A DNA stretch of 64,000 nt, taken from contig CP131056.1 of assembly GCA_030657355.1 (NCBI GenBank), forward strand, positions 2,376,501 through 2,440,500, given 5' to 3'. Of this stretch, positions 1-64,000 are shown one piece after another. The notes under the pieces were generated by a model. It saw only the letters and a program-made list of their open reading frames with translations, made no database searches and was not told the origin of the DNA. This DNA is from Radicibacter daui (lineage in GTDB: Bacteria; Pseudomonadota; Alphaproteobacteria; Radicibacterales; Radicibacteraceae). The position numbers and the translations under genes were made by a program. Position 1 is the stretch's first letter, and each line of letters opens with the position of its first letter.

Positions 1-952
1 GACCGGCCCGCTCACCTCACCCGATCTTTCCAAGGCTATTCAAGAGCTTACTGGCGAAGGCTCGCTTGCCTTCTTCGATGCCATTGCTCCCATCGTCTAC
101 AAGGAAAGCGTCGATCTTTCCAAGGCATGGTTCCAGTCGCGCTATGACAAGGTCGGCCCCGGCGGTGATGGCAAGGACTACATCAACTGCCCGATGGACG
201 AGACGCAGTACAATGCCTTCATCGATGCGCTGCTGACCGGTGACAAGACCGAGTTCAAGGAGTGGGAGAAGGACACGCCTTACTTCGAAGGCTGCCTTCC
301 CATCGAGGTGATGGCCGAGCGTGGGCGCGAGACGCTGCGCTTCGGGCCGATGAAGCCGGTCGGCCTTACCAACCCGCATAGCGATGTGAAGCCCCATGCC
401 GTGGTGCAGCTGCGCCAGGACAATGCGCTTGGCACGCTCTATAACCTCGTGGGTTTCCAGACCAAGCTGAAATGGGGTGCGCAGAAGGACATCTTCCGCT
501 TCATCCCCGGCCTTGAAGAGGCGGAATTTGCCCGCCTCGGCGGTATCCACCGCAATACCTTCCTCAACTCCCCGCGCCTGCTGGATGCAACGCTGCGTCT
601 CAAGGCTTTGCCGCGCCTGCGTTTTGCCGGTCAGATCACGGGCTGTGAAGGCTATGTGGAAAGCGCGTCTGTCGGCCTGATGGCTGGCCGCTTCGCCGCA
701 GCCGAGCGTCTGGGCCGCGAAGTTGTGGTCCCGCCGCTGACCACGGCTTTCGGTGCCCTCCTCAGCCACATCACCGGCGGCGCGGCAGCAGACACCTTCC
801 AGCCGATGAACATCAATTACGGCCTGTTCCCGGATATCGGGCCGGAGATCACCGCTAACGGCAAGCGCCGCAAGATCAAGGGCAAGGATCGCAAGCGCGC
901 CATGAGCGTGCGGGCGCTGGAAGATCTGCCCGCCTGGCTCGCCGCTTTCTGA
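1..952 (+). CDS. trmFO: TrmFO, folate-dependent tRNA (uracil-5-)-methyltransferase, 5' truncated by window
   Basis: Reading from base 2 the frame is open to a stop at 950-952, giving the last 316 residues; the FAD-binding N-terminus lies before the window. The enzyme uses methylenetetrahydrofolate and FAD to make m5U54 in the T-loop of tRNA. The visible part begins TGPLTSPDL and carries the family stretches [25 protein letters not shown]-like ([10 protein letters not shown]), [12 protein letters not shown] and the end [10 protein letters not shown], all typical of TrmFO/Gid. An ATG at 194 is internal, not the start. A good hairpin terminator follows 22 bases after the stop, and the next gene is convergent. 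Confidence in the family is high; only the missing start limits the entry. Confidence 0.95.
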
Positions 953-973
953 AGGCTCTGCCAGAAACAGTAA

Positions 974-1007
974 AGCCGGCCTTCCGAAAGGAGGCCGGCT
1001 TTTTTTT
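974..1007 (+). terminator. Intrinsic terminator of trmFO
   Basis: A perfect 9-bp GC-rich arm (974-982 with 992-1000) closes a small loop and is followed directly by a run of eight T (1000-1007). It sits just behind the trmFO stop and ahead of the end of the convergent gene. Confidence 0.9.
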
Positions 1008-1028
1008 CAAAGGCTTGCCCCGGTCTGC

Positions 1029-1883
1029 TCAATAGCTGCCGAGAAGTGCCTTCATCCAGACCCTGAGCTGCGTCGGGCCTCCGGGCCGGGCAAGGCGGGG
1101 ATCGAAGGGGCTGCTGCCATTACGCTTCAGCGTCGCCAGATAGCCGTCGGCGAGCGTAAGTGGCAACAGAGCTACCCGGGCACTGCGCTTCACCTGCCGC
1201 ATGAGGGAACGGGCATTTTTACTGTGTTCCCGGATGCTTGCGAGCTGTGGCTTCAAAAGCGGCTGAAGCTCTGTCGTCTTCGGCCGGTCGATCAGTTGGG
1301 TGGCGGTGATGCCGGCCGCTTCAAGTGCCGTCTTAGGCACGGTGACCCGCCGATGGTGCAGATCATACGGCATGGCGCGGATCAGCCCTAGCTGTGCCCA
1401 GGCGATGGCGGCGTGGCGGGCCGCTTCATCGGCATTGCCGTCCGTTTGCCCACAGATCCTGAGAGCCAGCCTGAAGAGCGGCGCAGCAGTTTCGGCGGCA
1501 TAGGCTTCAAGCGCGTCCTGGTCGACAAAGCCGGAGGGCTCGAAATCCTGCGCCCGGGCATCGATGATGGCGAAAAAATCATCGGCGCTCAGCTGATGGC
1601 GGCTGAAAGTCCCGGCAAGCGCCTCCAGCACTTCATGCTGTCCGTGAGGAGTGGCACCTTCGCCAATTTTTTCAATGGCTTCCCGCCACCATTGCAAGCG
1701 GATGGCACCGAGCGTCGGCTCGCTGACCACGTCGCGGGTGCGGGCAATTTCGATATTGAAGGCGTAAAGCGCGAACAAATCCTCCCGCACCGCCGCATCG
1801 GCAAACAGGCTGGTGAGGAAACGGTCGCGGTCCGAACGGCGCACCTGCTCGGCGCACCATGTCAGGGTCGGTGTCGATGTCAT
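1029..1883 (-). CDS. Squalene/phytoene synthase-like protein, NDUFAF6 homologue (complex I assembly)
   Basis: 284 residues of the trans-isoprenyl diphosphate synthase fold. The usual aspartate-rich motifs are lost: the first is replaced by YAFNIEIARTRD and the second by LIRAMPYDLHHRR, so prenyl synthase chemistry is unlikely. The stretch GAIRLQWWREAIE is a hallmark of the NDUFAF6 (C8orf38) branch, whose mitochondrial member helps assemble respiratory complex I. Another complex I assembly homologue, the Mth938/NDUFAF3-like gene, lies 4 kb away, and an NDUFS4-like subunit is at 51.5 kb. ATG at 1883 has a moderate GGGAAAG-like ribosome site. It is divergent from hpnC with 86 bases between starts. 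Bacterial function is inferred from the homologue, not shown. Confidence 0.8.
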   Translation of the reverse strand: MTSTPTLTWCAEQVRRSDRDRFLTSLFADAAVREDLFALYAFNIEIARTRDVVSEPTLGAIRLQWWREAIEKIGEGATPHGQHEVLEALAGTFSRHQLSADDFFAIIDARAQDFEPSGFVDQDALEAYAAETAAPLFRLALRICGQTDGNADEAARHAAIAWAQLGLIRAMPYDLHHRRVTVPKTALEAAGITATQLIDRPKTTELQPLLKPQLASIREHSKNARSLMRQVKRSARVALLPLTLADGYLATLKRNGSSPFDPRLARPGGPTQLRVWMKALLGSY

Positions 1884-1969
1884 TGATTTCGCTTTCCCGA
1901 ACGACTGGTGCCGGTGTATTGGCCCGCAGCCGCCCCTTTATCCGCGCCCAGATATAAAGGTGGTGAAAA

Positions 1970-2869
1970 ATGGCGCAATTGGTATTCTGCCTCAAGCATG
2001 CAACGCACCATTTCGCGAGAAGAACCATCTCCAGCGACCTCGCCTTGCCCCGCTATCTGCTCCCGGCCGAGAACTTTCCGGTCGCGTCGCTGCTTCTGCC
2101 CTCCCGCACTCGTTCTCTCGTCATGCGGTTCTATCGTCTGGCGCGCCTTGCCGACGATATCGCCGATGAGCCTGGCCTCGCGCCGGCTCAGCGGCAGGAT
2201 ATGCTCGATGCGCTTGAGGCTGCGGCCTTCGAGGGCCGCGACGATGCTTCTGTCTGGACAGCCCCGGCGCGCCGCTTCCGCACCGTAACGGCGGAAGTGC
2301 CGGCGGCGGAAGGTTTCATGCGCGAGCTGCTGCGTGCCTTCCGGGCTGACACGCTGCTCGGCATCATCCCGGACTGGGATGCCCTGCTCTCTTCCTGCCG
2401 CCAGTCCGCGGTGCCGGTCGGGCGCTTCATGCTCGCTGCCCATAACCAGCCGGCTGAAGCAGTGGCGCCGGTGGACAGTCTGTGCATCGGCTTGCAGCTC
2501 CTCAACCACCTTCAGGATTGCGGTGAGGACTGGCGCGTGCGCGGGCGCTGTTACCTGCCGGCCAGCTGGCTCAGCGAAGCCGGCAGCTCCGCCGAAGCAC
2601 TGGCGGCGCCGGAAGCTGACAGCAAACTGCGCAGTGTCTTCACCCGGCTGCTGGATGAAATCGACCGGCTGCTGGGCGAGGCTGCCGGAATGTTGCCGCG
2701 GCTCATAGGTACCGGCATCCGGGCCGAAGCGGCTATTACGCTTTATCTCGCCCGCGAGCAGGCGCTGCATCTGCGCAGTGTGGACCCGCTCAAGGGCAAG
2801 GCAAAGCCCGGCTGGTGGAAATCCGCCTTCGCGACGGTCAAAGGGCTGCTGGCCGGCCTTCGCGCATGA
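1970..2869 (+). CDS. hpnC: HpnC, hydroxysqualene synthase
   Basis: 299 residues. HpnC converts presqualene diphosphate to hydroxysqualene in the three-enzyme bacterial squalene route that feeds hopanoid synthesis. The first metal-binding motif LADDIADE is at about 61-67 and the second, NHLQDCGEDWRVRGRCYLP, at 179-197; the motif ENFPVAS near 34-40 is typical of HpnC. The ATG at 1970 has a good AAAGGTGG ribosome site about 6 bases upstream. It overlaps hpnD by the four bases ATGA, so translation is probably coupled. hpnD and hpnE follow in the same operon; no squalene-hopene cyclase is seen in this window. Confidence 0.93.
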   Translation: MAQLVFCLKHATHHFARRTISSDLALPRYLLPAENFPVASLLLPSRTRSLVMRFYRLARLADDIADEPGLAPAQRQDMLDALEAAAFEGRDDASVWTAPARRFRTVTAEVPAAEGFMRELLRAFRADTLLGIIPDWDALLSSCRQSAVPVGRFMLAAHNQPAEAVAPVDSLCIGLQLLNHLQDCGEDWRVRGRCYLPASWLSEAGSSAEALAAPEADSKLRSVFTRLLDEIDRLLGEAAGMLPRLIGTGIRAEAAITLYLAREQALHLRSVDPLKGKAKPGWWKSAFATVKGLLAGLRA

Positions 2870-3705
2870 CCTCGACGTCTTTCCCCGCAGGCGCCGCCTT
2901 CGGGAGCCGCTCCAGCTCCTTTTATTGGCCGATTGTACTTGCAGGCGGACCCCGGCGGGCCGCGCTGGCGGCGCTTTACCGCTATTGCCGTGTGCTGGAC
3001 GACATCGCCGATGGCCCTTGGGAGCCGGCGGCGAAACTGGCGGCTTTCGAGGAGTGGCAGCAGCGCCTTGACGGCACAGCACCGCTGCCGGCGGCGCTGG
3101 CCCGGGCTGTCGATCAGCATCACCTGCCGATCAATGAATTTCGCCTGATCCTTGAGGGCACGCGCCAGGATGTGGCAGCGCCGTTGCTCGCCCCGGATCG
3201 TGCCGAGCTTTCCGCCTATTGCCGCCGGGTGGCCGGAGCGGTTGGTGTGTTGTGCATGCGCATTTTTGCGCCTGCCAGCCCGGCCCGGGACAATTTCGCC
3301 ATTCTGGCCGGTGAAGCGCTGCAACTGACCAATATCCTGCGCGATGTGCGCGAGGATGCCGCCATCGGCCGCATCTACCTGCCGCAGGAGGTTCTCTCAG
3401 CAGCTGGCATCGGCGAGATTGCCGCGCACGACCTGCCGCAGGCGCCTGAACTGCCGCAGGCCCTCGCGCAGTTGGGCCGGGAGGCTGGCGGCCTCTATGG
3501 CCGGCTGACGGCCAGCATCAGCGAGATTGACGCTCCCGCCTTGTGGCCTGCGATGGCGATGGTGGCTGTTTACCAGCGCCTTCATGGCCGCCTTGCTGCC
3601 GGAAACTGGACGGCGGCCCTCCGCCCCGGCCGGGTGCGCATTTCCGGAGCTGCCGCACTGGGGCTTACCCTCGCCTGCCGTCTGGGCTGGCGCCCGTCGG
3701 CATGA
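2866..3705 (+). CDS. hpnD: HpnD, presqualene diphosphate synthase
   Basis: 279 residues. HpnD condenses two farnesyl diphosphates to presqualene diphosphate. Both aspartate-rich motifs are intact: VLDDIADG (Asp45, Asp46, Asp49) and NILRDVREDAAIGRIYLP (155-173, Asp160 and Asp164). I chose the ATG at 2866 because it overlaps the hpnC stop as ATGA and the protein then starts just before the conserved FYWPIVLAG segment; an upstream in-frame ATG at 2815 would add 17 residues coded within hpnC. It again overlaps hpnE by ATGA. The closely packed order C-D-E is the standard hopanoid squalene operon. Confidence 0.94.
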   Translation: MTSTSFPAGAAFGSRSSSFYWPIVLAGGPRRAALAALYRYCRVLDDIADGPWEPAAKLAAFEEWQQRLDGTAPLPAALARAVDQHHLPINEFRLILEGTRQDVAAPLLAPDRAELSAYCRRVAGAVGVLCMRIFAPASPARDNFAILAGEALQLTNILRDVREDAAIGRIYLPQEVLSAAGIGEIAAHDLPQAPELPQALAQLGREAGGLYGRLTASISEIDAPALWPAMAMVAVYQRLHGRLAAGNWTAALRPGRVRISGAAALGLTLACRLGWRPSA

Positions 3706-4985
3706 CCGCCGGGACAGCGGATGTTATCGGCGCCGGCCTTGCAGGAATGGCGGCGGCACTTGCCCTTGCCGACAGCGGTTACGCGGTGCGCCTGTGGGAG
3801 GCTTCCCCGGCGGCCGGAGGGCGTTGCCGTTCCTTCAATGATCCACTGACCGGGCGGCTGCTCGACAACGGCAATCATCTTCTGATGGGCTGCAATCATG
3901 CGGTGTTCGCTCTGCTTGACCGGACCGGCACTCGCAATGAGCTGATGCCGCTCGGCGCGGAGGCCGTACCGCTTTACGATCTTGAAGCCCGAAAACTCGG
4001 ATGGGCCCCGTTCAGTCTGCGCAGCTGGTGGCAGCGAGGAGCGTCGGCTTTCAGCCTGGGCGACGTTGGCGCGCTCACAAGGGTTCTGTTGGCCGGTCCA
4101 GGCACCACAGTAGCAGCCTGCGCTTCCGCCGGTGTTTTGTGGGATGCGCTGACCGCCGCCGTGCTCAATACAGGGCCGGAAGTGGCGGCGGCGGCACCTC
4201 TGGCGGCTGTCCTGCGCCGCATCCTCTTCGGCGGTCCGGGTTCCGGGCGGCCCTATATTGCCGCCAGCAGCCTGGGACAAACTTTTGCGGAGCCTCTTCT
4301 GGCCACGCTGGAGGCCGCAGGAGCGCAGATCCGTTTTTCCTGCCCTGTTACCGCCCTTCACTGCGAGAACGGCACCGTGACAGCCCTGACGGCCGGCGGA
4401 AGCGAGTTTGAGGCGACGGGGCCGGTCATTCTCGCCGTCCCTCCGGCGGCTGCAAGCCGCCTGTTGCCCGGGATCAGCTTTCCGCAGTCTTATTCGCCCA
4501 TCGACAATCTTCACTACCGTCTGCCAGCTCCGGCTACGCTGCCCGGCGGCGAACCGTTGCTCGGTTTGCTCGGCGGGCAGGCGCAGTGGCTCTTCCTGCG
4601 CGGGGATGTTGCGAGCGTCACCATCAGCGCGGCGGATGAGCTGCAAACCGTCGCGGCGGACGAACTGGCCGAAAGGGTCTGGGCCGACATCGCGCCGGTG
4701 CTGGGGCTCTCCGGCATGGCGGCTCCGCCCTGCCGCGTGGTGCGGGAAAAACGGGCGACATTGGCGCTGACACCGGCGGTGGAAGCGTCCCGTCCCGGCC
4801 GGCATGCCGCCGGCCTTGCCAATCTGCGCCTTGCCGGCGACTGGCTGGCCAGCCCTCTGCCGCCGACAATAGAGAGCGCGATCACATCCGGCCTCGCCGC
4901 CGCCCGCGATCTGGTGCAGGATGCGGCCACGAGATTTCCCGGGTGGGCTTCACAAGTCCCGGCCTTGAGACTATCTCGTTCCTGA
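3702..4985 (+). CDS. hpnE: HpnE, hydroxysqualene dehydroxylase (FAD)
   Basis: 427 residues. HpnE reductively removes the hydroxyl of hydroxysqualene to give squalene, the last step of the operon. The N-terminal dinucleotide fold VIGAGLAGMAAALAL (8-22) followed by WEASPAAGGRCRSF marks an FAD amine-oxidase/phytoene-desaturase fold. The C-terminal LAGDWLASPLPPTIESAITSG (about 391-411) completes the FAD site. The start at 3702 overlaps the hpnD stop as ATGA; a longer frame from 3543 runs through hpnD and is not used. sodB follows after 86 bases without a clear terminator between them. Confidence 0.93.
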   Translation: MTAGTADVIGAGLAGMAAALALADSGYAVRLWEASPAAGGRCRSFNDPLTGRLLDNGNHLLMGCNHAVFALLDRTGTRNELMPLGAEAVPLYDLEARKLGWAPFSLRSWWQRGASAFSLGDVGALTRVLLAGPGTTVAACASAGVLWDALTAAVLNTGPEVAAAAPLAAVLRRILFGGPGSGRPYIAASSLGQTFAEPLLATLEAAGAQIRFSCPVTALHCENGTVTALTAGGSEFEATGPVILAVPPAAASRLLPGISFPQSYSPIDNLHYRLPAPATLPGGEPLLGLLGGQAQWLFLRGDVASVTISAADELQTVAADELAERVWADIAPVLGLSGMAAPPCRVVREKRATLALTPAVEASRPGRHAAGLANLRLAGDWLASPLPPTIESAITSGLAAARDLVQDAATRFPGWASQVPALRLSRS

Positions 4986-5071
4986 AGGCCCTGCGCGGGG
5001 AGCGCGCGGGCCACGCGGCGCCCCTTCCGGGATGCAAGGCCGCGCACAACATACCTAATGGGGATTTTCCG

Positions 5072-5677
5072 ATGGCGTTCGAACTAGCACCGCTTCCTTA
5101 TGCCCATGATGCTCTGGAGCCGGTTATGGGGCGCGAGACCCTGGAGCTGCACCACGGCAAGCACCATCAGGCCTACGTCACCAAGCTCAACGAGCTGATC
5201 GCGGGCACGCCGCTGGAAGGCAAGTCTCTGGAAGAGATCGTGAAGGCCAGCTCCGGCGATCCGGCCAAGCAGGGCATCTTCAACCAGGCCGGCCAGCACT
5301 GGAACCACATCGAATTCTGGCAGATGATGAAGCCGAAGGGTGGCGGCGCCATCCCGGGCGAGCTCGAGAAGAAGATTGTTGCCGATTTCGGCAGCGTCGA
5401 TGCTTTCAAGGAGCAGTTCGTGGCCGCCGGTGTCGGCCAGTTCGGCAGCGGCTGGTGCTGGCTGGTTGTCGGTGCTGACGGCAAGCTCGCCTGCACTAAG
5501 ACAGCCAATGCGGACAACCCGCTCGCCCATGGCCAGCATGCCCTGCTCGGCTGCGACGTGTGGGAGCACAGCTACTATCTCGACCACCGCAACCGTCGTC
5601 CGGACTACATCAAGGCCTTCCTCGACAAGCTGGTGAACTGGGAATATGTGGCCAAGCGCTTCGCTGCCGCTTCCTGA
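5072..5677 (+). CDS. sodB: Superoxide dismutase, iron type
   Basis: 201 residues, normal length. Metal ligands are all present: His27 (ELHHGKHH), His79 (QHWNHIEFW), Asp162 and His166 (DVWEHSYYLD). Gln75 sits in the N-terminal AGQHWNH position that favours Fe over Mn. No signal peptide, so cytoplasmic. ATG at 5072 begins the conserved MAFELAPLPY; the frame is open upstream to 4943 but that part is not SOD-like. It may be transcribed from the hpn operon or its own promoter in the 86-base gap. A strong terminator follows. Placing SOD beside hopanoid genes is not a known functional link. Confidence 0.95.
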   Translation: MAFELAPLPYAHDALEPVMGRETLELHHGKHHQAYVTKLNELIAGTPLEGKSLEEIVKASSGDPAKQGIFNQAGQHWNHIEFWQMMKPKGGGAIPGELEKKIVADFGSVDAFKEQFVAAGVGQFGSGWCWLVVGADGKLACTKTANADNPLAHGQHALLGCDVWEHSYYLDHRNRRPDYIKAFLDKLVNWEYVAKRFAAAS

Positions 5678-5696
5678 TCGCTTCTTGCGGTAATGG

Positions 5697-5735
5697 AAAA
5701 GGGCGCTTCCCTTGCGGGAGGCGCCCTTTTCTTTT
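5697..5735 (+). terminator. Terminator between sodB and the convergent Mth938-like gene
   Basis: An 11-bp stem (5701-5711 with 5716-5726, one G-T pair) with a TTGC loop is flanked by AAAA on the left and a T-rich run on the right, so it can serve both converging genes. Confidence 0.88.
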
Positions 5736-5754
5736 CAGCCGATACCGGTGAAGC

Positions 5755-6129
5755 CTAGACGGCGATCAGCGCAGCCGCCACGCGCCGGTCTTCGCTCAGC
5801 AGCACGTTGAAAGTGCGGCAGGCGGCGCCGGTATCCATCGGCTCGATGCCGATGCCGCGCGCCCGGAAGGCCTCCTTCAACGCCTTCGGCACCATCTCCA
5901 TGCGTTGTCCGCAACCCAGCAGCATCACCTCGACGCCGCTGTCGGCAGCCAGCACGGCGGCCAGTGCCTCGGCATCGATGTCGGAGACACGGCTTGCCGT
6001 CAGCGGAAGGACGGTATCGCGGGTTACGATGAGCGAGCCCTCGTAGCGATCCGCGGAGACCCGAAAGCCCCCGTCGCCATAACCATGGATGACCTTGCCA
6101 TCACCGACCGGGGCGAGATTGAGATCCAT
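5755..6129 (-). CDS. Mth938-like domain protein (NDUFAF3 homologue)
   Basis: 124 residues, a single Mth938/DUF498 domain: GDGGFRVSADRYEGSLIV at the N-terminus, EVMLLGCGQRM near 67-77 and the end MDTGAACRTFNVLLSEDRRVAAALI. The mitochondrial relative NDUFAF3 is a complex I assembly factor; the bacterial role is not settled. A strong AAAGGAGG ribosome site lies 7 bases before ATG 6129. It follows secF, but a terminator sits between them, so it probably has its own promoter in 6130-6165. In many alphaproteobacteria this gene directly links secDF to the NDUFAF6-like gene; here hpnCDE-sodB intervene. Confidence 0.85.
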   Translation of the reverse strand: MDLNLAPVGDGKVIHGYGDGGFRVSADRYEGSLIVTRDTVLPLTASRVSDIDAEALAAVLAADSGVEVMLLGCGQRMEMVPKALKEAFRARGIGIEPMDTGAACRTFNVLLSEDRRVAAALIAV

Positions 6130-6165
6130 CTGGTCCTCCTTTGGCCCGTACCCGGCAGGTACCGG

Positions 6166-6210
6166 CCCTTAAAAACAATGCAGCCGGCCCGTTGGACGGC
6201 GCCGGCTGCA
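6166..6210 (-). terminator. Terminator after secF
   Basis: A 10-bp perfect stem (6179-6188 with 6201-6210), with an extra inner 4-bp pairing, is followed on the minus strand by ATTGTTTTT. It would end the yajC-secD-secF transcript. Confidence 0.85.
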
Positions 6211-6237
6211 AAGGCTGGTTTATGTCAGTGTCGACAA

Positions 6238-7182
6238 TCAGGCGTCGCCGGCAGTTGCCTTCTCGGCCGACTTGTCGGTAGCGCCTTCCGGCGTGCGACG
6301 CGGCGGCATGTAGAGCAGCAGCGCGGTCGCCACGAAGATCGACGAGTAGGTACCGACCAGAACGCCGACGGTCATCGCCACCGAGAAGCCGCGCAGCACA
6401 TCGCCGCCGAAGACCAGCAGGCAGAGCAGCGTCAGGATCACGGTCATGCTGGTCATGATCGAGCGCGCCAGCATCTGGTTGTTGGCATCGTTGATCAGGA
6501 TGTCGAGCCGCTTCTTGCGGTACTTGCGCAGGTCGTCACGGGTGCGGTCGAACACCACGACCGTGTCGTTGATGGAATAACCGGCAACGGTCAGCACGGC
6601 GGCCACCGTCGTCAGGTTGAACTCCATCTGCGTGAGCGAGAAGAGGCCGAGCACGGCGACGCAGTCATGCAGCAGCGCCACGATGGCGGCGACGGCATAC
6701 TGCCACTCAAAGCGGAACCACACGTAGGCCATGATGCCCAGCACGGCGAGCGTAACGGCCAGGATGCCGTCATGCTTCAGCTGATCACCAACCTGCGGAC
6801 CAACAAACTCGGTACGACGGTATTCGATGCCGTCGCCGAGGCTCTGCTTGACCGCATTGATAGCAGCGGCCTGGGCGGCCTCGTCGCCTTCCTGCTTCTT
6901 GATGCGGATCATCACCTCGTCGGGCGCACCGAATTGCTGCAGGCTGACCTCACCGAGGCCGAGGCTGTCGAGCTTGCCACGCATGTCGGCCATGTCGGCC
7001 GGGCCGGAGGTCTTGACCTCCATCAGCGTGCCGCCCTCAAAATCGATGCCGAAATTGAGACCACGCGTCGCCAGCGAGCCGAAGGACACCACCACGATCA
7101 GGAACGAGATCGCGAAGGTGATGTGGCGCCAGCCGATGAAATTGAAGCGGGTGTTGTCGGGGATCCAGCGAATAGGACGCAT
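6238..7182 (-). CDS. secF: SecF, protein translocase accessory subunit
   Basis: 314 residues. SecF with SecD uses the proton gradient to pull secreted proteins through SecYEG. It has an N-terminal membrane segment (about 19-36), a periplasmic domain starting GLNFGIDFEGGT, and five further membrane segments; the motif VAGYSINDTVVVFDR (about 197-211) is diagnostic of SecF. ATG 7182 lies 24 bases after the secD stop with a GGCAGG-like ribosome site. Operon yajC-secD-secF; a terminator follows. Confidence 0.97.
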   Translation of the reverse strand: MRPIRWIPDNTRFNFIGWRHITFAISFLIVVVSFGSLATRGLNFGIDFEGGTLMEVKTSGPADMADMRGKLDSLGLGEVSLQQFGAPDEVMIRIKKQEGDEAAQAAAINAVKQSLGDGIEYRRTEFVGPQVGDQLKHDGILAVTLAVLGIMAYVWFRFEWQYAVAAIVALLHDCVAVLGLFSLTQMEFNLTTVAAVLTVAGYSINDTVVVFDRTRDDLRKYRKKRLDILINDANNQMLARSIMTSMTVILTLLCLLVFGGDVLRGFSVAMTVGVLVGTYSSIFVATALLLYMPPRRTPEGATDKSAEKATAGDA

Positions 7183-7206
7183 GATCTGTTACCTGCCTTC
7201 CCGCCT

Positions 7207-8784
7207 TTAAAGGTTGATGATCTTGGGCCGCGCGGAGCGGACCCAGAAGACGATCACCAGGCGGGTGATCATGATGGCACTGAACATCGAGGTCAGGATG
7301 CCGATGGCCAGTGTGACGGCGAAACCGCGCACCGAGCCGGAGCCGAGACCGTAAAGCAGGGCCGCAGCGATCAGCGTGGTGAGGTTGCTGTCGGTGATGG
7401 TGCCGATGGCACGGTTGAAGCCGGCATCGATTGAACCGACCACCCCTCGCCCGCCTTTATATTCCTCGCGAATACGCTCGAAGATCAGCACGTTGGCGTC
7501 GACCGCCATGCCCATCGTCAGCACGATACCGGCGATACCCGGCAGCGTGAGCGTGGCGCCGAGCAGCGACAGGGCCGCCAGCAGCATGACGATGTTGGCG
7601 ACCAGCGCGATGTTGGCATAGACGCCGAAGCGGCCATAGCTCAGGACCATGAACACGACCACGACCGCAAGGCCGATCCCGCTGGCGATTTCACCGGCGG
7701 CGATGCTGTCCGCACCAAGGCCGGGGCCGACGGTACGCTCTTCCAGCACCGTCAGCGGAGCCGGCAGGGCGCCGGCGCGCAGCAGCAGGGCAAGGTCATT
7801 GGCTTCCTGGACGCTAAAGCTGCCCGAGATCACGCCGCTGCCACCGGTGATGGCGGACTGGATAACCGGGGCGCTCACCACCTTGTCATCAAGCACGATG
7901 GCCAGCTGGTGGCCAATATTGTCGCGGGTCACATCGCCGAAGCGGCGGGCACCGATGCTGTCGAACTTGAAGTTGACGACTGGACGGCCGGACTGCTGGT
8001 CGAAGCTCGGCTGCGCATCGGTCAGCGTGTCACCGCTGACGACGGGGCGGCGCGAGACCACATAAAGCGGCGGGCCCTTCAGGTTGTTGGGGGCAGCCGG
8101 CATGACACGGAAGCCGGCAGGCACCGAGCCGCCACGCGGGTTGGCCGTCTCGTTGACGAGATGGAAACCGAGCTTGGCGGTCTGGCCCAGCAGACGCTTG
8201 ATATGTTCCGGATTGCCGACGCCCGGCAGCTGCACCAGCACGCGGTCGATGCCCTGCTGCTGGATCAGCGGCTCACGGGTGCCGCTTTCGTCGATACGGC
8301 GACGGATGATTTCAATGGACTGGGCGACAGCAGACGTCGCGCGATCCTTGTAGGCCTTCTCGCTCAGCTGGGCGCTGACGGTCGCGCCATCCAGCGTTAC
8401 CACGAGGTTCTGGTCGATGCTGGCAACGGCGTCACGCGCGGCCGCGGCCTGCGCCTCGTCACGCACGTCAAAGCTCAGCACGCCGTCCTTGGTCGCGAGG
8501 TTGCTGTAGCCGATATCCGCCTTGCGCAGGTCGCTGCGCGCACTGTCGGCCACGCCATCCAGATATTCATTAACGACGGCCTTCACCTCGACGCCCAGCA
8601 GCAGATGCGAGCCGCCCTGGAGGTCAAGGCCGAGGCTGATCTTGTGCAGCGGCATCCAGGACGGAAGTCCCTGGGCCCACTTGTCGAGCTTGTCCTGCGG
8701 GATAAGGTTCGGCGCGGCATAAAGCGCGCTCAGCACCACCACACACAGAACGAGGATAATCTTCCAGCGGGCGTAATAGACCAT
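7207..8784 (-). CDS. secD: SecD, protein translocase accessory subunit
   Basis: 525 residues. The N-terminal membrane helix and GLDLQGGSHLLLGV (about 51-64) open the first periplasmic domain; the P1 base and P4 head regions follow, then a cluster of membrane helices with the proton-path motif TMGMAVDANVLIFERIREE. It partners SecF and YajC in the Sec holotranslocon. ATG 8784 is 78 bases after yajC. Length and all motifs are normal. Confidence 0.97.
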   Translation of the reverse strand: MVYYARWKIILVLCVVVLSALYAAPNLIPQDKLDKWAQGLPSWMPLHKISLGLDLQGGSHLLLGVEVKAVVNEYLDGVADSARSDLRKADIGYSNLATKDGVLSFDVRDEAQAAAARDAVASIDQNLVVTLDGATVSAQLSEKAYKDRATSAVAQSIEIIRRRIDESGTREPLIQQQGIDRVLVQLPGVGNPEHIKRLLGQTAKLGFHLVNETANPRGGSVPAGFRVMPAAPNNLKGPPLYVVSRRPVVSGDTLTDAQPSFDQQSGRPVVNFKFDSIGARRFGDVTRDNIGHQLAIVLDDKVVSAPVIQSAITGGSGVISGSFSVQEANDLALLLRAGALPAPLTVLEERTVGPGLGADSIAAGEIASGIGLAVVVVFMVLSYGRFGVYANIALVANIVMLLAALSLLGATLTLPGIAGIVLTMGMAVDANVLIFERIREEYKGGRGVVGSIDAGFNRAIGTITDSNLTTLIAAALLYGLGSGSVRGFAVTLAIGILTSMFSAIMITRLVIVFWVRSARPKIINL

Positions 8785-8862
8785 GAGTGTCGCCGTTTAT
8801 TCTTGATCGGAACCGCCGGGCGCACCCGTTGGCGCGTCCGGCAGCTTATAGGCGGATAAGGA

Positions 8863-9291
8863 TCAGGACTTCTCGGTCGAAGAGGTCTCTGCGTCGTCGC
8901 TCGTCTCGGCCGGAGCTTCGTCCTCGGCCTTTTCCTTGGCGGCCTTGCTGCCCTTGGCAGAGACCGGCTCGGGCTTGGACAGAACGGCGGTAACGGTGGA
9001 GCGCAGCACCTTGACGCGCACGCCTTCAGCGATCTCGACGCTGATTTCATCATCCTTGTCGATGACGCGGGTAACGGTGCCGATGATGCCACCGCCGGTC
9101 ACGACGCGGTCACCGCGACGCAGGTTGGAGAGCAGCGCACGGTGCTCCTTGGCCTTCTTCTGCTGCGGACGGATGAGCAGGAAGTAGAAGACGATGAAGA
9201 TCAGAACGAGCGGTGCAAACTGCATGAGAGCGCCCGCGCCGCCCGGTGCAGCCGCACCCGCCGCCTGAGCGTAAGCCGGTGAAATGAACAT
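8863..9291 (-). CDS. yajC: YajC, Sec translocon subunit with acidic/Ala-rich tail
   Basis: 142 residues. A single membrane helix (about 25-42, ending IFYFLLIRPQQKK-like: VFYFLLIRPQQKKAKEH) and the downstream LRRGDRVVTGGGIIGTV are the YajC signature. After residue 107 there is an extra low-complexity tail rich in Ala, Glu, Lys and Ser, longer than in E. coli. I use ATG 9291 (MFISPAYAQA), preceded by GGGAGAGGC; the open frame runs 31 codons further up but that part is Gly/Arg-rich and unlikely. First gene of yajC-secDF. The divergent ATPase gene starts 248 bases away, so the gap holds both promoters. Confidence 0.93.
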   Translation of the reverse strand: MFISPAYAQAAGAAAPGGAGALMQFAPLVLIFIVFYFLLIRPQQKKAKEHRALLSNLRRGDRVVTGGGIIGTVTRVIDKDDEISVEIAEGVRVKVLRSTVTAVLSKPEPVSAKGSKAAKEKAEDEAPAETSDDAETSSTEKS

Positions 9292-9539
9292 GTATGCCTC
9301 TCCCTTGGCGACCGCCCGTCGGCCGGGCCGGCCCCGCCCCCCTCCAGAAAGGGACGTCTTGAAAGAACTTCCGCCCTGCCCCAAGAAGGAAGCGTTCGGC
9401 GGAAAATGAGTCGGGCGACTATAACTAGCTCGCCCGGATTAGCAATGGCCCCGCATCACGGCGTGTTTCTCACTGCCTTTTCAGCGCGGCCCCTGCACCT
9501 TTTCTGTCGGGCTCAGGAAACGAGCTTAAAGAAAGTCTC

Positions 9540-10454
9540 ATGAGCGACCTTCCCATCTCCTCCATCGCCGACGCTCTTGCCACCTCGCTGACCGCGGACG
9601 GTCCGCTGGCAGGAACGCTTGAGCGCATAGCATCCGCGCTTGAACGTCTGGCCCCGCCGCCGGCCAAAGATCCCGACCTTGAAGCGGCCGATGCCTTTGT
9701 CTGGCATCCGGCAGATAATGAGCTTCACGCCGTCGTCAAGGTCTCCCGCATCCCGTTGGCACTTCTTAAGGGCGTGGAGCGGCAGGTCGACATTCTTTAT
9801 GCCAATACGGAGCGCTTCGCGCGCGGTCTGCCAGCCAACAATGCGCTGCTGTGGGGGGCGCGCGGCATGGGCAAGTCGTCCATGGTCAAGGCGATCCATG
9901 CGGACATTCTGGCGAAGGCGCCGGGGAGCCTGGTGCTGGTTGAAATCCACCGCGAGGACATCCCGACCCTGCCCCGGCTGCTCGCCGCAATCCGGCGCTC
10001 CGACCGCCGCGTGATCCTTTACTGCGACGATCTGTCCTTCGACCAGCAGGACGACACCTACAAGTCATTGAAGGCGGTGCTGGAAGGCGGCCTCGAGGGC
10101 CGGCCGGAGAATGTCCTTTTCTACGCAACCTCCAACCGGCGCCACCTGATGCCGCGCGACATGATCGAGAACGAGCGCTCCAGCGCCATCAATCCGGATG
10201 AGGCTGTGCAGGAAAAGGTCTCTCTTTCCGACCGCTTCGGGCTCTGGCTCGGCTTCCACCAGTGCGACCAGGACACTTTCATCGAGATGATCCGGGGTTA
10301 CTGCCGCCAGTACGGGCTCGATATCGCCGGCGACGCCCTGCATGCCGAAGCGGTGGAATGGAGCCGCACGCGCGGTTCGCGCTCCGGCCGTGTGGCCTGG
10401 CAATATATCCAGGACCTCGCCGGACGCCTCGGCAAGCCGCTCTCGGCAGGCTGA
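9540..10454 (+). CDS. DUF815 AAA-type ATPase
   Basis: 304 residues of the DUF815 family, predicted cytoplasmic ATPases of unknown role. The Walker A motif is LWGARGMGKSSM (about 105-116) and the Walker B region is RVILYCDDLSF (about 157-167); VLFYATSNRRHLMPRDM supplies a sensor-like segment, and SDRFGLWLGFHQCDQDTFI follows. A C-terminal helical lid ends the protein. It is commonly found next to yajC and the NlpD-like gene in alphaproteobacteria. ATG 9540 has only a weak ribosome site. A shared terminator lies between it and the convergent lipoprotein gene. Confidence 0.85.
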   Translation: MSDLPISSIADALATSLTADGPLAGTLERIASALERLAPPPAKDPDLEAADAFVWHPADNELHAVVKVSRIPLALLKGVERQVDILYANTERFARGLPANNALLWGARGMGKSSMVKAIHADILAKAPGSLVLVEIHREDIPTLPRLLAAIRRSDRRVILYCDDLSFDQQDDTYKSLKAVLEGGLEGRPENVLFYATSNRRHLMPRDMIENERSSAINPDEAVQEKVSLSDRFGLWLGFHQCDQDTFIEMIRGYCRQYGLDIAGDALHAEAVEWSRTRGSRSGRVAWQYIQDLAGRLGKPLSAG

Positions 10455-10478
10455 TGGACCGGACGCCGGGTGAAAAGC

Positions 10479-10510
10479 AACGGGCGCCACAGGGCGCCCG
10501 TTGTTGTTTC
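10479..10510. terminator. Bidirectional terminator
   Basis: An 11-bp perfect stem (10479-10489 with 10494-10504) with an ACAG loop and T/A-rich flanks lies between the convergent DUF815 and NlpD-like genes and can stop both. Confidence 0.85.
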
Positions 10511-11756
10511 AACTCAGATATTTCTGTGGATCGACCGCACCGTCGCTGGTGCGCACCTGGAAGTGAACCTGCGGTTTGTCGACATCGCCGCTGGAGCCGA
10601 CGGTGGCGATGGTCTGCCCGCGGGCGACCTTGGACCCGCGCTCGACCAGCAGCTTGTCTGCATGGGCATAGGCCGTGACCCAACCATTGGCATGGCGGAT
10701 CAGCACCAGATTGCCAAAGGCCTGCAGCCCGTTGCCGGCATAGACGACGACGCCGGCCTCAGCCGCCCGGATCGCCGCGCCGCGCGGGGCTGCGATATTG
10801 ATGCCGTCATTGCGCAGCCCACCGTCCTTGGGGCCGAAGGTGGCAATGACGCGGCCATCAACCGGCCACATGAGATCAAGTTTTGCCGACGGGTCGATCT
10901 TCTGTGCCGGTGGCGCGGGCGCCACCACCTTTTGCGGTGCTGGCGGAGTGACCTGTGCAGGCGCTGCCGGAGACGCAGCAGCAGGAGCGGAAACCGGCTC
11001 GGCAGCGCCGGCAGCGGGCCGTGACGATGGTACGGGCGGCGGCGCCACCTCGCCGACACTGGCCGTCGCCATCGGTTCAGCATCGGCTCCGGCGGCGTTG
11101 TCGCTGGCAATGGCAGGCTGTGGCGGCGGGACGACGCGCGCCGGTGCTGGCAACGCTGTTGAGGTAACCGGCGGCAATTCTTCCTGGGTTACCTGCCGCG
11201 ATGGCACTGCGGGCGGCGGCGTGATGCCGGCAACGCGCACCGGTTCCAGTGGCAAGCTGTTCTCCGCCACCTGCCGCTGCGGCACATCGCTGGTGGCCGG
11301 CAGGCGCAGCTGTTGACCGATCAGGATGACATAGGGTGACGGCAGATCATTGAGACGGGCGAGATCGGCCGACGCGATGCCGAAGCGAGCCGCGACATTG
11401 GTGACGGTATCGCCGCGCTGGACGGTGTAGTAACGCCCGGCGGGCACACGCAGAACCTGACCGCTGCGGATCGCATAAGGCGGCATCAGCCCGTTGGCAT
11501 CGATGATGTCACGCAGCGGCACGTCGAGCCGGCGCGAAATCTTCCACAGCGTATCGCCAGGCTGCACCGTCACCTGCGACGGCAGGTTGGCCGTCAGCGG
11601 CTGCTGCGGCGGCATCTGGGAAACAGACGTTGCCGGCCGGGCGACCATCGTCTGCCCCGGCAGGGTGAACTGGGCAAAAGGCGAAACGCAGCCCGACAGA
11701 AGCGCGCCGGCTGCAAGCAGCGCTCCCCGACTTTTCAGGGGAACCGGACGGATCAC
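10509..11756 (-). CDS. NlpD-like lipoprotein: two LysM repeats plus degenerate LytM domain
   Basis: 415 residues from GTG 11756, which overlaps the pcm stop as GTGA and gives a clean lipoprotein signal with lipobox LLSGC (Cys23). LysM repeats at about 62-106 and 109-153 bind peptidoglycan. A long Pro/Ala linker precedes the C-terminal LytM (M23) domain. The zinc ligands are not conserved: the usual HxGIDIAA is NDGINIAA and the HxH pair is QVHF, so it should be an inactive regulator like NlpD/EnvC that activates an amidase during cell division. pcm-nlpD order matches that in enterobacteria. An upstream start at 11819 within pcm is possible but less likely. Confidence 0.88.
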   Translation of the reverse strand: MIRPVPLKSRGALLAAGALLSGCVSPFAQFTLPGQTMVARPATSVSQMPPQQPLTANLPSQVTVQPGDTLWKISRRLDVPLRDIIDANGLMPPYAIRSGQVLRVPAGRYYTVQRGDTVTNVAARFGIASADLARLNDLPSPYVILIGQQLRLPATSDVPQRQVAENSLPLEPVRVAGITPPPAVPSRQVTQEELPPVTSTALPAPARVVPPPQPAIASDNAAGADAEPMATASVGEVAPPPVPSSRPAAGAAEPVSAPAAASPAAPAQVTPPAPQKVVAPAPPAQKIDPSAKLDLMWPVDGRVIATFGPKDGGLRNDGINIAAPRGAAIRAAEAGVVVYAGNGLQAFGNLVLIRHANGWVTAYAHADKLLVERGSKVARGQTIATVGSSGDVDKPQVHFQVRTSDGAVDPQKYLS

Positions 11757-12424
11757 AGGCTGGGCACTTCCTCGGCCTGCGCTTCGCCGGGGACCAGCGG
11801 AACGAATTTCACCGGCCACATCTCCTCGCGCTCGAGGCCGTTGCGGGTCTTGCGGAGCTTGACGAGTTTCTGGCCCCGCACGCCGTTTTCATCGGTGATC
11901 GTCAACGGCGCCATCATGATGCCGCCAAGCGCCAGCTGCTTCAGCAGCTCGGGCGGCGGATCTTCACCGGCAGCAGCGGTCAGGATCATGCGGTCGAAAT
12001 TGTCCTGCCCCGGCCAGCCGAGCGACCCGTCGCCGGCGCGGGCGGTTATATTGTCGATCGCCAGTGCCTGGAAACGCTCCTTGGCGACCTTCAGCAGCGG
12101 CTTGTGCCGCTCGATTGTCCAGATGCGCGCCACAAGGCAGGAAAGCACAGCGGCCTGATAACCCGAACCGGTGCCGACTTCCAGCACGCGGTGGGTCGGC
12201 CCCAGTTCCAGCTCCTGCGTCATCTTGGCGACGACCAGCGGCTGGCTGATGGTCTGGCCATGGCCGATGGGCAGGGCACTGTCTTCATAGGCACGGTGAA
12301 GAAAATGCTCGGGCAGGAAAGCCTCGCGCGGCACACGCTCGATTGCCGAAAGCACGCGCGTATCGGTGATGCCCGATTTGCGCAGATGCATCACCAGCCG
12401 GATCTTGCGCGCCTCAATGCTCAC
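11753..12424 (-). CDS. pcm: Protein-L-isoaspartate O-methyltransferase
   Basis: 223 residues. Repairs isoaspartyl residues in aged proteins with S-adenosylmethionine. Motif I is VLEVGTGSGYQAAVLS (about 80-95); the N-terminal PREAFLPEHF and QTISQPLVVAKM are typical PCMT stretches, and GIMMAPL lies near the C-terminus. The start is GTG 12424, with AGAGGATC eight bases before it. It is 33 bases after serS. In related genomes surE usually lies between serS and pcm; it is not here. A second PCMT-like protein is encoded at 27.6 kb. Confidence 0.95.
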   Translation of the reverse strand: MSIEARKIRLVMHLRKSGITDTRVLSAIERVPREAFLPEHFLHRAYEDSALPIGHGQTISQPLVVAKMTQELELGPTHRVLEVGTGSGYQAAVLSCLVARIWTIERHKPLLKVAKERFQALAIDNITARAGDGSLGWPGQDNFDRMILTAAAGEDPPPELLKQLALGGIMMAPLTITDENGVRGQKLVKLRKTRNGLEREEMWPVKFVPLVPGEAQAEEVPSL

Positions 12425-12457
12425 GAAGCGATCCTCTTGTGCCCGAGCCGCATTGCC

Positions 12458-13735
12458 TCAGCCCTCGGCGCGCGCAATGCGCTCGAGCCCACCCATATAG
12501 GGCCGCAGCACCTCCGGAATGACGATGCTGCCATCGGGCTGCTGGTAATTTTCCAGCACGGCCACCAGCGTACGGCCAACGGCAAGGCCAGAGCCATTCA
12601 GCGTGTGGACGAACTGGGTCGACTTGTCGCCGGCAGCCTTGAAGCGCGCCTTCATGCGACGGGCCTGGAAATCGCCGCAGTTCGAGCAGCTGGAGATTTC
12701 GCGATAACGCCCCTGCCCCGGCAGCCAGACCTCAAGATCATAGGTCTTGCGCGCACCGAAGCCCATGTCGCCGGTGCACAGCAGCAGGCGGCGGTAGGGC
12801 AGGTTCAGCTTCTGCAGAATAGCCTCGGCGCAGCCGGTCATACGCTCCAGTTCGGCATCCGAGGTTTCCGGCGTGGTGATGCTGACCATCTCCACCTTGT
12901 AGAACTGGTGCTGGCGGATCATGCCGGTGGTGTCGCGTCCGGCAGAACCTGCTTCGGAGCGGAAACACGGCGTCCACGCCGTCACGCGCATCGGCAGTTC
13001 AGCCGGGTCGACGATGCTGTCGGCCACAAGGTTGGTGAGCACCACTTCCGCCGTCGGCACCAGATAATGGTCGCTGGTGGTGCGGAAGAGATCTTCGGCG
13101 AATTTCGGCAGCTGGCCGGTCCCGTAGAGGGCCGTATCGCGCACCAGAACCGGCGGCGAAACTTCGGTATAACCGTGCTCTTCGGTCTGGGTGTCGATCA
13201 TGAACTGCGCAAGCGCACGCTCAAGGCGTGCCAGCTTGCTGCGCAGGATGACGAAGCGCGACCCGGACATCTTCGCTGCGGTGGCAAAGTCCATCATGCC
13301 GAGCGCTTCGCCGAGCTCGAAATGTTCCTTCGCATTCTCGATGGTTGGCGGCGTGCCCCAGCGCGAGATCTCGACATTGTCGTTCTCGTCGGCGCCATCG
13401 GGCACCTCGGCGGACGGCAGGTTCGGCAACACGGCGAGCGCGTCGTCCTGCTCCTGCGTCAACTCGCGGCTCTGCTCTTCCAGCTGCTGCATCTCGTCCT
13501 TGAGCGCAGCCACCTCGTCCATCAGCGCCTGCGCATCACCGCCGGTACGCTTCAACTGGCCGATTTCGCGCGAGGCGTCATTGCGGCGCTGCTGGATTTC
13601 CTGCAGGCGGGTCTGCACGGAACGACGCTTTTCATCCACGGCCAGAATGCTCTCGGACAGCGGCGGAAGCCCGCGGCGGGCAAGGCCATTGTCGAACTGT
13701 GCCGGTTCGCGGCGGATAAAAGCGAGATCGTGCAT
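12458..13735 (-). CDS. serS: Seryl-tRNA synthetase
   Basis: 425 residues. The N-terminal long coiled-coil arm that holds the tRNA-Ser variable arm spans about 25-105. The class II core has motif 2 at [21 protein letters not shown] and motif 3 at [18 protein letters not shown]. The start ATG 13735 gives [11 protein letters not shown], the usual beginning; the frame extends 40 codons up through a hairpin and is not used. Upstream lies tatC with a 152-base gap that holds a striking 15-bp perfect hairpin. Confidence 0.97.
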
Positions 13736-13822
13736 ATCGTGCCTGTAAGATGAGAACAAAACGCGACTCTCAGGGTCGCAGTTATAACGGCTAACACCCT
13801 TTTCAATCCAGCCCCCGCGACC

Positions 13823-13857
13823 CCATGCACCGCCTTTTTGACAAAGGCGGTGCATGG
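13823..13857. other. Perfect 15-bp hairpin between tatC and serS
   Basis: Arms 13823-13837 and 13843-13857 are exact reverse complements around a 5-base loop (TTGAC on the plus strand). There is no T run on either side, so it is not a canonical terminator. It may be an mRNA stabiliser or processing site, a Rho-dependent or attenuator element, or a two-fold protein site. Confidence 0.75.
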
Positions 13858-13887
13858 ATGATGCGCTATCGGGGCTGCAGGGCAGGA

Positions 13888-14691
13888 TCAGGAGAGGTCG
13901 GCGTCCTGCTCGGCTTCACGCGCGGCGCGTTTCTTCTCGATGCGCCTCGCGATGAAGATCGAGATTTCGTAGAGCCCCAGCAGCGGAATGGCGAGCCCGA
14001 CCTGGCTCAGCACATCGGGCGGGGTGATGACTGCGGCGAGCGCAAAGATGGCCACAATGGCGTATTTGCGCTTGCTGGAGAGCATGGCGGCAGAGACGAT
14101 GCCGGCACGCGCCAGCAGGCCAAGGGCGACCGGAAGCTGGAACGCCAGACCAAAGGCGAAGATGAGCTTCATCGACAGGTCGAGATACTCACCCACCCGC
14201 TGCTCCAGCGAAACGGCCGGGCCGACGCCCGCCAGCGCCGTGGTCTGGAAGCTGGTGAAGAAATGCCAGGCCGCCGGAAAGATGAAGTAATAGGCCATCG
14301 CCCCGCCAAGGAAGAACAGGAACGGCGTGGCAATGAGGAATGGCAGGAAGGCGTGGCGCTCGTTTTTATAGAGGCCGGGCGCCATGAACATGTAGATCTG
14401 CGAGGCAATGATCGGAAACGACAGGAACGCCGCGGCGAAAAAGCCGATCTGCAGATAAGTGAAAAAGGCTTCCGTCAGGCCGGTATAGATCAGGCGCTGA
14501 TCCGGCCCGATGATCTTGTAGAGCGGATCGACCAGGAAGGCGAAGATGCGCTCGGCAAAGAAATAACAGACCACGAAAGCGATACCGAAGGCGATCAGCG
14601 AGATCACCAGCCGGTTGCGCAATTCGACGAGATGCTCAATGAGCGTCATCGTTCCCTGCTCGGGAAGCTCATCCGGGGTTTCGCTGCTCAC
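13888..14691 (-). CDS. tatC: TatC, twin-arginine translocase receptor subunit
   Basis: 267 residues, six membrane segments. Begins with the conserved [14 protein letters not shown] (about 16-29), which holds the signal-peptide binding Glu, and contains [16 protein letters not shown] before the last helices. The C-terminal tail is charged. Start GTG 14691 overlaps the tatB stop (GTGA). OpgD at 57.2 kb in this window carries a Tat signal and would be a substrate. Confidence 0.96.
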
Positions 14692-15341
14692 GATTCAGTG
14701 CTCTTGCTGGAAACGTCGGGTTTGGCGGCAGTCTTGCGCGGCGCCTTGGGGGCCGCAGCTTTGGGCTTTGCCGGACTGGATGCCTTGGCGGCGAACGTCT
14801 TCCGGGCCGGTGCTGGAGCAGCGGCCTCGCCGGCTTCTGCCTTCTTCTTCGCGCTTGCCCGGGGCTTTGCCACCTTGTCGGCAGTTGCGGACAGGTCAGC
14901 CGTTTCGGCAACCTTCGGTGTCCGGCTGCGACGCGGCTTCGGCGTAGCCTCTCCTGCCGGGATCTCTGCCGGAGCACTGGTGCCCGCGGCTTCGGCAGCC
15001 GCTGCAACGGCGGCGTCTGCTCCCGGAACTTCAGCAGCGCTTACCGAGGCCGGTTCTGACTGGCCGGGCGCAGAAGGTTTGCCCCCGATGTCACCCACCA
15101 TCTTGCCGATTTCGGCACGCGGGTCGAAACGGCGGATTTTCTTGAGATCTTCATTCGCCTCGGCGAGGTCGGCCTCTTCCATCATCCGGTCGACGGTGCG
15201 CTGGAAGTCGGTGGCGACGCTGCGGGCGCGACGCACCCATTTGCCGGCGGTGTGAAGCGCGCGGGGCAGATCCTTGGGGCCGATGACCACAAGGGCAACT
15301 CCCGCCACAACGAGGAGTTCGGACCATCCGATGTCGAGCAT
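14688..15341 (-). CDS. tatB: TatB, twin-arginine translocase subunit with long Ala/Lys/Pro tail
   Basis: 217 residues. MLDIGWSELLVVAGVALVVIGP is the TatB-type N-terminal membrane helix with Glu8, followed by the hinge PKDLPRALHTAGKW and an amphipathic helix. From about residue 85 the tail is low complexity, rich in Ala, Pro and Lys, and longer than in enterobacteria but common in alphaproteobacteria. The gene overlaps tatC by four bases and follows tatA by 116 bases. Confidence 0.94.
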   Translation of the reverse strand: MLDIGWSELLVVAGVALVVIGPKDLPRALHTAGKWVRRARSVATDFQRTVDRMMEEADLAEANEDLKKIRRFDPRAEIGKMVGDIGGKPSAPGQSEPASVSAAEVPGADAAVAAAAEAAGTSAPAEIPAGEATPKPRRSRTPKVAETADLSATADKVAKPRASAKKKAEAGEAAAPAPARKTFAAKASSPAKPKAAAPKAPRKTAAKPDVSSKSTES

Positions 15342-15457
15342 GCAAGGCTTCGGCGTCTGGCGCCGCCTTCAATCAGGAAAACGAACCGCAACAGGCATGG
15401 CTGCCCGGCATGACAGGCAGGGGGCCTTGCAGCCTCCCGCCCTGCCCGCCCAGGTCT

Positions 15458-15652
15458 TTAGCCCTGGGTGTTGTCCTTGTCGGCCTGACGGGTCACGGTG
15501 CGCTGCGCGTCGCTGTCTTCGTCAGACATGCCCTTCTTGAAGGACTTGATGCCCTTGGCAACGTCGCCCATCACGTTGGGCAGCTTACCGGCACCGAAGA
15601 CCAGCAGCACAATGACCAGCAGAACAATCAGATGCCACAAGCTGAGACCCAT
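15458..15652 (-). CDS. tatA: TatA, twin-arginine translocase pore subunit
   Basis: 64 residues. [39 protein letters not shown] gives the TatA helix, the FGxxKLP hinge and amphipathic helix. The tail is short and polar. ATG 15652 is the only sensible start. It opens the tatABC unit; scpB ends 203 bases upstream. Confidence 0.95.
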
Positions 15653-15819
15653 AACTCGTCTACTCCAGAACCAAACGGGGCCTTGAACCGCTGATAGAGT
15701 GAAGGTTTCCCTTACGCTCCAGCGCCGGGGCCGGTTTAACAGATGCCTCGCGCCGGGTATTTTCTTGAGCGCTTAACCGATGCGGGCGGGATCATGGCAG
15801 AAACACTTCGGTGCCGCAA

Positions 15820-15844
15820 TGCCGCCTGCCGTCGCGAGGCGGCA
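15820..15844. other. Small hairpin between scpB and tatA
   Basis: An 8-bp perfect stem (15820-15827 with 15837-15844) lies 12 bases beyond the scpB stop. No T run follows on the minus strand, so it is at best a weak terminator. The rest of the 203-base gap shows no gene and presumably holds the tatABC promoter. Confidence 0.4.
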
Positions 15845-15855
15845 CGCCATGGTCG

Positions 15856-16515
15856 TCAATAAAGCGGCTCCGCTTCATCGTCCGCTTCTTGCCCGTCCAC
15901 CTCGTCCGGCGCGCTCTCATCCTCAAGGCCAAGCCCCGGAATAACGAGCGCCGCCGGGCGCTTGTCGAGCAGGCCGGCAGCCTTCAACTCATCGACACCC
16001 GGCAGGCTATCGAGCCCTTCGAGCCCGAACTGGATGAGAAAGGCTTCGGTGGTGAGCCAGGTGACCGGCCGGCCCGGCGTCTGCCGCCTCGGACCGGGTT
16101 TGATCCAGCCGGTATCAAGCAGCACGTCAAGCGTGCCACGACTGGTGGCCACCCCGCGCAGGTTTTCGATCTCGGCCCGCGTAATGGGCTGGTGATAGGC
16201 GATGATGGCCAGCACTTCGAGTGCGGCCCGGGAGAGCTTGCGCTGCTCGAACGCCTGCAGGCGCAGCGCCGTTGCCAGATCCGGCGCGGTGCGGAAGAGC
16301 CAGCCGCCAGCGACATGCCAGACTTCAATGCCGCGGCCGGCATAACGCTGGCGCAGGGCTTCCATCAGCCGGGCAAGATCGACATGCTCGCCGAACCGTT
16401 CTGCAAGCTCCGCATCGCTTACCGGTTTATCGGCGCTGAACAGCAGCGCTTCTGCCAGCCGCAGATGTTCTTCCGAAATGCCGCGTTGCTGTGGAAGGTC
16501 GAGCCCTTCAAGCAT
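15856..16515 (-). CDS. scpB: ScpB, condensin winged-helix subunit
   Basis: 219 residues. ScpB dimers bind ScpA and regulate SMC condensin. Two winged-helix units are visible: LRLAEALLFSADKPVSDAELAERFG near the start, then LEVLAIIAYHQPITRAEIENLRGV and LLDTGWIKPGPRR. An acidic tail ends the protein. The start ATG 16515 overlaps the scpA stop by 8 bases; a longer frame to 16617 is within scpA. Operon nagZ-scpA-scpB, then tatABC. Confidence 0.94.
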   Translation of the reverse strand: MLEGLDLPQQRGISEEHLRLAEALLFSADKPVSDAELAERFGEHVDLARLMEALRQRYAGRGIEVWHVAGGWLFRTAPDLATALRLQAFEQRKLSRAALEVLAIIAYHQPITRAEIENLRGVATSRGTLDVLLDTGWIKPGPRRQTPGRPVTWLTTEAFLIQFGLEGLDSLPGVDELKAAGLLDKRPAALVIPGLGLEDESAPDEVDGQEADDEAEPLY

Positions 16516-17317
16516 CGGCCGCCTCCCGGCCGGATCCGGCGCGCAGATAGATCGGCGCAAAGGCGCTGTCCTGCCGGATTTCGAAAACGCCGTCCCGCAC
16601 CAGTTCCAGCGCGGCAAGGAAGGTCGAGGCCGTCACGGAGCGCCGCCCCAGTTCCTCGCGGGGACCGGAGGGGTAAAAATCCGTGAGCGAACTCCAGCCG
16701 GAGCTCACCCCCAGCATGGCGCGCAGCCTCTCCAGCGCCTGCTCGACGGACCAGAGCGCCTCCATGAGCGGCGGCGGGCTGTAGTCATTATTGAGTGTAC
16801 CGCGCCGGGCGATGTCGCCATAAGCGCGCAGCAGCTCCGCCAACGTCGCTTCGTATCGTTCGACCTTTTCCGGGGCAATGCCCTCGGGATTTGCGCGCAG
16901 CAGATAGTCCCGGCCGAGTTGGGGCCGGGCTCTCAGCTTTTCGCCGGCCTGCTGCATGGCCTGCAGGCGTCGTAGCTGGAAAGCCAGCGCCTCGGCCAGC
17001 TCGGATCCGGAGGGTTCTTCCTCCGCTTCCGGTTGCGGCAACAGCAGGCGGGATTTGAGGAAGGTGAGCCAGGCGGCCATGACCAGATAGTCGGCGGCGA
17101 TCTCCAGCCGGAGCCCCCGGGCCTGCTCAATGAAGGAGAGATACTGCTCGGCAAGCTCCAGAATGGAAATCTGGGCAAGATCCACCTTCTGCTCGCGTGC
17201 CAGCGTCAGCAGCAGGTCGATCGGCCCGTCAAAACCATCAAGGGAAAGGGCCAGCGTTTCGCCGGCGCTCGCGGGCGCTCTGTCCTCGAAAGAAAGGTCC
17301 GGGAGGACGCCGTCCAT
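16508..17317 (-). CDS. scpA: ScpA, condensin kleisin subunit
   Basis: 269 residues. The kleisin N-terminal segment LSLDGFDGPIDLLLTLAREQKVDLAQISI (about 24-52) binds the SMC neck, and AADYLVMAAWLTFLKSRLLLP follows; the C-terminal winged helix is RRSVTASTFLAALELVRDG. ATG 17317 lies 11 bases after the nagZ stop. All family landmarks are present at normal spacing. Confidence 0.95.
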   Translation of the reverse strand: MDGVLPDLSFEDRAPASAGETLALSLDGFDGPIDLLLTLAREQKVDLAQISILELAEQYLSFIEQARGLRLEIAADYLVMAAWLTFLKSRLLLPQPEAEEEPSGSELAEALAFQLRRLQAMQQAGEKLRARPQLGRDYLLRANPEGIAPEKVERYEATLAELLRAYGDIARRGTLNNDYSPPPLMEALWSVEQALERLRAMLGVSSGWSSLTDFYPSGPREELGRRSVTASTFLAALELVRDGVFEIRQDSAFAPIYLRAGSGREAADA

Positions 17318-17328
17318 GGTGCCGCCCC

Positions 17329-18384
17329 CTAGGCAGCAAGCGCCAGCAGGTGCTGGCGACGTTCGGCAAGGCTGGCAAGTGCGGCGACATCGCTCACTCC
17401 CCCACCGCCGGAAAGGGCGACCCGCAGGGCTTCGGCGCGCTGTGCCCGGGCCCAGGCGGCATCACTGATCGGCTCGACACCGGCCATGAACTCACGCATC
17501 TCGTCCATCTTGCCATTGCAGTGGAGCGCGATGTCACAGCCGGCCAGCAGCGCGGCATGGGCCTTGTGCGCCGGCTCGCCGCCGATGGCGCCCATGCAAA
17601 GATCATCGCTGACCAGGAGGCCGGTAAAACCGAGGCGACCGCGTACACGGTCGACCAGCACCGGGCGCGACAGCGTCGCCGGCGCCCTGTTGTCCAGTGC
17701 GGGATAGACGATATGCGCCGTCATGCCCCAGGGCACATCGGCAAGGCGGCGAAACGGCAGGCCGTCGGTGCTGTAGAGCGTGTCGGCATCCGCATCGACC
17801 ACCGGCAGCGACAGATGGCTGTCGACACGCGAGCGCCCGTGCCCGGGCAGATGCTTCAGGACCGGAATGATACCGCTGGCAAGGCAGGTCGCCGCAGAGA
17901 TCCGGGCCAGTCTGGCCACAACGGCGGGATCGCCGGAAAAGGCGCGGTCGCCGATCACCTTGTCGGCATCGTCCGCGCGCACATCGGCCATCGGAATGCA
18001 GTTGACGGTAATGCCGGCAGCGCGCAGTTCGGCGCTGATAAGGCCGACATGCAGGCGAAGGGCTTCGATCCCCTCCTGCGGCGACCTTTCATAGAGTGCG
18101 CCGATCAAACCCGGCGCCGGATGGGGCCGCCAGTGCGGCGGGCGCAGCCGTGCCACCCGCCCGCCTTCCTGATCGATCATCACCGGGGCATTGGGACGGC
18201 CAACAGCGCCGCGCAGCTCTTCAACCAGCGTGCGCAACTGCTCCGGGTTTTCGACATTCCGACCGAACAGGATGAAGCCGAATGGCCGGGCTCGGGCGAA
18301 GAAGGAGCGTTCCTCCTCGGTAATCGCCGGGCCCGAGCATCCGAAAATTGCCGCACGGGGGCGCATCATCCTGCGGGCCGTCAT
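17329..18384 (-). CDS. nagZ: NagZ, beta-N-acetylhexosaminidase (peptidoglycan recycling)
   Basis: 351 residues, glycoside hydrolase family 3, cytoplasmic. It removes N-acetylglucosamine from anhydromuropeptides. The signature KHLPGHGRSRVDSHLSLP carries the catalytic Asp-His dyad and VSDDLCMGAI the nucleophilic Asp. VMIDQEGGRVARL is the sugar-binding loop. ATG 18384 overlaps the SPOR gene stop as TGATG, which decides the start over a GTG/ATG further up at 18435. Peptidoglycan context fits its SPOR and NlpD-like neighbours. Confidence 0.94.
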   Translation of the reverse strand: MTARRMMRPRAAIFGCSGPAITEEERSFFARARPFGFILFGRNVENPEQLRTLVEELRGAVGRPNAPVMIDQEGGRVARLRPPHWRPHPAPGLIGALYERSPQEGIEALRLHVGLISAELRAAGITVNCIPMADVRADDADKVIGDRAFSGDPAVVARLARISAATCLASGIIPVLKHLPGHGRSRVDSHLSLPVVDADADTLYSTDGLPFRRLADVPWGMTAHIVYPALDNRAPATLSRPVLVDRVRGRLGFTGLLVSDDLCMGAIGGEPAHKAHAALLAGCDIALHCNGKMDEMREFMAGVEPISDAAWARAQRAEALRVALSGGGGVSDVAALASLAERRQHLLALAA

Positions 18385-19580
18385 CAGCGCTTGACCACCA
18401 GGCAGCCCTGCCCTTGCCCCTTCAGCGAGGTGCAAAGCTTGTCGGCGGATTCCTTGCCCATATTGCCGGCCTGGACCCGGTAATAGGTCCCCTTTCCGGG
18501 AATGTCCGCCTTCACTACCGTGTGGGTGATGCCGTTCAGATCAGCCGCGTACTTGCCCGAAATACGCGACCATTCCTGTTCGGCAACCTTGGAGGACGGA
18601 ACCGATGCCAGCTGGATACCCCAGCCGCTGCCCGTCGGTGCGGCTGGAGCGGCCTTGGCTGCCGGTGCGGCTACCTTCGGCGGTGTAACCGCCTTCGGCG
18701 CTGCCACCGGGGTACTTGTTACCTGAGGGGCCTGCGTGGCCGGTACGGATGCAGTCGGCGGCGGCGTCAGGGCAACAGGAGTGCCAGGCGCCGGTGCCGC
18801 CGGAGCGGGCTGCGAAACGGCGGCTGGCGGAACCGGCTGAGGCACGGGTGCCGGAGCGACTGGCTGCGCCGCGGCCATCTGGGCGGGGACCGGCGGTGCG
18901 ATGATATTCTGCGTCGTACCGGCCGGCGGCGCCGGCAACGCGGCGGCGCTGGTTGCAGCCTGACCGGCGGCGACATTCGCCGGCGTGTCCGGCTCGCCCT
19001 CTTCCTCTCCCATCGGAGTTGCAGAGGCGTCGTCGCCAGCGGCAAACAGGTCTACCGGCTCTTCCGTGCGGGGGCGCAGATTGACGTCCTGCTGCTCCGC
19101 CTGGGTGCCCGGCTTCATCACGCCATAGGCGGAAATGTCCTGGTTCGGCACCACCATGCCGCCCGGCTCGGCCGGCTTCACCTTGGTCGGCCCGATCTGT
19201 GCGGTAATGACTGGTGGCGCGCCGTCCTGGCCGGAGCGGACCCCCGCCGTGTAGGCGTACCAGACGATGCCGACAAAAATGGCAACAACGGCAACCCCGG
19301 CCACGCCCATCAGCAGGGTGCGCCGGCCCGTACCGCCGCGTACCTGGTCGTCATCATCGAAATCATAGAAGGATTCGTCCGGGCCGGCAGGTCCGGAGGG
19401 GCCGCCGGGCGGCACGCTGAAGCCGGGCGCAGGCTGCCGTTCGGCGCCAGTGTAGGAAGGCTGTTCCGCAGTGTTGCCAGCAGCAGGTCCTGCCGCCGGC
19501 CCGGCAGCCGAGCCCAGAGAGCCCGGGCCAGCATAAGGTCCGTACGGCCGGCCAGCCGTCAGATCGTCTTTGTCAGTCAT
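18384..19580 (-). CDS. SPOR-domain membrane protein
   Basis: 398 residues. A Gly/Pro/Ala-rich cytoplasmic part (1-75), one membrane helix at about 85-105 (LLMGVAGVAVVAIFVGIVWY), a long Ala/Pro-rich periplasmic linker and a C-terminal SPOR domain from about 320 (GWGIQLASVPSSKVAEQEW to CLVVKR). SPOR domains bind denuded glycan at the division septum. Layout resembles FtsN/DedD-like proteins. It usually follows argS in alphaproteobacteria; here dgt precedes it. Coupled to nagZ by TGATG. Confidence 0.88.
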   Translation of the reverse strand: MTDKDDLTAGRPYGPYAGPGSLGSAAGPAAGPAAGNTAEQPSYTGAERQPAPGFSVPPGGPSGPAGPDESFYDFDDDDQVRGGTGRRTLLMGVAGVAVVAIFVGIVWYAYTAGVRSGQDGAPPVITAQIGPTKVKPAEPGGMVVPNQDISAYGVMKPGTQAEQQDVNLRPRTEEPVDLFAAGDDASATPMGEEEGEPDTPANVAAGQAATSAAALPAPPAGTTQNIIAPPVPAQMAAAQPVAPAPVPQPVPPAAVSQPAPAAPAPGTPVALTPPPTASVPATQAPQVTSTPVAAPKAVTPPKVAAPAAKAAPAAPTGSGWGIQLASVPSSKVAEQEWSRISGKYAADLNGITHTVVKADIPGKGTYYRVQAGNMGKESADKLCTSLKGQGQGCLVVKR

Positions 19581-19674
19581 TAGTCCCCGTTACCCTGATC
19601 AAGGGTTGACGCCGGTCGTTCCTGCCGCATTTTGTGCAGCAAGATGCCCCGACGTCAACATATGGTGTCCGATT

Positions 19675-20850
19675 TCAGGTCTTGGTGAAGGGATCGAAGA
19701 GCCGCTGATACTCTTCGAGCGCAAAGCGGTCAGTCATTCCAGCGATATAGTCGCACACCGCCCGCGCCTGGGTTGCCCCGCCCTTTTCCGCCACCTGCCA
19801 TTCCGGCGGCAGCGTGCCCGGATGTTCCATGAACAGCTCGAACATCTCGCGCATCACCCGCCGCACCTTGTTGCGCATGCGGTTGACGCGCCAGTGCCGG
19901 TAAAGCTGCTGATAGAGAAACGCGCGGATCGGCGCGATGTTCTCACTCCAGAAACTCGCCGGGAAAGCGACAACCGCAGTCGAGGCTGCCCTGATATCGT
20001 CGCTTGATGTCGGTTTGAGGGCAGCGATACGCCGCTCGGTCTCGGCGAGGACTTCAGTCGTCATGCGGTCGAGCAGCCGGCGCACCACTTCATAGACCAG
20101 CCGGCGGCTCTCCGTTTGCGGATAGGCCGCCTTTACCTCGCGCACCATCGGGCCGACCAGCGGCAGGTCCAGCAGATCGTCGAGCGCGATGAGCCCCGAA
20201 CGTATACCGTCATCAATATCATGGCTGGTATAGGCGATGTCGTCGGCAATGGCGGCGATCTGCGCCTCGGCGGAAGGCCAGCGCGAAAGATCGAGGTCCA
20301 TGCGTTCATTGAAGCCGGCGATGGTGGCGGCAAGCATCTTCTTTTTCGGCGAGCCGTCTGCATGCAGCAGCGGGCCGTTATGTTTGACGACGCCCTCAAG
20401 GCTTTCCCAGGTCAGGTTAAGCCCGTCGAAGGCTGCATAACGGTGCTCCAGGCTGGTGAGAATGCGCAGCGTCTGGTCGTTATGCTCAAAACCGCCATAG
20501 GGCTGCATAAGCGCATCCAGCTCATCCTCGCCGGCATGAGCGAATGGGGCATGGCCGAGATCGTGAGCAAGCGCGATGCATTCTGCCAGATCTTCATTAA
20601 GCCCCAGCGTGCGCGCGAGACTGCGGGTGATCTGCGCCACTTCCAGTGAATGGCTGAGACGGGTGCGGTAATAGTCGCCTTCGTAATAGACGAAGACCTG
20701 GGTCTTGTATTTCAGCCGCCGGAAGGCGTTGGAGTGGATAATGCGGTCACGGTCGCGCTGATGGCAGTTGCGGTGCTTGCTTTCCGGCTCCGGGAGAAGA
20801 CGCCCACGGCTCGCTTCGGGATGGGTGGCATAGGGTTTCAGCTGGATCAT
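19675..20850 (-). CDS. dgt: dGTPase-like HD-domain triphosphohydrolase
   Basis: 391 residues of the dGTPase-like type 2 family. HD residues: RTRLSHSLEVAQI, then ALAHDLGHAPFAHAGEDEL, and a later Asp in IADDIAYTSHDIDDG. The N-terminal RNCHQRDRDRIIHSNAFRRLKYKTQVF is also characteristic. Removes triphosphate from deoxynucleoside triphosphates. Starts at ATG 20850; divergent from erpA with 207 bases between them. The gene argS, often next downstream, is absent; 94 bases lead directly to the SPOR gene. Confidence 0.93.
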   Translation of the reverse strand: MIQLKPYATHPEASRGRLLPEPESKHRNCHQRDRDRIIHSNAFRRLKYKTQVFVYYEGDYYRTRLSHSLEVAQITRSLARTLGLNEDLAECIALAHDLGHAPFAHAGEDELDALMQPYGGFEHNDQTLRILTSLEHRYAAFDGLNLTWESLEGVVKHNGPLLHADGSPKKKMLAATIAGFNERMDLDLSRWPSAEAQIAAIADDIAYTSHDIDDGIRSGLIALDDLLDLPLVGPMVREVKAAYPQTESRRLVYEVVRRLLDRMTTEVLAETERRIAALKPTSSDDIRAASTAVVAFPASFWSENIAPIRAFLYQQLYRHWRVNRMRNKVRRVMREMFELFMEHPGTLPPEWQVAEKGGATQARAVCDYIAGMTDRFALEEYQRLFDPFTKT

Positions 20851-21057
20851 GACCTTAAGACCACTCCTTTAGAGCGCATCCGTCCGTGGCGAAGTTCACA
20901 AGGAAACGGCCTTCAGGGGCCTTCCCCGGTCCTTGTGGTGGCACCGCTCTTTTGTCGGCGCAAGAAAATCCCTATCTTTAGGGGCAAGTCATGAAATAGC
21001 TGCTGCCGCCTGCCCGACGATCCGACGGGCGCGCGCCGCAGGAGGGTTTGAAGAGAA
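20851..21057. promoter_or_regulatory. Divergent intergenic region dgt/erpA
   Basis: 207 bases with two outward-facing genes must hold both promoters. I see no clean sigma-70 pair or operator. A GGAGGG ribosome site at 21041-21046 belongs to erpA. Confidence 0.5.
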
Positions 21058-21447
21058 ATGAGCGTCAATACTGCCAGCACCCCTTCCGCATCCGACACCG
21101 GCGCTTCCCTTGCCGGCGGGCGGGAGATGATTTTGAGCGACAGCGCCGCGCGGCGCATCCGCAAGATTGCCGACAAGGAAGGGGCTGCCGCTGCGCGTCT
21201 GCGCCTTTCCGTCTCCGGCGGTGGTTGCTCCGGCTTCCAGTATAATTTCGAGATGGGCAGCGAGGTGAATGACGACGATCACGTCTTCCGCAACGGAGAT
21301 GTCGAGCTGGTCGTCGATGATGTTTCGCTCGACCTCGTGGCCGGCGCCACACTCAACTTCGTTGACGATCTGATGGGCCAGTATTTCCGCGTCGACAACC
21401 CGAATGCCAGCTCCAGCTGCGGCTGCGGGACGTCCTTCGCCATCTGA
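21058..21447 (+). CDS. erpA: ErpA/IscA-type iron-sulfur carrier
   Basis: 129 residues. The three cluster-binding cysteines are present: Cys57 in VSGGGCSGFQY and Cys121/Cys123 in SSSCGCGTSFAI. The A-type carrier body starts at MILSDSAARRI (residue 24), so the first 23 residues are an extra, poorly conserved leader; ATG 21058 has a GGAGGG site, while the internal ATG at 21127 is also possible. The ErpA assignment over IscA rests on being a lone gene without iscSU. xthA follows 49 bases later. Confidence 0.85.
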   Translation: MSVNTASTPSASDTGASLAGGREMILSDSAARRIRKIADKEGAAAARLRLSVSGGGCSGFQYNFEMGSEVNDDDHVFRNGDVELVVDDVSLDLVAGATLNFVDDLMGQYFRVDNPNASSSCGCGTSFAI

Positions 21448-21496
21448 ACCGGCCGGTCACCGGCTGTTAGTTTTATCTTTTCAGGAATCTGCCCTC

Positions 21497-22273
21497 ATGC
21501 GCATCGCGAGCTGGAACGTCAATTCCGTCAATGCCCGCCTCGACAATGTCGTCAGCTGGCTTGGCGAAAGTGCTCCGGATGTGGTCGTGCTGCAGGAGAT
21601 CAAATGCCAGGAAGAGAACTTTCCGCGTGCTGCCATCGAGGCCGCCGGCTATCAGGCCGCCGTTGTCGGCGAGAAATCCTATAACGGCGTTGCCCTGCTC
21701 TCCCGCCTGCCCTTTGAGCTGCGCCAGCGTGCCTTGCCCGGCGACGACGCCGATACCCAGGCCCGCTACGTGGAGGCGGAGGTAGGCGGCGTGATCATTG
21801 CCGGCATCTACCTGCCGAACGGTAACCCGGTGGAGAGCGACGAGAAATATGGCCGCAAGCTGCGCTGGATGGACCGGCTGCTTGCCCATGCCGAGGGACT
21901 GCTGGCGGAAGAAAAGCCGGTAGTCATCGCCGGCGACTATAATGTGATCCCCGAAAACGAGGACTGCTGGGACCCGGCGGAATGGCTGGGCGATGCCCTG
22001 TTTCAGGATGAAATCCGCGCGCGTTACCGCCGGCTCCAGCATATGGGCTTTACCGATGCCTTCCGCGCCTGCGACCGCCGTGGCGGGCAGTACACTTTCT
22101 GGGACTACCAGAAAGGCCGTTGGCCCCGCGATGAAGGCATCCGTATCGACCATGCCCTGCTGTCGCCGGAAGCTGCTATCCGCCTTGCCTCCTGCCAGAT
22201 CGACCGGGCGCCGCGGGCCAGGGAAAAAGCCAGTGACCACACGCCGCTGATCGTTACGCTGAACGCGGCCTGA
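21497..22273 (+). CDS. xthA: Exonuclease III
   Basis: 258 residues. AP-endonuclease/3' exonuclease for base excision repair. Motifs in order: MRIASWNVNSVNARL, VVLQEIKC with metal-binding Glu, GIYLPNGNP, AGDYNVIPENEDCWDP, RGGQYTFWDY, RIDHALLSP and the catalytic His in SDHTPLIV. ATG 21497 is the natural start; the frame opens further up inside erpA. Follows erpA and is followed by a terminator. Confidence 0.95.
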   Translation: MRIASWNVNSVNARLDNVVSWLGESAPDVVVLQEIKCQEENFPRAAIEAAGYQAAVVGEKSYNGVALLSRLPFELRQRALPGDDADTQARYVEAEVGGVIIAGIYLPNGNPVESDEKYGRKLRWMDRLLAHAEGLLAEEKPVVIAGDYNVIPENEDCWDPAEWLGDALFQDEIRARYRRLQHMGFTDAFRACDRRGGQYTFWDYQKGRWPRDEGIRIDHALLSPEAAIRLASCQIDRAPRAREKASDHTPLIVTLNAA

Positions 22274-22301
22274 AGCACCTCTTCCTTGCCCCCAAAACAA
22301 G

Positions 22302-22335
22302 ACGCCCCGGCGATTTCGCGCCGGGGCGTTTCGTT
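22302..22335. terminator. Bidirectional terminator xthA/valS
   Basis: An 11-bp perfect GC-rich stem (22302-22312 with 22319-22329) with a 6-base loop lies between the convergent xthA and valS. The T stretch (TTTCGTT) is short, and the minus strand has TTGTTTTGGG. Confidence 0.82.
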
Positions 22336-22352
22336 ATGACCCTGCCCGGATG

Positions 22353-25046
22353 TCAGCCGAGACGGGCGAGTGCTTCCTTGAGCTTTTCAAGCCGGGCCTG
22401 ATGCTCGGCCTTGCGCTCATGCTGGGTCTCAACCACCTCTGGCGGCGCCTTTTCCACGAAGGACGGGTTGGCGAGCTTGCGCTCGATGGCGACGATGCCC
22501 TGCTCTTCCTTGGCCATTTCCTTGGCAAGGCGCGTGCGCTCGGCAGCGATGTCGATGTGACCTTCGAGCGGCAGCACGATGGTGGCGTTGCCAAGGATGC
22601 ACTGGGCGCTGCCACGCGGGGCATCGCCCGCCATCACCTCGATCGAGCCAAGCCGGGCCATCTTGCGGATAAGGGCGCTGTGGGCTTCAAGGCGCGCCGG
22701 CACTTCCGGTCCGGCATCCTTGATCAGAGCCTGCAGCTCCGCACCGGGCGGCACGTTCATTTCCGAGCGCACCGCGCGGATGGTGGAGATAACGTCAACC
22801 ACCCAGCCCATCTCGGCATCGGCAGCGGCATCTTCCAGCGCGGCATCGAATACCGGCCATGCGGCCGTCATCAGCGCCGGGCCCTCGCCCTTGCGGTGGC
22901 GGGTGATCTCTTCGGTGATGAACGGCATCATCGGGTTCAGCAGCGACAGGATCTGGTCCAGCACGAAACCGGTGGTGGCGCGGGTCTCGGCCTTGGCGGC
23001 TTCGTCCTCGCCATTGAGGATCGGCTTGGTGAATTCCAGATACCAGTCGCAGAAGTCCTTCCAGGCAAAGCCGTAGAGCGCGCCGGCGGCATCGTTGAAG
23101 CGATATTCCTCGATCGCGCTGCTGGCAGCCCTGCCAGCACGGGCCAAAGTGCCGATGATCCAGCGATTTACCGTCAATTTAACGGATGCCGGATCAAATC
23201 CGTCGGGAGTGACGGCTTCGTTCATCTCGCAATAGCGCGAGGCATTCCACAGCTTGGTGCAGAAGTTGCGGTACCCTTCAACACGGCTTTCAGCGAGCTT
23301 GATGTCGCGGCCCTGTGCCGCCATCGCCATCAGCGTGAAGCGCAGCGCATCCACGCCATAACGATCGGACAGTTCCAGCGGGTCGATGACGTTGCCCTTG
23401 GACTTCGACATCTTCTGCCCATGCTCATCGCGCACCAGAGCGTGGATGTAGATGTCGCGGAACGGCACATCGCCCATGAAGTGGATGCCGAACATCATCA
23501 TCCGGGCAACCCAGAAGAAGATGATGTCAAAGCCCGTCACCAGCACATCGCCAGGATAATAGCGGTTCAGCTCCGGGGTCTTTTCCGGCCAGCCGAGCGT
23601 GGAGAACGGCCAGAGCGCAGAGGAGAACCAGGTATCGAGAACGTCGCCATCGCGAACCAGATCGACATCCTTGCCGAAATGCGCGCGCGCGGCAGCCTGG
23701 GCGGCCTCCTCCGTCTCCTCGACGAAGATCTTGCCTTCCGGGCCGTACCAGGCCGGGATGCGGTGGCCCCACCAGAGCTGGCGGCTCACGCACCAGGGCT
23801 GGATGTTCTCCAGCCAGTCGAAATAGGTGTTTTCCCACTGCTTTGGCACGAAGCGGGTCTTGCCTTCGCGCACGGCGGCAAGTGCGGGCTGTGCCAGCGT
23901 CTTGGCATCGACATACCACTGGTCGGTAAGCAGCGGCTCAAGCGGCACGCCGCCACGGTCGCCATAGGGCACCGAGTGGGTGATGGGCTCGATCTTCTCC
24001 AGGAGGCCGCGGGCCTCCATATCGGCAACGATCTTCTCGCGGGCAACGAACCGGTCGAGGCCGGCATAACCTTCCGGCGCAGCTTCGCCGGAGCGTTTCG
24101 CGTCGATGCCCTGCCCCTCGATCACCTCGAACTCGGCCAGGATACGGGCGTCGGGATCGAAGATGTTGATGAGCGTCAGGCCAGCGCGGCGGCCGACCTC
24201 GAAGTCGTTGAAATCATGCGCCGGGGTGATCTTCACCGCGCCGGAGCCATGTTCCGGATCGGCATAATCGTCCGCCACGATGCGCACGCGGCGGCCGGTG
24301 ACCGGCTGGATGGCGAACTTGCCGACCAGATCGGCATAACGCTCGTCAGACGGGTTCACGGCAATGCCGGTATCGCCCAGCATGGTTTCCGGGCGCGTGG
24401 TTGCCACGGTGATGAAACGGCCTTCCTCGCCTTCCACCGGGTAGCGGAAGTACCAGAGGTTCCCCTTAACTTCCTTCTGCTCGACCTCGAGGTCGGAGAT
24501 GGCGGTCTGCAGCTTGGGGTCCCAGTTGACGAGGCGCTTGTCGCGATAAAGCAGCCCTTCCTTGTGAAGCTGCACGAACACCTTCACCACGGCGGCCGAC
24601 AGGCCTTCATCAAGGGTAAAGCGCTCACGCGGCCAGTCAGCAGAGGAGCCGAGGCGATGGAGCTGGTTGATGATGGTGCCGCCCGACTGGGCTTTCCATT
24701 CCCACACCTTCTCGATAAAGGCATCACGGCCCAGATCGCGCCGGTCGACACCGTCCTTGGCCAGCATGCGCTCCACCACCATCTGCGTGGCGATGCCGGC
24801 ATGGTCCGTTCCCGGCTGCCACAGCGCATCGCGCCCGGTGCGGCGGAAGTAGCGGATCAGCGTGTCCTGCAGCGTAAAGGTCAGCGCGTGGCCCATATGC
24901 AGGCTGCCCGTCACATTGGGCGGCGGCATCATGATGGTATAGGGCTTGGCGCTTGATCCCGGATCGGCCGCGAACAGCCCGTCACGGACCCATTCGGCAT
25001 AGAGCTTCTGTTCGACCAGGTCGGGGCGATAGGCTTTGTCGAGCAT
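22353..25046 (-). CDS. valS: Valyl-tRNA synthetase
   Basis: 897 residues. Class I synthetase: HIGH motif as PPPNVTGSLHMGHAL, KMSKS motif in HGQKMSKSKGNVIDP, a CP1 editing domain between them (TTRPETMLGDTGIAV), the anticodon-binding domain, and a C-terminal coiled coil (LAKEMAKEEQGIVAIERKL). ATG 25046. popZ lies 155 bases upstream on the same strand with a weak terminator between. The long antisense open frame across this gene is a GC-bias shadow. Confidence 0.97.
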   Translation of the reverse strand: MLDKAYRPDLVEQKLYAEWVRDGLFAADPGSSAKPYTIMMPPPNVTGSLHMGHALTFTLQDTLIRYFRRTGRDALWQPGTDHAGIATQMVVERMLAKDGVDRRDLGRDAFIEKVWEWKAQSGGTIINQLHRLGSSADWPRERFTLDEGLSAAVVKVFVQLHKEGLLYRDKRLVNWDPKLQTAISDLEVEQKEVKGNLWYFRYPVEGEEGRFITVATTRPETMLGDTGIAVNPSDERYADLVGKFAIQPVTGRRVRIVADDYADPEHGSGAVKITPAHDFNDFEVGRRAGLTLINIFDPDARILAEFEVIEGQGIDAKRSGEAAPEGYAGLDRFVAREKIVADMEARGLLEKIEPITHSVPYGDRGGVPLEPLLTDQWYVDAKTLAQPALAAVREGKTRFVPKQWENTYFDWLENIQPWCVSRQLWWGHRIPAWYGPEGKIFVEETEEAAQAAARAHFGKDVDLVRDGDVLDTWFSSALWPFSTLGWPEKTPELNRYYPGDVLVTGFDIIFFWVARMMMFGIHFMGDVPFRDIYIHALVRDEHGQKMSKSKGNVIDPLELSDRYGVDALRFTLMAMAAQGRDIKLAESRVEGYRNFCTKLWNASRYCEMNEAVTPDGFDPASVKLTVNRWIIGTLARAGRAASSAIEEYRFNDAAGALYGFAWKDFCDWYLEFTKPILNGEDEAAKAETRATTGFVLDQILSLLNPMMPFITEEITRHRKGEGPALMTAAWPVFDAALEDAAADAEMGWVVDVISTIRAVRSEMNVPPGAELQALIKDAGPEVPARLEAHSALIRKMARLGSIEVMAGDAPRGSAQCILGNATIVLPLEGHIDIAAERTRLAKEMAKEEQGIVAIERKLANPSFVEKAPPEVVETQHERKAEHQARLEKLKEALARLG

Positions 25047-25136
25047 GGTGATCTTCTAGGTTCTGCTGGGCCGCTGGCGCGGCAGGTCGGTTCTTATGCC
25101 ATGAAGGCGGCGGGATCGGAAAAAATCAGTGCCCGG

Positions 25137-25175
25137 CGAAAGAAGAATGGCGCACCGTCGGGCGCGCCATTCAAT
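25137..25175 (-). terminator. Probable terminator after popZ
   Basis: A 9-bp perfect stem (25145-25153 with 25164-25172) with a 10-base loop is followed on the minus strand by CTTCTTTCG. The T tract is imperfect. It lies 30 bases beyond the popZ stop. Confidence 0.6.
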
Positions 25176-25201
25176 CCATACCGGGGCTTGTCAGCAAGTT
25201 T

Positions 25202-25900
25202 TTAACGCTGGCCCCGGGCTCCAAGGACGACGCGCTCGATTTCCTCGCGCACCATTTCCTCGACGATGTGAGGCAGGTTGTTGTCCAGCCACTCCTTGAG
25301 GAGCGGCCGCATCATTTCCATCATCAGCTGCTCGACAGTCCTCGCGCCCATCGGCATATCGCCGGTAAGACGTGAGAATGCCAGGCTGGCAGCATGACGA
25401 CTCGCTGCCGACATCAGCCCGTCCTCCACCGCGTCGCGCACAGTACGCGGCATGGGTGCCGGTTCGGGGCGCGGCGGCGGCATGCGCATGGCCGGCGGTG
25501 GCGGCAGATCTTCCGGTTCGGGCTCGGGTTCCGGCTCGAACACCGGTTCGGGCTCCTCCTCCGCCGGAGCGTCGAAGGAGGCCATCAGATCCTCCATGGA
25601 CAGCTCGCTCTCGTCCTCAACCTCGTCGGTGAGTTCAAGCGGCTCTTCTTCCTCCTCCTCTTCCTCCATCATCACAGGCGGCGGAGGGGGCGGAGGCGGT
25701 GGTGCGGGCTTGGGCGCAGGCGGCGGTGGCGGCGAAGCCTTCGGGGCCGGAGCCGGAGCTGGTGCGGGAGCTGGCGGTGGAGCGGGCTCAGCAGTTGCCG
25801 CAGCCGGATCGTCACCGTCAGATTCCGAAATAATCCGGCGAATGGAGGCGAGAATTTCCTCCATTGACGGTTCTTGAGATTGATCCTTCGCGTCACTCAT
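25202..25900 (-). CDS. popZ: PopZ, polar organizing protein (DUF2497)
   Basis: 232 residues. The N-terminal helix EPSMEEILASIRRIISESD (about 10-28) binds partners; a Pro/Ala then Glu/Pro low-complexity middle, including a run of nine prolines and a run of eight glutamates, follows; the C-terminal helices (MMEMMRPLLKEWLDNNLPHIVEEMVREEIERV) drive oligomerisation. In Caulobacter PopZ forms a polar matrix that anchors the chromosome centromere. ATG 25900 is chosen because the family starts MSDAKDQ-like just before the helix. The tolC-popZ-valS order is common in alphaproteobacteria. Confidence 0.88.
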   Translation of the reverse strand: MSDAKDQSQEPSMEEILASIRRIISESDGDDPAAATAEPAPPPAPAPAPAPAPKASPPPPPAPKPAPPPPPPPPPVMMEEEEEEEEPLELTDEVEDESELSMEDLMASFDAPAEEEPEPVFEPEPEPEPEDLPPPPAMRMPPPRPEPAPMPRTVRDAVEDGLMSAASRHAASLAFSRLTGDMPMGARTVEQLMMEMMRPLLKEWLDNNLPHIVEEMVREEIERVVLGARGQR

Positions 25901-25937
25901 GCAGAGGAAACCCGGCTCCCGTCCGTGTTTATATGGC

Positions 25938-25970
25938 AAGTCCGGGGATCATCTTGCGGTCCCCGGACTT
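25938..25970 (-). terminator. Hairpin between tolC and popZ
   Basis: An 11-bp perfect stem (25938-25948 with 25960-25970), loop 11 bases, lies 73 bases after the tolC stop. No real T tract follows on the minus strand (CTTGCCATATAAA), so it may attenuate rather than fully terminate. Confidence 0.55.
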
Positions 25971-26042
25971 CACCCTACAACATCCAGTCGTTTTGTCACA
26001 ACAAAACGCTAGATGACGTTCGCTGAAAGATTAGCTGCGTGA

Positions 26043-27416
26043 TTAGTTGCTGTCGACCCCCCACCACTTCGACCGCACGGTGTTGTAGTGGACAGTGGGA
26101 TCATAGGCCTTCACGTCGAGCTGCAGCCCGCCGACCGTCAAAGCGCCGATAGCAGACATCAGATTGAGGGCGGCAACAGCTTCGTCACGCTGCGCACTGG
26201 CAAGCGAGACCTGCGCATCGAGCAGGTCCTGCTCGCTGTCGAGCATGTCGAGAACGGTACGGGAGCCGACATTGGTCTCCTGCCGCACGCCGTCGAGGGC
26301 GACACCGGCATATTCGACCTGAGCCTTGATCGACTTGATCTGGGCACGGGCCGTCATCAGCGAGGTCCAGGCCCGCACGACACTGTCGTTGGTCTCACGG
26401 CGGGTCTGGTCCAGCTCCTGCTTGCTCTGCAGCAGCGACTGGCGCGAGGCGCGGATCGTCGAATATTCGACACCCTGCTGGTAGATCGGCACCGAAAGCC
26501 TGGCGATGACGGAGCCCTGCGTGGCAGTGGCGCCCGGCAGCGAGCTCACATTGTCATAGCCATAGCTGGCAGCGCCGGTCACCGAGATGCTGGGCCGCAG
26601 CGAGGCGTCGGCCGCATTGGCGGTTTCCTGCGCCACGGTCACCTGCTGGTCAGCTGCCCGCAGGGTCGGGCTGTTCTTGTTGGCAAGCGCCAGCGCATCA
26701 TCCAGCGACTTCGGCAGGAACGGGTCCAGCGAGGCCGCAGCGCTCAGCGTGCCCGGCGCCGCGCCGACAACACGCTCATAGATGGCCTTCTGCGACACCA
26801 GATTGCCTTCGGAATTGATGCGGGCCGCCGTAGCGCCGGCAACGCGCGATTCCGCGAGGCTCACATCGGTGCGGGTAATCTCGCCTACATTGAAGCGGTC
26901 ACGCGTCGCTTCGAGCTGACGCTGCAGGACCTGCTCGTTGTTGGTGTTGAGCTCTACCGTTGCCTGGGCAAGGAAGACGTCATTATAGGCGGTGCCGGCA
27001 TCCAGCAGCACACTCTGCTCGGTGGCGAGCAGCCGGGCGCGTTCGACCTGCACCTGGGCCTCGGCCTTGTTCACCGCCGCTTCGGTGCGGCCGAAGGTGT
27101 AGATCGGCTGGGTTACGGTGATGCCGATTTCGGACGGGTTCACATCCTCGGAATCAGACTTGTTGGTGTCGATATGGCTGGCGCCGGTGCTGGCCTCGCC
27201 GGAAACCGACGGGCGATAGCCGCCGAGTGCCTGCGGCACATTTTCATCCACCGCCCGCAGGGCCGACCGTTCGGCATCGAGCGCGGGGCTGGTCTGATAA
27301 GCCTGGGAGAGCGTATCGAAGAGCGTTTGCGCAGAGGCCGGCGCGGCGGCCACGAACATGGTGCTGGACAGTAGAGCACCGGCAAGGCTGAGACCGGTCT
27401 TGGCGCGAACGGACAT
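26043..27416 (-). CDS. tolC: TolC-family outer-membrane channel
   Basis: 457 residues. Signal peptide about 1-29 (cleavage near PASAQT). The two repeats of long coiled helices and strands are evident: ALDAERSALRAVDENVPQALGGYRPSVS, QPIYTFGRTEAAVNKAEAQ, then the second repeat SPTLRAADQQVTVAQETANA and VPIYQQGVEYSTIRASRQSLLQSKQ. Forms the exit duct of type I secretion and efflux pumps. No inner-membrane partner is adjacent. ATG 27416; a small inverted repeat ACGGAA-AG-TTCCGT lies at 27447-27460 in the leader. Confidence 0.94.
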   Translation of the reverse strand: MSVRAKTGLSLAGALLSSTMFVAAAPASAQTLFDTLSQAYQTSPALDAERSALRAVDENVPQALGGYRPSVSGEASTGASHIDTNKSDSEDVNPSEIGITVTQPIYTFGRTEAAVNKAEAQVQVERARLLATEQSVLLDAGTAYNDVFLAQATVELNTNNEQVLQRQLEATRDRFNVGEITRTDVSLAESRVAGATAARINSEGNLVSQKAIYERVVGAAPGTLSAAASLDPFLPKSLDDALALANKNSPTLRAADQQVTVAQETANAADASLRPSISVTGAASYGYDNVSSLPGATATQGSVIARLSVPIYQQGVEYSTIRASRQSLLQSKQELDQTRRETNDSVVRAWTSLMTARAQIKSIKAQVEYAGVALDGVRQETNVGSRTVLDMLDSEQDLLDAQVSLASAQRDEAVAALNLMSAIGALTVGGLQLDVKAYDPTVHYNTVRSKWWGVDSN

Positions 27417-27446
27417 CGGTTTACCCTTCTTGATCGGTCGTTATGA

Positions 27447-27460
27447 ACGGAAAGTTCCGT
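27447..27460. promoter_or_regulatory. Short inverted repeat upstream of tolC
   Basis: Arms ACGGAA and TTCCGT (6 bp each, 2-base spacer) lie 31 bases before the tolC ATG. It could be an operator or a weak leader hairpin; no matching regulator is evident. Confidence 0.35.
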
Positions 27461-27588
27461 CCCGGGCCTACGGGGGCTTGGGGGCGACTGCCCCGCCGCT
27501 GGATGTAATTCACACCCGTTGCCGAGAATGGCAGGCACCCTATACGCAATTCAGTCTGCCACAATGTTAACGCCTTCACGCCACGCTA

Positions 27589-27617
27589 TTGGCCGAAAAG
27601 ATTTTTCTTCCGGCCAA
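27589..27617 (-). terminator. Possible terminator after the PCMT-like gene
   Basis: A 7-bp stem (27589-27595 with 27611-27617) can extend inward through AAAAGA/TCTT pairing. It lies 38 bases beyond the stop at 27655, but no clean T run follows on the minus strand. Confidence 0.45.
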
Positions 27618-27654
27618 CAAGCGCGGCGCTGCACCGAATACTAAACCGCGAGCC

Positions 27655-28308
27655 TCAGAATACGAAGGCCGGCTTGGCTTCGAAACCGGGAACGATCGGC
27701 GTGCCGGCATCGAACAGCTCCCGCCGGGAGACATTCTTGCCCACGCGCTCGAACAGCACGGCGTGGCCGACGAGCCCCTTGCGCACCACGGTGACGAGAC
27801 GGCCACCCTCGGCAAGCTGGCCCAGCAGCGACTGTGGCACCTCGGAAACCGCACCGGCTAGAACGATCACGTTGTAAGGCGCCTGCTCCGGATAGCCGCG
27901 CTGCAGGTCGCCCTTGACCACGGCAGCGTTGGTGATTTCCAGCTCGCCGATCAGCGTCTGGGCCCGGGCGGCCAGCGCTTCGTCGCTCTCGATGCCGACG
28001 ACGGTGCTGGCGAGGTGCGAAATGACAGCGAGCGAATAACCGCTGCCGCAGCCGATATCGAGTACCACATCGCTGGCGCCGATGCTGGCGGCCTGCAGCA
28101 GACGGGCGAGTACCATCGGCTCGATCAGGTGGCGGCCCGGCGCGCAGGCGATATCTTCATCGATATAGGCAAAGCCGCGCTGTGCTTCCGGCAGGAACTT
28201 CTCGCGCGGCACAACAGCCATCGCGTCGACGATACGGCTGTCGGTCACCTTGTTCGGCCGGATCTGGCCTTCGATCATATTCATACGCGCTTGCGCGAAG
28301 AGGCTCAT
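27655..28308 (-). CDS. PCMT-family methyltransferase, second paralogue
   Basis: 217 residues, related to protein-L-isoaspartate methyltransferase but distinct from pcm at 11.7 kb. SAM motif I is VVLDIGCGSGYSLAVIS (about 80-96); PREKFLPEAQRGFAYIDEDI replaces the usual PCMT N-terminal motif, and FDAGTPIVPGFEAKPAFVF ends the protein. Start ATG 28308 (MSLFAQARMNMIEGQIRPNKVTD), which is the usual beginning of this branch; a frame to 28395 is open but unsupported. Such genes commonly stand upstream of tolC in alphaproteobacteria. The true substrate is unknown. Confidence 0.82.
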   Translation of the reverse strand: MSLFAQARMNMIEGQIRPNKVTDSRIVDAMAVVPREKFLPEAQRGFAYIDEDIACAPGRHLIEPMVLARLLQAASIGASDVVLDIGCGSGYSLAVISHLASTVVGIESDEALAARAQTLIGELEITNAAVVKGDLQRGYPEQAPYNVIVLAGAVSEVPQSLLGQLAEGGRLVTVVRKGLVGHAVLFERVGKNVSRRELFDAGTPIVPGFEAKPAFVF

Positions 28309-28583
28309 TTTGCTCGTCCTGATTATTGCCCCGGCAAACACTGCGGTCCCTGCTCTCTCCCTCCCGATCGCGGGAACGGAACCTGCAGGAGGCACGGGTG
28401 TCTGCTGATATTGCCTGCCCCCTGTATAATGTGCCGGGGCCGGTTAGACAACGCGAGGAAATCGTTCCGGAAAGCCGCAGGGGCACGAGGATGAAAATCT
28501 GATCGCATCGCCCCTTGACCACCCCTTGTCCCGTCGCTATACCACCGCCACCCCAAAGCAGGGTGGCCGTCGCGCAAGTGTCT

Positions 28584-28657
28584 GGCCCGGTGGCAGAGTG
28601 GTCATGCAGAGGACTGCAAATCCTCGTACATCGGTTCGATTCCGGTCCGGGCCTCCA
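28584..28657 (+). tRNA. tRNA-Cys (GCA)
   Basis: 74 bases with encoded CCA. Acceptor arm GGCCCGG pairs CCGGGCC; the anticodon arm GAGGA-CTGCAAA-TCCTC gives anticodon GCA at 28616-28618; the T arm contains GGTTCGATTCC. Structure is complete. Confidence 0.97.
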
Positions 28658-28771
28658 TCACTCGAAATTTTTCGGGAGATGGTTAAAAAAAAGTCGGTTA
28701 AAGCGGTTGGAAGATCGTTCGGCTTTTGATATGAAGCGCGCCGCGTCAGGTGACGATTTGCTGGTTGCCAT

Positions 28772-28847
28772 TCCGTGGTAGCTCAGTTGGTAGAGCAGGC
28801 GGCTGTTAACCGCCCGGTCGTAGGTTCGAGTCCTACCCACGGAGCCA
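28772..28847 (+). tRNA. tRNA-Asn (GTT), copy 1
   Basis: 76 bases with encoded CCA. Acceptor TCCGTGG pairs CCACGGA; anticodon arm GGCGG-CTGTTAA-CCGCC, anticodon GTT at 28805-28807; T loop GTTCGAGTC. Identical to the copy starting at 28880. Confidence 0.97.
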
Positions 28848-28879
28848 GCAATCCTCGTCCCCTCGCCTGCTTATAGTGT

Positions 28880-28955
28880 TCCGTGGTAGCTCAGTTGGTA
28901 GAGCAGGCGGCTGTTAACCGCCCGGTCGTAGGTTCGAGTCCTACCCACGGAGCCA
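28880..28955 (+). tRNA. tRNA-Asn (GTT), copy 2
   Basis: A second 76-base gene identical to copy 1, 32 bases downstream. The flanking bases differ outside the gene, so only the tRNA itself is conserved. Confidence 0.97.
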
Positions 28956-29023
28956 TTCTCTCCCGACAGAGATTGAGCTCGCGCCGGCCGTGATGGCGGT
29001 TGATGAATGCGTTCACCTTCGGG

Positions 29024-29773
29024 TCAGCCGCGCGGATAAACCCCGTTCAGCACTTCATCGAAATGTTCCCGCACCACCTCGTTGCAGGCGCAACTGAGGG
29101 TGCGCAGCGCCTCTATGTCGTCGATTGACAGCACGCCACGATGCCAGCGCAGCAGGCCGCGATGTTTCCAGTTCGCCACCAGCCGGTTGATGTAGCTGCG
29201 CCCGACCCCCAGCATGCCGGCCAGTTGCTCCTGGGTCAGCGGCACCCGCTCCTCGCCCGTTCGCGCCACAGCCTCCAGCAACCATTTGGCCATGCGCTGC
29301 TCGATGGAATGGACGGCATTGCAGGCGGTTGCCTGTAAAACCTGCGCCAGCAGGCAATCGGCATACCGGGCCAGAAGGTGCCGGATGGTCGAGGAGCGCA
29401 TCTTGGCTTCTTCAAGCCGGGAGGTCTGGATGCGGATCAGCGGGCCCGGATGCTGCACGATGGCCCGGGTGAAGGCCGGCAGCTGGCCCTGTGAGACGAT
29501 TCCGCCAACGGCCCCTTCCCGCCCCACCAGCGCGGTTTCGATGGAAGCACCGTCGGCAAACACGACCCGGAACGACACCAGTGTCGGACCGCAGGGAAAA
29601 TATGAATAATCCACCGCGTCTCCGGGCTCGAGCAGAACGTGCCCGACCGGAGGGGACCACGTTTCAGCCAGTGGCAGCAACAGCACCAGATCCGGCGTCT
29701 GCAGTTTGCCGAGCAGGCGATTTTCTACCATCCTTGTAATGTCTGTTAACGATTTCGACGTACGTTGGTCCAT
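29024..29773 (-). CDS. Crp/Fnr-family transcription regulator
   Basis: 249 residues. The N-terminal half is a cyclic-nucleotide-binding-like beta barrel (VGHVLLEPGDAVDYSYFPCGPTLVSF); the C-terminal winged helix has LTQEQLAGMLGVGRSYINRLVANWKHRGLL as recognition unit. No Fe-S cysteine cluster of the Fnr kind at the N-terminus. ATG 29773 has GGAG upstream; the frame opens at a TTG three codons earlier. It is divergent from the phytochrome operon with 149 bases between, and a perfect palindrome lies in that gap, so it is a candidate regulator of the operon. The ligand is unknown. Confidence 0.82.
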   Translation of the reverse strand: MDQRTSKSLTDITRMVENRLLGKLQTPDLVLLLPLAETWSPPVGHVLLEPGDAVDYSYFPCGPTLVSFRVVFADGASIETALVGREGAVGGIVSQGQLPAFTRAIVQHPGPLIRIQTSRLEEAKMRSSTIRHLLARYADCLLAQVLQATACNAVHSIEQRMAKWLLEAVARTGEERVPLTQEQLAGMLGVGRSYINRLVANWKHRGLLRWHRGVLSIDDIEALRTLSCACNEVVREHFDEVLNGVYPRG

Positions 29774-29833
29774 CTTGGACAATCTCCAGGTTATCTCCGC
29801 TCCTACAACCTGAACGACCCATCAACTCCGAAT

Positions 29834-29847
29834 GTTCACTAGTGAAC
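29834..29847. promoter_or_regulatory. 14-bp perfect palindrome, candidate operator
   Basis: GTTCACTAGTGAAC is self-complementary across all 14 bases. Its right end overlaps the putative -35 element of the heme oxygenase promoter, the place where a repressor would act. The divergent Crp/Fnr-type gene is the obvious candidate protein. Confidence 0.6.
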
Positions 29848-29874
29848 TTACAGTCGGGGTCGGGGCTGTATAAT
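29847..29874 (+). promoter_or_regulatory. Sigma-70-type promoter of the bphO-bphP operon
   Basis: A perfect TATAAT at 29869-29874 with CTTACA at 29847-29852 (four of six matches to TTGACA) spaced 16 bases apart. Transcription would begin near 29881, about 42 bases before the ATG at 29923. Confidence 0.6.
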
Positions 29875-29922
29875 GCGGCGCCATAGCTCCCCGCCGCGAA
29901 GACCGAAAAGTGACCACAGAAC

Positions 29923-30540
29923 ATGAACTTCCAGCAGGCGAGCCAGTTGCAGCAAAAACGGCCTGAAGCCGCCTCGGCTGTTCCGTCCGCCAGTGTCCGG
30001 TTTGCCCTGAAAGAAGCGACCGCCGATGCCCATCGGCGGCTTGATGCCCTTTCTGCGCGCTTTAATCTCTCGGACGACGCCGGTTACCGCGATTTCCTCA
30101 TGGCCTCGGCAGCGGCGCTGCTGCCACTTGAGGCCGCGCTTGAGCGCGGCGGTGTCGCGCAGCTTCTGGAAGACTGGCCAAGCCGGACCCGGGCAAGTGC
30201 GATCTGTGCCGATCTCCAGGGGCTGGAGGGGGATATTCCCGACGCCAGGTCCGTTACACTGCCGGCCTCACCCGCCGCCCTTTTTGGCGTCCTTTATGTT
30301 CTGGAAGGTTCGCGCCTTGGTGCGCGTTTTGTGCTGAAGCAGCTGGAGCCGGCCGGTGAGCGGGTGCGCCAGAACGTGCGGTACCTGACCCATGGCCGCG
30401 AACAGGACCTGTGGCGTTCCTTTGCCGCCCGGCTGGAGAGTGAAGCGACAATCGCCGGTGACCTTGCGACGACTATCGCAGCCGCTCATACGGCGTTTGG
30501 CGTTTTCCTCGACCGGTTCGCCGCAGGGCCTGCATCATGA
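29923..30540 (+). CDS. bphO: Heme oxygenase (biliverdin-producing)
   Basis: 205 residues. Bacterial heme oxygenase of the BphO type: RFALKEATADAHRRLD holds the proximal heme His (His37), and PAALFGVLYVLEGSRLGARFVLKQL the distal helix with its glycines. It opens heme to biliverdin, the chromophore of the phytochrome encoded next. The stop overlaps the bphP start as ATGA, so the enzyme and photoreceptor are co-translated. The ribosome site before ATG 29923 is weak. Confidence 0.92.
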   Translation: MNFQQASQLQQKRPEAASAVPSASVRFALKEATADAHRRLDALSARFNLSDDAGYRDFLMASAAALLPLEAALERGGVAQLLEDWPSRTRASAICADLQGLEGDIPDARSVTLPASPAALFGVLYVLEGSRLGARFVLKQLEPAGERVRQNVRYLTHGREQDLWRSFAARLESEATIAGDLATTIAAAHTAFGVFLDRFAAGPAS

Positions 30541-32750
30541 GCCGCTCCTCCGCCCCCGCGGCGGGCGCCGGCGTTGACCTGACGACGTGCGACCGCGAGC
30601 CGATCCACATTCCCGGGTCGGTCCAGTCGCATGGCTGCCTTCTGGCGTGCGATCCCGCCACCTTTGTCATTCGCCGTCATTCGGCCAACGCCGCAAACCT
30701 GCTGCGGGCAGAAATGCCCTCACTGCCGGGCCGCCCGCTCGGCGAGGTGATTGGCAAGGAAGCGGCGCATGCCGCCCTCAATGCGCTTGCCAAATCGGTA
30801 ACGCCCGCCCGCCCCGGCCTTTATTTCGGCATGCCGTGCGGGAATGACGCCGGCACTTTCGACATTGCCGCCCACTCCTATGGCGGCAATGCAATTTTCG
30901 AGTTCATGCCCAGCCCGGATCCGGGCGAACGCGGCGATATGGAGCTGGTGCGCGCCGTCATGCACCGCCTGAGCGCGGCCACGACGGTGGAGGGCCTGCT
31001 GCGCGGAACGCCCCGGCTGCTTCAGGAAGCGCTGGGGTATGACCGTGTGATGATCTACCAGTTCAGCGAGGACGGCGCCGGCAAGGTGGTCGCCGAAAGC
31101 CGCCGGCCGGACCTTGAATCCTTTCTGGGGCAGTGGTTTCCGGCCTCGGACATTCCGCAGCAGGCCCGCGCGCTTTACGTCAAGAACATCATCCGCGTGA
31201 TCGGTGACGCCGGGGATACCGGGGCGACCATCGAACCCCTCCTCGATGCATCGGGTCAGCCGCTCGATCTTTCCTTCGCCCAGCTGCGCAGCGTCTCCCC
31301 GATTCATCTGGAATATCTGCGCAATATGGGCGTTCGGGCCTCAATGTCGGTGTCGATTATCGTGGATGGCGCGCTGTGGGGGCTGATTGCCTGCCACCAC
31401 TATTCCGCCCGCCCGCTCTCCCTTACCACCCGCCTCAATGCCGAGCTTTTCGGCCAGTTCTTCTCCATGCAGGTGCAGACCCTGCATCAGCAACGCGCCA
31501 TCGACGCCTCGGCCCGGGCCCGTCGCAAGCTGGATGCGCTGTTTCAGGATCTCGCGCAGGAAGAAAGCCCGGCCCGCCTCTTCGGCCAGAATATCGGCGA
31601 GCTGGCGGAGATCATCCGGTGCGACGGGGTTGGCATCCATTTTGATGGCGCGATCACGGTATCCGGCCTCACGCCCCCCACCCGCATTCTCCACGCGATC
31701 GCCCGGCTCGCCCATGAGCAGGCGCCGGGGCAGATATGGGCCACCCATTCTCTTCCCTCGCACATGGCCCTGCCCGAGGGGATGCTGGAAAGCGTTGCCG
31801 GGGTGCTGGCCGTGCCGCTCAGCCAGCTGTCGCAGGACTATGTGCTGTTCTTCCGCCAGGAGGTAGTGCGTACCATCGACTGGGCGGGCGATCCGAACAA
31901 GCAGTACGAAACCGGCCCCCTTGGCGACAGGCTGACGCCGCGCAAGAGTTTTGCCCTCTGGCAGGAGACGGTGCGCGGCCAATCCGTCCCGTGGGAAGCA
32001 TTCGCCCGCGAGGCGGCGGAAACGCTGCGGGTTGGCATGATGGAAGTCATCATGCGCCAGGGCGAATTGCTGGCCGAAGAGCGCCGCAAGGCGGAAATTC
32101 GCCAGAAACGTCTGAATGACGAGCTCAACCACCGCGTCAAGAACATCCTGGCCCTGATCCGCTCGCTCGTTCGTCAGGGCGCCAGCGAAAAGCGGCCGAT
32201 GGCCGATTATGTCGCCGCACTCGAAGGCCGCATCCTCGCACTTTCAAATGCGCATGATCAGGTTTTACGAGGCGATGGCGGTGGATCGCTTGCCACGCTG
32301 GTTGGCGCCGAAGCCGAACCCTATCTGTCGCGGGTCCGCGTTGGCGGGCCGGAAGTCGTGCTCGATGCACGCGCCTATTCCGTTCTGGCGCTGGTGATCC
32401 ACGAGCTTCTGACCAACGCCGCCAAATATGGCGCCCTGTCCCGGTCCGCCGGACATCTGGATGTCGGCTGGACGCTCACCGAAGACTGCGACTGCGTAAT
32501 CACCTGGCTGGAAAGCGGCGGCCCCCTCGTCTCGCCACCGACACGGCGGGGATTCGGCGCCACGCTGGTGGATCGCGCCGTTCCCTACGATCTCGGGGGC
32601 ACCAGCGAGATCGACTATCACCCGGACGGCGTTCGCGCCCGGCTGGTTATTCCGTCCCGCTATGTGCGGGCAACACCGGCAACAGCCGGCACGGGCATCG
32701 AAACGGAGACGAAAGTGGAGCCAGAGGGTTTTCCCGGCGTGATCTGCTGA
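30537..32750 (+). CDS. bphP: Bacteriophytochrome with HWE histidine kinase
   Basis: 737 residues. PAS-GAF-PHY photosensory core and a C-terminal HWE kinase. Cys18 (DLTTCDREPIHIPG) is the biliverdin attachment site; the GAF motif FPASDIPQQARALY is at 201-214, the PHY tongue motif LTPRKSF at 466-472 with WAGDP at 449-453. In the kinase the phospho-acceptor is His532 (DELNHRVKNILAL), the N box HELLTNAAKYGALS is at 622-635 and the WxE feature WLESGG at 657-662. The stop overlaps the response regulator start (TGATG). Red/far-red light sensing is expected. Confidence 0.94.
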   Translation: MSRSSAPAAGAGVDLTTCDREPIHIPGSVQSHGCLLACDPATFVIRRHSANAANLLRAEMPSLPGRPLGEVIGKEAAHAALNALAKSVTPARPGLYFGMPCGNDAGTFDIAAHSYGGNAIFEFMPSPDPGERGDMELVRAVMHRLSAATTVEGLLRGTPRLLQEALGYDRVMIYQFSEDGAGKVVAESRRPDLESFLGQWFPASDIPQQARALYVKNIIRVIGDAGDTGATIEPLLDASGQPLDLSFAQLRSVSPIHLEYLRNMGVRASMSVSIIVDGALWGLIACHHYSARPLSLTTRLNAELFGQFFSMQVQTLHQQRAIDASARARRKLDALFQDLAQEESPARLFGQNIGELAEIIRCDGVGIHFDGAITVSGLTPPTRILHAIARLAHEQAPGQIWATHSLPSHMALPEGMLESVAGVLAVPLSQLSQDYVLFFRQEVVRTIDWAGDPNKQYETGPLGDRLTPRKSFALWQETVRGQSVPWEAFAREAAETLRVGMMEVIMRQGELLAEERRKAEIRQKRLNDELNHRVKNILALIRSLVRQGASEKRPMADYVAALEGRILALSNAHDQVLRGDGGGSLATLVGAEAEPYLSRVRVGGPEVVLDARAYSVLALVIHELLTNAAKYGALSRSAGHLDVGWTLTEDCDCVITWLESGGPLVSPPTRRGFGATLVDRAVPYDLGGTSEIDYHPDGVRARLVIPSRYVRATPATAGTGIETETKVEPEGFPGVIC

Positions 32751-33118
32751 TGGGACTGCGTGTTCTGCTGGTTGAAGACCAGCTGGTTATCGCGCTGGAG
32801 GCGGAAGCCTGCCTCGCAGACCTCGGCGCTGCTGCGGTTGATACCGCCGCAACCGAGCGTGAGGCGATGGAGGCCATTCGCCGGGCGGCGCCGGACCTTG
32901 CCGTTCTGGACCTCAATCTTGGTGGTGCCTCAACGTCTATCGGCATCGCCCGGGAGCTGGCAAAGCGCGGCATCCGGTTTATTTTTGCGACCGGCTACGG
33001 CGACGGATCGATGCTTCCTGACGACATGAAGGACGTCGCCATTGTCCGCAAACCCTATAACGCCTGGATGCTCGGTCAGGTCATTGAGCTGGCGCTGAAG
33101 GCCAACCCGGCCGGCTGA
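32750..33118 (+). CDS. Single-domain response regulator (FATGUY-type receiver)
   Basis: 122 residues, a receiver domain only. Acidic pair at VEDQ (Glu9, Asp10), phosphorylation site Asp54 (LAVLDLNLGG), Thr81 in FATGYG and Lys101 in VRKPYN. The FATG-Y stretch places it with receivers that, in alphaproteobacteria, relay phosphate from HWE kinases and often influence the PhyR-NepR-EcfG general stress response. No output domain. Translationally coupled to bphP, so the phytochrome kinase is its likely donor. Confidence 0.9.
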   Translation: MGLRVLLVEDQLVIALEAEACLADLGAAAVDTAATEREAMEAIRRAAPDLAVLDLNLGGASTSIGIARELAKRGIRFIFATGYGDGSMLPDDMKDVAIVRKPYNAWMLGQVIELALKANPAG

Positions 33119-33219
33119 GCGTTGCCCGTCCCTGCCCGCAGCCGAACCCCGGACTTGCCAACCGCCTGTCCGGCTGCTGTCCTGCGCCCACCGACAGGCA
33201 AAATGGACAGCGTTTCTCC

Positions 33220-33816
33220 ATGCATTACCGCATCGTCTCCCGCGATCCCCTGCACAAGGGTTTCTTCAAGCTTGAGCGTTTCGTCTTCGAGCACGAGCTT
33301 TTTGCCGGCGGCACGGCACAGATGGAGCGGGAAATCCTGGTGCGGGCGCAGGCAGCAGCGCTGCTGCCCTATGATCCGGTACGCGACGAGGTTGTGCTGA
33401 TCGAGCAGTTTCGCGCCGGCCCGGCTGCCGTGCTCGATCGCGCCTGGATGATCGAGGCTGTCGCCGGCATCATCGACACCCATGAAACACCGGACCGCGT
33501 TGCCCGTCGCGAAGCGCTGGAGGAAGCGGGGCTGGAAGTCGGCCGGGTGCTGGAGGCGCCCGTTTTCTACCCCTCGCCCGGCGGCTGCGACGAAAAAGTC
33601 TTCTGCTACATCGGCGAGGTCGATGCCTCGGCAGCGGGCGGCATGTTCGGCCTTGAACATGAGGGCGAGGATATCCGCGCCTTCGTCCTGCCCTTTGCCG
33701 AAGCCATCGAGTGGCTGGAGGCCGGGCGGCTCGATAACTCCGCCACGCTGGTGCTGATGATGTGGCTGGAGCGCAAACGGACGCAGCTCCGGCGCGACTG
33801 GGCCGGGGTGGTTTAA
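33220..33816 (+). CDS. nudF: ADP-ribose pyrophosphatase, Nudix family
   Basis: 198 residues. The full Nudix box GX5EX7REUXEEXGU is at 83-105, with G83, E89, R97, E98, E101, E102 and G104 in place. YPSPGGCDEKVFCYIGEV after the box and the N-terminal QREILVRAQAAALLPYD-like segment are typical of ADP-ribose hydrolases. ATG 33220 has no strong ribosome site. It stands alone between the phytochrome operon and the sulfur genes. Confidence 0.88.
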   Translation: MHYRIVSRDPLHKGFFKLERFVFEHELFAGGTAQMEREILVRAQAAALLPYDPVRDEVVLIEQFRAGPAAVLDRAWMIEAVAGIIDTHETPDRVARREALEEAGLEVGRVLEAPVFYPSPGGCDEKVFCYIGEVDASAAGGMFGLEHEGEDIRAFVLPFAEAIEWLEAGRLDNSATLVLMMWLERKRTQLRRDWAGVV

Positions 33817-33976
33817 TTCACACAAAAAAATGATTTTACACAAATGGAGTGCTTGAACCAACCCGGCAGCGAGGCTAGCTTCCTGCCATCACGCCCTCGC
33901 CACTTTGCGGGGAGCACAACCTGATGCCCTTTGCCGCCGGCGCCGTAAAATCCGGCTGCCACAGCAGGCAAGGAAC

Positions 33977-34993
33977 ATGGAGTTGAAGACAGTGGCCATC
34001 ACCAACGGTTTTGTCGGCACCATCGGCAACACCCCGCTTATCCGCCTTCCGCGCCTCTCCGCCTTTACCGGCTGCGAGATTCTCGGCAAGGCCGAGTTCC
34101 TCAATCCCGGCCAGTCGGTCAAGGATCGTGCGGCGCTGGCGATTATCGAGGATGCGGAGAAAAAAGGGCTGCTGAAGCCCGGCGGCGTTATCGTGGAAGG
34201 CACGGCCGGCAATACCGGCATCGGCCTGACGCTGGTGGCCAACGCCCGCGGTTACCGCACCGTCATCGTGATGCCGGAGACGCAGAGCCAGGAGAAGAAG
34301 GACACCCTGCGCCTCATCGGCGCCGACCTGCGCCTTGTGCCGGCTGTTCCCTACAAGGACCCCAACAATTACGTGCGCTATTCCGAGCGCCTCGCCAAGG
34401 AACTTGCCGAGACCGAACCGGCGGGTGTGATCTGGGCCAACCAGTTCGACAACACCGCCAACCGGGATGGCCATTATCGCACCACCGGCCGTGAAATCTG
34501 GGAACAGACGGGCGGCAAGATCGATGCCTTCACCTGCGCCTGCGGCACCGGCGGCACGCTCGCCGGCACCGGCATGGCGCTCAAGGAACGCAACAAGGAT
34601 GTGCGGGTGGTGCTGGCCGATCCGATGGGCTCTGCGCTCTATTCCTGGATCAAGACCGGCACCCTCGCCTCCAGCGGCAATTCCATTACCGAGGGCATTG
34701 GCCAGGGCCGTGTAACGGCCAACCTTGAGGGAGCCCCGATCGACGACGCCGTGCAGGTGACCGACGAGGAAGCGCTGCCGCTGCTTTTCGACCTGATCCA
34801 GCAGGAAGGTCTGGTTCTCGGCGGGTCGGCGGCCATCAATGTTGCTGCCGCCGTAAAACTTGCACGCGAAATGGGGCCGGGCCATACCATCGTCACGATC
34901 CTGTGCGACGTAGGCACGCGTTATCAATCCAAGCTGTTCAATCCGGAGTTCCTGCGGGCGCGCAATCTTCCGGTCCCGGCCTGGCTGGCCTGA
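33977..34993 (+). CDS. cysK: Cysteine synthase (O-acetylserine sulfhydrylase)
   Basis: 338 residues, fold-type II PLP enzyme. The PLP lysine is Lys49 (LNPGQSVKDRAAL); the phosphate-binding loop is VEGTAGNTGIGL and ACGTGGTLAGTGMAL the second glycine loop. The GTAGNTG form, instead of TSGNTG, and the extra C-terminal part mark the longer branch found in alphaproteobacteria and fungi. ATG 33977 has an AAGGAAC site; an upstream frame to 33905 is less likely. Followed after 61 bases by a sulfurtransferase, a sensible sulfur-metabolism pair. Confidence 0.9.
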   Translation: MELKTVAITNGFVGTIGNTPLIRLPRLSAFTGCEILGKAEFLNPGQSVKDRAALAIIEDAEKKGLLKPGGVIVEGTAGNTGIGLTLVANARGYRTVIVMPETQSQEKKDTLRLIGADLRLVPAVPYKDPNNYVRYSERLAKELAETEPAGVIWANQFDNTANRDGHYRTTGREIWEQTGGKIDAFTCACGTGGTLAGTGMALKERNKDVRVVLADPMGSALYSWIKTGTLASSGNSITEGIGQGRVTANLEGAPIDDAVQVTDEEALPLLFDLIQQEGLVLGGSAAINVAAAVKLAREMGPGHTIVTILCDVGTRYQSKLFNPEFLRARNLPVPAWLA

Positions 34994-35054
34994 ACCAGCC
35001 GGCGCAGGCCCTGGCGCTCGAGGCTCCTGACATTTCCAGGAGAGGAAACATGCC

Positions 35055-35915
35055 ATGGCCTTTGCGGATCCGCTGATCTCCCCGGAGGAACTGGCCGGCC
35101 TTATCGGTACCCCGGGCCTCAAAGTGCTGGCCGTGGACTGCGTGGTGCCGAGCCGTGACCGTCTTGCCCATGCACGGTATCTTTCCGCGCATGTGCCGGG
35201 CGCCCGCTTTTTTGACATCGACGCCGCTTCGGACCCTGAAAGCACCCTGCCCCACATGCTGGCGACGCCCGAGCATTTCGAGCGGTACGTCCGCAGCTTC
35301 GGCATCAACGAAGGCGACCACATCGTAATTTATGACGATGTGGGCATGATGCTGTCGCCGCGGGGCTGGTGGATGTTCCGCGCCATGGGGCATGACCGCG
35401 TGCAGGTGCTTGATGGCGGTTTTCCGGCCTGGCTGGCGGCCGGCCTGAGGACCGAAACCGGCGAGCCGGCACCGGTTGACGCCGGCGATTTCCACGCCCG
35501 CTCCGTGCCGGCGCTGGTCCGGTCCGCCGAACAGGTGGCAAGCGCGGCCGCACGGGGCGAAATGGTTGTCGATGTCCGCTCGGCTGAACGTTTTGCCGGC
35601 AACGCAGCGGAACCCTGGCCGGGCCGCGTCTCCGGCCGTATTCCTGGCTCCCACAATCTGCCGAATACCGACCTTATCGATGCCGCCAGCAAGCGCATGC
35701 TGCCGGCGGACGCCCTGCGGCAGCGCTTCGCCGGTGTCGGCATCGATGCGCGTCCTGTCGTCTGCTCCTGCGGCAGCGGTGTGACAGCCTGCATTCTGGC
35801 GCTGGCGCTCGAGCGCGCCGGCACCAGCGGCGGCTGGGCCGTCTATGACGGCTCCTGGGCCGAATGGGGATTGCCGGAGAGCGGCCGTCCGGTGGTTACC
35901 GGCAGCGACGGCTGA
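35055..35915 (+). CDS. sseA: 3-mercaptopyruvate sulfurtransferase
   Basis: 286 residues with two rhodanese domains. The second carries the active Cys239 in VVCSCGSGVTACI; the loop CGSGVTA is the form seen in mercaptopyruvate, rather than thiosulfate, sulfurtransferases. The first domain is inactive, with VIYDDVGMMLSPRGWWMF. ATG 35055 has GGAGAGG upstream. Makes persulfide sulfur from mercaptopyruvate; pairs with cysK next door. Confidence 0.91.
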   Translation: MAFADPLISPEELAGLIGTPGLKVLAVDCVVPSRDRLAHARYLSAHVPGARFFDIDAASDPESTLPHMLATPEHFERYVRSFGINEGDHIVIYDDVGMMLSPRGWWMFRAMGHDRVQVLDGGFPAWLAAGLRTETGEPAPVDAGDFHARSVPALVRSAEQVASAAARGEMVVDVRSAERFAGNAAEPWPGRVSGRIPGSHNLPNTDLIDAASKRMLPADALRQRFAGVGIDARPVVCSCGSGVTACILALALERAGTSGGWAVYDGSWAEWGLPESGRPVVTGSDG

Positions 35916-35943
35916 TAGCACCGTGCCGGTGCCGGTCGGCAGG

Positions 35944-35968
35944 GGAACTTATGCAGTCCGCGCCGGTT
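35944..35968 (+). promoter_or_regulatory. Near-consensus EcfG-type promoter before the BON-like gene
   Basis: GGAAC at 35944-35948 and GGTT at 35965-35968 are 16 bases apart, close to the alphaproteobacterial general-stress consensus GGAAC-N16/17-CGTT. The -10 differs in one base. The site is also a spaced inverted repeat, GGAAC and GTTCC. Confidence 0.45.
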
Positions 35969-35983
35969 CCGCCCTTATAGGGA

Positions 35984-36010
35984 TCGCTCGCGCCGTGACG
36001 GCGCGAGCGA
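35984..36010. other. Perfect 12-bp hairpin in the leader of the BON-like gene
   Basis: Arms 35984-35995 and 35999-36010 are exact reverse complements around the loop TGA. No T run follows, so it may end sseA transcription weakly, or act as a stability or translation element 20 bases before the start codon. Confidence 0.65.
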
Positions 36011-36030
36011 ATACCCGCAAGGAGCGGAAA

Positions 36031-36630
36031 ATGGTCAATACCCCGAAAGAGCCTGAAAAATCCCGTCGCCGACCGGCAATTGCCGGCAATGACGCAGCGG
36101 ACACCACCCGGCATAGTCTTGAGCTCGAGCATAATCGCGAAGGGATCGCCCGCCTCGAAAATGGCCGCCCGCAAAAGGCCGAGCCCACTTACGAGGAAAG
36201 TGCCCGGTTCGGCGAAAGCTGGGCCACCCGCTGGACGGGTGATGAAAGAACATTTGACCCCCGGGACCAGCAAGCGCGTTACGCGCTGAGCCTTCCGCCA
36301 GAAGGGGCTGCCGATGTGCGGGTGGCCTATGCACGTCCGGTTGCTGCCGGTGAAGCCGATGAAAGGCGCCCCTCCGATGCCGGCCTTGACGGCTATACGG
36401 TGCTCGAAGTGCGCATGCTGCGCCAGATCGAGGCCTTGTTCGAGCGCGAGTTGCTGCTTCAGGGGGCGCGGATCGTCGTCTTGCTGCGAGCAGGTGATGT
36501 CCGGCTTGCCGGACGGGTGCCGCATGAGGACGCCCGCCACCGCGCCGAGGCGCTCGCGCGGACCGTTGCCGGCGTAAGACGTGTACGCAACCAGTTGCGC
36601 ATCGCCATCCGGACGGTACCGGCACCGTAG
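36031..36630 (+). CDS. BON-like domain protein
   Basis: 199 residues. N-terminal 120 residues are polar and probably disordered (EPEKSRRRPAIAGNDAADTT). The C-terminal part, about 130-195, resembles a BON domain: MLRQIEALFERELLLQGARIVVLLRAGDVRLAGRVPHEDAR then ARTVAGVRRVRNQLRI. BON domains are found in osmotic-stress envelope proteins such as OsmY, but no signal peptide is visible here. ATG 36031 has GGAG at 36021. A near-consensus EcfG promoter precedes it. Function unproven. Confidence 0.7.
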   Translation: MVNTPKEPEKSRRRPAIAGNDAADTTRHSLELEHNREGIARLENGRPQKAEPTYEESARFGESWATRWTGDERTFDPRDQQARYALSLPPEGAADVRVAYARPVAAGEADERRPSDAGLDGYTVLEVRMLRQIEALFERELLLQGARIVVLLRAGDVRLAGRVPHEDARHRAEALARTVAGVRRVRNQLRIAIRTVPAP

Positions 36631-36922
36631 AACCCTAAATTTGTTCCGTTAAATCCGTTCAAAGCATCAATATAAAAAGTCGAATAAAGCCTTACTCCAT
36701 TGAGAAACAAACGGCTGAGCTCGCTCGTTACTATTACAGGCCGCACAATGGAGCCAGGTTGCCGAAATAAAGACCGTCTCCTGAATGGGGGATGTGTTTG
36801 TGTTTCTTCATGCCCAAGGCCCGATTGCCAATGGGCATTGCAACTTTGCCCCTGGCGGTAACTCTACCGGCTCCATGACAATGATCATGCGCCGGTGCGT
36901 GAACACACCAGGAGGAACAATC
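36631..36922. other. Gene-free, AT-richer gap
   Basis: 292 bases between the BON-like and PRC-barrel genes. The first 130 bases are clearly richer in A and T than the surroundings. No tRNA, small ORF or clear promoter could be supported; GGAGGA at 36911-36916 is the ribosome site of the next gene. Confidence 0.5.
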
Positions 36923-37828
36923 ATGCGCAGCAAACTGCTCGCCGCCCTGTCGATCGCAGCACTCGCCGCAGGCAGCGCTGCCGGCGCCTATGCCGCCGAT
37001 ATGACCCAGACCACCCCGGATCAGACGACTGCGCCGGGCCAGACGACCACCGATCCGGCCAACAGCGCCGCCACGCAGGCCAACCCTGCGATGCCGGGCT
37101 CGTCGGCTACCGGCGATACCGCCGCAACCGGCAGTGACTGGCGCAAGGGCGATTCCGTGCGCCTTGCCAATGGCGATATCAGCGGCAAGAAGCTGATTGG
37201 TCTTGATATCGCCGCCTCTGGCGGCACCAAGGAGCAGGCCAATGGCGACGTCGAAGACGTCGTCGTGAGCGAAAACGGCGATGTCTCCTATGTGGTGATC
37301 AAGCGTCCGGCCGCTGATGGCAAAGGTGACGAGGAAGTCGCCGTGAAGTTCGACGACCTGACGCTGACCCCGGGCAAGGATGGCGCCATCACAGCGTCGA
37401 TGAGCGATGCACAGCGCGCCGAAGTGCTGGGGTATCTGCGCAAGGACAACTGGCTGTGGAAGGACGACGTGACTGTCCAGCAGGGCGTCGCCCTCAGCGA
37501 CATGATCGGCTCCGAAGTTGACGGTCCGGATGGCAACCAGGTCGCCAGCATCGACAATGTCGTGATCAATGAGGACGGCACGGTCAAGTACGTGGTGATT
37601 GACCATGGCGGTTTCCTCAATATCGGCAACAAGAAGACGGCCCTGAACTTCAACGAGCTGACCCTCGGCCAGGGCGACGCGAACTACACCGTGTCCCTGA
37701 CCAGCGACCAGCTGGATGCCGCGCCGGAATATGACGAGGATAACCCCTCGGCAACGGCTCCGGCAGCAGATGGCGGAAGCACGCCGCAGCCGGTGACGCC
37801 GGCCACGCCGACGCCCTCGACGCCGTAA
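36923..37828 (+). CDS. Exported protein with two PRC-barrel domains
   Basis: 301 residues. Signal peptide about 1-25 (ALSIAALAAGSAAGAYA, cut before ADMTQ). A Thr/Ala/Pro-rich stretch to 72 is followed by two PRC-barrel-like halves: LIGLDIAASGG-DVEDVVVSENGDVSYVVI (about 93-125) and MIGSEVDGPDGNQVASIDNVVINEDGTVKYVVID (about 195-228). A Pro/Thr tail ends it. Expected in the periplasm. ATG 36923 has GGAGGA seven bases upstream; the frame opens earlier at 36785 but without a signal sequence. It faces the ECF sigma gene across a terminator. Confidence 0.8.
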   Translation: MRSKLLAALSIAALAAGSAAGAYAADMTQTTPDQTTAPGQTTTDPANSAATQANPAMPGSSATGDTAATGSDWRKGDSVRLANGDISGKKLIGLDIAASGGTKEQANGDVEDVVVSENGDVSYVVIKRPAADGKGDEEVAVKFDDLTLTPGKDGAITASMSDAQRAEVLGYLRKDNWLWKDDVTVQQGVALSDMIGSEVDGPDGNQVASIDNVVINEDGTVKYVVIDHGGFLNIGNKKTALNFNELTLGQGDANYTVSLTSDQLDAAPEYDEDNPSATAPAADGGSTPQPVTPATPTPSTP

Positions 37829-37855
37829 ACAGGTATCCTGCCCTTCATGGCAGAT

Positions 37856-37898
37856 AAGAAAAAACCCCGGTCGATCCGCTCGGCCGGGGTTTTTCGTG
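37856..37898. terminator. Bidirectional terminator
   Basis: A 10-bp stem (37861-37870 with 37884-37893), A-rich on the left and T-rich on the right, sits between the convergent PRC-barrel and sigma factor genes. Confidence 0.88.
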
Positions 37899-37933
37899 GC
37901 AATTTCGAGATTGCTGGTTTCGGGCTGCAGAGA

Positions 37934-38425
37934 TCACCCCTCGCCAAGAAGGCCGGCAAGCTGCTGGCGCGCCCGCGTAAGGCGACTCTTGATGGTTCCG
38001 ACAGGGCAGCCCACAGCAGCCGCCGCGTCTTCGTGGCTCAGCCCGAGTGCGCCGACGAGGATGATGACCTCCTGATGTTCCGGTGACATCTTGTCGAGCG
38101 CCTGCGCCGTATCCCGCAGCAACAGTCCGGCCTCCTGGCCGCCGGTGATCGCCACCTCGAGTGCAATGGCCGCCGCGTCGCGCAGGCTCTCCCGCCCGCG
38201 CCGTTTCAGCGTGTTGCGAAAGGTATTGCGCATGATGGTGACGAGCCATGCCTTGAGGCTGGTACCAATCTCAAAGCGGCTGACATTGGCAAGAGCTTTC
38301 AGCAGGGTTTCCTGGACGAGATCGTCTGCGTCCCACGGGTTGCGCGTCAGACTATAGGCATAGGCCCGCAACGCCGGCAGCAGAACCCTCGTCGCTCGCG
38401 CGAGGATGATTTCATGCGATGCCAT
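37934..38425 (-). CDS. ECF sigma factor resembling EcfG
   Basis: 163 residues. Region 2 is YSLTRNPWDADDLVQETLLKAL (about 24-45), region 4 LGLSHEDAAAAVGCPVGTIKSRLTRARQQL. The signature regions match the alphaproteobacterial EcfG/general-stress group. ATG 38425 is chosen: it has GGGAG upstream, while a GTG 12 codons earlier would leave almost no leader. A perfect GGAAC-N17-CGTT promoter lies 58 bases upstream, suggesting it transcribes its own gene. No nepR or phyR gene is next to it, so it may be a paralogue of the main EcfG. Confidence 0.85.
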   Translation of the reverse strand: MASHEIILARATRVLLPALRAYAYSLTRNPWDADDLVQETLLKALANVSRFEIGTSLKAWLVTIMRNTFRNTLKRRGRESLRDAAAIALEVAITGGQEAGLLLRDTAQALDKMSPEHQEVIILVGALGLSHEDAAAAVGCPVGTIKSRLTRARQQLAGLLGEG

Positions 38426-38482
38426 CGATGAAGCCACTCCCGGATGTTGAAATAAAATCACGAATGATCGCGTTTTAATTTC

Positions 38483-38508
38483 AACGCTTCCGGTTAAGGG
38501 CGTGTTCC
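38483..38508 (-). promoter_or_regulatory. EcfG-type promoter of the ECF sigma gene
   Basis: On the minus strand GGAAC (38508-38504), exactly 17 bases, then CGTT (38486-38483). This is an exact match to the published alphaproteobacterial general-stress consensus. Transcription would begin near 38475, about 50 bases before the chosen ATG. Confidence 0.75.
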
Positions 38509-38684
38509 TGACGGCAGCAGTTCAGAACAAGTAACGCACCATAAAATGCGGCGGTAGTTACACAATTCAGACCATCAATATATATACAGAATCGATACTT
38601 ATAGTCCGAACGCCACAATCCGGCATCAGATTGGGCTTTTTGTTGGCAGGAGAGAATTTTCCTGACTTGATCCTGGCGCCCTTT

Positions 38685-40898
38685 TCAGGCGGTGCGCCGT
38701 GCGCGGCTGAACAATCTTTGCAGACCAAGTGTTACCAACGTCCATAGCAGCACGAAACCGCCAAACAGCAGCCCCTGCTCCAGGGTCGGGTGCGTGATGA
38801 GGCGTACCAGTTGATTGCCGACCGCCGAAATGACGATCAGCCCGGGCACCAGCCCCATCGCCGTGCCGATCAGATAATCACGCAATCCGAGCCGGATGGT
38901 TCCACACACCAGATTGACGATGGAGAACGGCGCGATCGGCAAGAGTCGCAAGGTGACAACCGCAACAACGCTCTTGTTGTCGAGATTTTGCCGGACACGG
39001 TTAATGCGGGGGCCGATCAGCCGCCGCAGCATGGGGCCGCCCAGCCATCGCCCGAAGCAATAGGTGGTGAAGGCACTCGCCAGCGCGGCAGATCCAGCAA
39101 GCACAGCACCCTGCCAGCCTCCAAAGACGGTAATGGTGCCGAGGATGAGCAGGTTGACCGGGAACAGCACCAGATCGCCGAGGATGAAAATGACCAGGAC
39201 CAGCGCCGGCGCCCAGGGCCGGTCCGCCATCTGCCCCAGAAAGTGGGCGAGCTTTTGCGGCTCAACGAATGGCGAATATTGCCAGGCCAGACCCATTACG
39301 ACCAGCACCCCCAGGGCAAGGGCCGCTTTCATCCAGCCACGCCAGCGTTTACGGGGCGCCTTGTCTCCCGAGGCGGAAAGCCCATCTGAGGGTTGCGGAT
39401 CGGCAAGGGCGCCAATCCCCTCCAGCGTCTCGTCGGCAAGTTGCGGGTCGACAGGTTGCAAGACGCGCCTGGCCCCGGCGGCGGCAGACGAAGCATCTAT
39501 CAGGGCCAGCAGGGAGGCATCCGGTTGCGACAGCCGCCGCTCGACATCTTCTGCCGCAAGGCCGAGATGCTCCCCAAGCAGGCGTGCCCGCACGGCGGCA
39601 ACGCCGGCGCGCTGGGTTTCATTGGCAGCAATAACCGTCAGATCGCACTCGCTGTCTATGGTCATCGACCGGTTGGCGAGATTGGCGGAGCCGACGCGCA
39701 GCGCAAGGTCATCCACGATCATCAGCTTGGAATGGACGAAGATGTCGGTCTGGCTGCCATCGGCCCCGGAAACTACCGGGCAAACCAGCCTGACCCGTTC
39801 CATCACCCCGGCAGCGTCCAGCACCTGCATGAACCGCGCGCGGCCTCCTTGCATGGCCTGGCTCTCGACCCAACCCGGATATCGGCGCGGTGCAACCATC
39901 ACCAGTTCCAGACCGGGGCATTTGCGCATGCGGGCGGCAAGTGCTTCCGCTACGCCGGCGGCAGTCAAAAACTGGTTTTCTATATAGATATGACGCTCTG
40001 CTGCGCCGATCAGGGCCAGATGCAGGGCTTCCACCTCCCGGATCGCCGGAGCGGTATCGGCCTCCGGCACCGTGCGGGAAATACCGATATCGACATCTAG
40101 AAAATCCGGTGTGACCGCGGCCGGCCAGCCGTCGGCAGCCGCCCCGGCGCCCGCCGGCGGCTTCAGTTGCTCACAGGCGGCCCACCGCCAGCGCTGACGC
40201 ACAAGATCGCCCAGTGCCGCTGCGGCTGGCCCGTCGACCATCATTTGCAGATCATGGAACGGCGGATAACTGGCACCGCGCGGATCTGTCCGGCGCGGAT
40301 CATCCGGCTTGTGGTGCGGCGTATCCCACCGGCGGCTGGTGATGTCGAGCCCGCCGCAGAAGGCGATACGGTTGTCGATCACGACCAGCTTCTGGTGCTG
40401 CGAGCCCCCCAGCGGGGCGCTGTCGTCCAGGCAGATTTCTATCTGCTTCGGGGTGCGCCAGTTGAAGGAATAGAACGGCGCCAGCTCGCGCTCGAGCGCG
40501 TAAATGAGCGAATAGTCCCAGAGCAGCAGGCGCACGCGCAGCGCGGGATTGCGGCGCACCAGCGCCGAGAGGAAAGCCGCCAGCGTCACCGGCAGATCAT
40601 CATCCGGCCGGCCGCTTTCCCCGACCAGCGGTGTACGGCTGTCGAGGTCCCATCCAACGATGTCTATGCTGGAGCGGGCAGCCAGCATGGCGGAACGCAG
40701 GGCGGCGTAGTAGCCGGCAGCATCCACGAGCACGGAAGCCCGATGCGCCCGTGCCGTGCGCCAGACAGTGCTACCCGGCCGCAGCAGGGCATGGACCGGT
40801 GCGCGCGGAGCATTCGCGGCGAAGGCAGCATGATATCCCGGTTGCGCTTCCGGCAGCTCTTCACCCGCTTCTTGCGCCCTCACCGCCTCTTTCCGCAT
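38685..40898 (-). CDS. Phospholipase-D-like protein fused to a VTT membrane domain
   Basis: 737 residues. Two PLD catalytic motifs: HQKLVVIDNRIAFCGG (His168, Lys170, Asp175) and HSKLMIVDDLALRVGS (His389, Lys391, Asp396). After a linker, the C-terminal 200 residues are a VTT/SNARE-associated (DedA-like) domain with several membrane helices, including DLVLFPVNLLILGTITVFGG and VTLRLLPIAPFSIVNLVCG. It could act on membrane phospholipids or make cardiolipin-like products; VTT relatives scramble or flip lipids. ATG 40898 has GGGAG eight bases before it; a GTG lies three codons up. An exact EcfG promoter precedes it. Confidence 0.85.
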   Translation of the reverse strand: MRKEAVRAQEAGEELPEAQPGYHAAFAANAPRAPVHALLRPGSTVWRTARAHRASVLVDAAGYYAALRSAMLAARSSIDIVGWDLDSRTPLVGESGRPDDDLPVTLAAFLSALVRRNPALRVRLLLWDYSLIYALERELAPFYSFNWRTPKQIEICLDDSAPLGGSQHQKLVVIDNRIAFCGGLDITSRRWDTPHHKPDDPRRTDPRGASYPPFHDLQMMVDGPAAAALGDLVRQRWRWAACEQLKPPAGAGAAADGWPAAVTPDFLDVDIGISRTVPEADTAPAIREVEALHLALIGAAERHIYIENQFLTAAGVAEALAARMRKCPGLELVMVAPRRYPGWVESQAMQGGRARFMQVLDAAGVMERVRLVCPVVSGADGSQTDIFVHSKLMIVDDLALRVGSANLANRSMTIDSECDLTVIAANETQRAGVAAVRARLLGEHLGLAAEDVERRLSQPDASLLALIDASSAAAGARRVLQPVDPQLADETLEGIGALADPQPSDGLSASGDKAPRKRWRGWMKAALALGVLVVMGLAWQYSPFVEPQKLAHFLGQMADRPWAPALVLVIFILGDLVLFPVNLLILGTITVFGGWQGAVLAGSAALASAFTTYCFGRWLGGPMLRRLIGPRINRVRQNLDNKSVVAVVTLRLLPIAPFSIVNLVCGTIRLGLRDYLIGTAMGLVPGLIVISAVGNQLVRLITHPTLEQGLLFGGFVLLWTLVTLGLQRLFSRARRTA

Positions 40899-40960
40899 CT
40901 GCCGCACTCCCGCCCGTGATGGCCAAGCGGATGCCAGAACCCGCGCGCCTCCAGCGAGTT

Positions 40961-40986
40961 AACGGTTGCACTGCGGTAGCGGTTCC
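40961..40986 (-). promoter_or_regulatory. EcfG-type promoter of the PLD/VTT gene
   Basis: On the minus strand GGAAC (40986-40982), 17 bases, CGTT (40964-40961), an exact consensus. It lies 63 bases before the start codon at 40898 and points toward it. Confidence 0.7.
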
Positions 40987-41028
40987 AGACGGCCCTCCCC
41001 CCTGTTGAAGGGCTGGCAGCCGGATAAC

Positions 41029-41066
41029 AAAAAAAGCCCCGCACCGGGAGGGTGCGAGGCCTTTTG
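41029..41066 (-). terminator. Terminator of the aap operon
   Basis: A 10-position stem with one mismatch (41036-41040/41041-41045 with 41051-41060) is followed on the minus strand by seven T. It is 22 bases beyond the aapP stop. Confidence 0.85.
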
Positions 41067-41087
41067 TAACAACACCTCAAAGCAGAT

Positions 41088-41831
41088 TTAGAGGATCTGC
41101 TCCAGGAAGGTGCGGGTACGCGGGCTCTGCGGGTTGGAGAAGAACTCTTCGGGTTCGTTCTCTTCCACGATTTCGCCCTTGTCCATGAAGATGACGCGGT
41201 CGGCGACAGCCTTGGCGAAGCCCATTTCATGGGTCACGCAGAGCATGGTCATGCCTTCCTTGGCAAGCATCACCATGGTGTCCAGCACCTCCTTGACCAT
41301 TTCGGGGTCAAGGGCGGAGGTCGGCTCATCGAACAGCATGATGCGCGGGCTCATGCACAGCGAGCGGGCAATCGCCACGCGCTGCTGCTGGCCGCCGGAA
41401 ACCTGGCCCGGATACTTGTGGGCCTGGTTGGCAATACGCACGCGGTCGAGGAAGTACATCGCCTTCTCCTCGGCCTCCTTGCGCGGCATCTTCTTCACCC
41501 ATATGGGTGCCAGCGTGCAGTTTTCCAGCACCGTGAGATGCGGGAAAAGATTGAAGTGCTGGAACACCATGCCGACTTCGGCGCGCACGGCATCGATGTT
41601 CTTGAGGTTGTCGGTCAGTTCGATCCCGTCGACGGTGATCGAGCCTTCCTGATGTTCCTCAAGGCGGTTGATGCAGCGGATCATGGTGGATTTGCCCGAG
41701 CCCGAAGGGCCGCAAACCACGATCTTTTCGCCGCGCTTAACGGAGAGGTTGATGTTCCGCAGAACGTGGAACTCGCCGTACCACTTGTTGAGGTTCTTCA
41801 GGAGAACGGCGGGAGTGTTGTCCTCAGCCAT
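41088..41831 (-). CDS. aapP: General L-amino-acid ABC transporter, ATPase AapP
   Basis: 247 residues. Walker [18 protein letters not shown] (about 40-56), signature [14 protein letters not shown], Walker [15 protein letters not shown] and switch His in CVTHEMGF. Highly similar in layout to AapP/GlnQ. ATG 41831 gives [19 protein letters not shown]; an ATG 11 codons earlier is possible. Last gene of aapJQMP; powers uptake of polar amino acids. Confidence 0.95.
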
Positions 41832-41873
41832 GTCTTGTCTGTCTCCCTTGAGCGCCGGTTTCAAGGCCGGCGG

Positions 41874-43004
41874 TCAATGCTTGTTGCCACGGTTCAGCTT
41901 GCGCTCCAGCCACTGGCTGTATTTGGACATGCTGAAGCAGTAGCAGAAGTAGATTAAGGCGACGAAGATGTAGAACTCGCCGAAATAGAGCGCCCAGGGC
42001 GGGTCCTGATGGGATGCCTTGGCGAGCGCCAGAATGTCGAACAGGCCGATGATGAGGACCAGCGAGGTGTCCTTGAACATCGAAATGATCGAATTCACGA
42101 TCGGCGGGATACAGATCTTCAGGGCCTGCGGAAGGATGATGAGCATCATCTTCTTCCAGTAACCCAGACCCAGTGCATCGGCCGCTTCATACTGCCCCTT
42201 CGGAATGGCCTGCAGGCCACCACGAACCACCTCGGCCAGATAGGCCGCGGTGAAGAGGATGATGCCGATCTGCGCGCGCAGCAGATTGTTGATGCTCACG
42301 CCTTCCGGCAGGAAGAGCGGGAACATGAAACTTGCCATGAAGAGCACGGTGATCAGCGGCACGCCGCGGATCAGCTCGACATAGAGCACGCAGAAGACCT
42401 TGATGAAGGGCAGCGAGGAACGCCGGCCAAGAGCCACCAGCACCGCGATCGGGAACGAGCAGATCGATCCGAACACGGCGAGCATCAGAGTCAGCGGCAG
42501 ACCGTTCCAGAAGTTGGTCGGCACGTCGGGAAGACCAAGACCACCGCCCATCATCCAGAAGAAGAGGAAGAGCGCAACGGCCCACACCGCGATGAGGCGC
42601 GGACGCCACATGAAGCGGAAGCCGCTGATGATCATGGCACCGGTGATGGCGAGGCAGGCAATCGCCGCACGCCACTGGTCCTCATAGGGGAACTGGCCGA
42701 AGAGAATGAAACGTCCCTTCTCCCAGAGCGATCCCCAGCAGGCACCATGGTCCTGAAGCGCGACGACGCGGCATTCTTCCGACGTCGACGGGCCGAAGCT
42801 GGCGTTGATGATAAGCCATTCGACAGCGCCCGGCACAACACGCAGGACGATCACTGCGATCAGCAGCGTCAGCAGTGTGTTGAACCAGCTGTTGAACAGG
42901 TTCTGCCGCATCCAGCCAATAGCGCCGACACTGGCCTTGCCCGGGTTGGGACGGACCGGAGAAGACGGTGGGAGCTTGGCTTTCGAATTTGCAGTCGTTG
43001 CCAT
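41874..43004 (-). CDS. aapM: General L-amino-acid ABC transporter, permease AapM
   Basis: 376 residues. Begins with a basic soluble N-terminus and a membrane helix, then a long periplasmic insert (GPSTSEECRVVALQDHGACWGSLWEKGRFILFGQFPYEDQW) typical of AapM. The permease EAA loop is EVVRGGLQAIPKGQYEAADALGLGYWKKMMLIILPQALK. Pairs with AapQ in the membrane and binds AapP. 4 bases separate it from aapQ. Confidence 0.95.
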   Translation of the reverse strand: MATTANSKAKLPPSSPVRPNPGKASVGAIGWMRQNLFNSWFNTLLTLLIAVIVLRVVPGAVEWLIINASFGPSTSEECRVVALQDHGACWGSLWEKGRFILFGQFPYEDQWRAAIACLAITGAMIISGFRFMWRPRLIAVWAVALFLFFWMMGGGLGLPDVPTNFWNGLPLTLMLAVFGSICSFPIAVLVALGRRSSLPFIKVFCVLYVELIRGVPLITVLFMASFMFPLFLPEGVSINNLLRAQIGIILFTAAYLAEVVRGGLQAIPKGQYEAADALGLGYWKKMMLIILPQALKICIPPIVNSIISMFKDTSLVLIIGLFDILALAKASHQDPPWALYFGEFYIFVALIYFCYCFSMSKYSQWLERKLNRGNKH

Positions 43005-43008
43005 GATC

Positions 43009-44202
43009 TCAGCGCTCCACCAGCTTGATTTGATGGTTGTACCAGTTCATCAGCAGCGACAACGTCAGGCTGACGGACAGATAGACCACCATCATGAGCG
43101 CGATGGCTTCGATGGCCTGGCCGGTCTGGTTCAGCGTGGTGTTGGTGATGCTGGCGATTTCCTGGTAGCCGATGGCAACGCCGAGTGAGCTGTTCTTGGT
43201 GATGTTGAGGTACTGGCTCGTCATCGGCGGGATGATGACGCGCAGCGCCTGAGGCAGCACCACCAGACGCAGCACCTGACGGCGGCTGAGCCCGAGCGCA
43301 TCACCGGCTTCCGTCTGGCCATGGCTGACCGCCTGGATACCGGAACGCACGATTTCCGCAATGAAGGTGCTGGTATAGAAGGTCAGGCCGACGATCATGG
43401 CCAGAAGGGCCGTGGACACCGAACCGCCGCCGGTGAGGCTGAAACGGCCGAGAACCGGGGCGTCAACACCCGTCGGGGCACCGCCCACCAGCCAGACCAG
43501 CACCGGCACGCCGATGATGGAAGCCAGATAGAGCGGTATGCTGCCGGGGCGCTTGCCGGTCCTGGCCTGCACCTTGTTGGCCCACCGCCAGATAAACACC
43601 GCACCGATGATGCCGACGAGCAGGCCAAGCCATACCCAGCCCCAGACGGGGTCCGGCGACATCAGCGGAAAGTTGAGTCCGCGGTTGGAGAAAAACACCT
43701 CCGGCAGGATCTGGAGCGCATCCCGCGGCTGCGGCGCGATAGCCGTGATCACCTTCCACCAGAAGATCAGCTGAAGCAGCAGCGGAATGTTGCGGACACC
43801 TTCGACATAGGTGAGCGCTAGTTTCGCTACCAGCCAGTTCTTCGACAGGCGCGAGATGCCGACGATGGTGCCAAAAAGAGATGCCAGAACGATGGAGATA
43901 AGGGACACGACAAGCGTGTTCACCAAACCGGCAAGCAGCGCACGGCCATAGGAATTGGCAGCAGAGACGCTGATGAACTTGTCGGAAATTTCGAAGCCGG
44001 CATTTTTGGTCAGATAACCGAAACCGGTACTGATCTGACGCGCCGCGAGGTTATCCAGTGTGTTGGACACCAGATACCAGGCAGCCAGGACGACCGCCCC
44101 AACCAGAATGACCTGGGCGAGAATGGCGCGGAACGTCTCGTTGTGAAGGACGTCGCTGACTGTACGCGAGGCGCCCTCAGACTGGGAAGTTTTGCCCGCC
44201 AT
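43009..44202 (-). CDS. aapQ: General L-amino-acid ABC transporter, permease AapQ
   Basis: 397 residues, with about eight membrane segments and a large periplasmic region. The EAA loop is EIVRSGIQAVSHGQTEAGDALGLSRRQVLRLVVLPQALR. The opening VSNTLDNLAARQISTGFGYLTKNAGFEISD is characteristic of AapQ/BztB. ATG 44202. A strong hairpin between it and aapJ is likely to lower its expression relative to the binding protein. Confidence 0.95.
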   Translation of the reverse strand: MAGKTSQSEGASRTVSDVLHNETFRAILAQVILVGAVVLAAWYLVSNTLDNLAARQISTGFGYLTKNAGFEISDKFISVSAANSYGRALLAGLVNTLVVSLISIVLASLFGTIVGISRLSKNWLVAKLALTYVEGVRNIPLLLQLIFWWKVITAIAPQPRDALQILPEVFFSNRGLNFPLMSPDPVWGWVWLGLLVGIIGAVFIWRWANKVQARTGKRPGSIPLYLASIIGVPVLVWLVGGAPTGVDAPVLGRFSLTGGGSVSTALLAMIVGLTFYTSTFIAEIVRSGIQAVSHGQTEAGDALGLSRRQVLRLVVLPQALRVIIPPMTSQYLNITKNSSLGVAIGYQEIASITNTTLNQTGQAIEAIALMMVVYLSVSLTLSLLMNWYNHQIKLVER

Positions 44203-44242
44203 GTGGCCTTCCTGTTCTGTGCGCTAGACGAAAACGCGGATA

Positions 44243-44276
44243 AGAAGAAGCCGGGGCGGGTTTCCCCGCCCCGGCC
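44243..44276 (-). terminator. Attenuating hairpin between aapJ and aapQ
   Basis: An 11-bp perfect GC-rich stem (44250-44260 with 44265-44275, loop TTTC), followed on the minus strand by a T-rich but broken stretch (TTCTTCTTATCC). Placed 15 bases after aapJ, it is a usual way to make more binding protein than permease. Confidence 0.75.
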
Positions 44277-44290
44277 TGCCTGACCAATCC

Positions 44291-45310
44291 TTAGCGGATC
44301 GGCGGAGCGTACATCAGACCACCCTTGGTCCACAGATCGTTCACGCCACGCTTGTCGAGACCGATCGGCACGATATCGCGCTCGTACATCTCGCCGTAGT
44401 TACCGACCTGCTTGATGATGTTGTAGACCCACTTGTCGTCAACACCGAGAACCTTGGAACCGATCTGGTCGGTCACGCCCAGCAGACGCTGGATGCCCGG
44501 GTTGGTGGACTTCGCCATCTCATCGACGTTCTTGGAGTTGATGCCGAACTCTTCCGTTTCCAGCAGAGCGTACATCGTCCACTTGGCGATGGTGAAGAAG
44601 TCGTCATCACCACGACGAACGACCGGGCCGAGCGGCTCCTTGGAAATAACTTCCGGAAGGATCACGTAGTCAGCCGGGTTGGCGAGCTGGGAAGCGCGGG
44701 TCGCCGCCAGACCGGAACGGTCGGTGGTGTACACGTCGCAGGAGCCAGCCTGCAGGGCTTCAGCGGCAACGTTGTCGGTTTCGGCAACGAACGGCTTGAA
44801 GCTCATGTTGTTGGCGCGGAAATAGTCCGCGAGGTTCAGCTCGGTGGTCGTGCCCGGCTGGATGCAGACGGTGGCGCCGTCGAGCTGCTTGGCGCTTTCC
44901 ACACCGAGGCTCTTCTTCACGAGGAAGCCCTGGCCGTCATAGAAGTTCACGCCGGCGAACTCGAGGCCCAGAGAGGCGTCGCGGGTGATCGTCCAGGTGG
45001 TGTTGCGCGACAGAACGTCGATCTCACCGGACTGCAGGGCGGTGAAGCGCTGCTGGGCGGTCAGCGGGGAGAATTCAACCTTGCTGGCATCGCCGAAAAT
45101 GGCGGTGGCGAGAGCACGGCAGTAGTCAACGTCGATGCCGGTCCACTTGCCCTGGCTGTCGGCGATCGAGAAACCGGCAAGACCGGTGGAAACGCCGCAC
45201 TTGAGCGAACCACGGGACTTGATGGCATCAAGCGTGGTGCCAGCGTGAGCTGCACCGGCGCCGATGGCCATGGCTGAGGCGGCCAGAACCGCCAATCCAA
45301 ACTTCTTCAT
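44291..45310 (-). CDS. aapJ: General L-amino-acid ABC transporter, binding protein AapJ
   Basis: 339 residues, periplasmic. Signal peptide about 1-23 (AVLAASAMAIGAGAAHAG). The family 3 solute-binding signature GFSIADSQGKWTGIDVDYCRALATAIF is near 46-72, and LLGVTDQIGSKVLGVDDKW lies at the C-terminus. Captures general L-amino acids for AapQMP. ATG 45310 has GGGAAGG upstream. First gene of the operon, with a 560-base leader region before hisI. Confidence 0.95.
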   Translation of the reverse strand: MKKFGLAVLAASAMAIGAGAAHAGTTLDAIKSRGSLKCGVSTGLAGFSIADSQGKWTGIDVDYCRALATAIFGDASKVEFSPLTAQQRFTALQSGEIDVLSRNTTWTITRDASLGLEFAGVNFYDGQGFLVKKSLGVESAKQLDGATVCIQPGTTTELNLADYFRANNMSFKPFVAETDNVAAEALQAGSCDVYTTDRSGLAATRASQLANPADYVILPEVISKEPLGPVVRRGDDDFFTIAKWTMYALLETEEFGINSKNVDEMAKSTNPGIQRLLGVTDQIGSKVLGVDDKWVYNIIKQVGNYGEMYERDIVPIGLDKRGVNDLWTKGGLMYAPPIR

Positions 45311-45872
45311 CTGTAGACCTTCCCTGTGACAGACGGAGTGCCGGTCGTTACTTGTCCGGCTTTATGGAGCTTGTCGCTCTTGGGGCACCGCAACATTCGT
45401 GCCGCCCCTGAAGAGCGGCGGCTAATGTCGCGATACATTTCGCCTACCACAGCAAATCGCCCTGCTCAAGACTGGTGCAAAGATTAAAATTTACGCATTT
45501 ACGCCTGCATAATGAGCAAATATCCCCGTTTGCCCTGCTGGCAGGTGGCATCAATGTGGCCCAACGCCGCAAAAATCGCGCATTTTAAACACTTTAGATG
45601 CACCCACCGTTCCGGCTGACGTGGCTCGTGGCGCCTGCAAAGCATCCAGTCCGGATTGCTCCGCAAACAGTCGAATGGACCGCGATAAATGGCAGCTGCC
45701 AGATTGAACGCGGTTTCAATCTGGAAATACGAATCTGCTCCGGTGGCACACTCCGGCAGGCGATACGTCGATGAATGCTGCGGGCGCGAATTCACCCGGC
45801 GCATCGCTTGACTTGGCGGGCCTGGAGGTGCGTCCTTGCGCGGCGGCCAGCTAAAGCCACCGCCGCGCGCAA
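45311..45872. other. Gene-free region upstream of aapJ and hisI
   Basis: About 560 bases with no convincing gene. The part 45480-45600 is AT-rich and holds short repeats (TTTACGC twice); it likely contains the divergent promoters. An open frame on the minus strand (45499-45894) lacks recognisable features. A leader hairpin (45838-45846 with 45860-45868) lies just before hisI, and a 6-bp hairpin (45401-45406 with 45417-45422) in the aapJ leader. Confidence 0.5.
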
Positions 45873-45887
45873 ATGGACGGAAAGCCG

Positions 45888-46280
45888 ATGACAACGGACA
45901 TGACCTTTCTCGACGAAGTACGGTTCAACAGCGATGGGCTGGTCCCGGCCATCGCCCAGCAGCATGACAGCGGTGAAGTGCTGATGATGGCATGGATGAA
46001 CCGCCAGTCGCTGGCGGAAACGCTGGAAACAGGCCATGTCTGTTACTGGTCGCGCTCGCGTGGCACCTTCTGGCGCAAGGGCGAGACATCGGGCCAGGTG
46101 CAGAAGCTGAAGGCCGTACGCCTCGATTGCGATGGCGACGCCCTGCTGCTGCTGGTGGACCAGACCGGCCCGGCCTGTCATACCGGTCGCCGGTCCTGCT
46201 TTTATCGTGAAGCACGCAAGGGCGACTGGCACACGCTCGATGAGCCGCTGATCGCCCCCGAGGACCTCTACGGGCGCTGA
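45888..46280 (+). CDS. hisI: HisI, phosphoribosyl-AMP cyclohydrolase
   Basis: 130 residues. Third step of histidine synthesis. Conserved [31 protein letters not shown], then metal-binding [28 protein letters not shown] with the zinc cysteines. ATG 45888 has ACGGAAAG before it; the earlier ATG 45873 has no ribosome site and starts in a hairpin arm. A lone hisI, without fused hisE, is normal for alphaproteobacteria. RidA follows 45 bases later. Confidence 0.94.
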
Positions 46281-46325
46281 AAGGCCCCTTTCGAACCTTG
46301 GTCAACCAACCGGAACAGAATCCCG

Positions 46326-46673
46326 ATGAGCATCACCCGTCTCGGCACCGGCAAGCGCATGAGCGAAGCCGTCATCCATAACGGCACCGTCTATCTCGCT
46401 GGCCAGGTCGGCGACCCTGCCGGCGATATCACCGCGCAGGCCAAGTCCGCGCTGGCGGAAGTCGATCGCCTGCTGGCCGAAGCTGGCACCGACAAGACGC
46501 GCATCCTGCAAACCATCATCTGGCTTGCCGATATCAAGGATTTCGATGCGATGAATGTGGTGTGGGAAAGCTGGGTGGCCCCTGGTCATACCCCGGCCCG
46601 CGCCACCGGCGAAGCCAAGCTGGCGACGCCGGACTACAAGGTCGAATTCATCGTGACCGCCGCCCTGCCCTGA
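46326..46673 (+). CDS. RidA-family protein
   Basis: 115 residues. RidA/YjgF family: YLAGQVGD at 23-30, the catalytic-type Arg92 in HTPARATGEAKLA and Glu107 in KVEFIVTAAL. Family members deaminate reactive enamine intermediates from PLP enzymes or have related roles. The Arg is kept, but the surrounding sequence differs from the canonical PARTCV form, so it is likely a non-archetypal subgroup. ATG 46326 has a weak ribosome site; a terminator follows. Confidence 0.85.
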   Translation: MSITRLGTGKRMSEAVIHNGTVYLAGQVGDPAGDITAQAKSALAEVDRLLAEAGTDKTRILQTIIWLADIKDFDAMNVVWESWVAPGHTPARATGEAKLATPDYKVEFIVTAALP

Positions 46674-46690
46674 TCCGGGCAGATGGCAGA

Positions 46691-46730
46691 GCCGCAAGGG
46701 GCGCTTTTGGGCTCCTTGCGGCAATTTTTT
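46691..46730 (+). terminator. Terminator after the RidA gene
   Basis: A stem of at least nine pairs (46691-46699 with 46714-46722, extendable to 12) is followed by AATTTTTT. It covers the first codons of the longest MFS open frame, which argues that the transporter starts further down, at 46758. Confidence 0.85.
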
Positions 46731-46757
46731 CAAAATATCTCGGGCAGTCCGCCGGAA

Positions 46758-47978
46758 ATGCGCATCACGCAATCGAGCCCCGCCTTCTGGCGCGCCAACA
46801 TTGCCCTCTTTCTTTCTGCCTTCTCCGTGTTCGCGCTGCTCTACTCCGTGCAGCCGCTGTTGCCGGTGTTTTCTGCCGAATTTGCGCTCAACGCCGGCCA
46901 GAGCTCGCTTTCCCTTTCGGTAACCACCGGCGTTCTCGCCTTTGCCATGGTGCTCGCCAGCTGGCTTGCCGATCGCTGGGGCCGGCGCGAACTGATGACG
47001 GTCTGCCTGCTGCTCTCCGGTCTTATCGGGCTCGCCATCGCCTTCATTCCGCACTGGGGCAGCATTGTGGCCCTGCGCGCCCTGCTCGGCCTCAGCCTCA
47101 GCGGCGTGCCGGCTGTCGCCATGGTCTACCTCTCGGAGGAGATGGCGCCCGAAGCCTTCGGCTTCAGCATGGGGCTTTATATAGGCGGCAATGCCATCGG
47201 CGGCATGGCGGGCCGCCTGCTGATCGGCATTCTCTCCGACTATATCTCATGGCGGTTTGCACTCGGCGCGCTCGGCCTGCTGGTGCTGGTCAATTGCGCC
47301 GCCTTCTGGTGGCTGTTGCCTCCTCCCCGGCATTCCCACCGCCAGCGCATGAATGCCGGAGCTTTTCTTGCGGCCGTCGGCGCCTCGTTCCGGGACAGGG
47401 GGTTGCGGCTGCTTTTTGCCGAAGCGCTGCTGCTGATGGGCGCCTTCGTCACACTCTATAACTATACCGGCTTCCGCCTGACACAGGCGCCCTACAGCCT
47501 CAGCCAGACTGCCGTTTCCTTCATCTTCGTCATTTATCTGGTGGGCACCGGCAGCTCGGCCTGGATGGGGGCGCTGGCCGGCCGGCTCGGACGGCGCAAG
47601 GTACTGTGGCTGATGACGCTGGTGATGGCGCTTGGCCTGGCGCTCACCTGCCTGCCGCATGTGACCACCGTCATCGCCGGGCTTGCGGTGACCACCTTCG
47701 GCTTCTTCGGCGGCCATTCGATTGCCAGCAGCTGGGTTGGGCGGCGCGCCCGCAGCGCAAGGGCACAGGCTTCCGCCCTCTATCTCTTTTTCTATTATGC
47801 CGGCTCCAGCATCCTCGGCACGGCGGGTGGTTTCGCCTGGACGGGCATGGGGTGGGCCGGCGTGGTAGCGGTGAGCGGCGGTGCGATCCTTGCCGCGTTC
47901 CTCATCTCCGTCCGTCTCTTCTTCCTGCCGCCGCTGGCGATCCCGGAAACACCGGTAGAGGAGCCCCAGGCGCTCTGA
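46758..47978 (+). CDS. Major-facilitator exporter, YnfM-like
   Basis: 406 residues, 12 membrane segments. The opening FALLYSVQPLLPVFSAEFALNAGQSSLSLS and the loop LADRWGRRELMTVCLL mark the YnfM-like drug/metabolite efflux branch of MFS. No ligand can be assigned. ATG 46758 is chosen because the frame before it contains the RidA terminator. It runs toward the GGDEF/EAL gene, 31 bases separating their ends; a second motif LAGRLGRRKVLWLMTLVM is in the second half. Confidence 0.85.
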   Translation: MRITQSSPAFWRANIALFLSAFSVFALLYSVQPLLPVFSAEFALNAGQSSLSLSVTTGVLAFAMVLASWLADRWGRRELMTVCLLLSGLIGLAIAFIPHWGSIVALRALLGLSLSGVPAVAMVYLSEEMAPEAFGFSMGLYIGGNAIGGMAGRLLIGILSDYISWRFALGALGLLVLVNCAAFWWLLPPPRHSHRQRMNAGAFLAAVGASFRDRGLRLLFAEALLLMGAFVTLYNYTGFRLTQAPYSLSQTAVSFIFVIYLVGTGSSAWMGALAGRLGRRKVLWLMTLVMALGLALTCLPHVTTVIAGLAVTTFGFFGGHSIASSWVGRRARSARAQASALYLFFYYAGSSILGTAGGFAWTGMGWAGVVAVSGGAILAAFLISVRLFFLPPLAIPETPVEEPQAL

Positions 47979-48009
47979 AGCTGGCGTAACGACCAGAGAA
48001 GCTTCCCCC

Positions 48010-50277
48010 TCAGGGGTCGCAGGAGGTGGCGTCGGCAAGCCCGAAAAGATCGGCGGCTTTCTCTCGCTCGACGGCGAAGCGGGAAAAAGTCCCGTCCTCA
48101 TCGCGCAGCCAATGCTCCAGTTCGTCGGCCGGAACGGGGGGCGACAGCAGATAACCCTGCACAACCTCACAGCCATGGGCTTCAAGAAATTCACATTGTT
48201 TCCGGTTTTCAACACCTTCGGCGACGATCGTGAGACCGAGGCTGTCTCCGATCCCGATCACCGAGGAAGCGATGGCGCGGGAGGCGGAACTCTCTTCCAG
48301 ATCGAACACAAAGCTGCGGTCGATCTTGAGTTCCTTGATTGGAAGCCGCGAAATGAGGCTGAGGCTGGAGTAACCGGTTCCGAAATCATCCACCGAAAGC
48401 TGCACGCCCAGAGCCGCGATGGCGTCGACATTGCCGCGCGTAGCGCCGCTGTGGTCCATCATCGCGCTTTCTGTAATTTCCAGCGTAAGAGCCTGAGGCG
48501 GCAGGTGATTTTCCCGCAAGGTCTCTTCCACCAGCCGTGCCAGATCGGGACTGCGGAAATTCTGCGGAGACAGATTGACGGAGACACAGGGAACATCCAG
48601 CCCTGCATCGCGCCATGCCCCCAACTGCCGGCAGGCGGTGCGCAGCGCCCATTTCCCGAAGGTTTCTCCGAGCCCTGCCACCTCGGCCAGAGGAACGAAT
48701 TCGGCCGGCGAGACCGGGCCCAGAGACGGGTGTTTCCAGCGGGCAAGCGCTTCTACCCCGTGCAGCTTCCCATCCGACAGGCCGATCTGCGGCTGGTAGT
48801 ACAGCTCAAGTTTGTTGCCCAGCAGCGCGTCATGCAGAGCGCCCTCGAGCTTCAGCCGCTCTTCCGCCAGCAGACTGGCTTCTGCATTGAAAAACCGGAA
48901 ACCGGGCTGGCCGAGGCGCCGCGCCTCGTTAAGGGCAAGTCCCGCCTGCCGGATAAGGATCGTCGCGCTGGCCCCATCCGCCGGGAAGAGGCTGATCCCG
49001 ATGGTAATCGCAAGGCTGAGGGAGAACTCACCGCTAACGACCGGCTCCTCGAACGCAGCAAGGAGTGCAGTCGCCAGATCGGCGCTTGAAACTTCATCCA
49101 TCCCCGGCCGCAGGAGCAAAAGCTCTTCACCGCCCAGCCGGCCAACCAGACCGTCCGTGCCCGCGAAGTGCCGTAGCCGCTCGCAGGCCCCCAGCAACAG
49201 CTCATCGCCCGCGTCATGGCCGAGCGCTTCATTCACCTGCCGCAGGCGGCTGAGATCGAGATAGAACACCGCTGCCGTCTCGCCGGCGTTCATCCGGCCG
49301 AGCGCTTCGTCCATCTGCTGCCGGAAAAAGGTGCGGTTCGGCAGACCCGTCAGCGGGTCATAATGAGCCAGGCGGCGGATGTGGCTGCTGCTTTCACTGC
49401 GCTCAATAGCAAGCGCACAAAGATCAACACAGGCCTCGACTATTTCCGTGTGACGCGCCGAGGGTCCGCGGATACTGCGGTAGTAGAAAGCAAAGGCTCC
49501 CGCCGCCCTGCCGCTGCCCATCATGATCGGGCTCGACCAGCAGGCCAGCAACCCCTCGGACAATGGAAACTCCTTGAAATCCTGCCATTTCGGATCGTTC
49601 GCGATATCCCGGGACAGGACCGGCAGGCCTGTGGCAACGGCCGTGCCGCAGGAGCCGACATTGACCCCTACCCCCAGCCCCAGATAGGCGCTGCGCATCC
49701 GCGGCGAGAGGCTGGGCCCGACCATCATGTCGATAAAGCCCCGCTCGTCCACATGGACGACGGAACACACGACCTCGGGCGCGATCGCTTCCACCTCCCG
49801 GCACAGGATATCCCACACGGCCAGCAGATCGACGTCGCGGACGACCGCAGCAAGCACCTTGTGCTGAAGCAGCTGGAGCTGCTTGCGGTGGGTGACATCA
49901 TCGTAGAGCGTGCCCCAGCATCGGAGCGCTCCGCCGGATGTGAACACCGGCACCTGACTCATCGAGACCCAGAGTTTCCTGCCGGACCTTGTCGATGCCA
50001 GCATCTTTCCCTGGTATCGCTCTCCTGCAGCGATTGCCGCGCCGAGCCGCTCCAGTTCGTCGCCATTCTCCTTGTCATCGAGCACCAGATCGGGCGCGGC
50101 GCGGCCGAGCACATCGCCCTGGCCGTAGCCGAACAGCGTGGTGAAGGCCCGGTTCACATAGAGTGCGCGACCGGCAGGATCAGACACCACGATGACGCGG
50201 TCCGTCTGATCGGCGACATAGGAAAGCAGCTCCTGTTCCGTGGAGAAAGGGACTGCTGGCTGAAGGTCTTCGCCCAT
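48010..50277 (-). CDS. PAS-GAF-GGDEF-EAL signalling protein, probable c-di-GMP phosphodiesterase
   Basis: 755 residues, no membrane segment. PAS about 15-130, GAF about 140-295 (VGSCGTAVATGLPVLSRDI), GGDEF from 308 with a GGEEL active loop (residues 382-386), EAL from about 475. The EAL residues are complete: EALARW (Glu509), SVNLSP, DDFGTGYSS, KIDRSF and VAEGVEN, so c-di-GMP hydrolysis is likely. GGEEL departs from GGEEF and LDLSRLRQVNEALGH is atypical, so cyclase activity is doubtful. Start ATG 50277 with AGGAG; the frame opens one codon earlier at TTG. Confidence 0.9.
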   Translation of the reverse strand: MGEDLQPAVPFSTEQELLSYVADQTDRVIVVSDPAGRALYVNRAFTTLFGYGQGDVLGRAAPDLVLDDKENGDELERLGAAIAAGERYQGKMLASTRSGRKLWVSMSQVPVFTSGGALRCWGTLYDDVTHRKQLQLLQHKVLAAVVRDVDLLAVWDILCREVEAIAPEVVCSVVHVDERGFIDMMVGPSLSPRMRSAYLGLGVGVNVGSCGTAVATGLPVLSRDIANDPKWQDFKEFPLSEGLLACWSSPIMMGSGRAAGAFAFYYRSIRGPSARHTEIVEACVDLCALAIERSESSSHIRRLAHYDPLTGLPNRTFFRQQMDEALGRMNAGETAAVFYLDLSRLRQVNEALGHDAGDELLLGACERLRHFAGTDGLVGRLGGEELLLLRPGMDEVSSADLATALLAAFEEPVVSGEFSLSLAITIGISLFPADGASATILIRQAGLALNEARRLGQPGFRFFNAEASLLAEERLKLEGALHDALLGNKLELYYQPQIGLSDGKLHGVEALARWKHPSLGPVSPAEFVPLAEVAGLGETFGKWALRTACRQLGAWRDAGLDVPCVSVNLSPQNFRSPDLARLVEETLRENHLPPQALTLEITESAMMDHSGATRGNVDAIAALGVQLSVDDFGTGYSSLSLISRLPIKELKIDRSFVFDLEESSASRAIASSVIGIGDSLGLTIVAEGVENRKQCEFLEAHGCEVVQGYLLSPPVPADELEHWLRDEDGTFSRFAVEREKAADLFGLADATSCDP

Positions 50278-50424
50278 CAAGCTCCTGTGCCCGGTTCACG
50301 GGGCGCCGGCCGTTCAGTTACCGCAGGCGCCGGGTTTGACACTTTTGAAGCGTAGTATGGGCGGAACTGGTGGCAGACCTCAAGCTCACCGCTCGGATAG
50401 TTGAAAACTTGGGAAGCAGTGCGC

Positions 50425-51189
50425 CTAGAATATCGCGCTGACGGCCCCGATGCCGCTTGCCTGCGCGGTTACCTTGCGAACATGCCCGGGCAGTTCGGTA
50501 GCCGGAGTCCGCGCCCCGGTGATGACGACATGGCCGGCCCGAATGGCCAGCCCTCGCCCGGCAGCATGATTGGCAAGCCAGACCAATGTGTCGATCACCT
50601 CTGCAGTCGACGGGCCGCCCGGCCCCCGCAAGGTCTCTCCGCCATCGAAATTCAGCTCGAAAGCAACATCGGCAAACTCGAGCGACTGCCAGTTCTCGAT
50701 GCCATCCCCAAGAACGACGGCCGCGTTATTCTGCAAATCGGCAAGGGAAAGCAGCGCCGGCATCGCCCGTCGGTCGCGGAACCGGGAAGACAGAACTTCC
50801 AGTGCACAATGAACCGAGCCGATAGCCCCGATAACGGTATCGGCATCGACCGGTGCGGCGCCGGCTGGAATATCCCGGCTGAAACGCACCGCGATCTCCG
50901 CCTCCACAAGCGGGCGGCTGACAAAGGGAGCGCCTGACAGGTCCGCAGGCGACATCGAAAAATCCCGGCGCAGCAGCGCCGCACAGCGCGGCTCATCACC
51001 CCCGACGCCTGTCGGCCCCACCTTCCACGCTGAATGCCCGCCAAGGCGTGTGACAATCCGGTCCTGGATGGCATAGGCCTCGGCAACGGTTGCCGGCAAC
51101 GCGTCATCAGACGGGATCTCGAGCGGTTGACGATCCTGGCGGGCCGCGATGAGCATCCCGACGAGCGCAGAGTGTTCTGAAGTTTGCAT
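50425..51189 (-). CDS. 2-keto-4-pentenoate hydratase-like protein (FAH fold)
   Basis: 254 residues. FAH-superfamily hydratase/decarboxylase. Metal-binding Glu pair in LVEAEIAVRFSRDIP and the C-terminal GRGLAIRAGHVVITGARTPA are typical of MhpD-like enzymes. These act on aromatic-breakdown intermediates, but no ring-cleavage genes are near, so the substrate is unknown. ATG 51189 starts MQTSEHSALV; the longer frame to 51312 would run through the tRNA-Arg terminator. Confidence 0.82.
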   Translation of the reverse strand: MQTSEHSALVGMLIAARQDRQPLEIPSDDALPATVAEAYAIQDRIVTRLGGHSAWKVGPTGVGGDEPRCAALLRRDFSMSPADLSGAPFVSRPLVEAEIAVRFSRDIPAGAAPVDADTVIGAIGSVHCALEVLSSRFRDRRAMPALLSLADLQNNAAVVLGDGIENWQSLEFADVAFELNFDGGETLRGPGGPSTAEVIDTLVWLANHAAGRGLAIRAGHVVITGARTPATELPGHVRKVTAQASGIGAVSAIF

Positions 51190-51304
51190 GAAGACGGGGT
51201 CCGGCCTGATGGATTGACGGTCAGCAGCCTGCGCTGTTGCCCGGCACGATAACACCCGGACGGGCCTGCTTGTCCCGCAAGAAACGCTTATATTGCTGGC
51301 CGTT

Positions 51305-51340
51305 AAATGCAAAAGGCACCCGCGAAGAGGTGCCTTTTGC
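51305..51340 (-). terminator. Terminator of tRNA-Arg
   Basis: A 12-bp perfect stem (51309-51320 with 51329-51340) followed on the minus strand by CCTTTTGCATTT, 14 bases beyond the tRNA 3' end. Confidence 0.85.
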
Positions 51341-51353
51341 TGAATCGTGAAGA

Positions 51354-51430
51354 TGGCGCGCCCGGCAGGAATCGAACCTGCAACCGGCCGCTTAGAAGGC
51401 GGCTGCTCTATCCGGTTGAGCTACGGGCGC
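51354..51430 (-). tRNA. tRNA-Arg (TCT)
   Basis: 77 bases on the minus strand with CCA encoded. Acceptor GCGCCCG pairs CGGGCGC; anticodon arm GCCGC-CTTCTAA-GCGGC, anticodon TCT; T arm GGTTCGATTCC. Confidence 0.96.
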
Positions 51431-51456
51431 TTTGCCAGCTCGCGGGGAAACTGCCG

Positions 51457-51759
51457 TCAGGGGTTAGGACGGGTAAGGTCCGGACGGAAGTTCATGGCGT
51501 AGTTGTTCGGACGAACCTTGCGCTGATGCGGGATCTGGACGGTGTATTCGAGGCCCTTCTTCTGCGCGAAGGCGACAGCCTCTTCCAGCGTTTCGAACTT
51601 GATGCGCACCTGGCCATTGGTGTCGCCGGCACTCACCCAACCCATCAGCGGCTCCGGCGTGCGGGCGGTGGCGTTCTCATACTCCAGCACCCACTCCTTG
51701 GTCTTGCCGAGGGCGGACTGCATGGCGTTGCGAGCGGGGCGGTAGATCGTGGCCTTCAT
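51457..51759 (-). CDS. NDUFS4-like complex I accessory subunit
   Basis: 100 residues. The family (ETC complex I subunit, AQDQ/18 kDa) is recognised from ATIYRPARNAMQSALGKTKEWVLEYE, the WVSAGDTNGQVRIKFETLEEAVAFAQKKG core and the basic end RKVRPNNYAMNFRPD. It is one of the alphaproteobacterial accessory subunits shared with mitochondria. ATG 51759; an upstream frame from 51837 lacks conservation. Its neighbours are tRNA genes and a DUF192 gene; the same small cluster recurs in other alphaproteobacteria from memory. Confidence 0.88.
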   Translation of the reverse strand: MKATIYRPARNAMQSALGKTKEWVLEYENATARTPEPLMGWVSAGDTNGQVRIKFETLEEAVAFAQKKGLEYTVQIPHQRKVRPNNYAMNFRPDLTRPNP

Positions 51760-51851
51760 CAAGCATCCATCCGGATTAAGGTCTGCGGGGGAGAAACCAG
51801 CTAACGGCAAGCATAGCGCCAAATCGCTGAATTCCACCGAAAAATTCCAGA

Positions 51852-51928
51852 TGGTCGGGACGCCCAGATTCGAACTGGGGGCCTGCAGTACCCAAAACTG
51901 CCGCGCTACCAGGCTGCGCTACGCCCCG
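51852..51928 (-). tRNA. tRNA-Pro (TGG)
   Basis: 77 bases on the minus strand with CCA. Acceptor CGGGGCG pairs CGTCCCG with one G-T pair; anticodon arm GCAGT-TTTGGGT-ACTGC, anticodon TGG; T arm AGTTCGAATCT. Confidence 0.95.
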
Positions 51929-52043
51929 ACCGTGGGCATCCCTTACACCAAACTCTCCGGCGGCTTCAAGCTATCGCCGCATGCCGGAGCAAATCCGGTG
52001 CTATTCCACCGCGTTATGGAGAAACGGCGCCTTTGCAGGCGAG

Positions 52044-52544
52044 CTACTGGGTCTGTCTGACACCGCCGACGATGGCGACATGGTCGCCTTCATGCACCCC
52101 CAGCATCGCCGTGACCCCGCCATTGACCTCCAGTACGTAACGCACAGGCACCTGCGAGGAGATCGGCGTTTCGTCATGCGGGATGGCGCGCTCATGGATG
52201 TGCCGGATGACCCCGGCGGAATCGATGAAGAGCATATCGAGCGGGATCAGCGTGTTGCGCATCCAGAACTGCACTTCCGCCTGACGGTCGAAGACGAAGA
52301 GCATGCCGCCATCCAGCGCCAGATGATCACGGAACATCAGCCCCTGCTCGCGCGAGGCCGGGGTATCCACCACCTCGGCCGTAATCTTCGCCTGACGGCC
52401 CGATTTCATCGCGATGATGAGCTCGGCGCTCTTGGCTGCCTCCGCCCGCGGGGAAACCAGGGCAAGCCCGGCGCCGATCATCAGCGCCAGCACCATCATC
52501 AGCACTCGCAAACCGCCTTGTCCCCTGGCCTTTACAGCCTGCAT
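52044..52544 (-). CDS. DUF192 exported protein
   Basis: 166 residues. Signal peptide or anchor about 1-36 (VLMMVLALMIGAGLALVSPRAEA). DUF192 core: TPASREQGLMFRD, GGMLFVFDRQAEVQFWMRNTLIPLDMLFID, then VRYVLEVNGG. Function unknown; expected periplasmic. ATG 52544 has GGAGAG before it, which rules out the longer frame to 52892 antisense to the amidotransferase. Confidence 0.87.
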   Translation of the reverse strand: MQAVKARGQGGLRVLMMVLALMIGAGLALVSPRAEAAKSAELIIAMKSGRQAKITAEVVDTPASREQGLMFRDHLALDGGMLFVFDRQAEVQFWMRNTLIPLDMLFIDSAGVIRHIHERAIPHDETPISSQVPVRYVLEVNGGVTAMLGVHEGDHVAIVGGVRQTQ

Positions 52545-52572
52545 CTCTGCTCTCTCCTGAAACCTGATGTTC

Positions 52573-53277
52573 TCACGATGCCGCCAGATCGAGCCAGCGG
52601 CCAAGCACCTGCGCACCATAGTCACGCGCCGCCTGCGCATAACGGCTGAGATCGGCTTCCAGCACGGCGCCAACCCCTGCCCGTTCCGGCCGGCTGCCAT
52701 ACCATTTGTCGAACCAGAGCCGCGCCTCGGCCTCTCCGGCCTCGATATGGCACTGAAAGGCATAACTCCGGTTACCGTGTCGCCAGATCTGGACCGGCGT
52801 ATGGCGGCTGCCGGCCAGCAATACCGCCTGCGGTGGCAGCGACATGGTGTCCTGATGAGATTCCAGTACCGGAGCCCTCTCCAGCCCGGCAATCAACGGG
52901 TCCTGCAATCCCGCGTCCGTTTGCCGCAACGGCACATAACCCCATTCGAGGCCAGCAGGATGGCGGAAACTCTGCCCGCCAAAAGCCCGCGCCATCACCT
53001 GAGCGCCAAGGCAGATGCCCAGCACCGGTTTGCCGGCACCATCGAACTCGCGCACCAGCGCCATCTCCAGCGCAGCAGCCGGGAAATTCTCATCGTCATA
53101 GGAGTCCTGCGGGCCGCCCAGCACAATGAGCCCGTCGAAGCCCGCAACGCCATACTTTCCGGCCAGCAATTCGGCGGGCGACACCCGGACCGCCGTGACA
53201 TTGCGCCGGGTCAGGACAGGGGCAAAATGCGCAAGGGGTGCCGTGGGGGCATTCTCCACAACCAGCACAGTCTTCAT
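52573..53277 (-). CDS. Class I glutamine amidotransferase-like protein
   Basis: 234 residues. Cys89 in GKPVLGICLGAQVMARAFGG is the nucleophile; His177 and Glu179 in YAFQCHIEAGEAE complete the triad. Resembles the GuaA-type amidotransferase domain found as stand-alone glutamine hydrolases. Ends 28 bases before DUF192. The acceptor of the ammonia is unknown. Confidence 0.85.
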   Translation of the reverse strand: MKTVLVVENAPTAPLAHFAPVLTRRNVTAVRVSPAELLAGKYGVAGFDGLIVLGGPQDSYDDENFPAAALEMALVREFDGAGKPVLGICLGAQVMARAFGGQSFRHPAGLEWGYVPLRQTDAGLQDPLIAGLERAPVLESHQDTMSLPPQAVLLAGSRHTPVQIWRHGNRSYAFQCHIEAGEAEARLWFDKWYGSRPERAGVGAVLEADLSRYAQAARDYGAQVLGRWLDLAAS

Positions 53278-53418
53278 TGCCCGCTACCCGTCCTTGCCGC
53301 TGTTTTGCCAATCGATACCGGGGCGATGCTACGCCGATGCACGGCTTGCGATATGGCCCTCTTGGGCGCTTTATACCATTGAAAAGAAGACAAATGACAG
53401 GTGAAGGGAGACGCCGGC

Positions 53419-54369
53419 ATGAAATCGAAGCCAAGCCTCGGACTGGCTCTCGGCGCGGGCGTTGCGCGCGGGTGGGCACATATCGGCATCCTCAGATCGC
53501 TGAAGCGCGCCGGGATAGAGCCCGACATCGTTGCCGGCACCTCCATCGGTTCCGTGGTCGCGGGCTGCCACCTCACCGGCAAGCTGGATGATCTTGAAAA
53601 ATGGGCCCGTAGCCTCACCACCTGGCGCGTCATCAGCTATCTCGATTTCCGGGTTTCTTCCGGCGGCATCATCGGCGGCGGCAAGCTGAAACAGGAGTTG
53701 CGCAACAACCTCGGCCAGACCCGTATCGAGGATGTGTCCAAGCCGCTGCGGCTGATGGCGACAGACCTGACCACCGGCCACGAGGTGTGGTTGCGGGAGG
53801 GCGATCTTGTAGACGCCATGGCGGCTTCCTATGCCCTGCCCGGCATCTTTCCCCCGGTGGCGTTGCAGGACCGCTGGCTGGTCGATGGTGCCCTCGTCAA
53901 CCCGATCCCGGTTTCCGTCTGCCGCGCGCTTGGCGCGCAGGTCATCATCGCCTGCAACCTCGGCGCCGACATGATCGGCCGCACCCAGATCGGCAACAGC
54001 GTGCCGCGCGCGGCCGGGTTCGATCTGCTGGATGAACTCGACAAGGGAGCGACGCCCGGGTCAGGCTCGCGTATGGACTGGCTGACCAAGCGTATCTTCG
54101 GCCGGCCTGCCGGCAGCCCCAGCATGTTCGGCACCATGGTTTCCGCCCTTGCCATCGTGCAGGACCGTATCGCCCGCTCCCGCCTTGCCGGCGAACCGCC
54201 GGACGTGCATGTGACCCCGCGTGTCGGCCATATCGGCATGCTGGAATTCCAGCGGGCAAGCGAGCTGATCGATCTGGGAGAGGCCGCGATGGAAGCGGCC
54301 ATGCCGGAGCTGAAAGACGCTCTCGCCATCGCGAGCCTGCATGTCAATGGCGGTGGGCTCCGCACCTGA
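53419..54369 (+). CDS. Patatin-like phospholipase (RssA type)
   Basis: 316 residues. Oxyanion loop LGAGVARGWAHIGIL (11-25), nucleophile Ser42 in VAGTSIGSVVAG and dyad Asp156 in WLVDGALVNP. No signal peptide or membrane helix. Lipid acyl hydrolase; substrate unknown. ATG 53419 has GGGAG upstream; the frame opens at GTG 53401, which is less likely. The next gene starts 57 bases later. Confidence 0.9.
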   Translation: MKSKPSLGLALGAGVARGWAHIGILRSLKRAGIEPDIVAGTSIGSVVAGCHLTGKLDDLEKWARSLTTWRVISYLDFRVSSGGIIGGGKLKQELRNNLGQTRIEDVSKPLRLMATDLTTGHEVWLREGDLVDAMAASYALPGIFPPVALQDRWLVDGALVNPIPVSVCRALGAQVIIACNLGADMIGRTQIGNSVPRAAGFDLLDELDKGATPGSGSRMDWLTKRIFGRPAGSPSMFGTMVSALAIVQDRIARSRLAGEPPDVHVTPRVGHIGMLEFQRASELIDLGEAAMEAAMPELKDALAIASLHVNGGGLRT

Positions 54370-54425
54370 AATCGCGTGAAACGTCGATTGAAGTTTCAAC
54401 GGCACCAGATCATAACGGGTTCATC

Positions 54426-55154
54426 ATGATTTTCATTGCTACCGATTTTGGCCTTGCCGGGCCCTACACCGGCCAGATGAAGGCCGTGCTGGCTGCCGCG
54501 GCGCCCGGCGTGCCGGTCATCGACCTTTTTGCCGATATTCCCGCCTTCAACCACAAGGCTGCCGCCTATCTTCTTGGCGCCTATGCCCCCTTCCAGCCAG
54601 CCGACAGCACCTTTTTATGTGTGGTCGATCCGGGGGTTGGCAGCAGCCGGGCCCCGGTGGCGGTCGAAGCAGACAGCCGGTTTTTTGTCGGTCCGGACAA
54701 TGGTCTTTTCAGCCAGATCATCCGCCGTGCCGATGCCTGCCGGGCCTGGCGCATCGACTGGCAGCCGCCGGGGATGTCCGTCAGCTTCCACGGCCGTGAC
54801 CTGTTCGCCCCCATCGCGGCCCGTTTGGCGACAAAGATGCCCTTCGAACGCAGCGAGATCGATCCGGCGACACTCGACCGTCCGGACTGGCCGGACGATC
54901 TGGCGGAGGTTATCTATCACGATCATTACGGAAACGTGATGACCGGATTGCGGACACATACCGTGCCGGCCGGCGCCCGGCTGATTGCCGGCGGCAAGTT
55001 CCTGCCCCCGGCGCATACTTTCTCGTCCGTGCCGCAGGGCGAGGCTTTCTGGTACGGCAACTCCAATGGACTGGCTGAAATCGCCGTCAATCAGGGGCGG
55101 GCTGGTGATCTGGCCGGACTTGCGGTAGGTGATCCGATCAGGATCGTGACCTAG
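54426..55154 (+). CDS. SAM hydroxide adenosyltransferase (DUF62)
   Basis: 242 residues. IFIATDFGLAGPYTGQMKAVL opens the first domain; VDPGVGSSRAPVAVE and FVGPDNGLFS are the conserved loops; FHGRDLFAPIAARLA holds the active-site His/Arg; the second domain has DHYGNVMTG and YGNSNGLAEIAVNQG. The family splits S-adenosylmethionine to adenosine and methionine using hydroxide. Role in this organism unknown. An inverted repeat (TGAAAC to GTTTCA) lies in the short gap before it. Confidence 0.88.
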   Translation: MIFIATDFGLAGPYTGQMKAVLAAAAPGVPVIDLFADIPAFNHKAAAYLLGAYAPFQPADSTFLCVVDPGVGSSRAPVAVEADSRFFVGPDNGLFSQIIRRADACRAWRIDWQPPGMSVSFHGRDLFAPIAARLATKMPFERSEIDPATLDRPDWPDDLAEVIYHDHYGNVMTGLRTHTVPAGARLIAGGKFLPPAHTFSSVPQGEAFWYGNSNGLAEIAVNQGRAGDLAGLAVGDPIRIVT

Positions 55155-55165
55155 CCTCTTATCGC

Positions 55166-56059
55166 TTAGGCAATGAACAGGCAGCTGGTGCCAGCCACAG
55201 CAAGCGCCGCCCCCAGCCATGCCCAGCCGGCGGGGCGTTCGCGGGTTACAGCCCACAGCACCGGCAGCACCAGAATTGGCGAGGTGGCGGAAAGGGTCGC
55301 CACCAGCCCCGCTTCGCCGGTTGCCAGTGCCTGCAAAAGCAGTGTCATGCCGAGCGCCATGCCGATGGCGCCGCTGAGCGCCACGCGCCCTACCAGCCGC
55401 CAGTTGAGTTTCGGCCCGGCATAACGCCGGCTGGCGGGCAGCAGGAACCAGAGCGTCAGCACAACCGCCGAAACCGCCGTGCGTACCGCAGAGGCCGCAA
55501 CCGGATCGACGCCATGCTGCATTACCGGCTTGGCGATCAGCACGCCAAGCGCCTGGCACAGCGCGGCGGCAAGGCCAAAGGCAATCCCCTGCCACAACGG
55601 CCCCTGCACGGCCTCCCACTGATGGATCTGCGCCCGGCGCTTGCCGAACAGAATGGCGATGACGACGCCGATGGTGACCAGAAGGCAGCCGCCGGCAGCC
55701 ACGGGCGCCAGCGTATCGCCCAGAAAGAGCCACGCCAGCAGCACCGTCATCGGCGCGTTGGTGGCGAAAACCACAGCATTGCGCCGCGGCCCCACCCGGC
55801 GCAGGCCGGCAAAAAGCAGGGTATCGCCCAGAAGGATGCCCACAACACCGGAGAGCACCAGCGCACCGAACATCTCTGGCCGCAGCGCGTGCCAGGCACC
55901 GGTCAGGAGCGCCATCAGCCACAACATCGCCGTGACGATGCTCATGCGCAGCCGGTTGAAGGCAAGAGCCCCCAGAACCCGTGACGGCTCGACTGAAATC
56001 ATGCCGCCAACAGCCCAGCAAAGCGCTGCGCCGAGCGCCGCTACGACCGTAAAAATCAT
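55166..56059 (-). CDS. EamA/DMT-family transporter
   Basis: 297 residues, ten membrane segments in two EamA halves: VVAALGAALCWAVGG opens the first and IAFGLAAALCQALGVLIAK the second; FLGDTLAPVAAGGCLLVTIG and TLSATSPILVLPVLWAVTRE end each half. Exporter of metabolites or drugs, substrate unknown. Start ATG 56059; the frame to 56137 lacks a ribosome site. Convergent with the DUF62 gene, 11 bases apart. Confidence 0.86.
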   Translation of the reverse strand: MIFTVVAALGAALCWAVGGMISVEPSRVLGALAFNRLRMSIVTAMLWLMALLTGAWHALRPEMFGALVLSGVVGILLGDTLLFAGLRRVGPRRNAVVFATNAPMTVLLAWLFLGDTLAPVAAGGCLLVTIGVVIAILFGKRRAQIHQWEAVQGPLWQGIAFGLAAALCQALGVLIAKPVMQHGVDPVAASAVRTAVSAVVLTLWFLLPASRRYAGPKLNWRLVGRVALSGAIGMALGMTLLLQALATGEAGLVATLSATSPILVLPVLWAVTRERPAGWAWLGAALAVAGTSCLFIA

Positions 56060-56114
56060 CTCGCCGTTCCACCCGGACACACTGTTAGCCCGTGCCTTCT
56101 CGATCTTGCGGGGC

Positions 56115-56151
56115 ACGATACAAAACAGGCGGGACAAGATTGTCCCGCCTG
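56115..56151 (-). terminator. Terminator after the mini chemotaxis protein
   Basis: An 11-bp perfect stem (56126-56136 with 56141-56151), loop AGAT, followed on the minus strand by TGTTTTGTATC. Confidence 0.8.
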
Positions 56152-56236
56152 CTGCGCCTTATATCAGCCCGGTTGCGAAACGCATCGGGTGGAATTGTAT
56201 CGAAACAGCCGGCCCTGAAGCGCGCCGGAGCCCGTA

Positions 56237-56602
56237 TCAGACCTTGCCGTTCGCCTTCTGGGCCAGCGTCTCCAGATGGCGGGTACGCTTGCGCAGGGAA
56301 TCCAGCACGGCAGAAATTTCGGAAGTTGCGCCGGCAGTCTGGCCGGAGAGGTTCTTCACCTCACCTGCCACAACGGCGAAACCGCGGCCAGCTTCACCGG
56401 CACGCGCGGCTTCGATGGTGGCGTTAAGCGCCAGCAGGTTGGTCTGCTTGGCGATGGCGTCGATCTGCTGCGCAACGGTACCGACCTTGTCGATCTCATT
56501 CCGCAGGCCTTCCAGTTCCGTCGCGATCTCGTTCAGTGCGGCAGTCAAGTCAGCCGACCGGGCGGTGATCTCCGACGACTGTTCAGCGCTGTAGGTATCC
56601 AT
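56237..56602 (-). CDS. Miniature methyl-accepting chemotaxis signalling protein
   Basis: 121 residues. It contains little but the MCP signalling hairpin tip: [42 protein letters not shown] (about 43-84), flanked by short helical stretches. No sensor domain and no membrane segment. Full receptors carry a helical arm about twice as long on each side. It should be cytoplasmic and might dock to CheA/CheW arrays or form mixed trimers. ATG 56602 is one choice; ATG 56638 (12 residues longer) is also open. A palindrome and a CtrA-like box lie upstream. Confidence 0.82.
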
Positions 56603-56639
56603 TGCCGCGAACCCTTTCCCACTGTTCACCCGCCCCATG

Positions 56640-56653
56640 CCCTATGCATAGGG
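56640..56653. promoter_or_regulatory. 14-bp perfect palindrome before the mini chemotaxis gene
   Basis: CCCTATGCATAGGG is fully self-complementary. It is 38 bases upstream of the chosen ATG, 2 bases before the alternative one, so it is a candidate operator. Confidence 0.5.
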
Positions 56654-56750
56654 GACGCGGGCTCATGTTATTGCCGACGCCTGGCCGCGACAGGATGGCA
56701 TGCTCGCCCCTCTGCTGCACGGCGCATTTACACTGCATGCCAGCCAGCCA

Positions 56751-56765
56751 TTAAATCCGTGTTAA
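56751..56765. promoter_or_regulatory. CtrA-type box TTAA-N7-TTAA
   Basis: TTAA (56751-56754), seven bases, TTAA (56762-56765) matches the Caulobacter CtrA binding consensus, lacking only its final C. It lies about 150 bases before the mini chemotaxis gene. CtrA controls motility and chemotaxis genes in many alphaproteobacteria. Confidence 0.45.
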
Positions 56766-56985
56766 TTGGCGCCGTCGGGGTTGTTTTTAGCCGGCCGCCA
56801 TACGCTTTCCCGTCCGTTTTGCGATACATCCTTATGCCATCCGCTATGGCGGGATGCGTTTTTAGCCTCCCACTGATTCGCGCGAAGCGGGAAATTTTCA
56901 TATCAGCCTATGTCAGGGTGCCCCGAGCACGCTCCCGCACCCGAGTCTCGGCGCTACCGTGTCGTGATGCCTTCCCGCCCCGGGA

Positions 56986-57011
56986 GGAACCCGCCCCCGG
57001 CATGCCGCGTT
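56986..57011 (+). promoter_or_regulatory. EcfG-type promoter of opgD
   Basis: GGAAC (56986-56990), exactly 17 bases, CGTT (57008-57011): an exact general-stress consensus, pointing to opgD. Transcription would start near 57019, giving a leader of about 160 bases. Confidence 0.7.
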
Positions 57012-57181
57012 GTGCCACAACGGCGCCACGCCCGCGCGATTATGATATCCCTCAAGGCCCTGTAACTTCCCGTTCATGCGGGCAGATTGACAGAGCCCCG
57101 CCCTTGTATAGATCTTGCGCGCCTGCCCGAGAGCGGCCGGCCGACCTCCAGAAAAACTTCAGGCTCAACCGGAGCACCCGA

Positions 57182-58780
57182 ATGTCCCCCACTCTTGACC
57201 GCCGCGCGCTTCTCAAGGCGGTTGCTGCCACCTCGGCCATTGGCCTCGTCATGCGGGGCGGCCAGCCGGCCCTGGCGGCTGAAAAAGGCCTGAAGTTTGG
57301 CGATGCCTTCGACTTCTCGTTCGACACGCTGAAGCAGATGGCCGCCCGGATGTCGCGCGACGTCTATGTTGGCCCTTCGCATCCCGATCCGGAAATCCTG
57401 CAGCAGATCGATTACGACGCCTGGGGCAAGATCAGCTACGACACCGATCTTGCGGTGTTCGCGGACGGGCCCGGCAAGTTTCCCGTCACCTTCTTCCATC
57501 TCGGCCGCTTCTTCCAGAAGGCGGTGCAGATGCATGTGGTGGAAGGCGGCATGGCGCGCGAGATCGTCTACTCGTCCGATTATTTCAAGATGCCGGCCGA
57601 CAGCGTGGCCCACAAACTGCCGGAAGGTGCCGGTTTTGCCGGCCTGCGTGTGCAGGAGCCGCGCGATGGCGAACTCGACTGGCGCAAGAATGACTGGGTC
57701 GCGTTCCTCGGCGCTTCTTACCTGCGCTCTATCGGCGAACTGCACCAGTACGGGCTTTCCGCCCGCGGTCTGGCGCTCGACACTGCGGTCTATGGCAAGG
57801 CCGAGGAATTCCCCGACTTCACCCAGATCTTCATCCAGACACCGGAAAACGGCAGCAGCGACAGCCTGACGCTGTTTGCCCTGCTGGACAGCCCGTCGAT
57901 CACCGGTGCCTATCGCTTCGAGATGACGCGCGCGGCGGGTGTAGTGATGGACATCGATGTGACACTCTACCCGCGTGCCGCCATCAGCCGTTTCGGTATC
58001 GCGCCGCTGACCTCAATGTACTGGTTTTCCGAGACTGCCAAACCGACGGCCATCGACTGGCGTCCGGAGATCCATGATTCCGACGGGCTGGCGCTTTACA
58101 CCGGCGTGGGCGAGCATATCTGGCGCCCCCTCAACAACCCGCCCTACATCACCGCCTCCGCCTTCGGCGACGAAAACCCGCGCGGCTTCGGGCTGCTGCA
58201 GCGTGACCGCAATTTCGACCACTATCAGGACGGCGTCTATTATGACCGCCGCCCGAGCGCCTGGGTCGAGCCCAAGGGCAGCTGGGGCAAGGGCGCGGTT
58301 CAGCTGATCGAGCTGTCGACCGATGACGAAATTCACGACAACATCGTCGCCATGTGGGTGCCGGAAGTAACGCCGGCTCCGGGCAGCGAGTTCAGCTACG
58401 GCTACCGGCTCTACTGGTCTGCGGACGAGCCGGATCCGACGCCGCTGGCGCGCTGCGTGGCCACCCGCCTCAGCAATGGTGGCCAGCCCGGCCAGCCCCG
58501 CCCCAAGGGCGTGCGCAAGTTCATGGTCGAATTCCTCGGCGGTCCGCTGACGGATGTGCCGTTCGGCGTGAAGCCGAAGATCGAGGCGACCACCTCACGG
58601 GGCACTTTCACCGACTACCAGCTGGTGGAAGCCGTGCCGGACGGCGTTGCCGGGCACTGGCGGGCCCAGTTTGACCTTGCGGGCGTAGAGGGCACCGATC
58701 CGGTAGAGATCCGCCTCTTCCTGTCTCTGGACGGCAAACCGGCAACGGAAACCTGGCTCTTCCAGTACCATCCGTTCTGA
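57182..58780 (+). CDS. opgD: OpgD/OpgG-type periplasmic glucan synthesis protein
   Basis: 532 residues. N-terminal twin-arginine signal (DRRALLKAVAATSAIGLVMRG, cut after ALAAE) shows Tat export; the tatABC genes are in this window. The body has the MdoG/OpgG fold: FDFSFDTLKQMAARMSRDVYVGP, MHVVEGGMAREIVYSSDYFKMP, APLTSMYWFSE, RPEIHDSDGLALYTGVGEHIWRPLNNP and QRDRNFDHYQDGVYYDRRPSAWVEP. The Tat signal points to OpgD rather than OpgG. Osmoregulated periplasmic glucans protect against low osmolarity. GGAG lies seven bases before ATG 57182. No opgH is adjacent. Confidence 0.9.
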   Translation: MSPTLDRRALLKAVAATSAIGLVMRGGQPALAAEKGLKFGDAFDFSFDTLKQMAARMSRDVYVGPSHPDPEILQQIDYDAWGKISYDTDLAVFADGPGKFPVTFFHLGRFFQKAVQMHVVEGGMAREIVYSSDYFKMPADSVAHKLPEGAGFAGLRVQEPRDGELDWRKNDWVAFLGASYLRSIGELHQYGLSARGLALDTAVYGKAEEFPDFTQIFIQTPENGSSDSLTLFALLDSPSITGAYRFEMTRAAGVVMDIDVTLYPRAAISRFGIAPLTSMYWFSETAKPTAIDWRPEIHDSDGLALYTGVGEHIWRPLNNPPYITASAFGDENPRGFGLLQRDRNFDHYQDGVYYDRRPSAWVEPKGSWGKGAVQLIELSTDDEIHDNIVAMWVPEVTPAPGSEFSYGYRLYWSADEPDPTPLARCVATRLSNGGQPGQPRPKGVRKFMVEFLGGPLTDVPFGVKPKIEATTSRGTFTDYQLVEAVPDGVAGHWRAQFDLAGVEGTDPVEIRLFLSLDGKPATETWLFQYHPF

Positions 58781-58810
58781 CGACATCGGCTGCTTCTGAC
58801 AGCCCCAGGA

Positions 58811-58846
58811 AATCGCCGGCCTTCGAAGGGCCGGCGATTTTGTTTC
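58811..58846. terminator. Bidirectional terminator opgD / mscS-type gene
   Basis: An 11-bp perfect stem (58811-58821 with 58829-58839) with loop TTCGAAG, followed by TTTGTTTC on the plus strand; it lies between convergent genes. Confidence 0.85.
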
Positions 58847-61082
58847 AGGCCGCGCTGCCAGCCTCGCCAGCATGGAGCGCGTTGATATCGAGCGACGTCT
58901 TGGCAACGGCAACCATCGTATCGCCATCCGCAGCGGAGGCGACGTTGCTGGCTACCTGGACGGTAGGAAAGGCGAAGCGAATGTCGTTGGCGCTGAAGGC
59001 GTTCTTGATCATCGCCAGCGCCTTGCGGCGAATGGTGAACTGCTCTCCCGGTTTGGTGGTCATCTTGACCCGGATCTGGATCGCATAATCACCGAACTGC
59101 TCGACACCCTGCATCTTCAACGGTTCAAGGATATGCGCCGCAAATTCGGGATCCGCCGCCAGTTCCAGCCCGACCTGCTTGATGATCTTACGGGCCTTTT
59201 CAAGGTCCGTGTCATAGGTCACGCCGAACATCATCTTTTCGATGACCCAGTCGCGGCTCATGTTCTGCACCGCCCCCAGCTCACCGAACGGCACGGTATA
59301 AAGCGGCCCCCGGTGATGGCGCAGCTTGACGGACCGCAGGCTGAAAGACTCAACGGTTCCCTTGTAGCTGCCGCTCTGAATGTATTCGCCAACGCGGAAA
59401 GCATCGTCGAGCAGGAAGAACACGCCGCTGATGACATCCTTCACCAGCGTCTGCGCACCGAAACCGACGGCAACGCCGACGACACCAGCGCCCGCGATCA
59501 GCGGCGCGATCTCGATCCCCATGGAGGAGAGCACCATGAGCGCCGAGATCACGAAGATCACCACGAAAAGGATATTGCGCAGGATGGGCAGCAGCGTGCG
59601 CAGGCGCGCATCGCGCCGGGCCTTGTCTGCCAATGCCTCCGGGCTATCCGGCTGCCGGCCGAGGCCAAGAGCTGCACCGGAGAGCCGCGCATCGATGAAC
59701 GCGCGCAGAAATTGCCAGAGAAATTCCGCCACCAGCAGAATGACAACGGCCTTGAGCGCGCCGCGCATCAGCCGCGTGGAAATGGTGTCCCCCAGCGCAA
59801 CGCTGTTGAGGTTGATGTGCCAGGCATTGGCCAGCAGCATGGCCGCGCCGACGATGAGAAGCGTGCGAATACCGCGGTCAAGGCAAACCTTGGCGACGGA
59901 GCGGAAGGCCTCCTCGGCATCCTCGCCCTCCGGCGGCCGCAGCACATGGTCGACACTGGCGCTGACCCCGCGAATGGCAAGCGGCAGGCCAACGGCAACA
60001 ACCGCCAGCCAGAAGAGCTGCTCCGCCTGCAAAACCCAGAGCAGCCACAAGCTGCACAGGTAAAGCGTCAGCAGCGCCCGGACGAGGCGCGGATGGCGTC
60101 CCCCCGCCTCTGCTCCCTCATCCTGAGTTACCGCTGCCACACGGGCTGGCGGATGACGCCACAGCGCCTCGATAGCCACCAGCAGCAGGATGAGGCCGAG
60201 CTGATAAAAAAGCAGCTCCTGCGCCGGTTCCGACAGCCCCAGCGTGGTCAGGAGTTCGATCGTCACCCAGCCGAAAGCGGCAAGCCCCGTTATCAGGCCA
60301 AAGCGCACAAACCAGAACCAGGCGGCCGCCGTCGTCATCGGCACGAGCCGGAAGCGCACGGCCCCCGGCGCCAGCGCAAAGCGTCCAATGATCAGAGAGA
60401 TACGGATGAAGACCAGTGCCGCCAGATTGCCGGTCACAATCTCGCGCAGCAGCGGCGGCCAGTCGAAAGCCAGGAAGGCGCCGACGGTTGCCAGCGAAAA
60501 ACAGACGATGACGGTAAAGCCGAAGCACATGCGGATGGCAGCCGCCTGCAACCGGCCCGATGCGGTGTCGACAGGCAGTGTCAAAAGCCAGCGCAGAAAA
60601 CCCGCCTTGTGCATGAGCACACGAAAAGCGAGGTCCGCCGCAACGCCGAAACCAAGAAAGATCAGGATCAGCACCCAAGGAGAAACCTTGAGGTCCTGCA
60701 CCTCGAGCGCCAGAACCATTCGCGCATGCGCAATCTGATCCGACAGGGTAGGCAACGCGTCGGCAAGCCGGATCAGATGATCACGGATATCGCCCAGCAT
60801 CCGGTCCATCGAGGCGGGCATGCCGGTTCCCAGAACGGCTGGCGCGGTCCCTGATGCCGTGGCGGCCACCGGCGCGCCGCCGTCGTGCTGGCCAGCAGCC
60901 CATTGCTGAACGACGGGATCGTTCATTAACTGAAGGAGTTGCTGTACCTGGGCGGGCGGCGTGACTGCCGGGGACACTGTTTCAGCGGCTGTAGCGGGAA
61001 ACGCCAGCGCGAGCAGAAACAATACGGCAGAGCCCCCCAGAAATGCCGCCAATCTTCGGCTCGATCGACCTTCCACCTGCAT
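58845..61082 (-). CDS. Large MscS-family mechanosensitive channel
   Basis: 745 residues. Signal peptide about 1-32 (FLGGSAVLFLLALAFPATAAE), a periplasmic part of about 110 residues, many membrane helices, then the MscS pore helix and beta domain: AGAGVVGVAVGFGAQTLVKDVISGVFFLLDDAFRVGEYI (about 549-587). The Gly/Ala pattern of the pore helix is intact. Protects against osmotic down-shock. ATG 61082 has a GGGGGCGG-like site and starts the signal peptide; the frame to 61193 overlaps the tRNA-Glu terminator. Sits next to opgD, another osmotic gene. Confidence 0.9.
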   Translation of the reverse strand: MQVEGRSSRRLAAFLGGSAVLFLLALAFPATAAETVSPAVTPPAQVQQLLQLMNDPVVQQWAAGQHDGGAPVAATASGTAPAVLGTGMPASMDRMLGDIRDHLIRLADALPTLSDQIAHARMVLALEVQDLKVSPWVLILIFLGFGVAADLAFRVLMHKAGFLRWLLTLPVDTASGRLQAAAIRMCFGFTVIVCFSLATVGAFLAFDWPPLLREIVTGNLAALVFIRISLIIGRFALAPGAVRFRLVPMTTAAAWFWFVRFGLITGLAAFGWVTIELLTTLGLSEPAQELLFYQLGLILLLVAIEALWRHPPARVAAVTQDEGAEAGGRHPRLVRALLTLYLCSLWLLWVLQAEQLFWLAVVAVGLPLAIRGVSASVDHVLRPPEGEDAEEAFRSVAKVCLDRGIRTLLIVGAAMLLANAWHINLNSVALGDTISTRLMRGALKAVVILLVAEFLWQFLRAFIDARLSGAALGLGRQPDSPEALADKARRDARLRTLLPILRNILFVVIFVISALMVLSSMGIEIAPLIAGAGVVGVAVGFGAQTLVKDVISGVFFLLDDAFRVGEYIQSGSYKGTVESFSLRSVKLRHHRGPLYTVPFGELGAVQNMSRDWVIEKMMFGVTYDTDLEKARKIIKQVGLELAADPEFAAHILEPLKMQGVEQFGDYAIQIRVKMTTKPGEQFTIRRKALAMIKNAFSANDIRFAFPTVQVASNVASAADGDTMVAVAKTSLDINALHAGEAGSAA

Positions 61083-61181
61083 GCCGCCCCCAGCTGCAAA
61101 AATCATTATTGAACGTAGTCTAGCAGAAAGCCGGCGCTGACAATATTCGGGCGCCGGCGTGCGGTTCTGGCGAAGGAAAAG

Positions 61182-61222
61182 GTACAAAAGCAAAAAGCCC
61201 TGCCTTGCGGCAGGGCCTTTTT
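61182..61222 (-). terminator. Terminator of tRNA-Glu
   Basis: An 8-bp perfect stem (61197-61204 with 61209-61216, loop TTGC) followed on the minus strand by TTTTTGCTTTTG. Confidence 0.88.
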
Positions 61223-61225
61223 GTT

Positions 61226-61301
<76 letters not shown>

Positions 61302-61399
61302 ATAAGGACTTTTTTGTTACCCCGTCGCTGGGGTGGCGGTTAAATAGCCGAGCAGGCCGGGGGGTGCAAGAGGCAAAATCAAATTATTTTCGATTTCTG

Positions 61400-63253
61400 C
61401 TAAAGCGTTGATCCGGCCCACACTTCCGCCACGTCCTCAATCACGAACTGGGCGCTCTCCCGACCGTTCCAGCTATCGAGGCGCAAATGCCCGGCGATAT
61501 GGACCGGAGCGGAGCTTGCCCCCAGCAGGCGTGCCCCCAGATCGCTGTCCGCACAGCGGAAGGCAATCGCCTTCAGCCTGCCGCCGCTGGCCGTATCGGC
61601 AATCATGCAGCGGACATGGCTGCCGCCGACGATGGCCGGCGCCACGATGCGAGCGTTGGAGAGCACAAAACGCGGCTCGCTGTTGGCAGTACCGAACGGG
61701 GCAAGCCGCTGCAGGGTATTAGCAAGATCGATGGTCGCCGCTTGCGCTCCGATCACCCCGTCGATCTCGATGCCAGGCTGCGGCACCGTGCCGGAAAGCT
61801 GGCGGGAAAGATGCTCGGCCAGAAAAACTGTCAGCGCCGGAAGCTGCGACCGTTCAACGGTCAGACCCGCCGCCATCGCGTGACCGCCGCCGGCAATCAG
61901 CAGGCCGGCCTGGCGGGCGGCCAGAATGGCAGAGCCGAGATCAACGCCCGGCACGGAGCGCCCGGACCCCTTGCCGGTTTCGCCATCAAAGGCGATGGCG
62001 AGCGACGGCTTGCCCGACTGGTCCTTGATCCGGCTGGCGACGATGCCGATGACGCCGGGATGCCAGGCCTCGCCGGACACAATGACCAGCGGCACGTCCG
62101 GGGCAGCAGTCTCGGCGGCTTCCGCCTGCTCCCGTGCTTCGGCCAGCACGGCCTGCTCGATTTCCTTGCGCTGGCCGTTGAGGGCATCGAGTTCAGCAGC
62201 CAGCGCCCGCACTTCGACAGGATCATCGCTGCTAAGAAGGCGCGATCCGCTGGCCGCGCGCCCTACCCGTCCGCCCGCATTGACGCGGGGGCCAAGGATG
62301 AAGCCGAGATGGTAGGCACCCGGCTTTTCCGACACTCCCGCCACATCGGCCAGCGCCGCCATGCCCGGGTTGCCACGGCCGGCGATCACACGCAGCCCCT
62401 GGCTCACCAGCGCGCGGTTGAGCCCCAGAAGCGGAACGACGTCGCACACGGTGCCAAGGGCGACGAGGTCGAGCCAGCCCATGAGATTGGGTTCGCTGCG
62501 GCCTTCGGCAAAGAAGCCTGCCTGCCGCAGGCAGCGATTGACCGCCACCAGCGTCAGGAAGCTGACGCCCACAGCACAAAGAGAACGAAGGCCGGAAGTG
62601 TCGTCATGCCGGTTGGGATTGACGATGGCAAAGACCCGCGGCAGCGCGGCTTCCACCTCATGATGGTCGAGGACGATGATCTCCATCCCCTCGCCCGCCG
62701 CCGCTTCCAGCACTTCAATGGCTGTTGAGCCGCAGTCGACGGTAAGGAAGAGCCCGGCGCCCCGGCTTTTGAGCCCCTGCAAGGCCGGCAGATTAGGGCC
62801 GTAGCCTTCTTCGATGCGATCCGGAATATGGATGTCAGCTTCGATGCCAACGGCGCTGAAATAGCGCTTGAGCAGCGCTGTCGAGGTCGCGCCGTCGACA
62901 TCATAGTCGCCGAGAATGCCGATGCGCTCGCCGCGGCGGACGGCTTCGGCAAGACGGGCGGCTGCCTTGTCCATGTCGATGAGCCGGCTCGGGTCCGGCA
63001 TCAGGGCGCGCAGGGTGGGATTGAGAAAGCTCTCGGCTTCTTCAAGGCCGATGCCGCGCGCCGCCATCATGCTGGCGACGACGCCCGGAACATCATGACG
63101 CTGGGAAAGAGCCAGCGCCTCGCGCTCGCTGGTAACGGTCGGCTGGCGGCGCCACAGCCAGCGCCGGCCGGCAACAGAACGTTCGACACCGAGGACGAGG
63201 CCGCTAGCGGCCTCGTCCTCGGTCCGGGGATCAGCGGATAGGACGTTGGTCAA
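61400..63253 (-). CDS. recJ: RecJ, single-stranded-DNA exonuclease
   Basis: 617 residues from TTG 63253. DHH phosphoesterase: motif I GILGDYDVDGATSTALL, motif III LTVDCGSTA, motif IV IIVLDHHEVEAALP, and the DHHA1 part with LIAGGGHAMAAGLTVE; an OB domain ends it. Degrades 5' single-stranded DNA in repair. No ATG start exists near the N-terminus: the frame opens at TTG 63289 inside glpX, and TTG 63253 is the next candidate; neither has a clear ribosome site. Overlaps glpX by about 20 bases, so coupled translation is likely. Confidence 0.92.
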   Translation of the reverse strand: MTNVLSADPRTEDEAASGLVLGVERSVAGRRWLWRRQPTVTSEREALALSQRHDVPGVVASMMAARGIGLEEAESFLNPTLRALMPDPSRLIDMDKAAARLAEAVRRGERIGILGDYDVDGATSTALLKRYFSAVGIEADIHIPDRIEEGYGPNLPALQGLKSRGAGLFLTVDCGSTAIEVLEAAAGEGMEIIVLDHHEVEAALPRVFAIVNPNRHDDTSGLRSLCAVGVSFLTLVAVNRCLRQAGFFAEGRSEPNLMGWLDLVALGTVCDVVPLLGLNRALVSQGLRVIAGRGNPGMAALADVAGVSEKPGAYHLGFILGPRVNAGGRVGRAASGSRLLSSDDPVEVRALAAELDALNGQRKEIEQAVLAEAREQAEAAETAAPDVPLVIVSGEAWHPGVIGIVASRIKDQSGKPSLAIAFDGETGKGSGRSVPGVDLGSAILAARQAGLLIAGGGHAMAAGLTVERSQLPALTVFLAEHLSRQLSGTVPQPGIEIDGVIGAQAATIDLANTLQRLAPFGTANSEPRFVLSNARIVAPAIVGGSHVRCMIADTASGGRLKAIAFRCADSDLGARLLGASSAPVHIAGHLRLDSWNGRESAQFVIEDVAEVWAGSTL

Positions 63254-64000
63254 GTTTCGGATGCCGGGCGAAATTATGAACCGCCTCAATGTAGCGGACT
63301 GTGCCGCTCTTGGAACGCATTACGATGGAATGGGTGCGCGCACCGCCGGCAAAACGGCGCACGCCCTTGAGCAGGCTGCCGTCCGTCACACCGGTCGCCG
63401 CGAACATCACGCTGCCGCTGGCAAGATCGGTAAGTGCATATTTGCGATCCAGATCCTTGACGCCCCAGCGGTCGGCGCGGGCCTTTTCCTCATCATTGCG
63501 GAAGATGAGGCGCCCCTGCATCTGGCCACCGGTGCAGCGCAGGGCCGCAGCCGCCAGCACGCCTTCCGGCGCCCCGCCGATGCCCATATAGATGTCGATT
63601 CCCGAGCCGGGCTGGGAGGTTGCGATCACACCCGCCACATCGCCATCGGAGATGAGCACGATGCGGGCACCCGCCTCGCGCACTTCCTGGATGAGGGCGG
63701 AATGGCGCGGCCGGTCGAGAATGCAGACGGCAAGGTCATTGACGTCTTCGCCGCGGAAATCCGCCAGTGCCCGCAGGTTTTCGGTCGGCGACATGTCGAG
63801 ATCGACAATGCCTTCCGGCAGGCCGGCACCGACGGCGATCTTCTGCATGTAGACGTCGGGCGCATTAAGGAACCCGCCAGCCTCGGCCATGGCCACGCAG
63901 GCCATCGCGTTGGGCAGGCCCTTGGCCGTGATGGTCGTGCCTTCCAGCGGATCGAGCGCAATGTCGATCTTGGGGCCGCCGGAGCCGACCTTTTCACCGA
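63231..64000 (-). CDS. glpX: GlpX, class II fructose-1,6-bisphosphatase, N-terminus beyond window
   Basis: The frame is open to the window edge, giving the C-terminal 255 or so residues. Diagnostic segments: KIDIALDPLEGTTITAKGLPNAMACVAMAE with the metal-binding Asp/Glu, VLISDGDVAGVIATSQPGSGIDIYMGIGGAPEGVLAAAALRC and GARTHSIVMRSKSGTVRYIE. Hydrolyses fructose-1,6-bisphosphate in gluconeogenesis. The start is outside the window. Coupled to recJ, an order seen in other alphaproteobacteria from memory. Confidence 0.94.
   Translation of the reverse strand, partial: GEKVGSGGPKIDIALDPLEGTTITAKGLPNAMACVAMAEAGGFLNAPDVYMQKIAVGAGLPEGIVDLDMSPTENLRALADFRGEDVNDLAVCILDRPRHSALIQEVREAGARIVLISDGDVAGVIATSQPGSGIDIYMGIGGAPEGVLAAAALRCTGGQMQGRLIFRNDEEKARADRWGVKDLDRKYALTDLASGSVMFAATGVTDGSLLKGVRRFAGGARTHSIVMRSKSGTVRYIEAVHNFARHPKLDQRPIR

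Follow-up and report, generated by a model that had tools for sequence, protein, structure and literature searches.

The sigma factor gene that we designate ecfG2 most probably encodes an orphan EcfG2/RpoE5-type sigma factor that is switched on by the canonical EcfG1, with EcfG2 and a third paralogue, EcfG3, amplifying the general stress response (GSR). The gene is a further case of a non-canonical EcfG, an arrangement of an already known kind. It lies in a stretch of 64,000 nucleotides of the Radicibacter daui genome (hereafter the window, C1:2376501-2440500), which totals 5.06 Mb on two contigs, C1 (4.26 Mb) and C2 (0.80 Mb). This genome makes for a clean case, with one PhyR, one NepR, and three EcfG, all with exact EcfG promoters.

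ecfG2 encodes an EcfG-like sigma factor behind an EcfG-type motif

A sequence scan of the window located GGAAC-ACGCCCTTAACCGGAAG-CGTT at positions 38483-38508 on the minus strand, and the ATG of ecfG2 (38425) lies 57 bp downstream of this GGAAC-N17-CGTT element. The original prediction that such a motif directly precedes an EcfG-like sigma gene is confirmed, with the position exact. We annotate the element as the predicted EcfG-type promoter of ecfG2, which has counterparts before nepR-ecfG1 and ecfG3, and the predicted 5' UTR is ~50 nt.

The ecfG2 gene (37934-38425, minus strand) encodes a 163-aa ECF15-like protein (P0002), which we classified as an orphan EcfG-type sigma factor using Pfam domains, a PDB match, and its position in our trees. 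The product has the ECF architecture of sigma2 and sigma4 domains only (Pfam Sigma70_r2, 68 bits; Sigma70_r4_2, 48.8 bits), and its top PDB sequence match is 5uxx (E 1.7e-38), which we take to be a Bartonella EcfG homologue. It also matches PhyR_sigma2 with 45.1 bits against a cut-off of 27, a profile that is not specific to EcfG given that three non-EcfG sigma factors of this genome exceed the same cut-off. The PhyR_sigma2 and 5uxx matches, together with a tree position beside nepR-linked EcfG, indicate kinship of the product to EcfG and to the sigma-like domain of PhyR.

The EcfG-type motif marks gene starts in this genome

Counts in the window alone are unremarkable, with three exact N16-18 matches against 1.21 expected and at least three in 16 of 100 shuffles. 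Across the genome, there are 44 exact GGAAC-N16/17-CGTT sites compared to 109 sites of the reversed pattern, so the exact motif is the rarer of the two. Exact sites were intergenic in 25 of 43 cases versus 5 of 30 for the reversed-pattern control (Fisher p 6e-4), and 18 of 43 had a gene start at most 250 bp downstream versus 1 of 30 control sites (Fisher p 1.3e-4). These placement counts covered 43 of the 44 CGTT sites (the ecfG3 site, in another locus, was left out), 52 of 54 GGTT sites, and, for the control, the first 30 of 109 sites by position, with genes called by a home-made codon model. For any one gene, the chance of an exact site in the 250 bp upstream on the same strand is ~0.0011. 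Judged by placement, GGAAC-N16/17-CGTT is a real promoter signal in this genome, and on these statistics we rejected a chance motif before ecfG2.

A broader form of this alternative, in which the motif before ecfG2 is either a chance match or a minor promoter and the main transcription starts at another, housekeeping promoter, strikes us as very improbable. Precedents for it exist, since the six ecfG genes of M. extorquens are described as having no EcfG promoters and no stress induction, and S. granuli ecfG2 as constitutive (PMC4814048, PMC7083833). It is also favored by the 18 of 43 exact sites that fall inside called genes. However, at ~0.0011 per gene, exact sites nevertheless precede all three ecfG transcription units (3/3).

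The genes behind exact sites include opgC, mdoG/opgG, and the genes for a YMGG Gly-zipper protein, Ysc84, G6PD, uracil-DNA glycosylase, and class I lysyl-tRNA synthetase; among the 13 such genes scanned, two had no family and one had only a match below cut-off. A GGTT-type -10 element was not significantly enriched relative to the control, with 15 of 52 sites intergenic (p 0.29) and 8 of 52 upstream of genes (p 0.14), and the genes behind GGTT-type sites include fliM, lgt, and a LacI regulator.

The spacer was N17 in 14 of 19 upstream exact sites versus 6 of 18 coding sites (p 0.02), the coding sites being mostly N16 (12/18); the lists behind this comparison were sorted by hand, with the ecfG3 site added and 7 intergenic sites that are not upstream of genes left out. 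The spacer is N16 at nepR-ecfG1 and phyR and N17 at ecfG2 and ecfG3. We rejected the spacer as a way to tell EcfG1 from EcfG2/EcfG3, given that 9 of the 10 other orphan-clade members with a site (see below) have N16. A nepR-linked ecfG of another genome (locus L128) has one more exact EcfG-type site in the stretch that separates it from nepR, 103 bp upstream of the sigma match.

A single canonical nepR-phyR-ecfG1 locus lies elsewhere in the genome

A NepR profile built here gave no match across the whole window at E values up to 10, and a PhyR_sigma2 search detected no PhyR in the window. The predicted absence of nepR and phyR beside ecfG2 is thus confirmed. With no nepR in the window, and hence none directly adjoining the sigma gene, ecfG2 is ruled out as a canonical EcfG.

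The genome-wide search for nepR, phyR, and ecfG that had been proposed as a check gave a divided answer: none lies near ecfG2, but a canonical set is present ~0.75 Mb away along with a third EcfG on C2. Pfam NepR detects a single nepR in the whole genome. PhyR_sigma2 has seven matches. One is PhyR, which carries a receiver domain, and the other six are sigma factors with sigma2 and sigma4, three of them EcfG and three not. nepR and phyR, as expected for a genome with ECF15/EcfG, are thus present in one copy each. PhyR and NepR are encoded at C1:1,662.7-1,664.2 kb in the classical layout (C1:1.66 Mb), with phyR on the minus strand beside a nepR-ecfG1-kinase unit whose kinase is of the HisKA_2 type. 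The nepR-ecfG1 unit is preceded by GGAAC-N16-CGTT and the divergent phyR by GCAAC-N16-CGTT. The ecfG3 gene (C2:352422-352862) starts 58 bp downstream of an exact N17 site, and its product is 54% identical to that of ecfG2. Over the 17 kb around ecfG3, the NepR profile gave only one, meaningless match (E 7.5). The suggestion that ecfG2 is a second EcfG paralogue is borne out.

The sigma genes at C1:378 kb, C2:424 kb, and C2:727 kb were rejected as EcfG because they fell outside the EcfG clades in the first tree. Beside the gene at C1:378 kb, the frame L006:617-1450(-), identical to L051:6460-7293(-), contains a NepR-like stretch by our own profile (E 5e-4) that Pfam NepR does not report, and comparably weak matches occur in L133 and L136 from other genomes. 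This frame possibly encodes an anti-sigma factor with a NepR-like segment.

ecfG2 and ecfG3 fall in an orphan clade of EcfG

In the second tree (61 rows), ecfG2 has ecfG3 as its sister (100/96), and both fall within an orphan clade of 27 rows (100/98) that contains no nepR-labelled row; the first tree recovered this clade with 23 rows (100/98 and 98/98). Its members include R. etli RHE_RS26680, an S. meliloti pSymB gene, and genes of Tistrella, Phyllobacterium, Rhodobacter, Ciceribacter, Mesorhizobium, and Rhizobium. ecfG2 thus groups with the presumed R. etli EcfG2 and with S. meliloti RpoE5 and has no linked nepR, as a non-canonical EcfG does. The ecfG1 of this genome lies outside the orphan clade, grouping with nepR-linked rows in the first tree (96/62) and branching in the 61-row tree from an open fork (83/92) that also gives rise to the canonical and orphan clades. 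The 40 nearest comparison genomes share only the class with this lineage.

The first tree included 10 of 29 nepR-linked named loci and, from L101-L124, only L117. The second tree omitted 15 rows of the first, namely the long branches L138, L146, L147, L148, and L149, the distant L133-L137, L144, L145, and L150, the C2:424 kb sigma gene of this genome, and the partial match L117, which had fallen inside the orphan clade. It gained 11 plasmid genes, among which R. etli RS26695 forms a very long branch. nepR labels came from our own profile or, for L252, L254, and L255, from record annotation, and weak matches in L100 (E 0.09 and 0.048 in two scans), L133 (0.0015), L136 (0.04), and L090 (0.28) were not labelled as NepR. 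Across the 27 orphan loci, the best matches to the NepR profile were those of L100 (E 0.048) and L090 (E 0.28), both discounted. An RsiA-like ORF of S. meliloti is barely seen by this profile (E 4.9), so degenerate NepR genes could be missed.

GGAAC-N16/17-NGTT was present within 260 bp upstream in 12 of the 27 clade members, compared to a shuffle mean of 0.245 (largest 3), and the exact CGTT form in 4 of 27, two of them in this genome. The other 15 members, R. etli RHE_RS26680 among them, had no GGAAC-N16/17-NGTT within 260 bp upstream. Many of the other clade members are close Rhizobium relatives and thus not independent cases.

Comparison with known systems points to a probable circuit downstream of EcfG1

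More than one EcfG is said to occur in about half of completed alphaproteobacterial genomes, with the role of the extra copies described as unsettled (PMC3892343). R. etli EcfG2 (PF00052), which we infer from plasmid and clade to be RHE_RS26680 on p42f, resembles ecfG2 of R. daui in being an orphan without adjoining nepR or phyR, in having a canonical set in its genome, and in belonging to the same 100/98 clade. The two differ in that ecfG2 of R. daui lies on the larger contig (4.26 Mb) behind an exact GGAAC-N17-CGTT and is accompanied by a third EcfG in its genome, whereas the R. etli gene has no GGAAC-N16/17-NGTT before it. The R. etli branch of this group is described as plasmid-borne (PMC3892343), and the R. 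daui gene adds a case from another lineage that lies on the larger contig.

S. meliloti RpoE5 (SMb21484) shares with EcfG2 its clade, its ECF15 type, and a GGAAC promoter, and transcription of rpoE5 is driven by RpoE2, the canonical sigma factor of the GSR (PMC6180224, PMC3616915); we identified the pSymB gene of the clade as rpoE5 because its upstream DNA is identical to the printed promoter (PMC6180224). The S. meliloti locus differs in that this promoter is printed as GGAAC-N16-CATT and that the paper notes the RsiA-like ORF, antisense to the downstream gene (PMC6180224). One EcfG also drives a second in C. crescentus (SigT/SigU) and Sphingopyxis granuli (EcfG2/EcfG1; PMC3892343, PMC7083833), although the Caulobacter and Sphingomonas paralogues are closer to each other than R. 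etli EcfG1 is to EcfG2 (PMC3892343).

Since the genome has one NepR and one PhyR, the simplest circuit has a kinase acting through PhyR, NepR, and EcfG1 to induce ecfG2 and ecfG3. PhyR would be phosphorylated in response to stress by an HWE/HisKA_2 kinase and would then draw NepR away from EcfG1, which would direct RNA polymerase to GGAAC-N17-CGTT before ecfG2 (and ecfG3). EcfG2 and EcfG3 would in turn read promoters of this class, including their own, so that part of the general stress regulon would be transcribed more strongly or for longer. The use of the promoter, the sigma factor that reads it, and the amplifying role are what we infer from sequence and precedent. An amplifier role is not general in the clade, given that R. 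etli ecfG2 is reported not to be directly stimulated by EcfG1 in E. coli (PMC3892343) and that a single putative target is described for RpoE5 (PMC6180224).

The motif had been taken to suggest that ecfG2 is autoregulated from its own promoter. This conclusion does not follow: a canonical locus and a third EcfG are present, so an EcfG promoter before ecfG2 does not imply self-regulation, and any of the three EcfG could read the site. The closest experimental parallel, rpoE5, is transcribed by RpoE2 (PMC6180224, PMC3616915), and R. etli ecfG2 is reported as both autoregulated and partly EcfG1-dependent (PMC3892343). EcfG2 itself is likely to be among the sigma factors that read it.

Alternatively, EcfG2 could form an arm apart from EcfG1, reading its own promoter free of NepR and in response to its own input, perhaps an HWE phytochrome and FATGY receiver encoded nearby; we consider this unlikely. 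It is in keeping with the description of R. etli ecfG2 as autoregulated and partly PhyR/EcfG1-independent, with a distinct regulon, and with the reported lack of interaction between NepR and the second EcfG in C. crescentus and Sphingomonas sp. Fr1 (PMC3892343). Differences between the groups of EcfG bear on both readings. Thirteen alignment columns separate the canonical from the orphan consensus, all at residues 16-105. Seven of them fall at the end of sigma2 and in the linker (residues 70-71 and 82-105), which lends the separate arm some weight and possibly reflects, as a guess, changed NepR contacts in orphan EcfG. None falls in sigma4, so -35 recognition is probably common to both groups, in favor of the circuit through EcfG1. 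Against that circuit, the ecfG2 product departs from canonical EcfG at 20 of the 63 columns conserved there, and of the 13 group-specific columns it carries the orphan letter at 3, the canonical one at 3, and some other residue at 7. Against a separate arm, the perfect CGTT consensus before ecfG2 should be readable by EcfG1 too, and the genome-wide searches turned up neither a second PhyR nor a second NepR to relay a kinase signal to EcfG2.

A phytochrome kinase is encoded near ecfG2

The one unusual feature of the ecfG2 locus is its phytochrome-kinase neighborhood, which supplies a testable set of kinase genes. Three plus-strand genes lie in a row (29923-33118) ~5 kb from ecfG2: a heme oxygenase gene (29923-30540; Pfam Heme_oxygenase), whose product may supply chromophore for the phytochrome; the gene for a bacteriophytochrome with an HWE kinase domain (30537-32750; Pfam PAS_2, GAF, PHY, HWE_HK), a candidate GSR input; and the gene for a single-domain receiver (32750-33118; Response_reg) with the sequence FIFATGYGD, a candidate SdrG-like relay. 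We presume that FATGY marks the FAT GUY receiver family, to which SdrG belongs.

Three of the five HWE/HisKA_2 kinases in the genome are encoded within ~6 kb of the three ecfG genes: one adjoins ecfG1, the phytochrome lies 5.2 kb from ecfG2, and ecfG3 has the third at a distance of 3.1 kb. The probability that both orphan ecfG genes have such a kinase nearby by chance is ~4e-5 to 9e-5, computed post hoc, and this proximity favors an EcfG2 with an input of its own. In other genomes, however, an HWE kinase was present in only 4 of 19 orphan-clade loci of ~10 kb versus 31 of 32 nepR-linked loci, in a survey that used a home-made profile from 3 kinases of this genome and in which many nepR-linked loci come from close Agrobacterium relatives. 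We therefore rejected the idea that orphan ecfG genes generally have an HWE kinase beside them; the nearest one in R. etli is ~9 kb off. A search allowing one mismatch found no EcfG-type site before the heme oxygenase gene on its own strand, and a GGAAG-N17-CGTT at 30303-30328 falls inside that gene, 208 bp before the phytochrome gene, which also counts against a separate input. HWE kinases are known to feed PhyR directly or via SdrG, the FAT GUY receiver that links HWE/HisKA_2 kinases to PhyR in Sphingomonas melonis (PMC5898713), so proximity does not tie the kinases to EcfG2.

The dedicated input proposed for this paralogue thus finds no counterpart in a genome without a second PhyR or NepR, the sole hint being the HWE phytochrome/FATGY pair ~5 kb off. 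A literature search limited to one library found no paper that brings phytochrome, EcfG, and PhyR together, and the one paper it gave for bacteriophytochromes, HWE kinases, and the general stress response concerns a blue-light kinase. As a hypothesis that we regard as unlikely, each EcfG might sit in its own stress module with a nearby HWE/HisKA_2 kinase, pairing a dCache/HAMP kinase with EcfG1, the red/far-red phytochrome kinase and FATGY receiver with EcfG2, and EcfG3 with a PAS kinase. In that case, the EcfG2 island would form an arm of the GSR linked to light, either converging on the single PhyR/NepR or hitting EcfG2 by a route not yet described.

An island of putative stress genes surrounds ecfG2

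Three exact [CG]GTT sites, before a BON gene, ecfG2, and a PLD/VTT gene, occur within 5.1 kb compared to ~0.1 expected (P ~1.4e-4, computed post hoc), which places ecfG2 in a small stress island. On the minus strand, a second exact EcfG-type site (N17, 40961-40986) was found by motif scan upstream of the gene for a PLD-like/VTT-domain membrane protein (38685-40907; Pfam PLDc, PLDc_2, VTT_dom), a probable regulon member whose start is 40907 in the longest ORF and 40733 by the codon model. On the plus strand, motif scanning placed GGAAC-N16-GGTT (35944-35968) 62 bp before the gene for a BON-domain protein (36031-36630; Pfam BON), also a probable regulon member. A PRC-barrel protein with a signal-like N-terminal stretch is encoded convergently with ecfG2 (36923-37828, plus strand; Pfam PRC) behind a weak, one-mismatch EcfG-like site found in the same way, GAAAC-N17-CGTT (36704-36729, plus strand), and is a possible regulon member.

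The third exact EcfG-type site of the window (56986-57011, plus strand) lies 170 bp before mdoG/opgG (57182-58780, plus strand; Pfam). Exact EcfG-type sites precede both this gene and opgC (L012), which suggests that periplasmic glucan synthesis may fall within the general stress regulon here.

ecfG3 has an island of its own (L049, C2:344000-361000), which encodes an HWE-PAS kinase, an SDR dehydrogenase, two DUF4142 proteins, a DUF4396 protein, and Host_attach/baeRF proteins, and a GGAAC-N16-GGTT lies at the start of the first DUF4142 gene.
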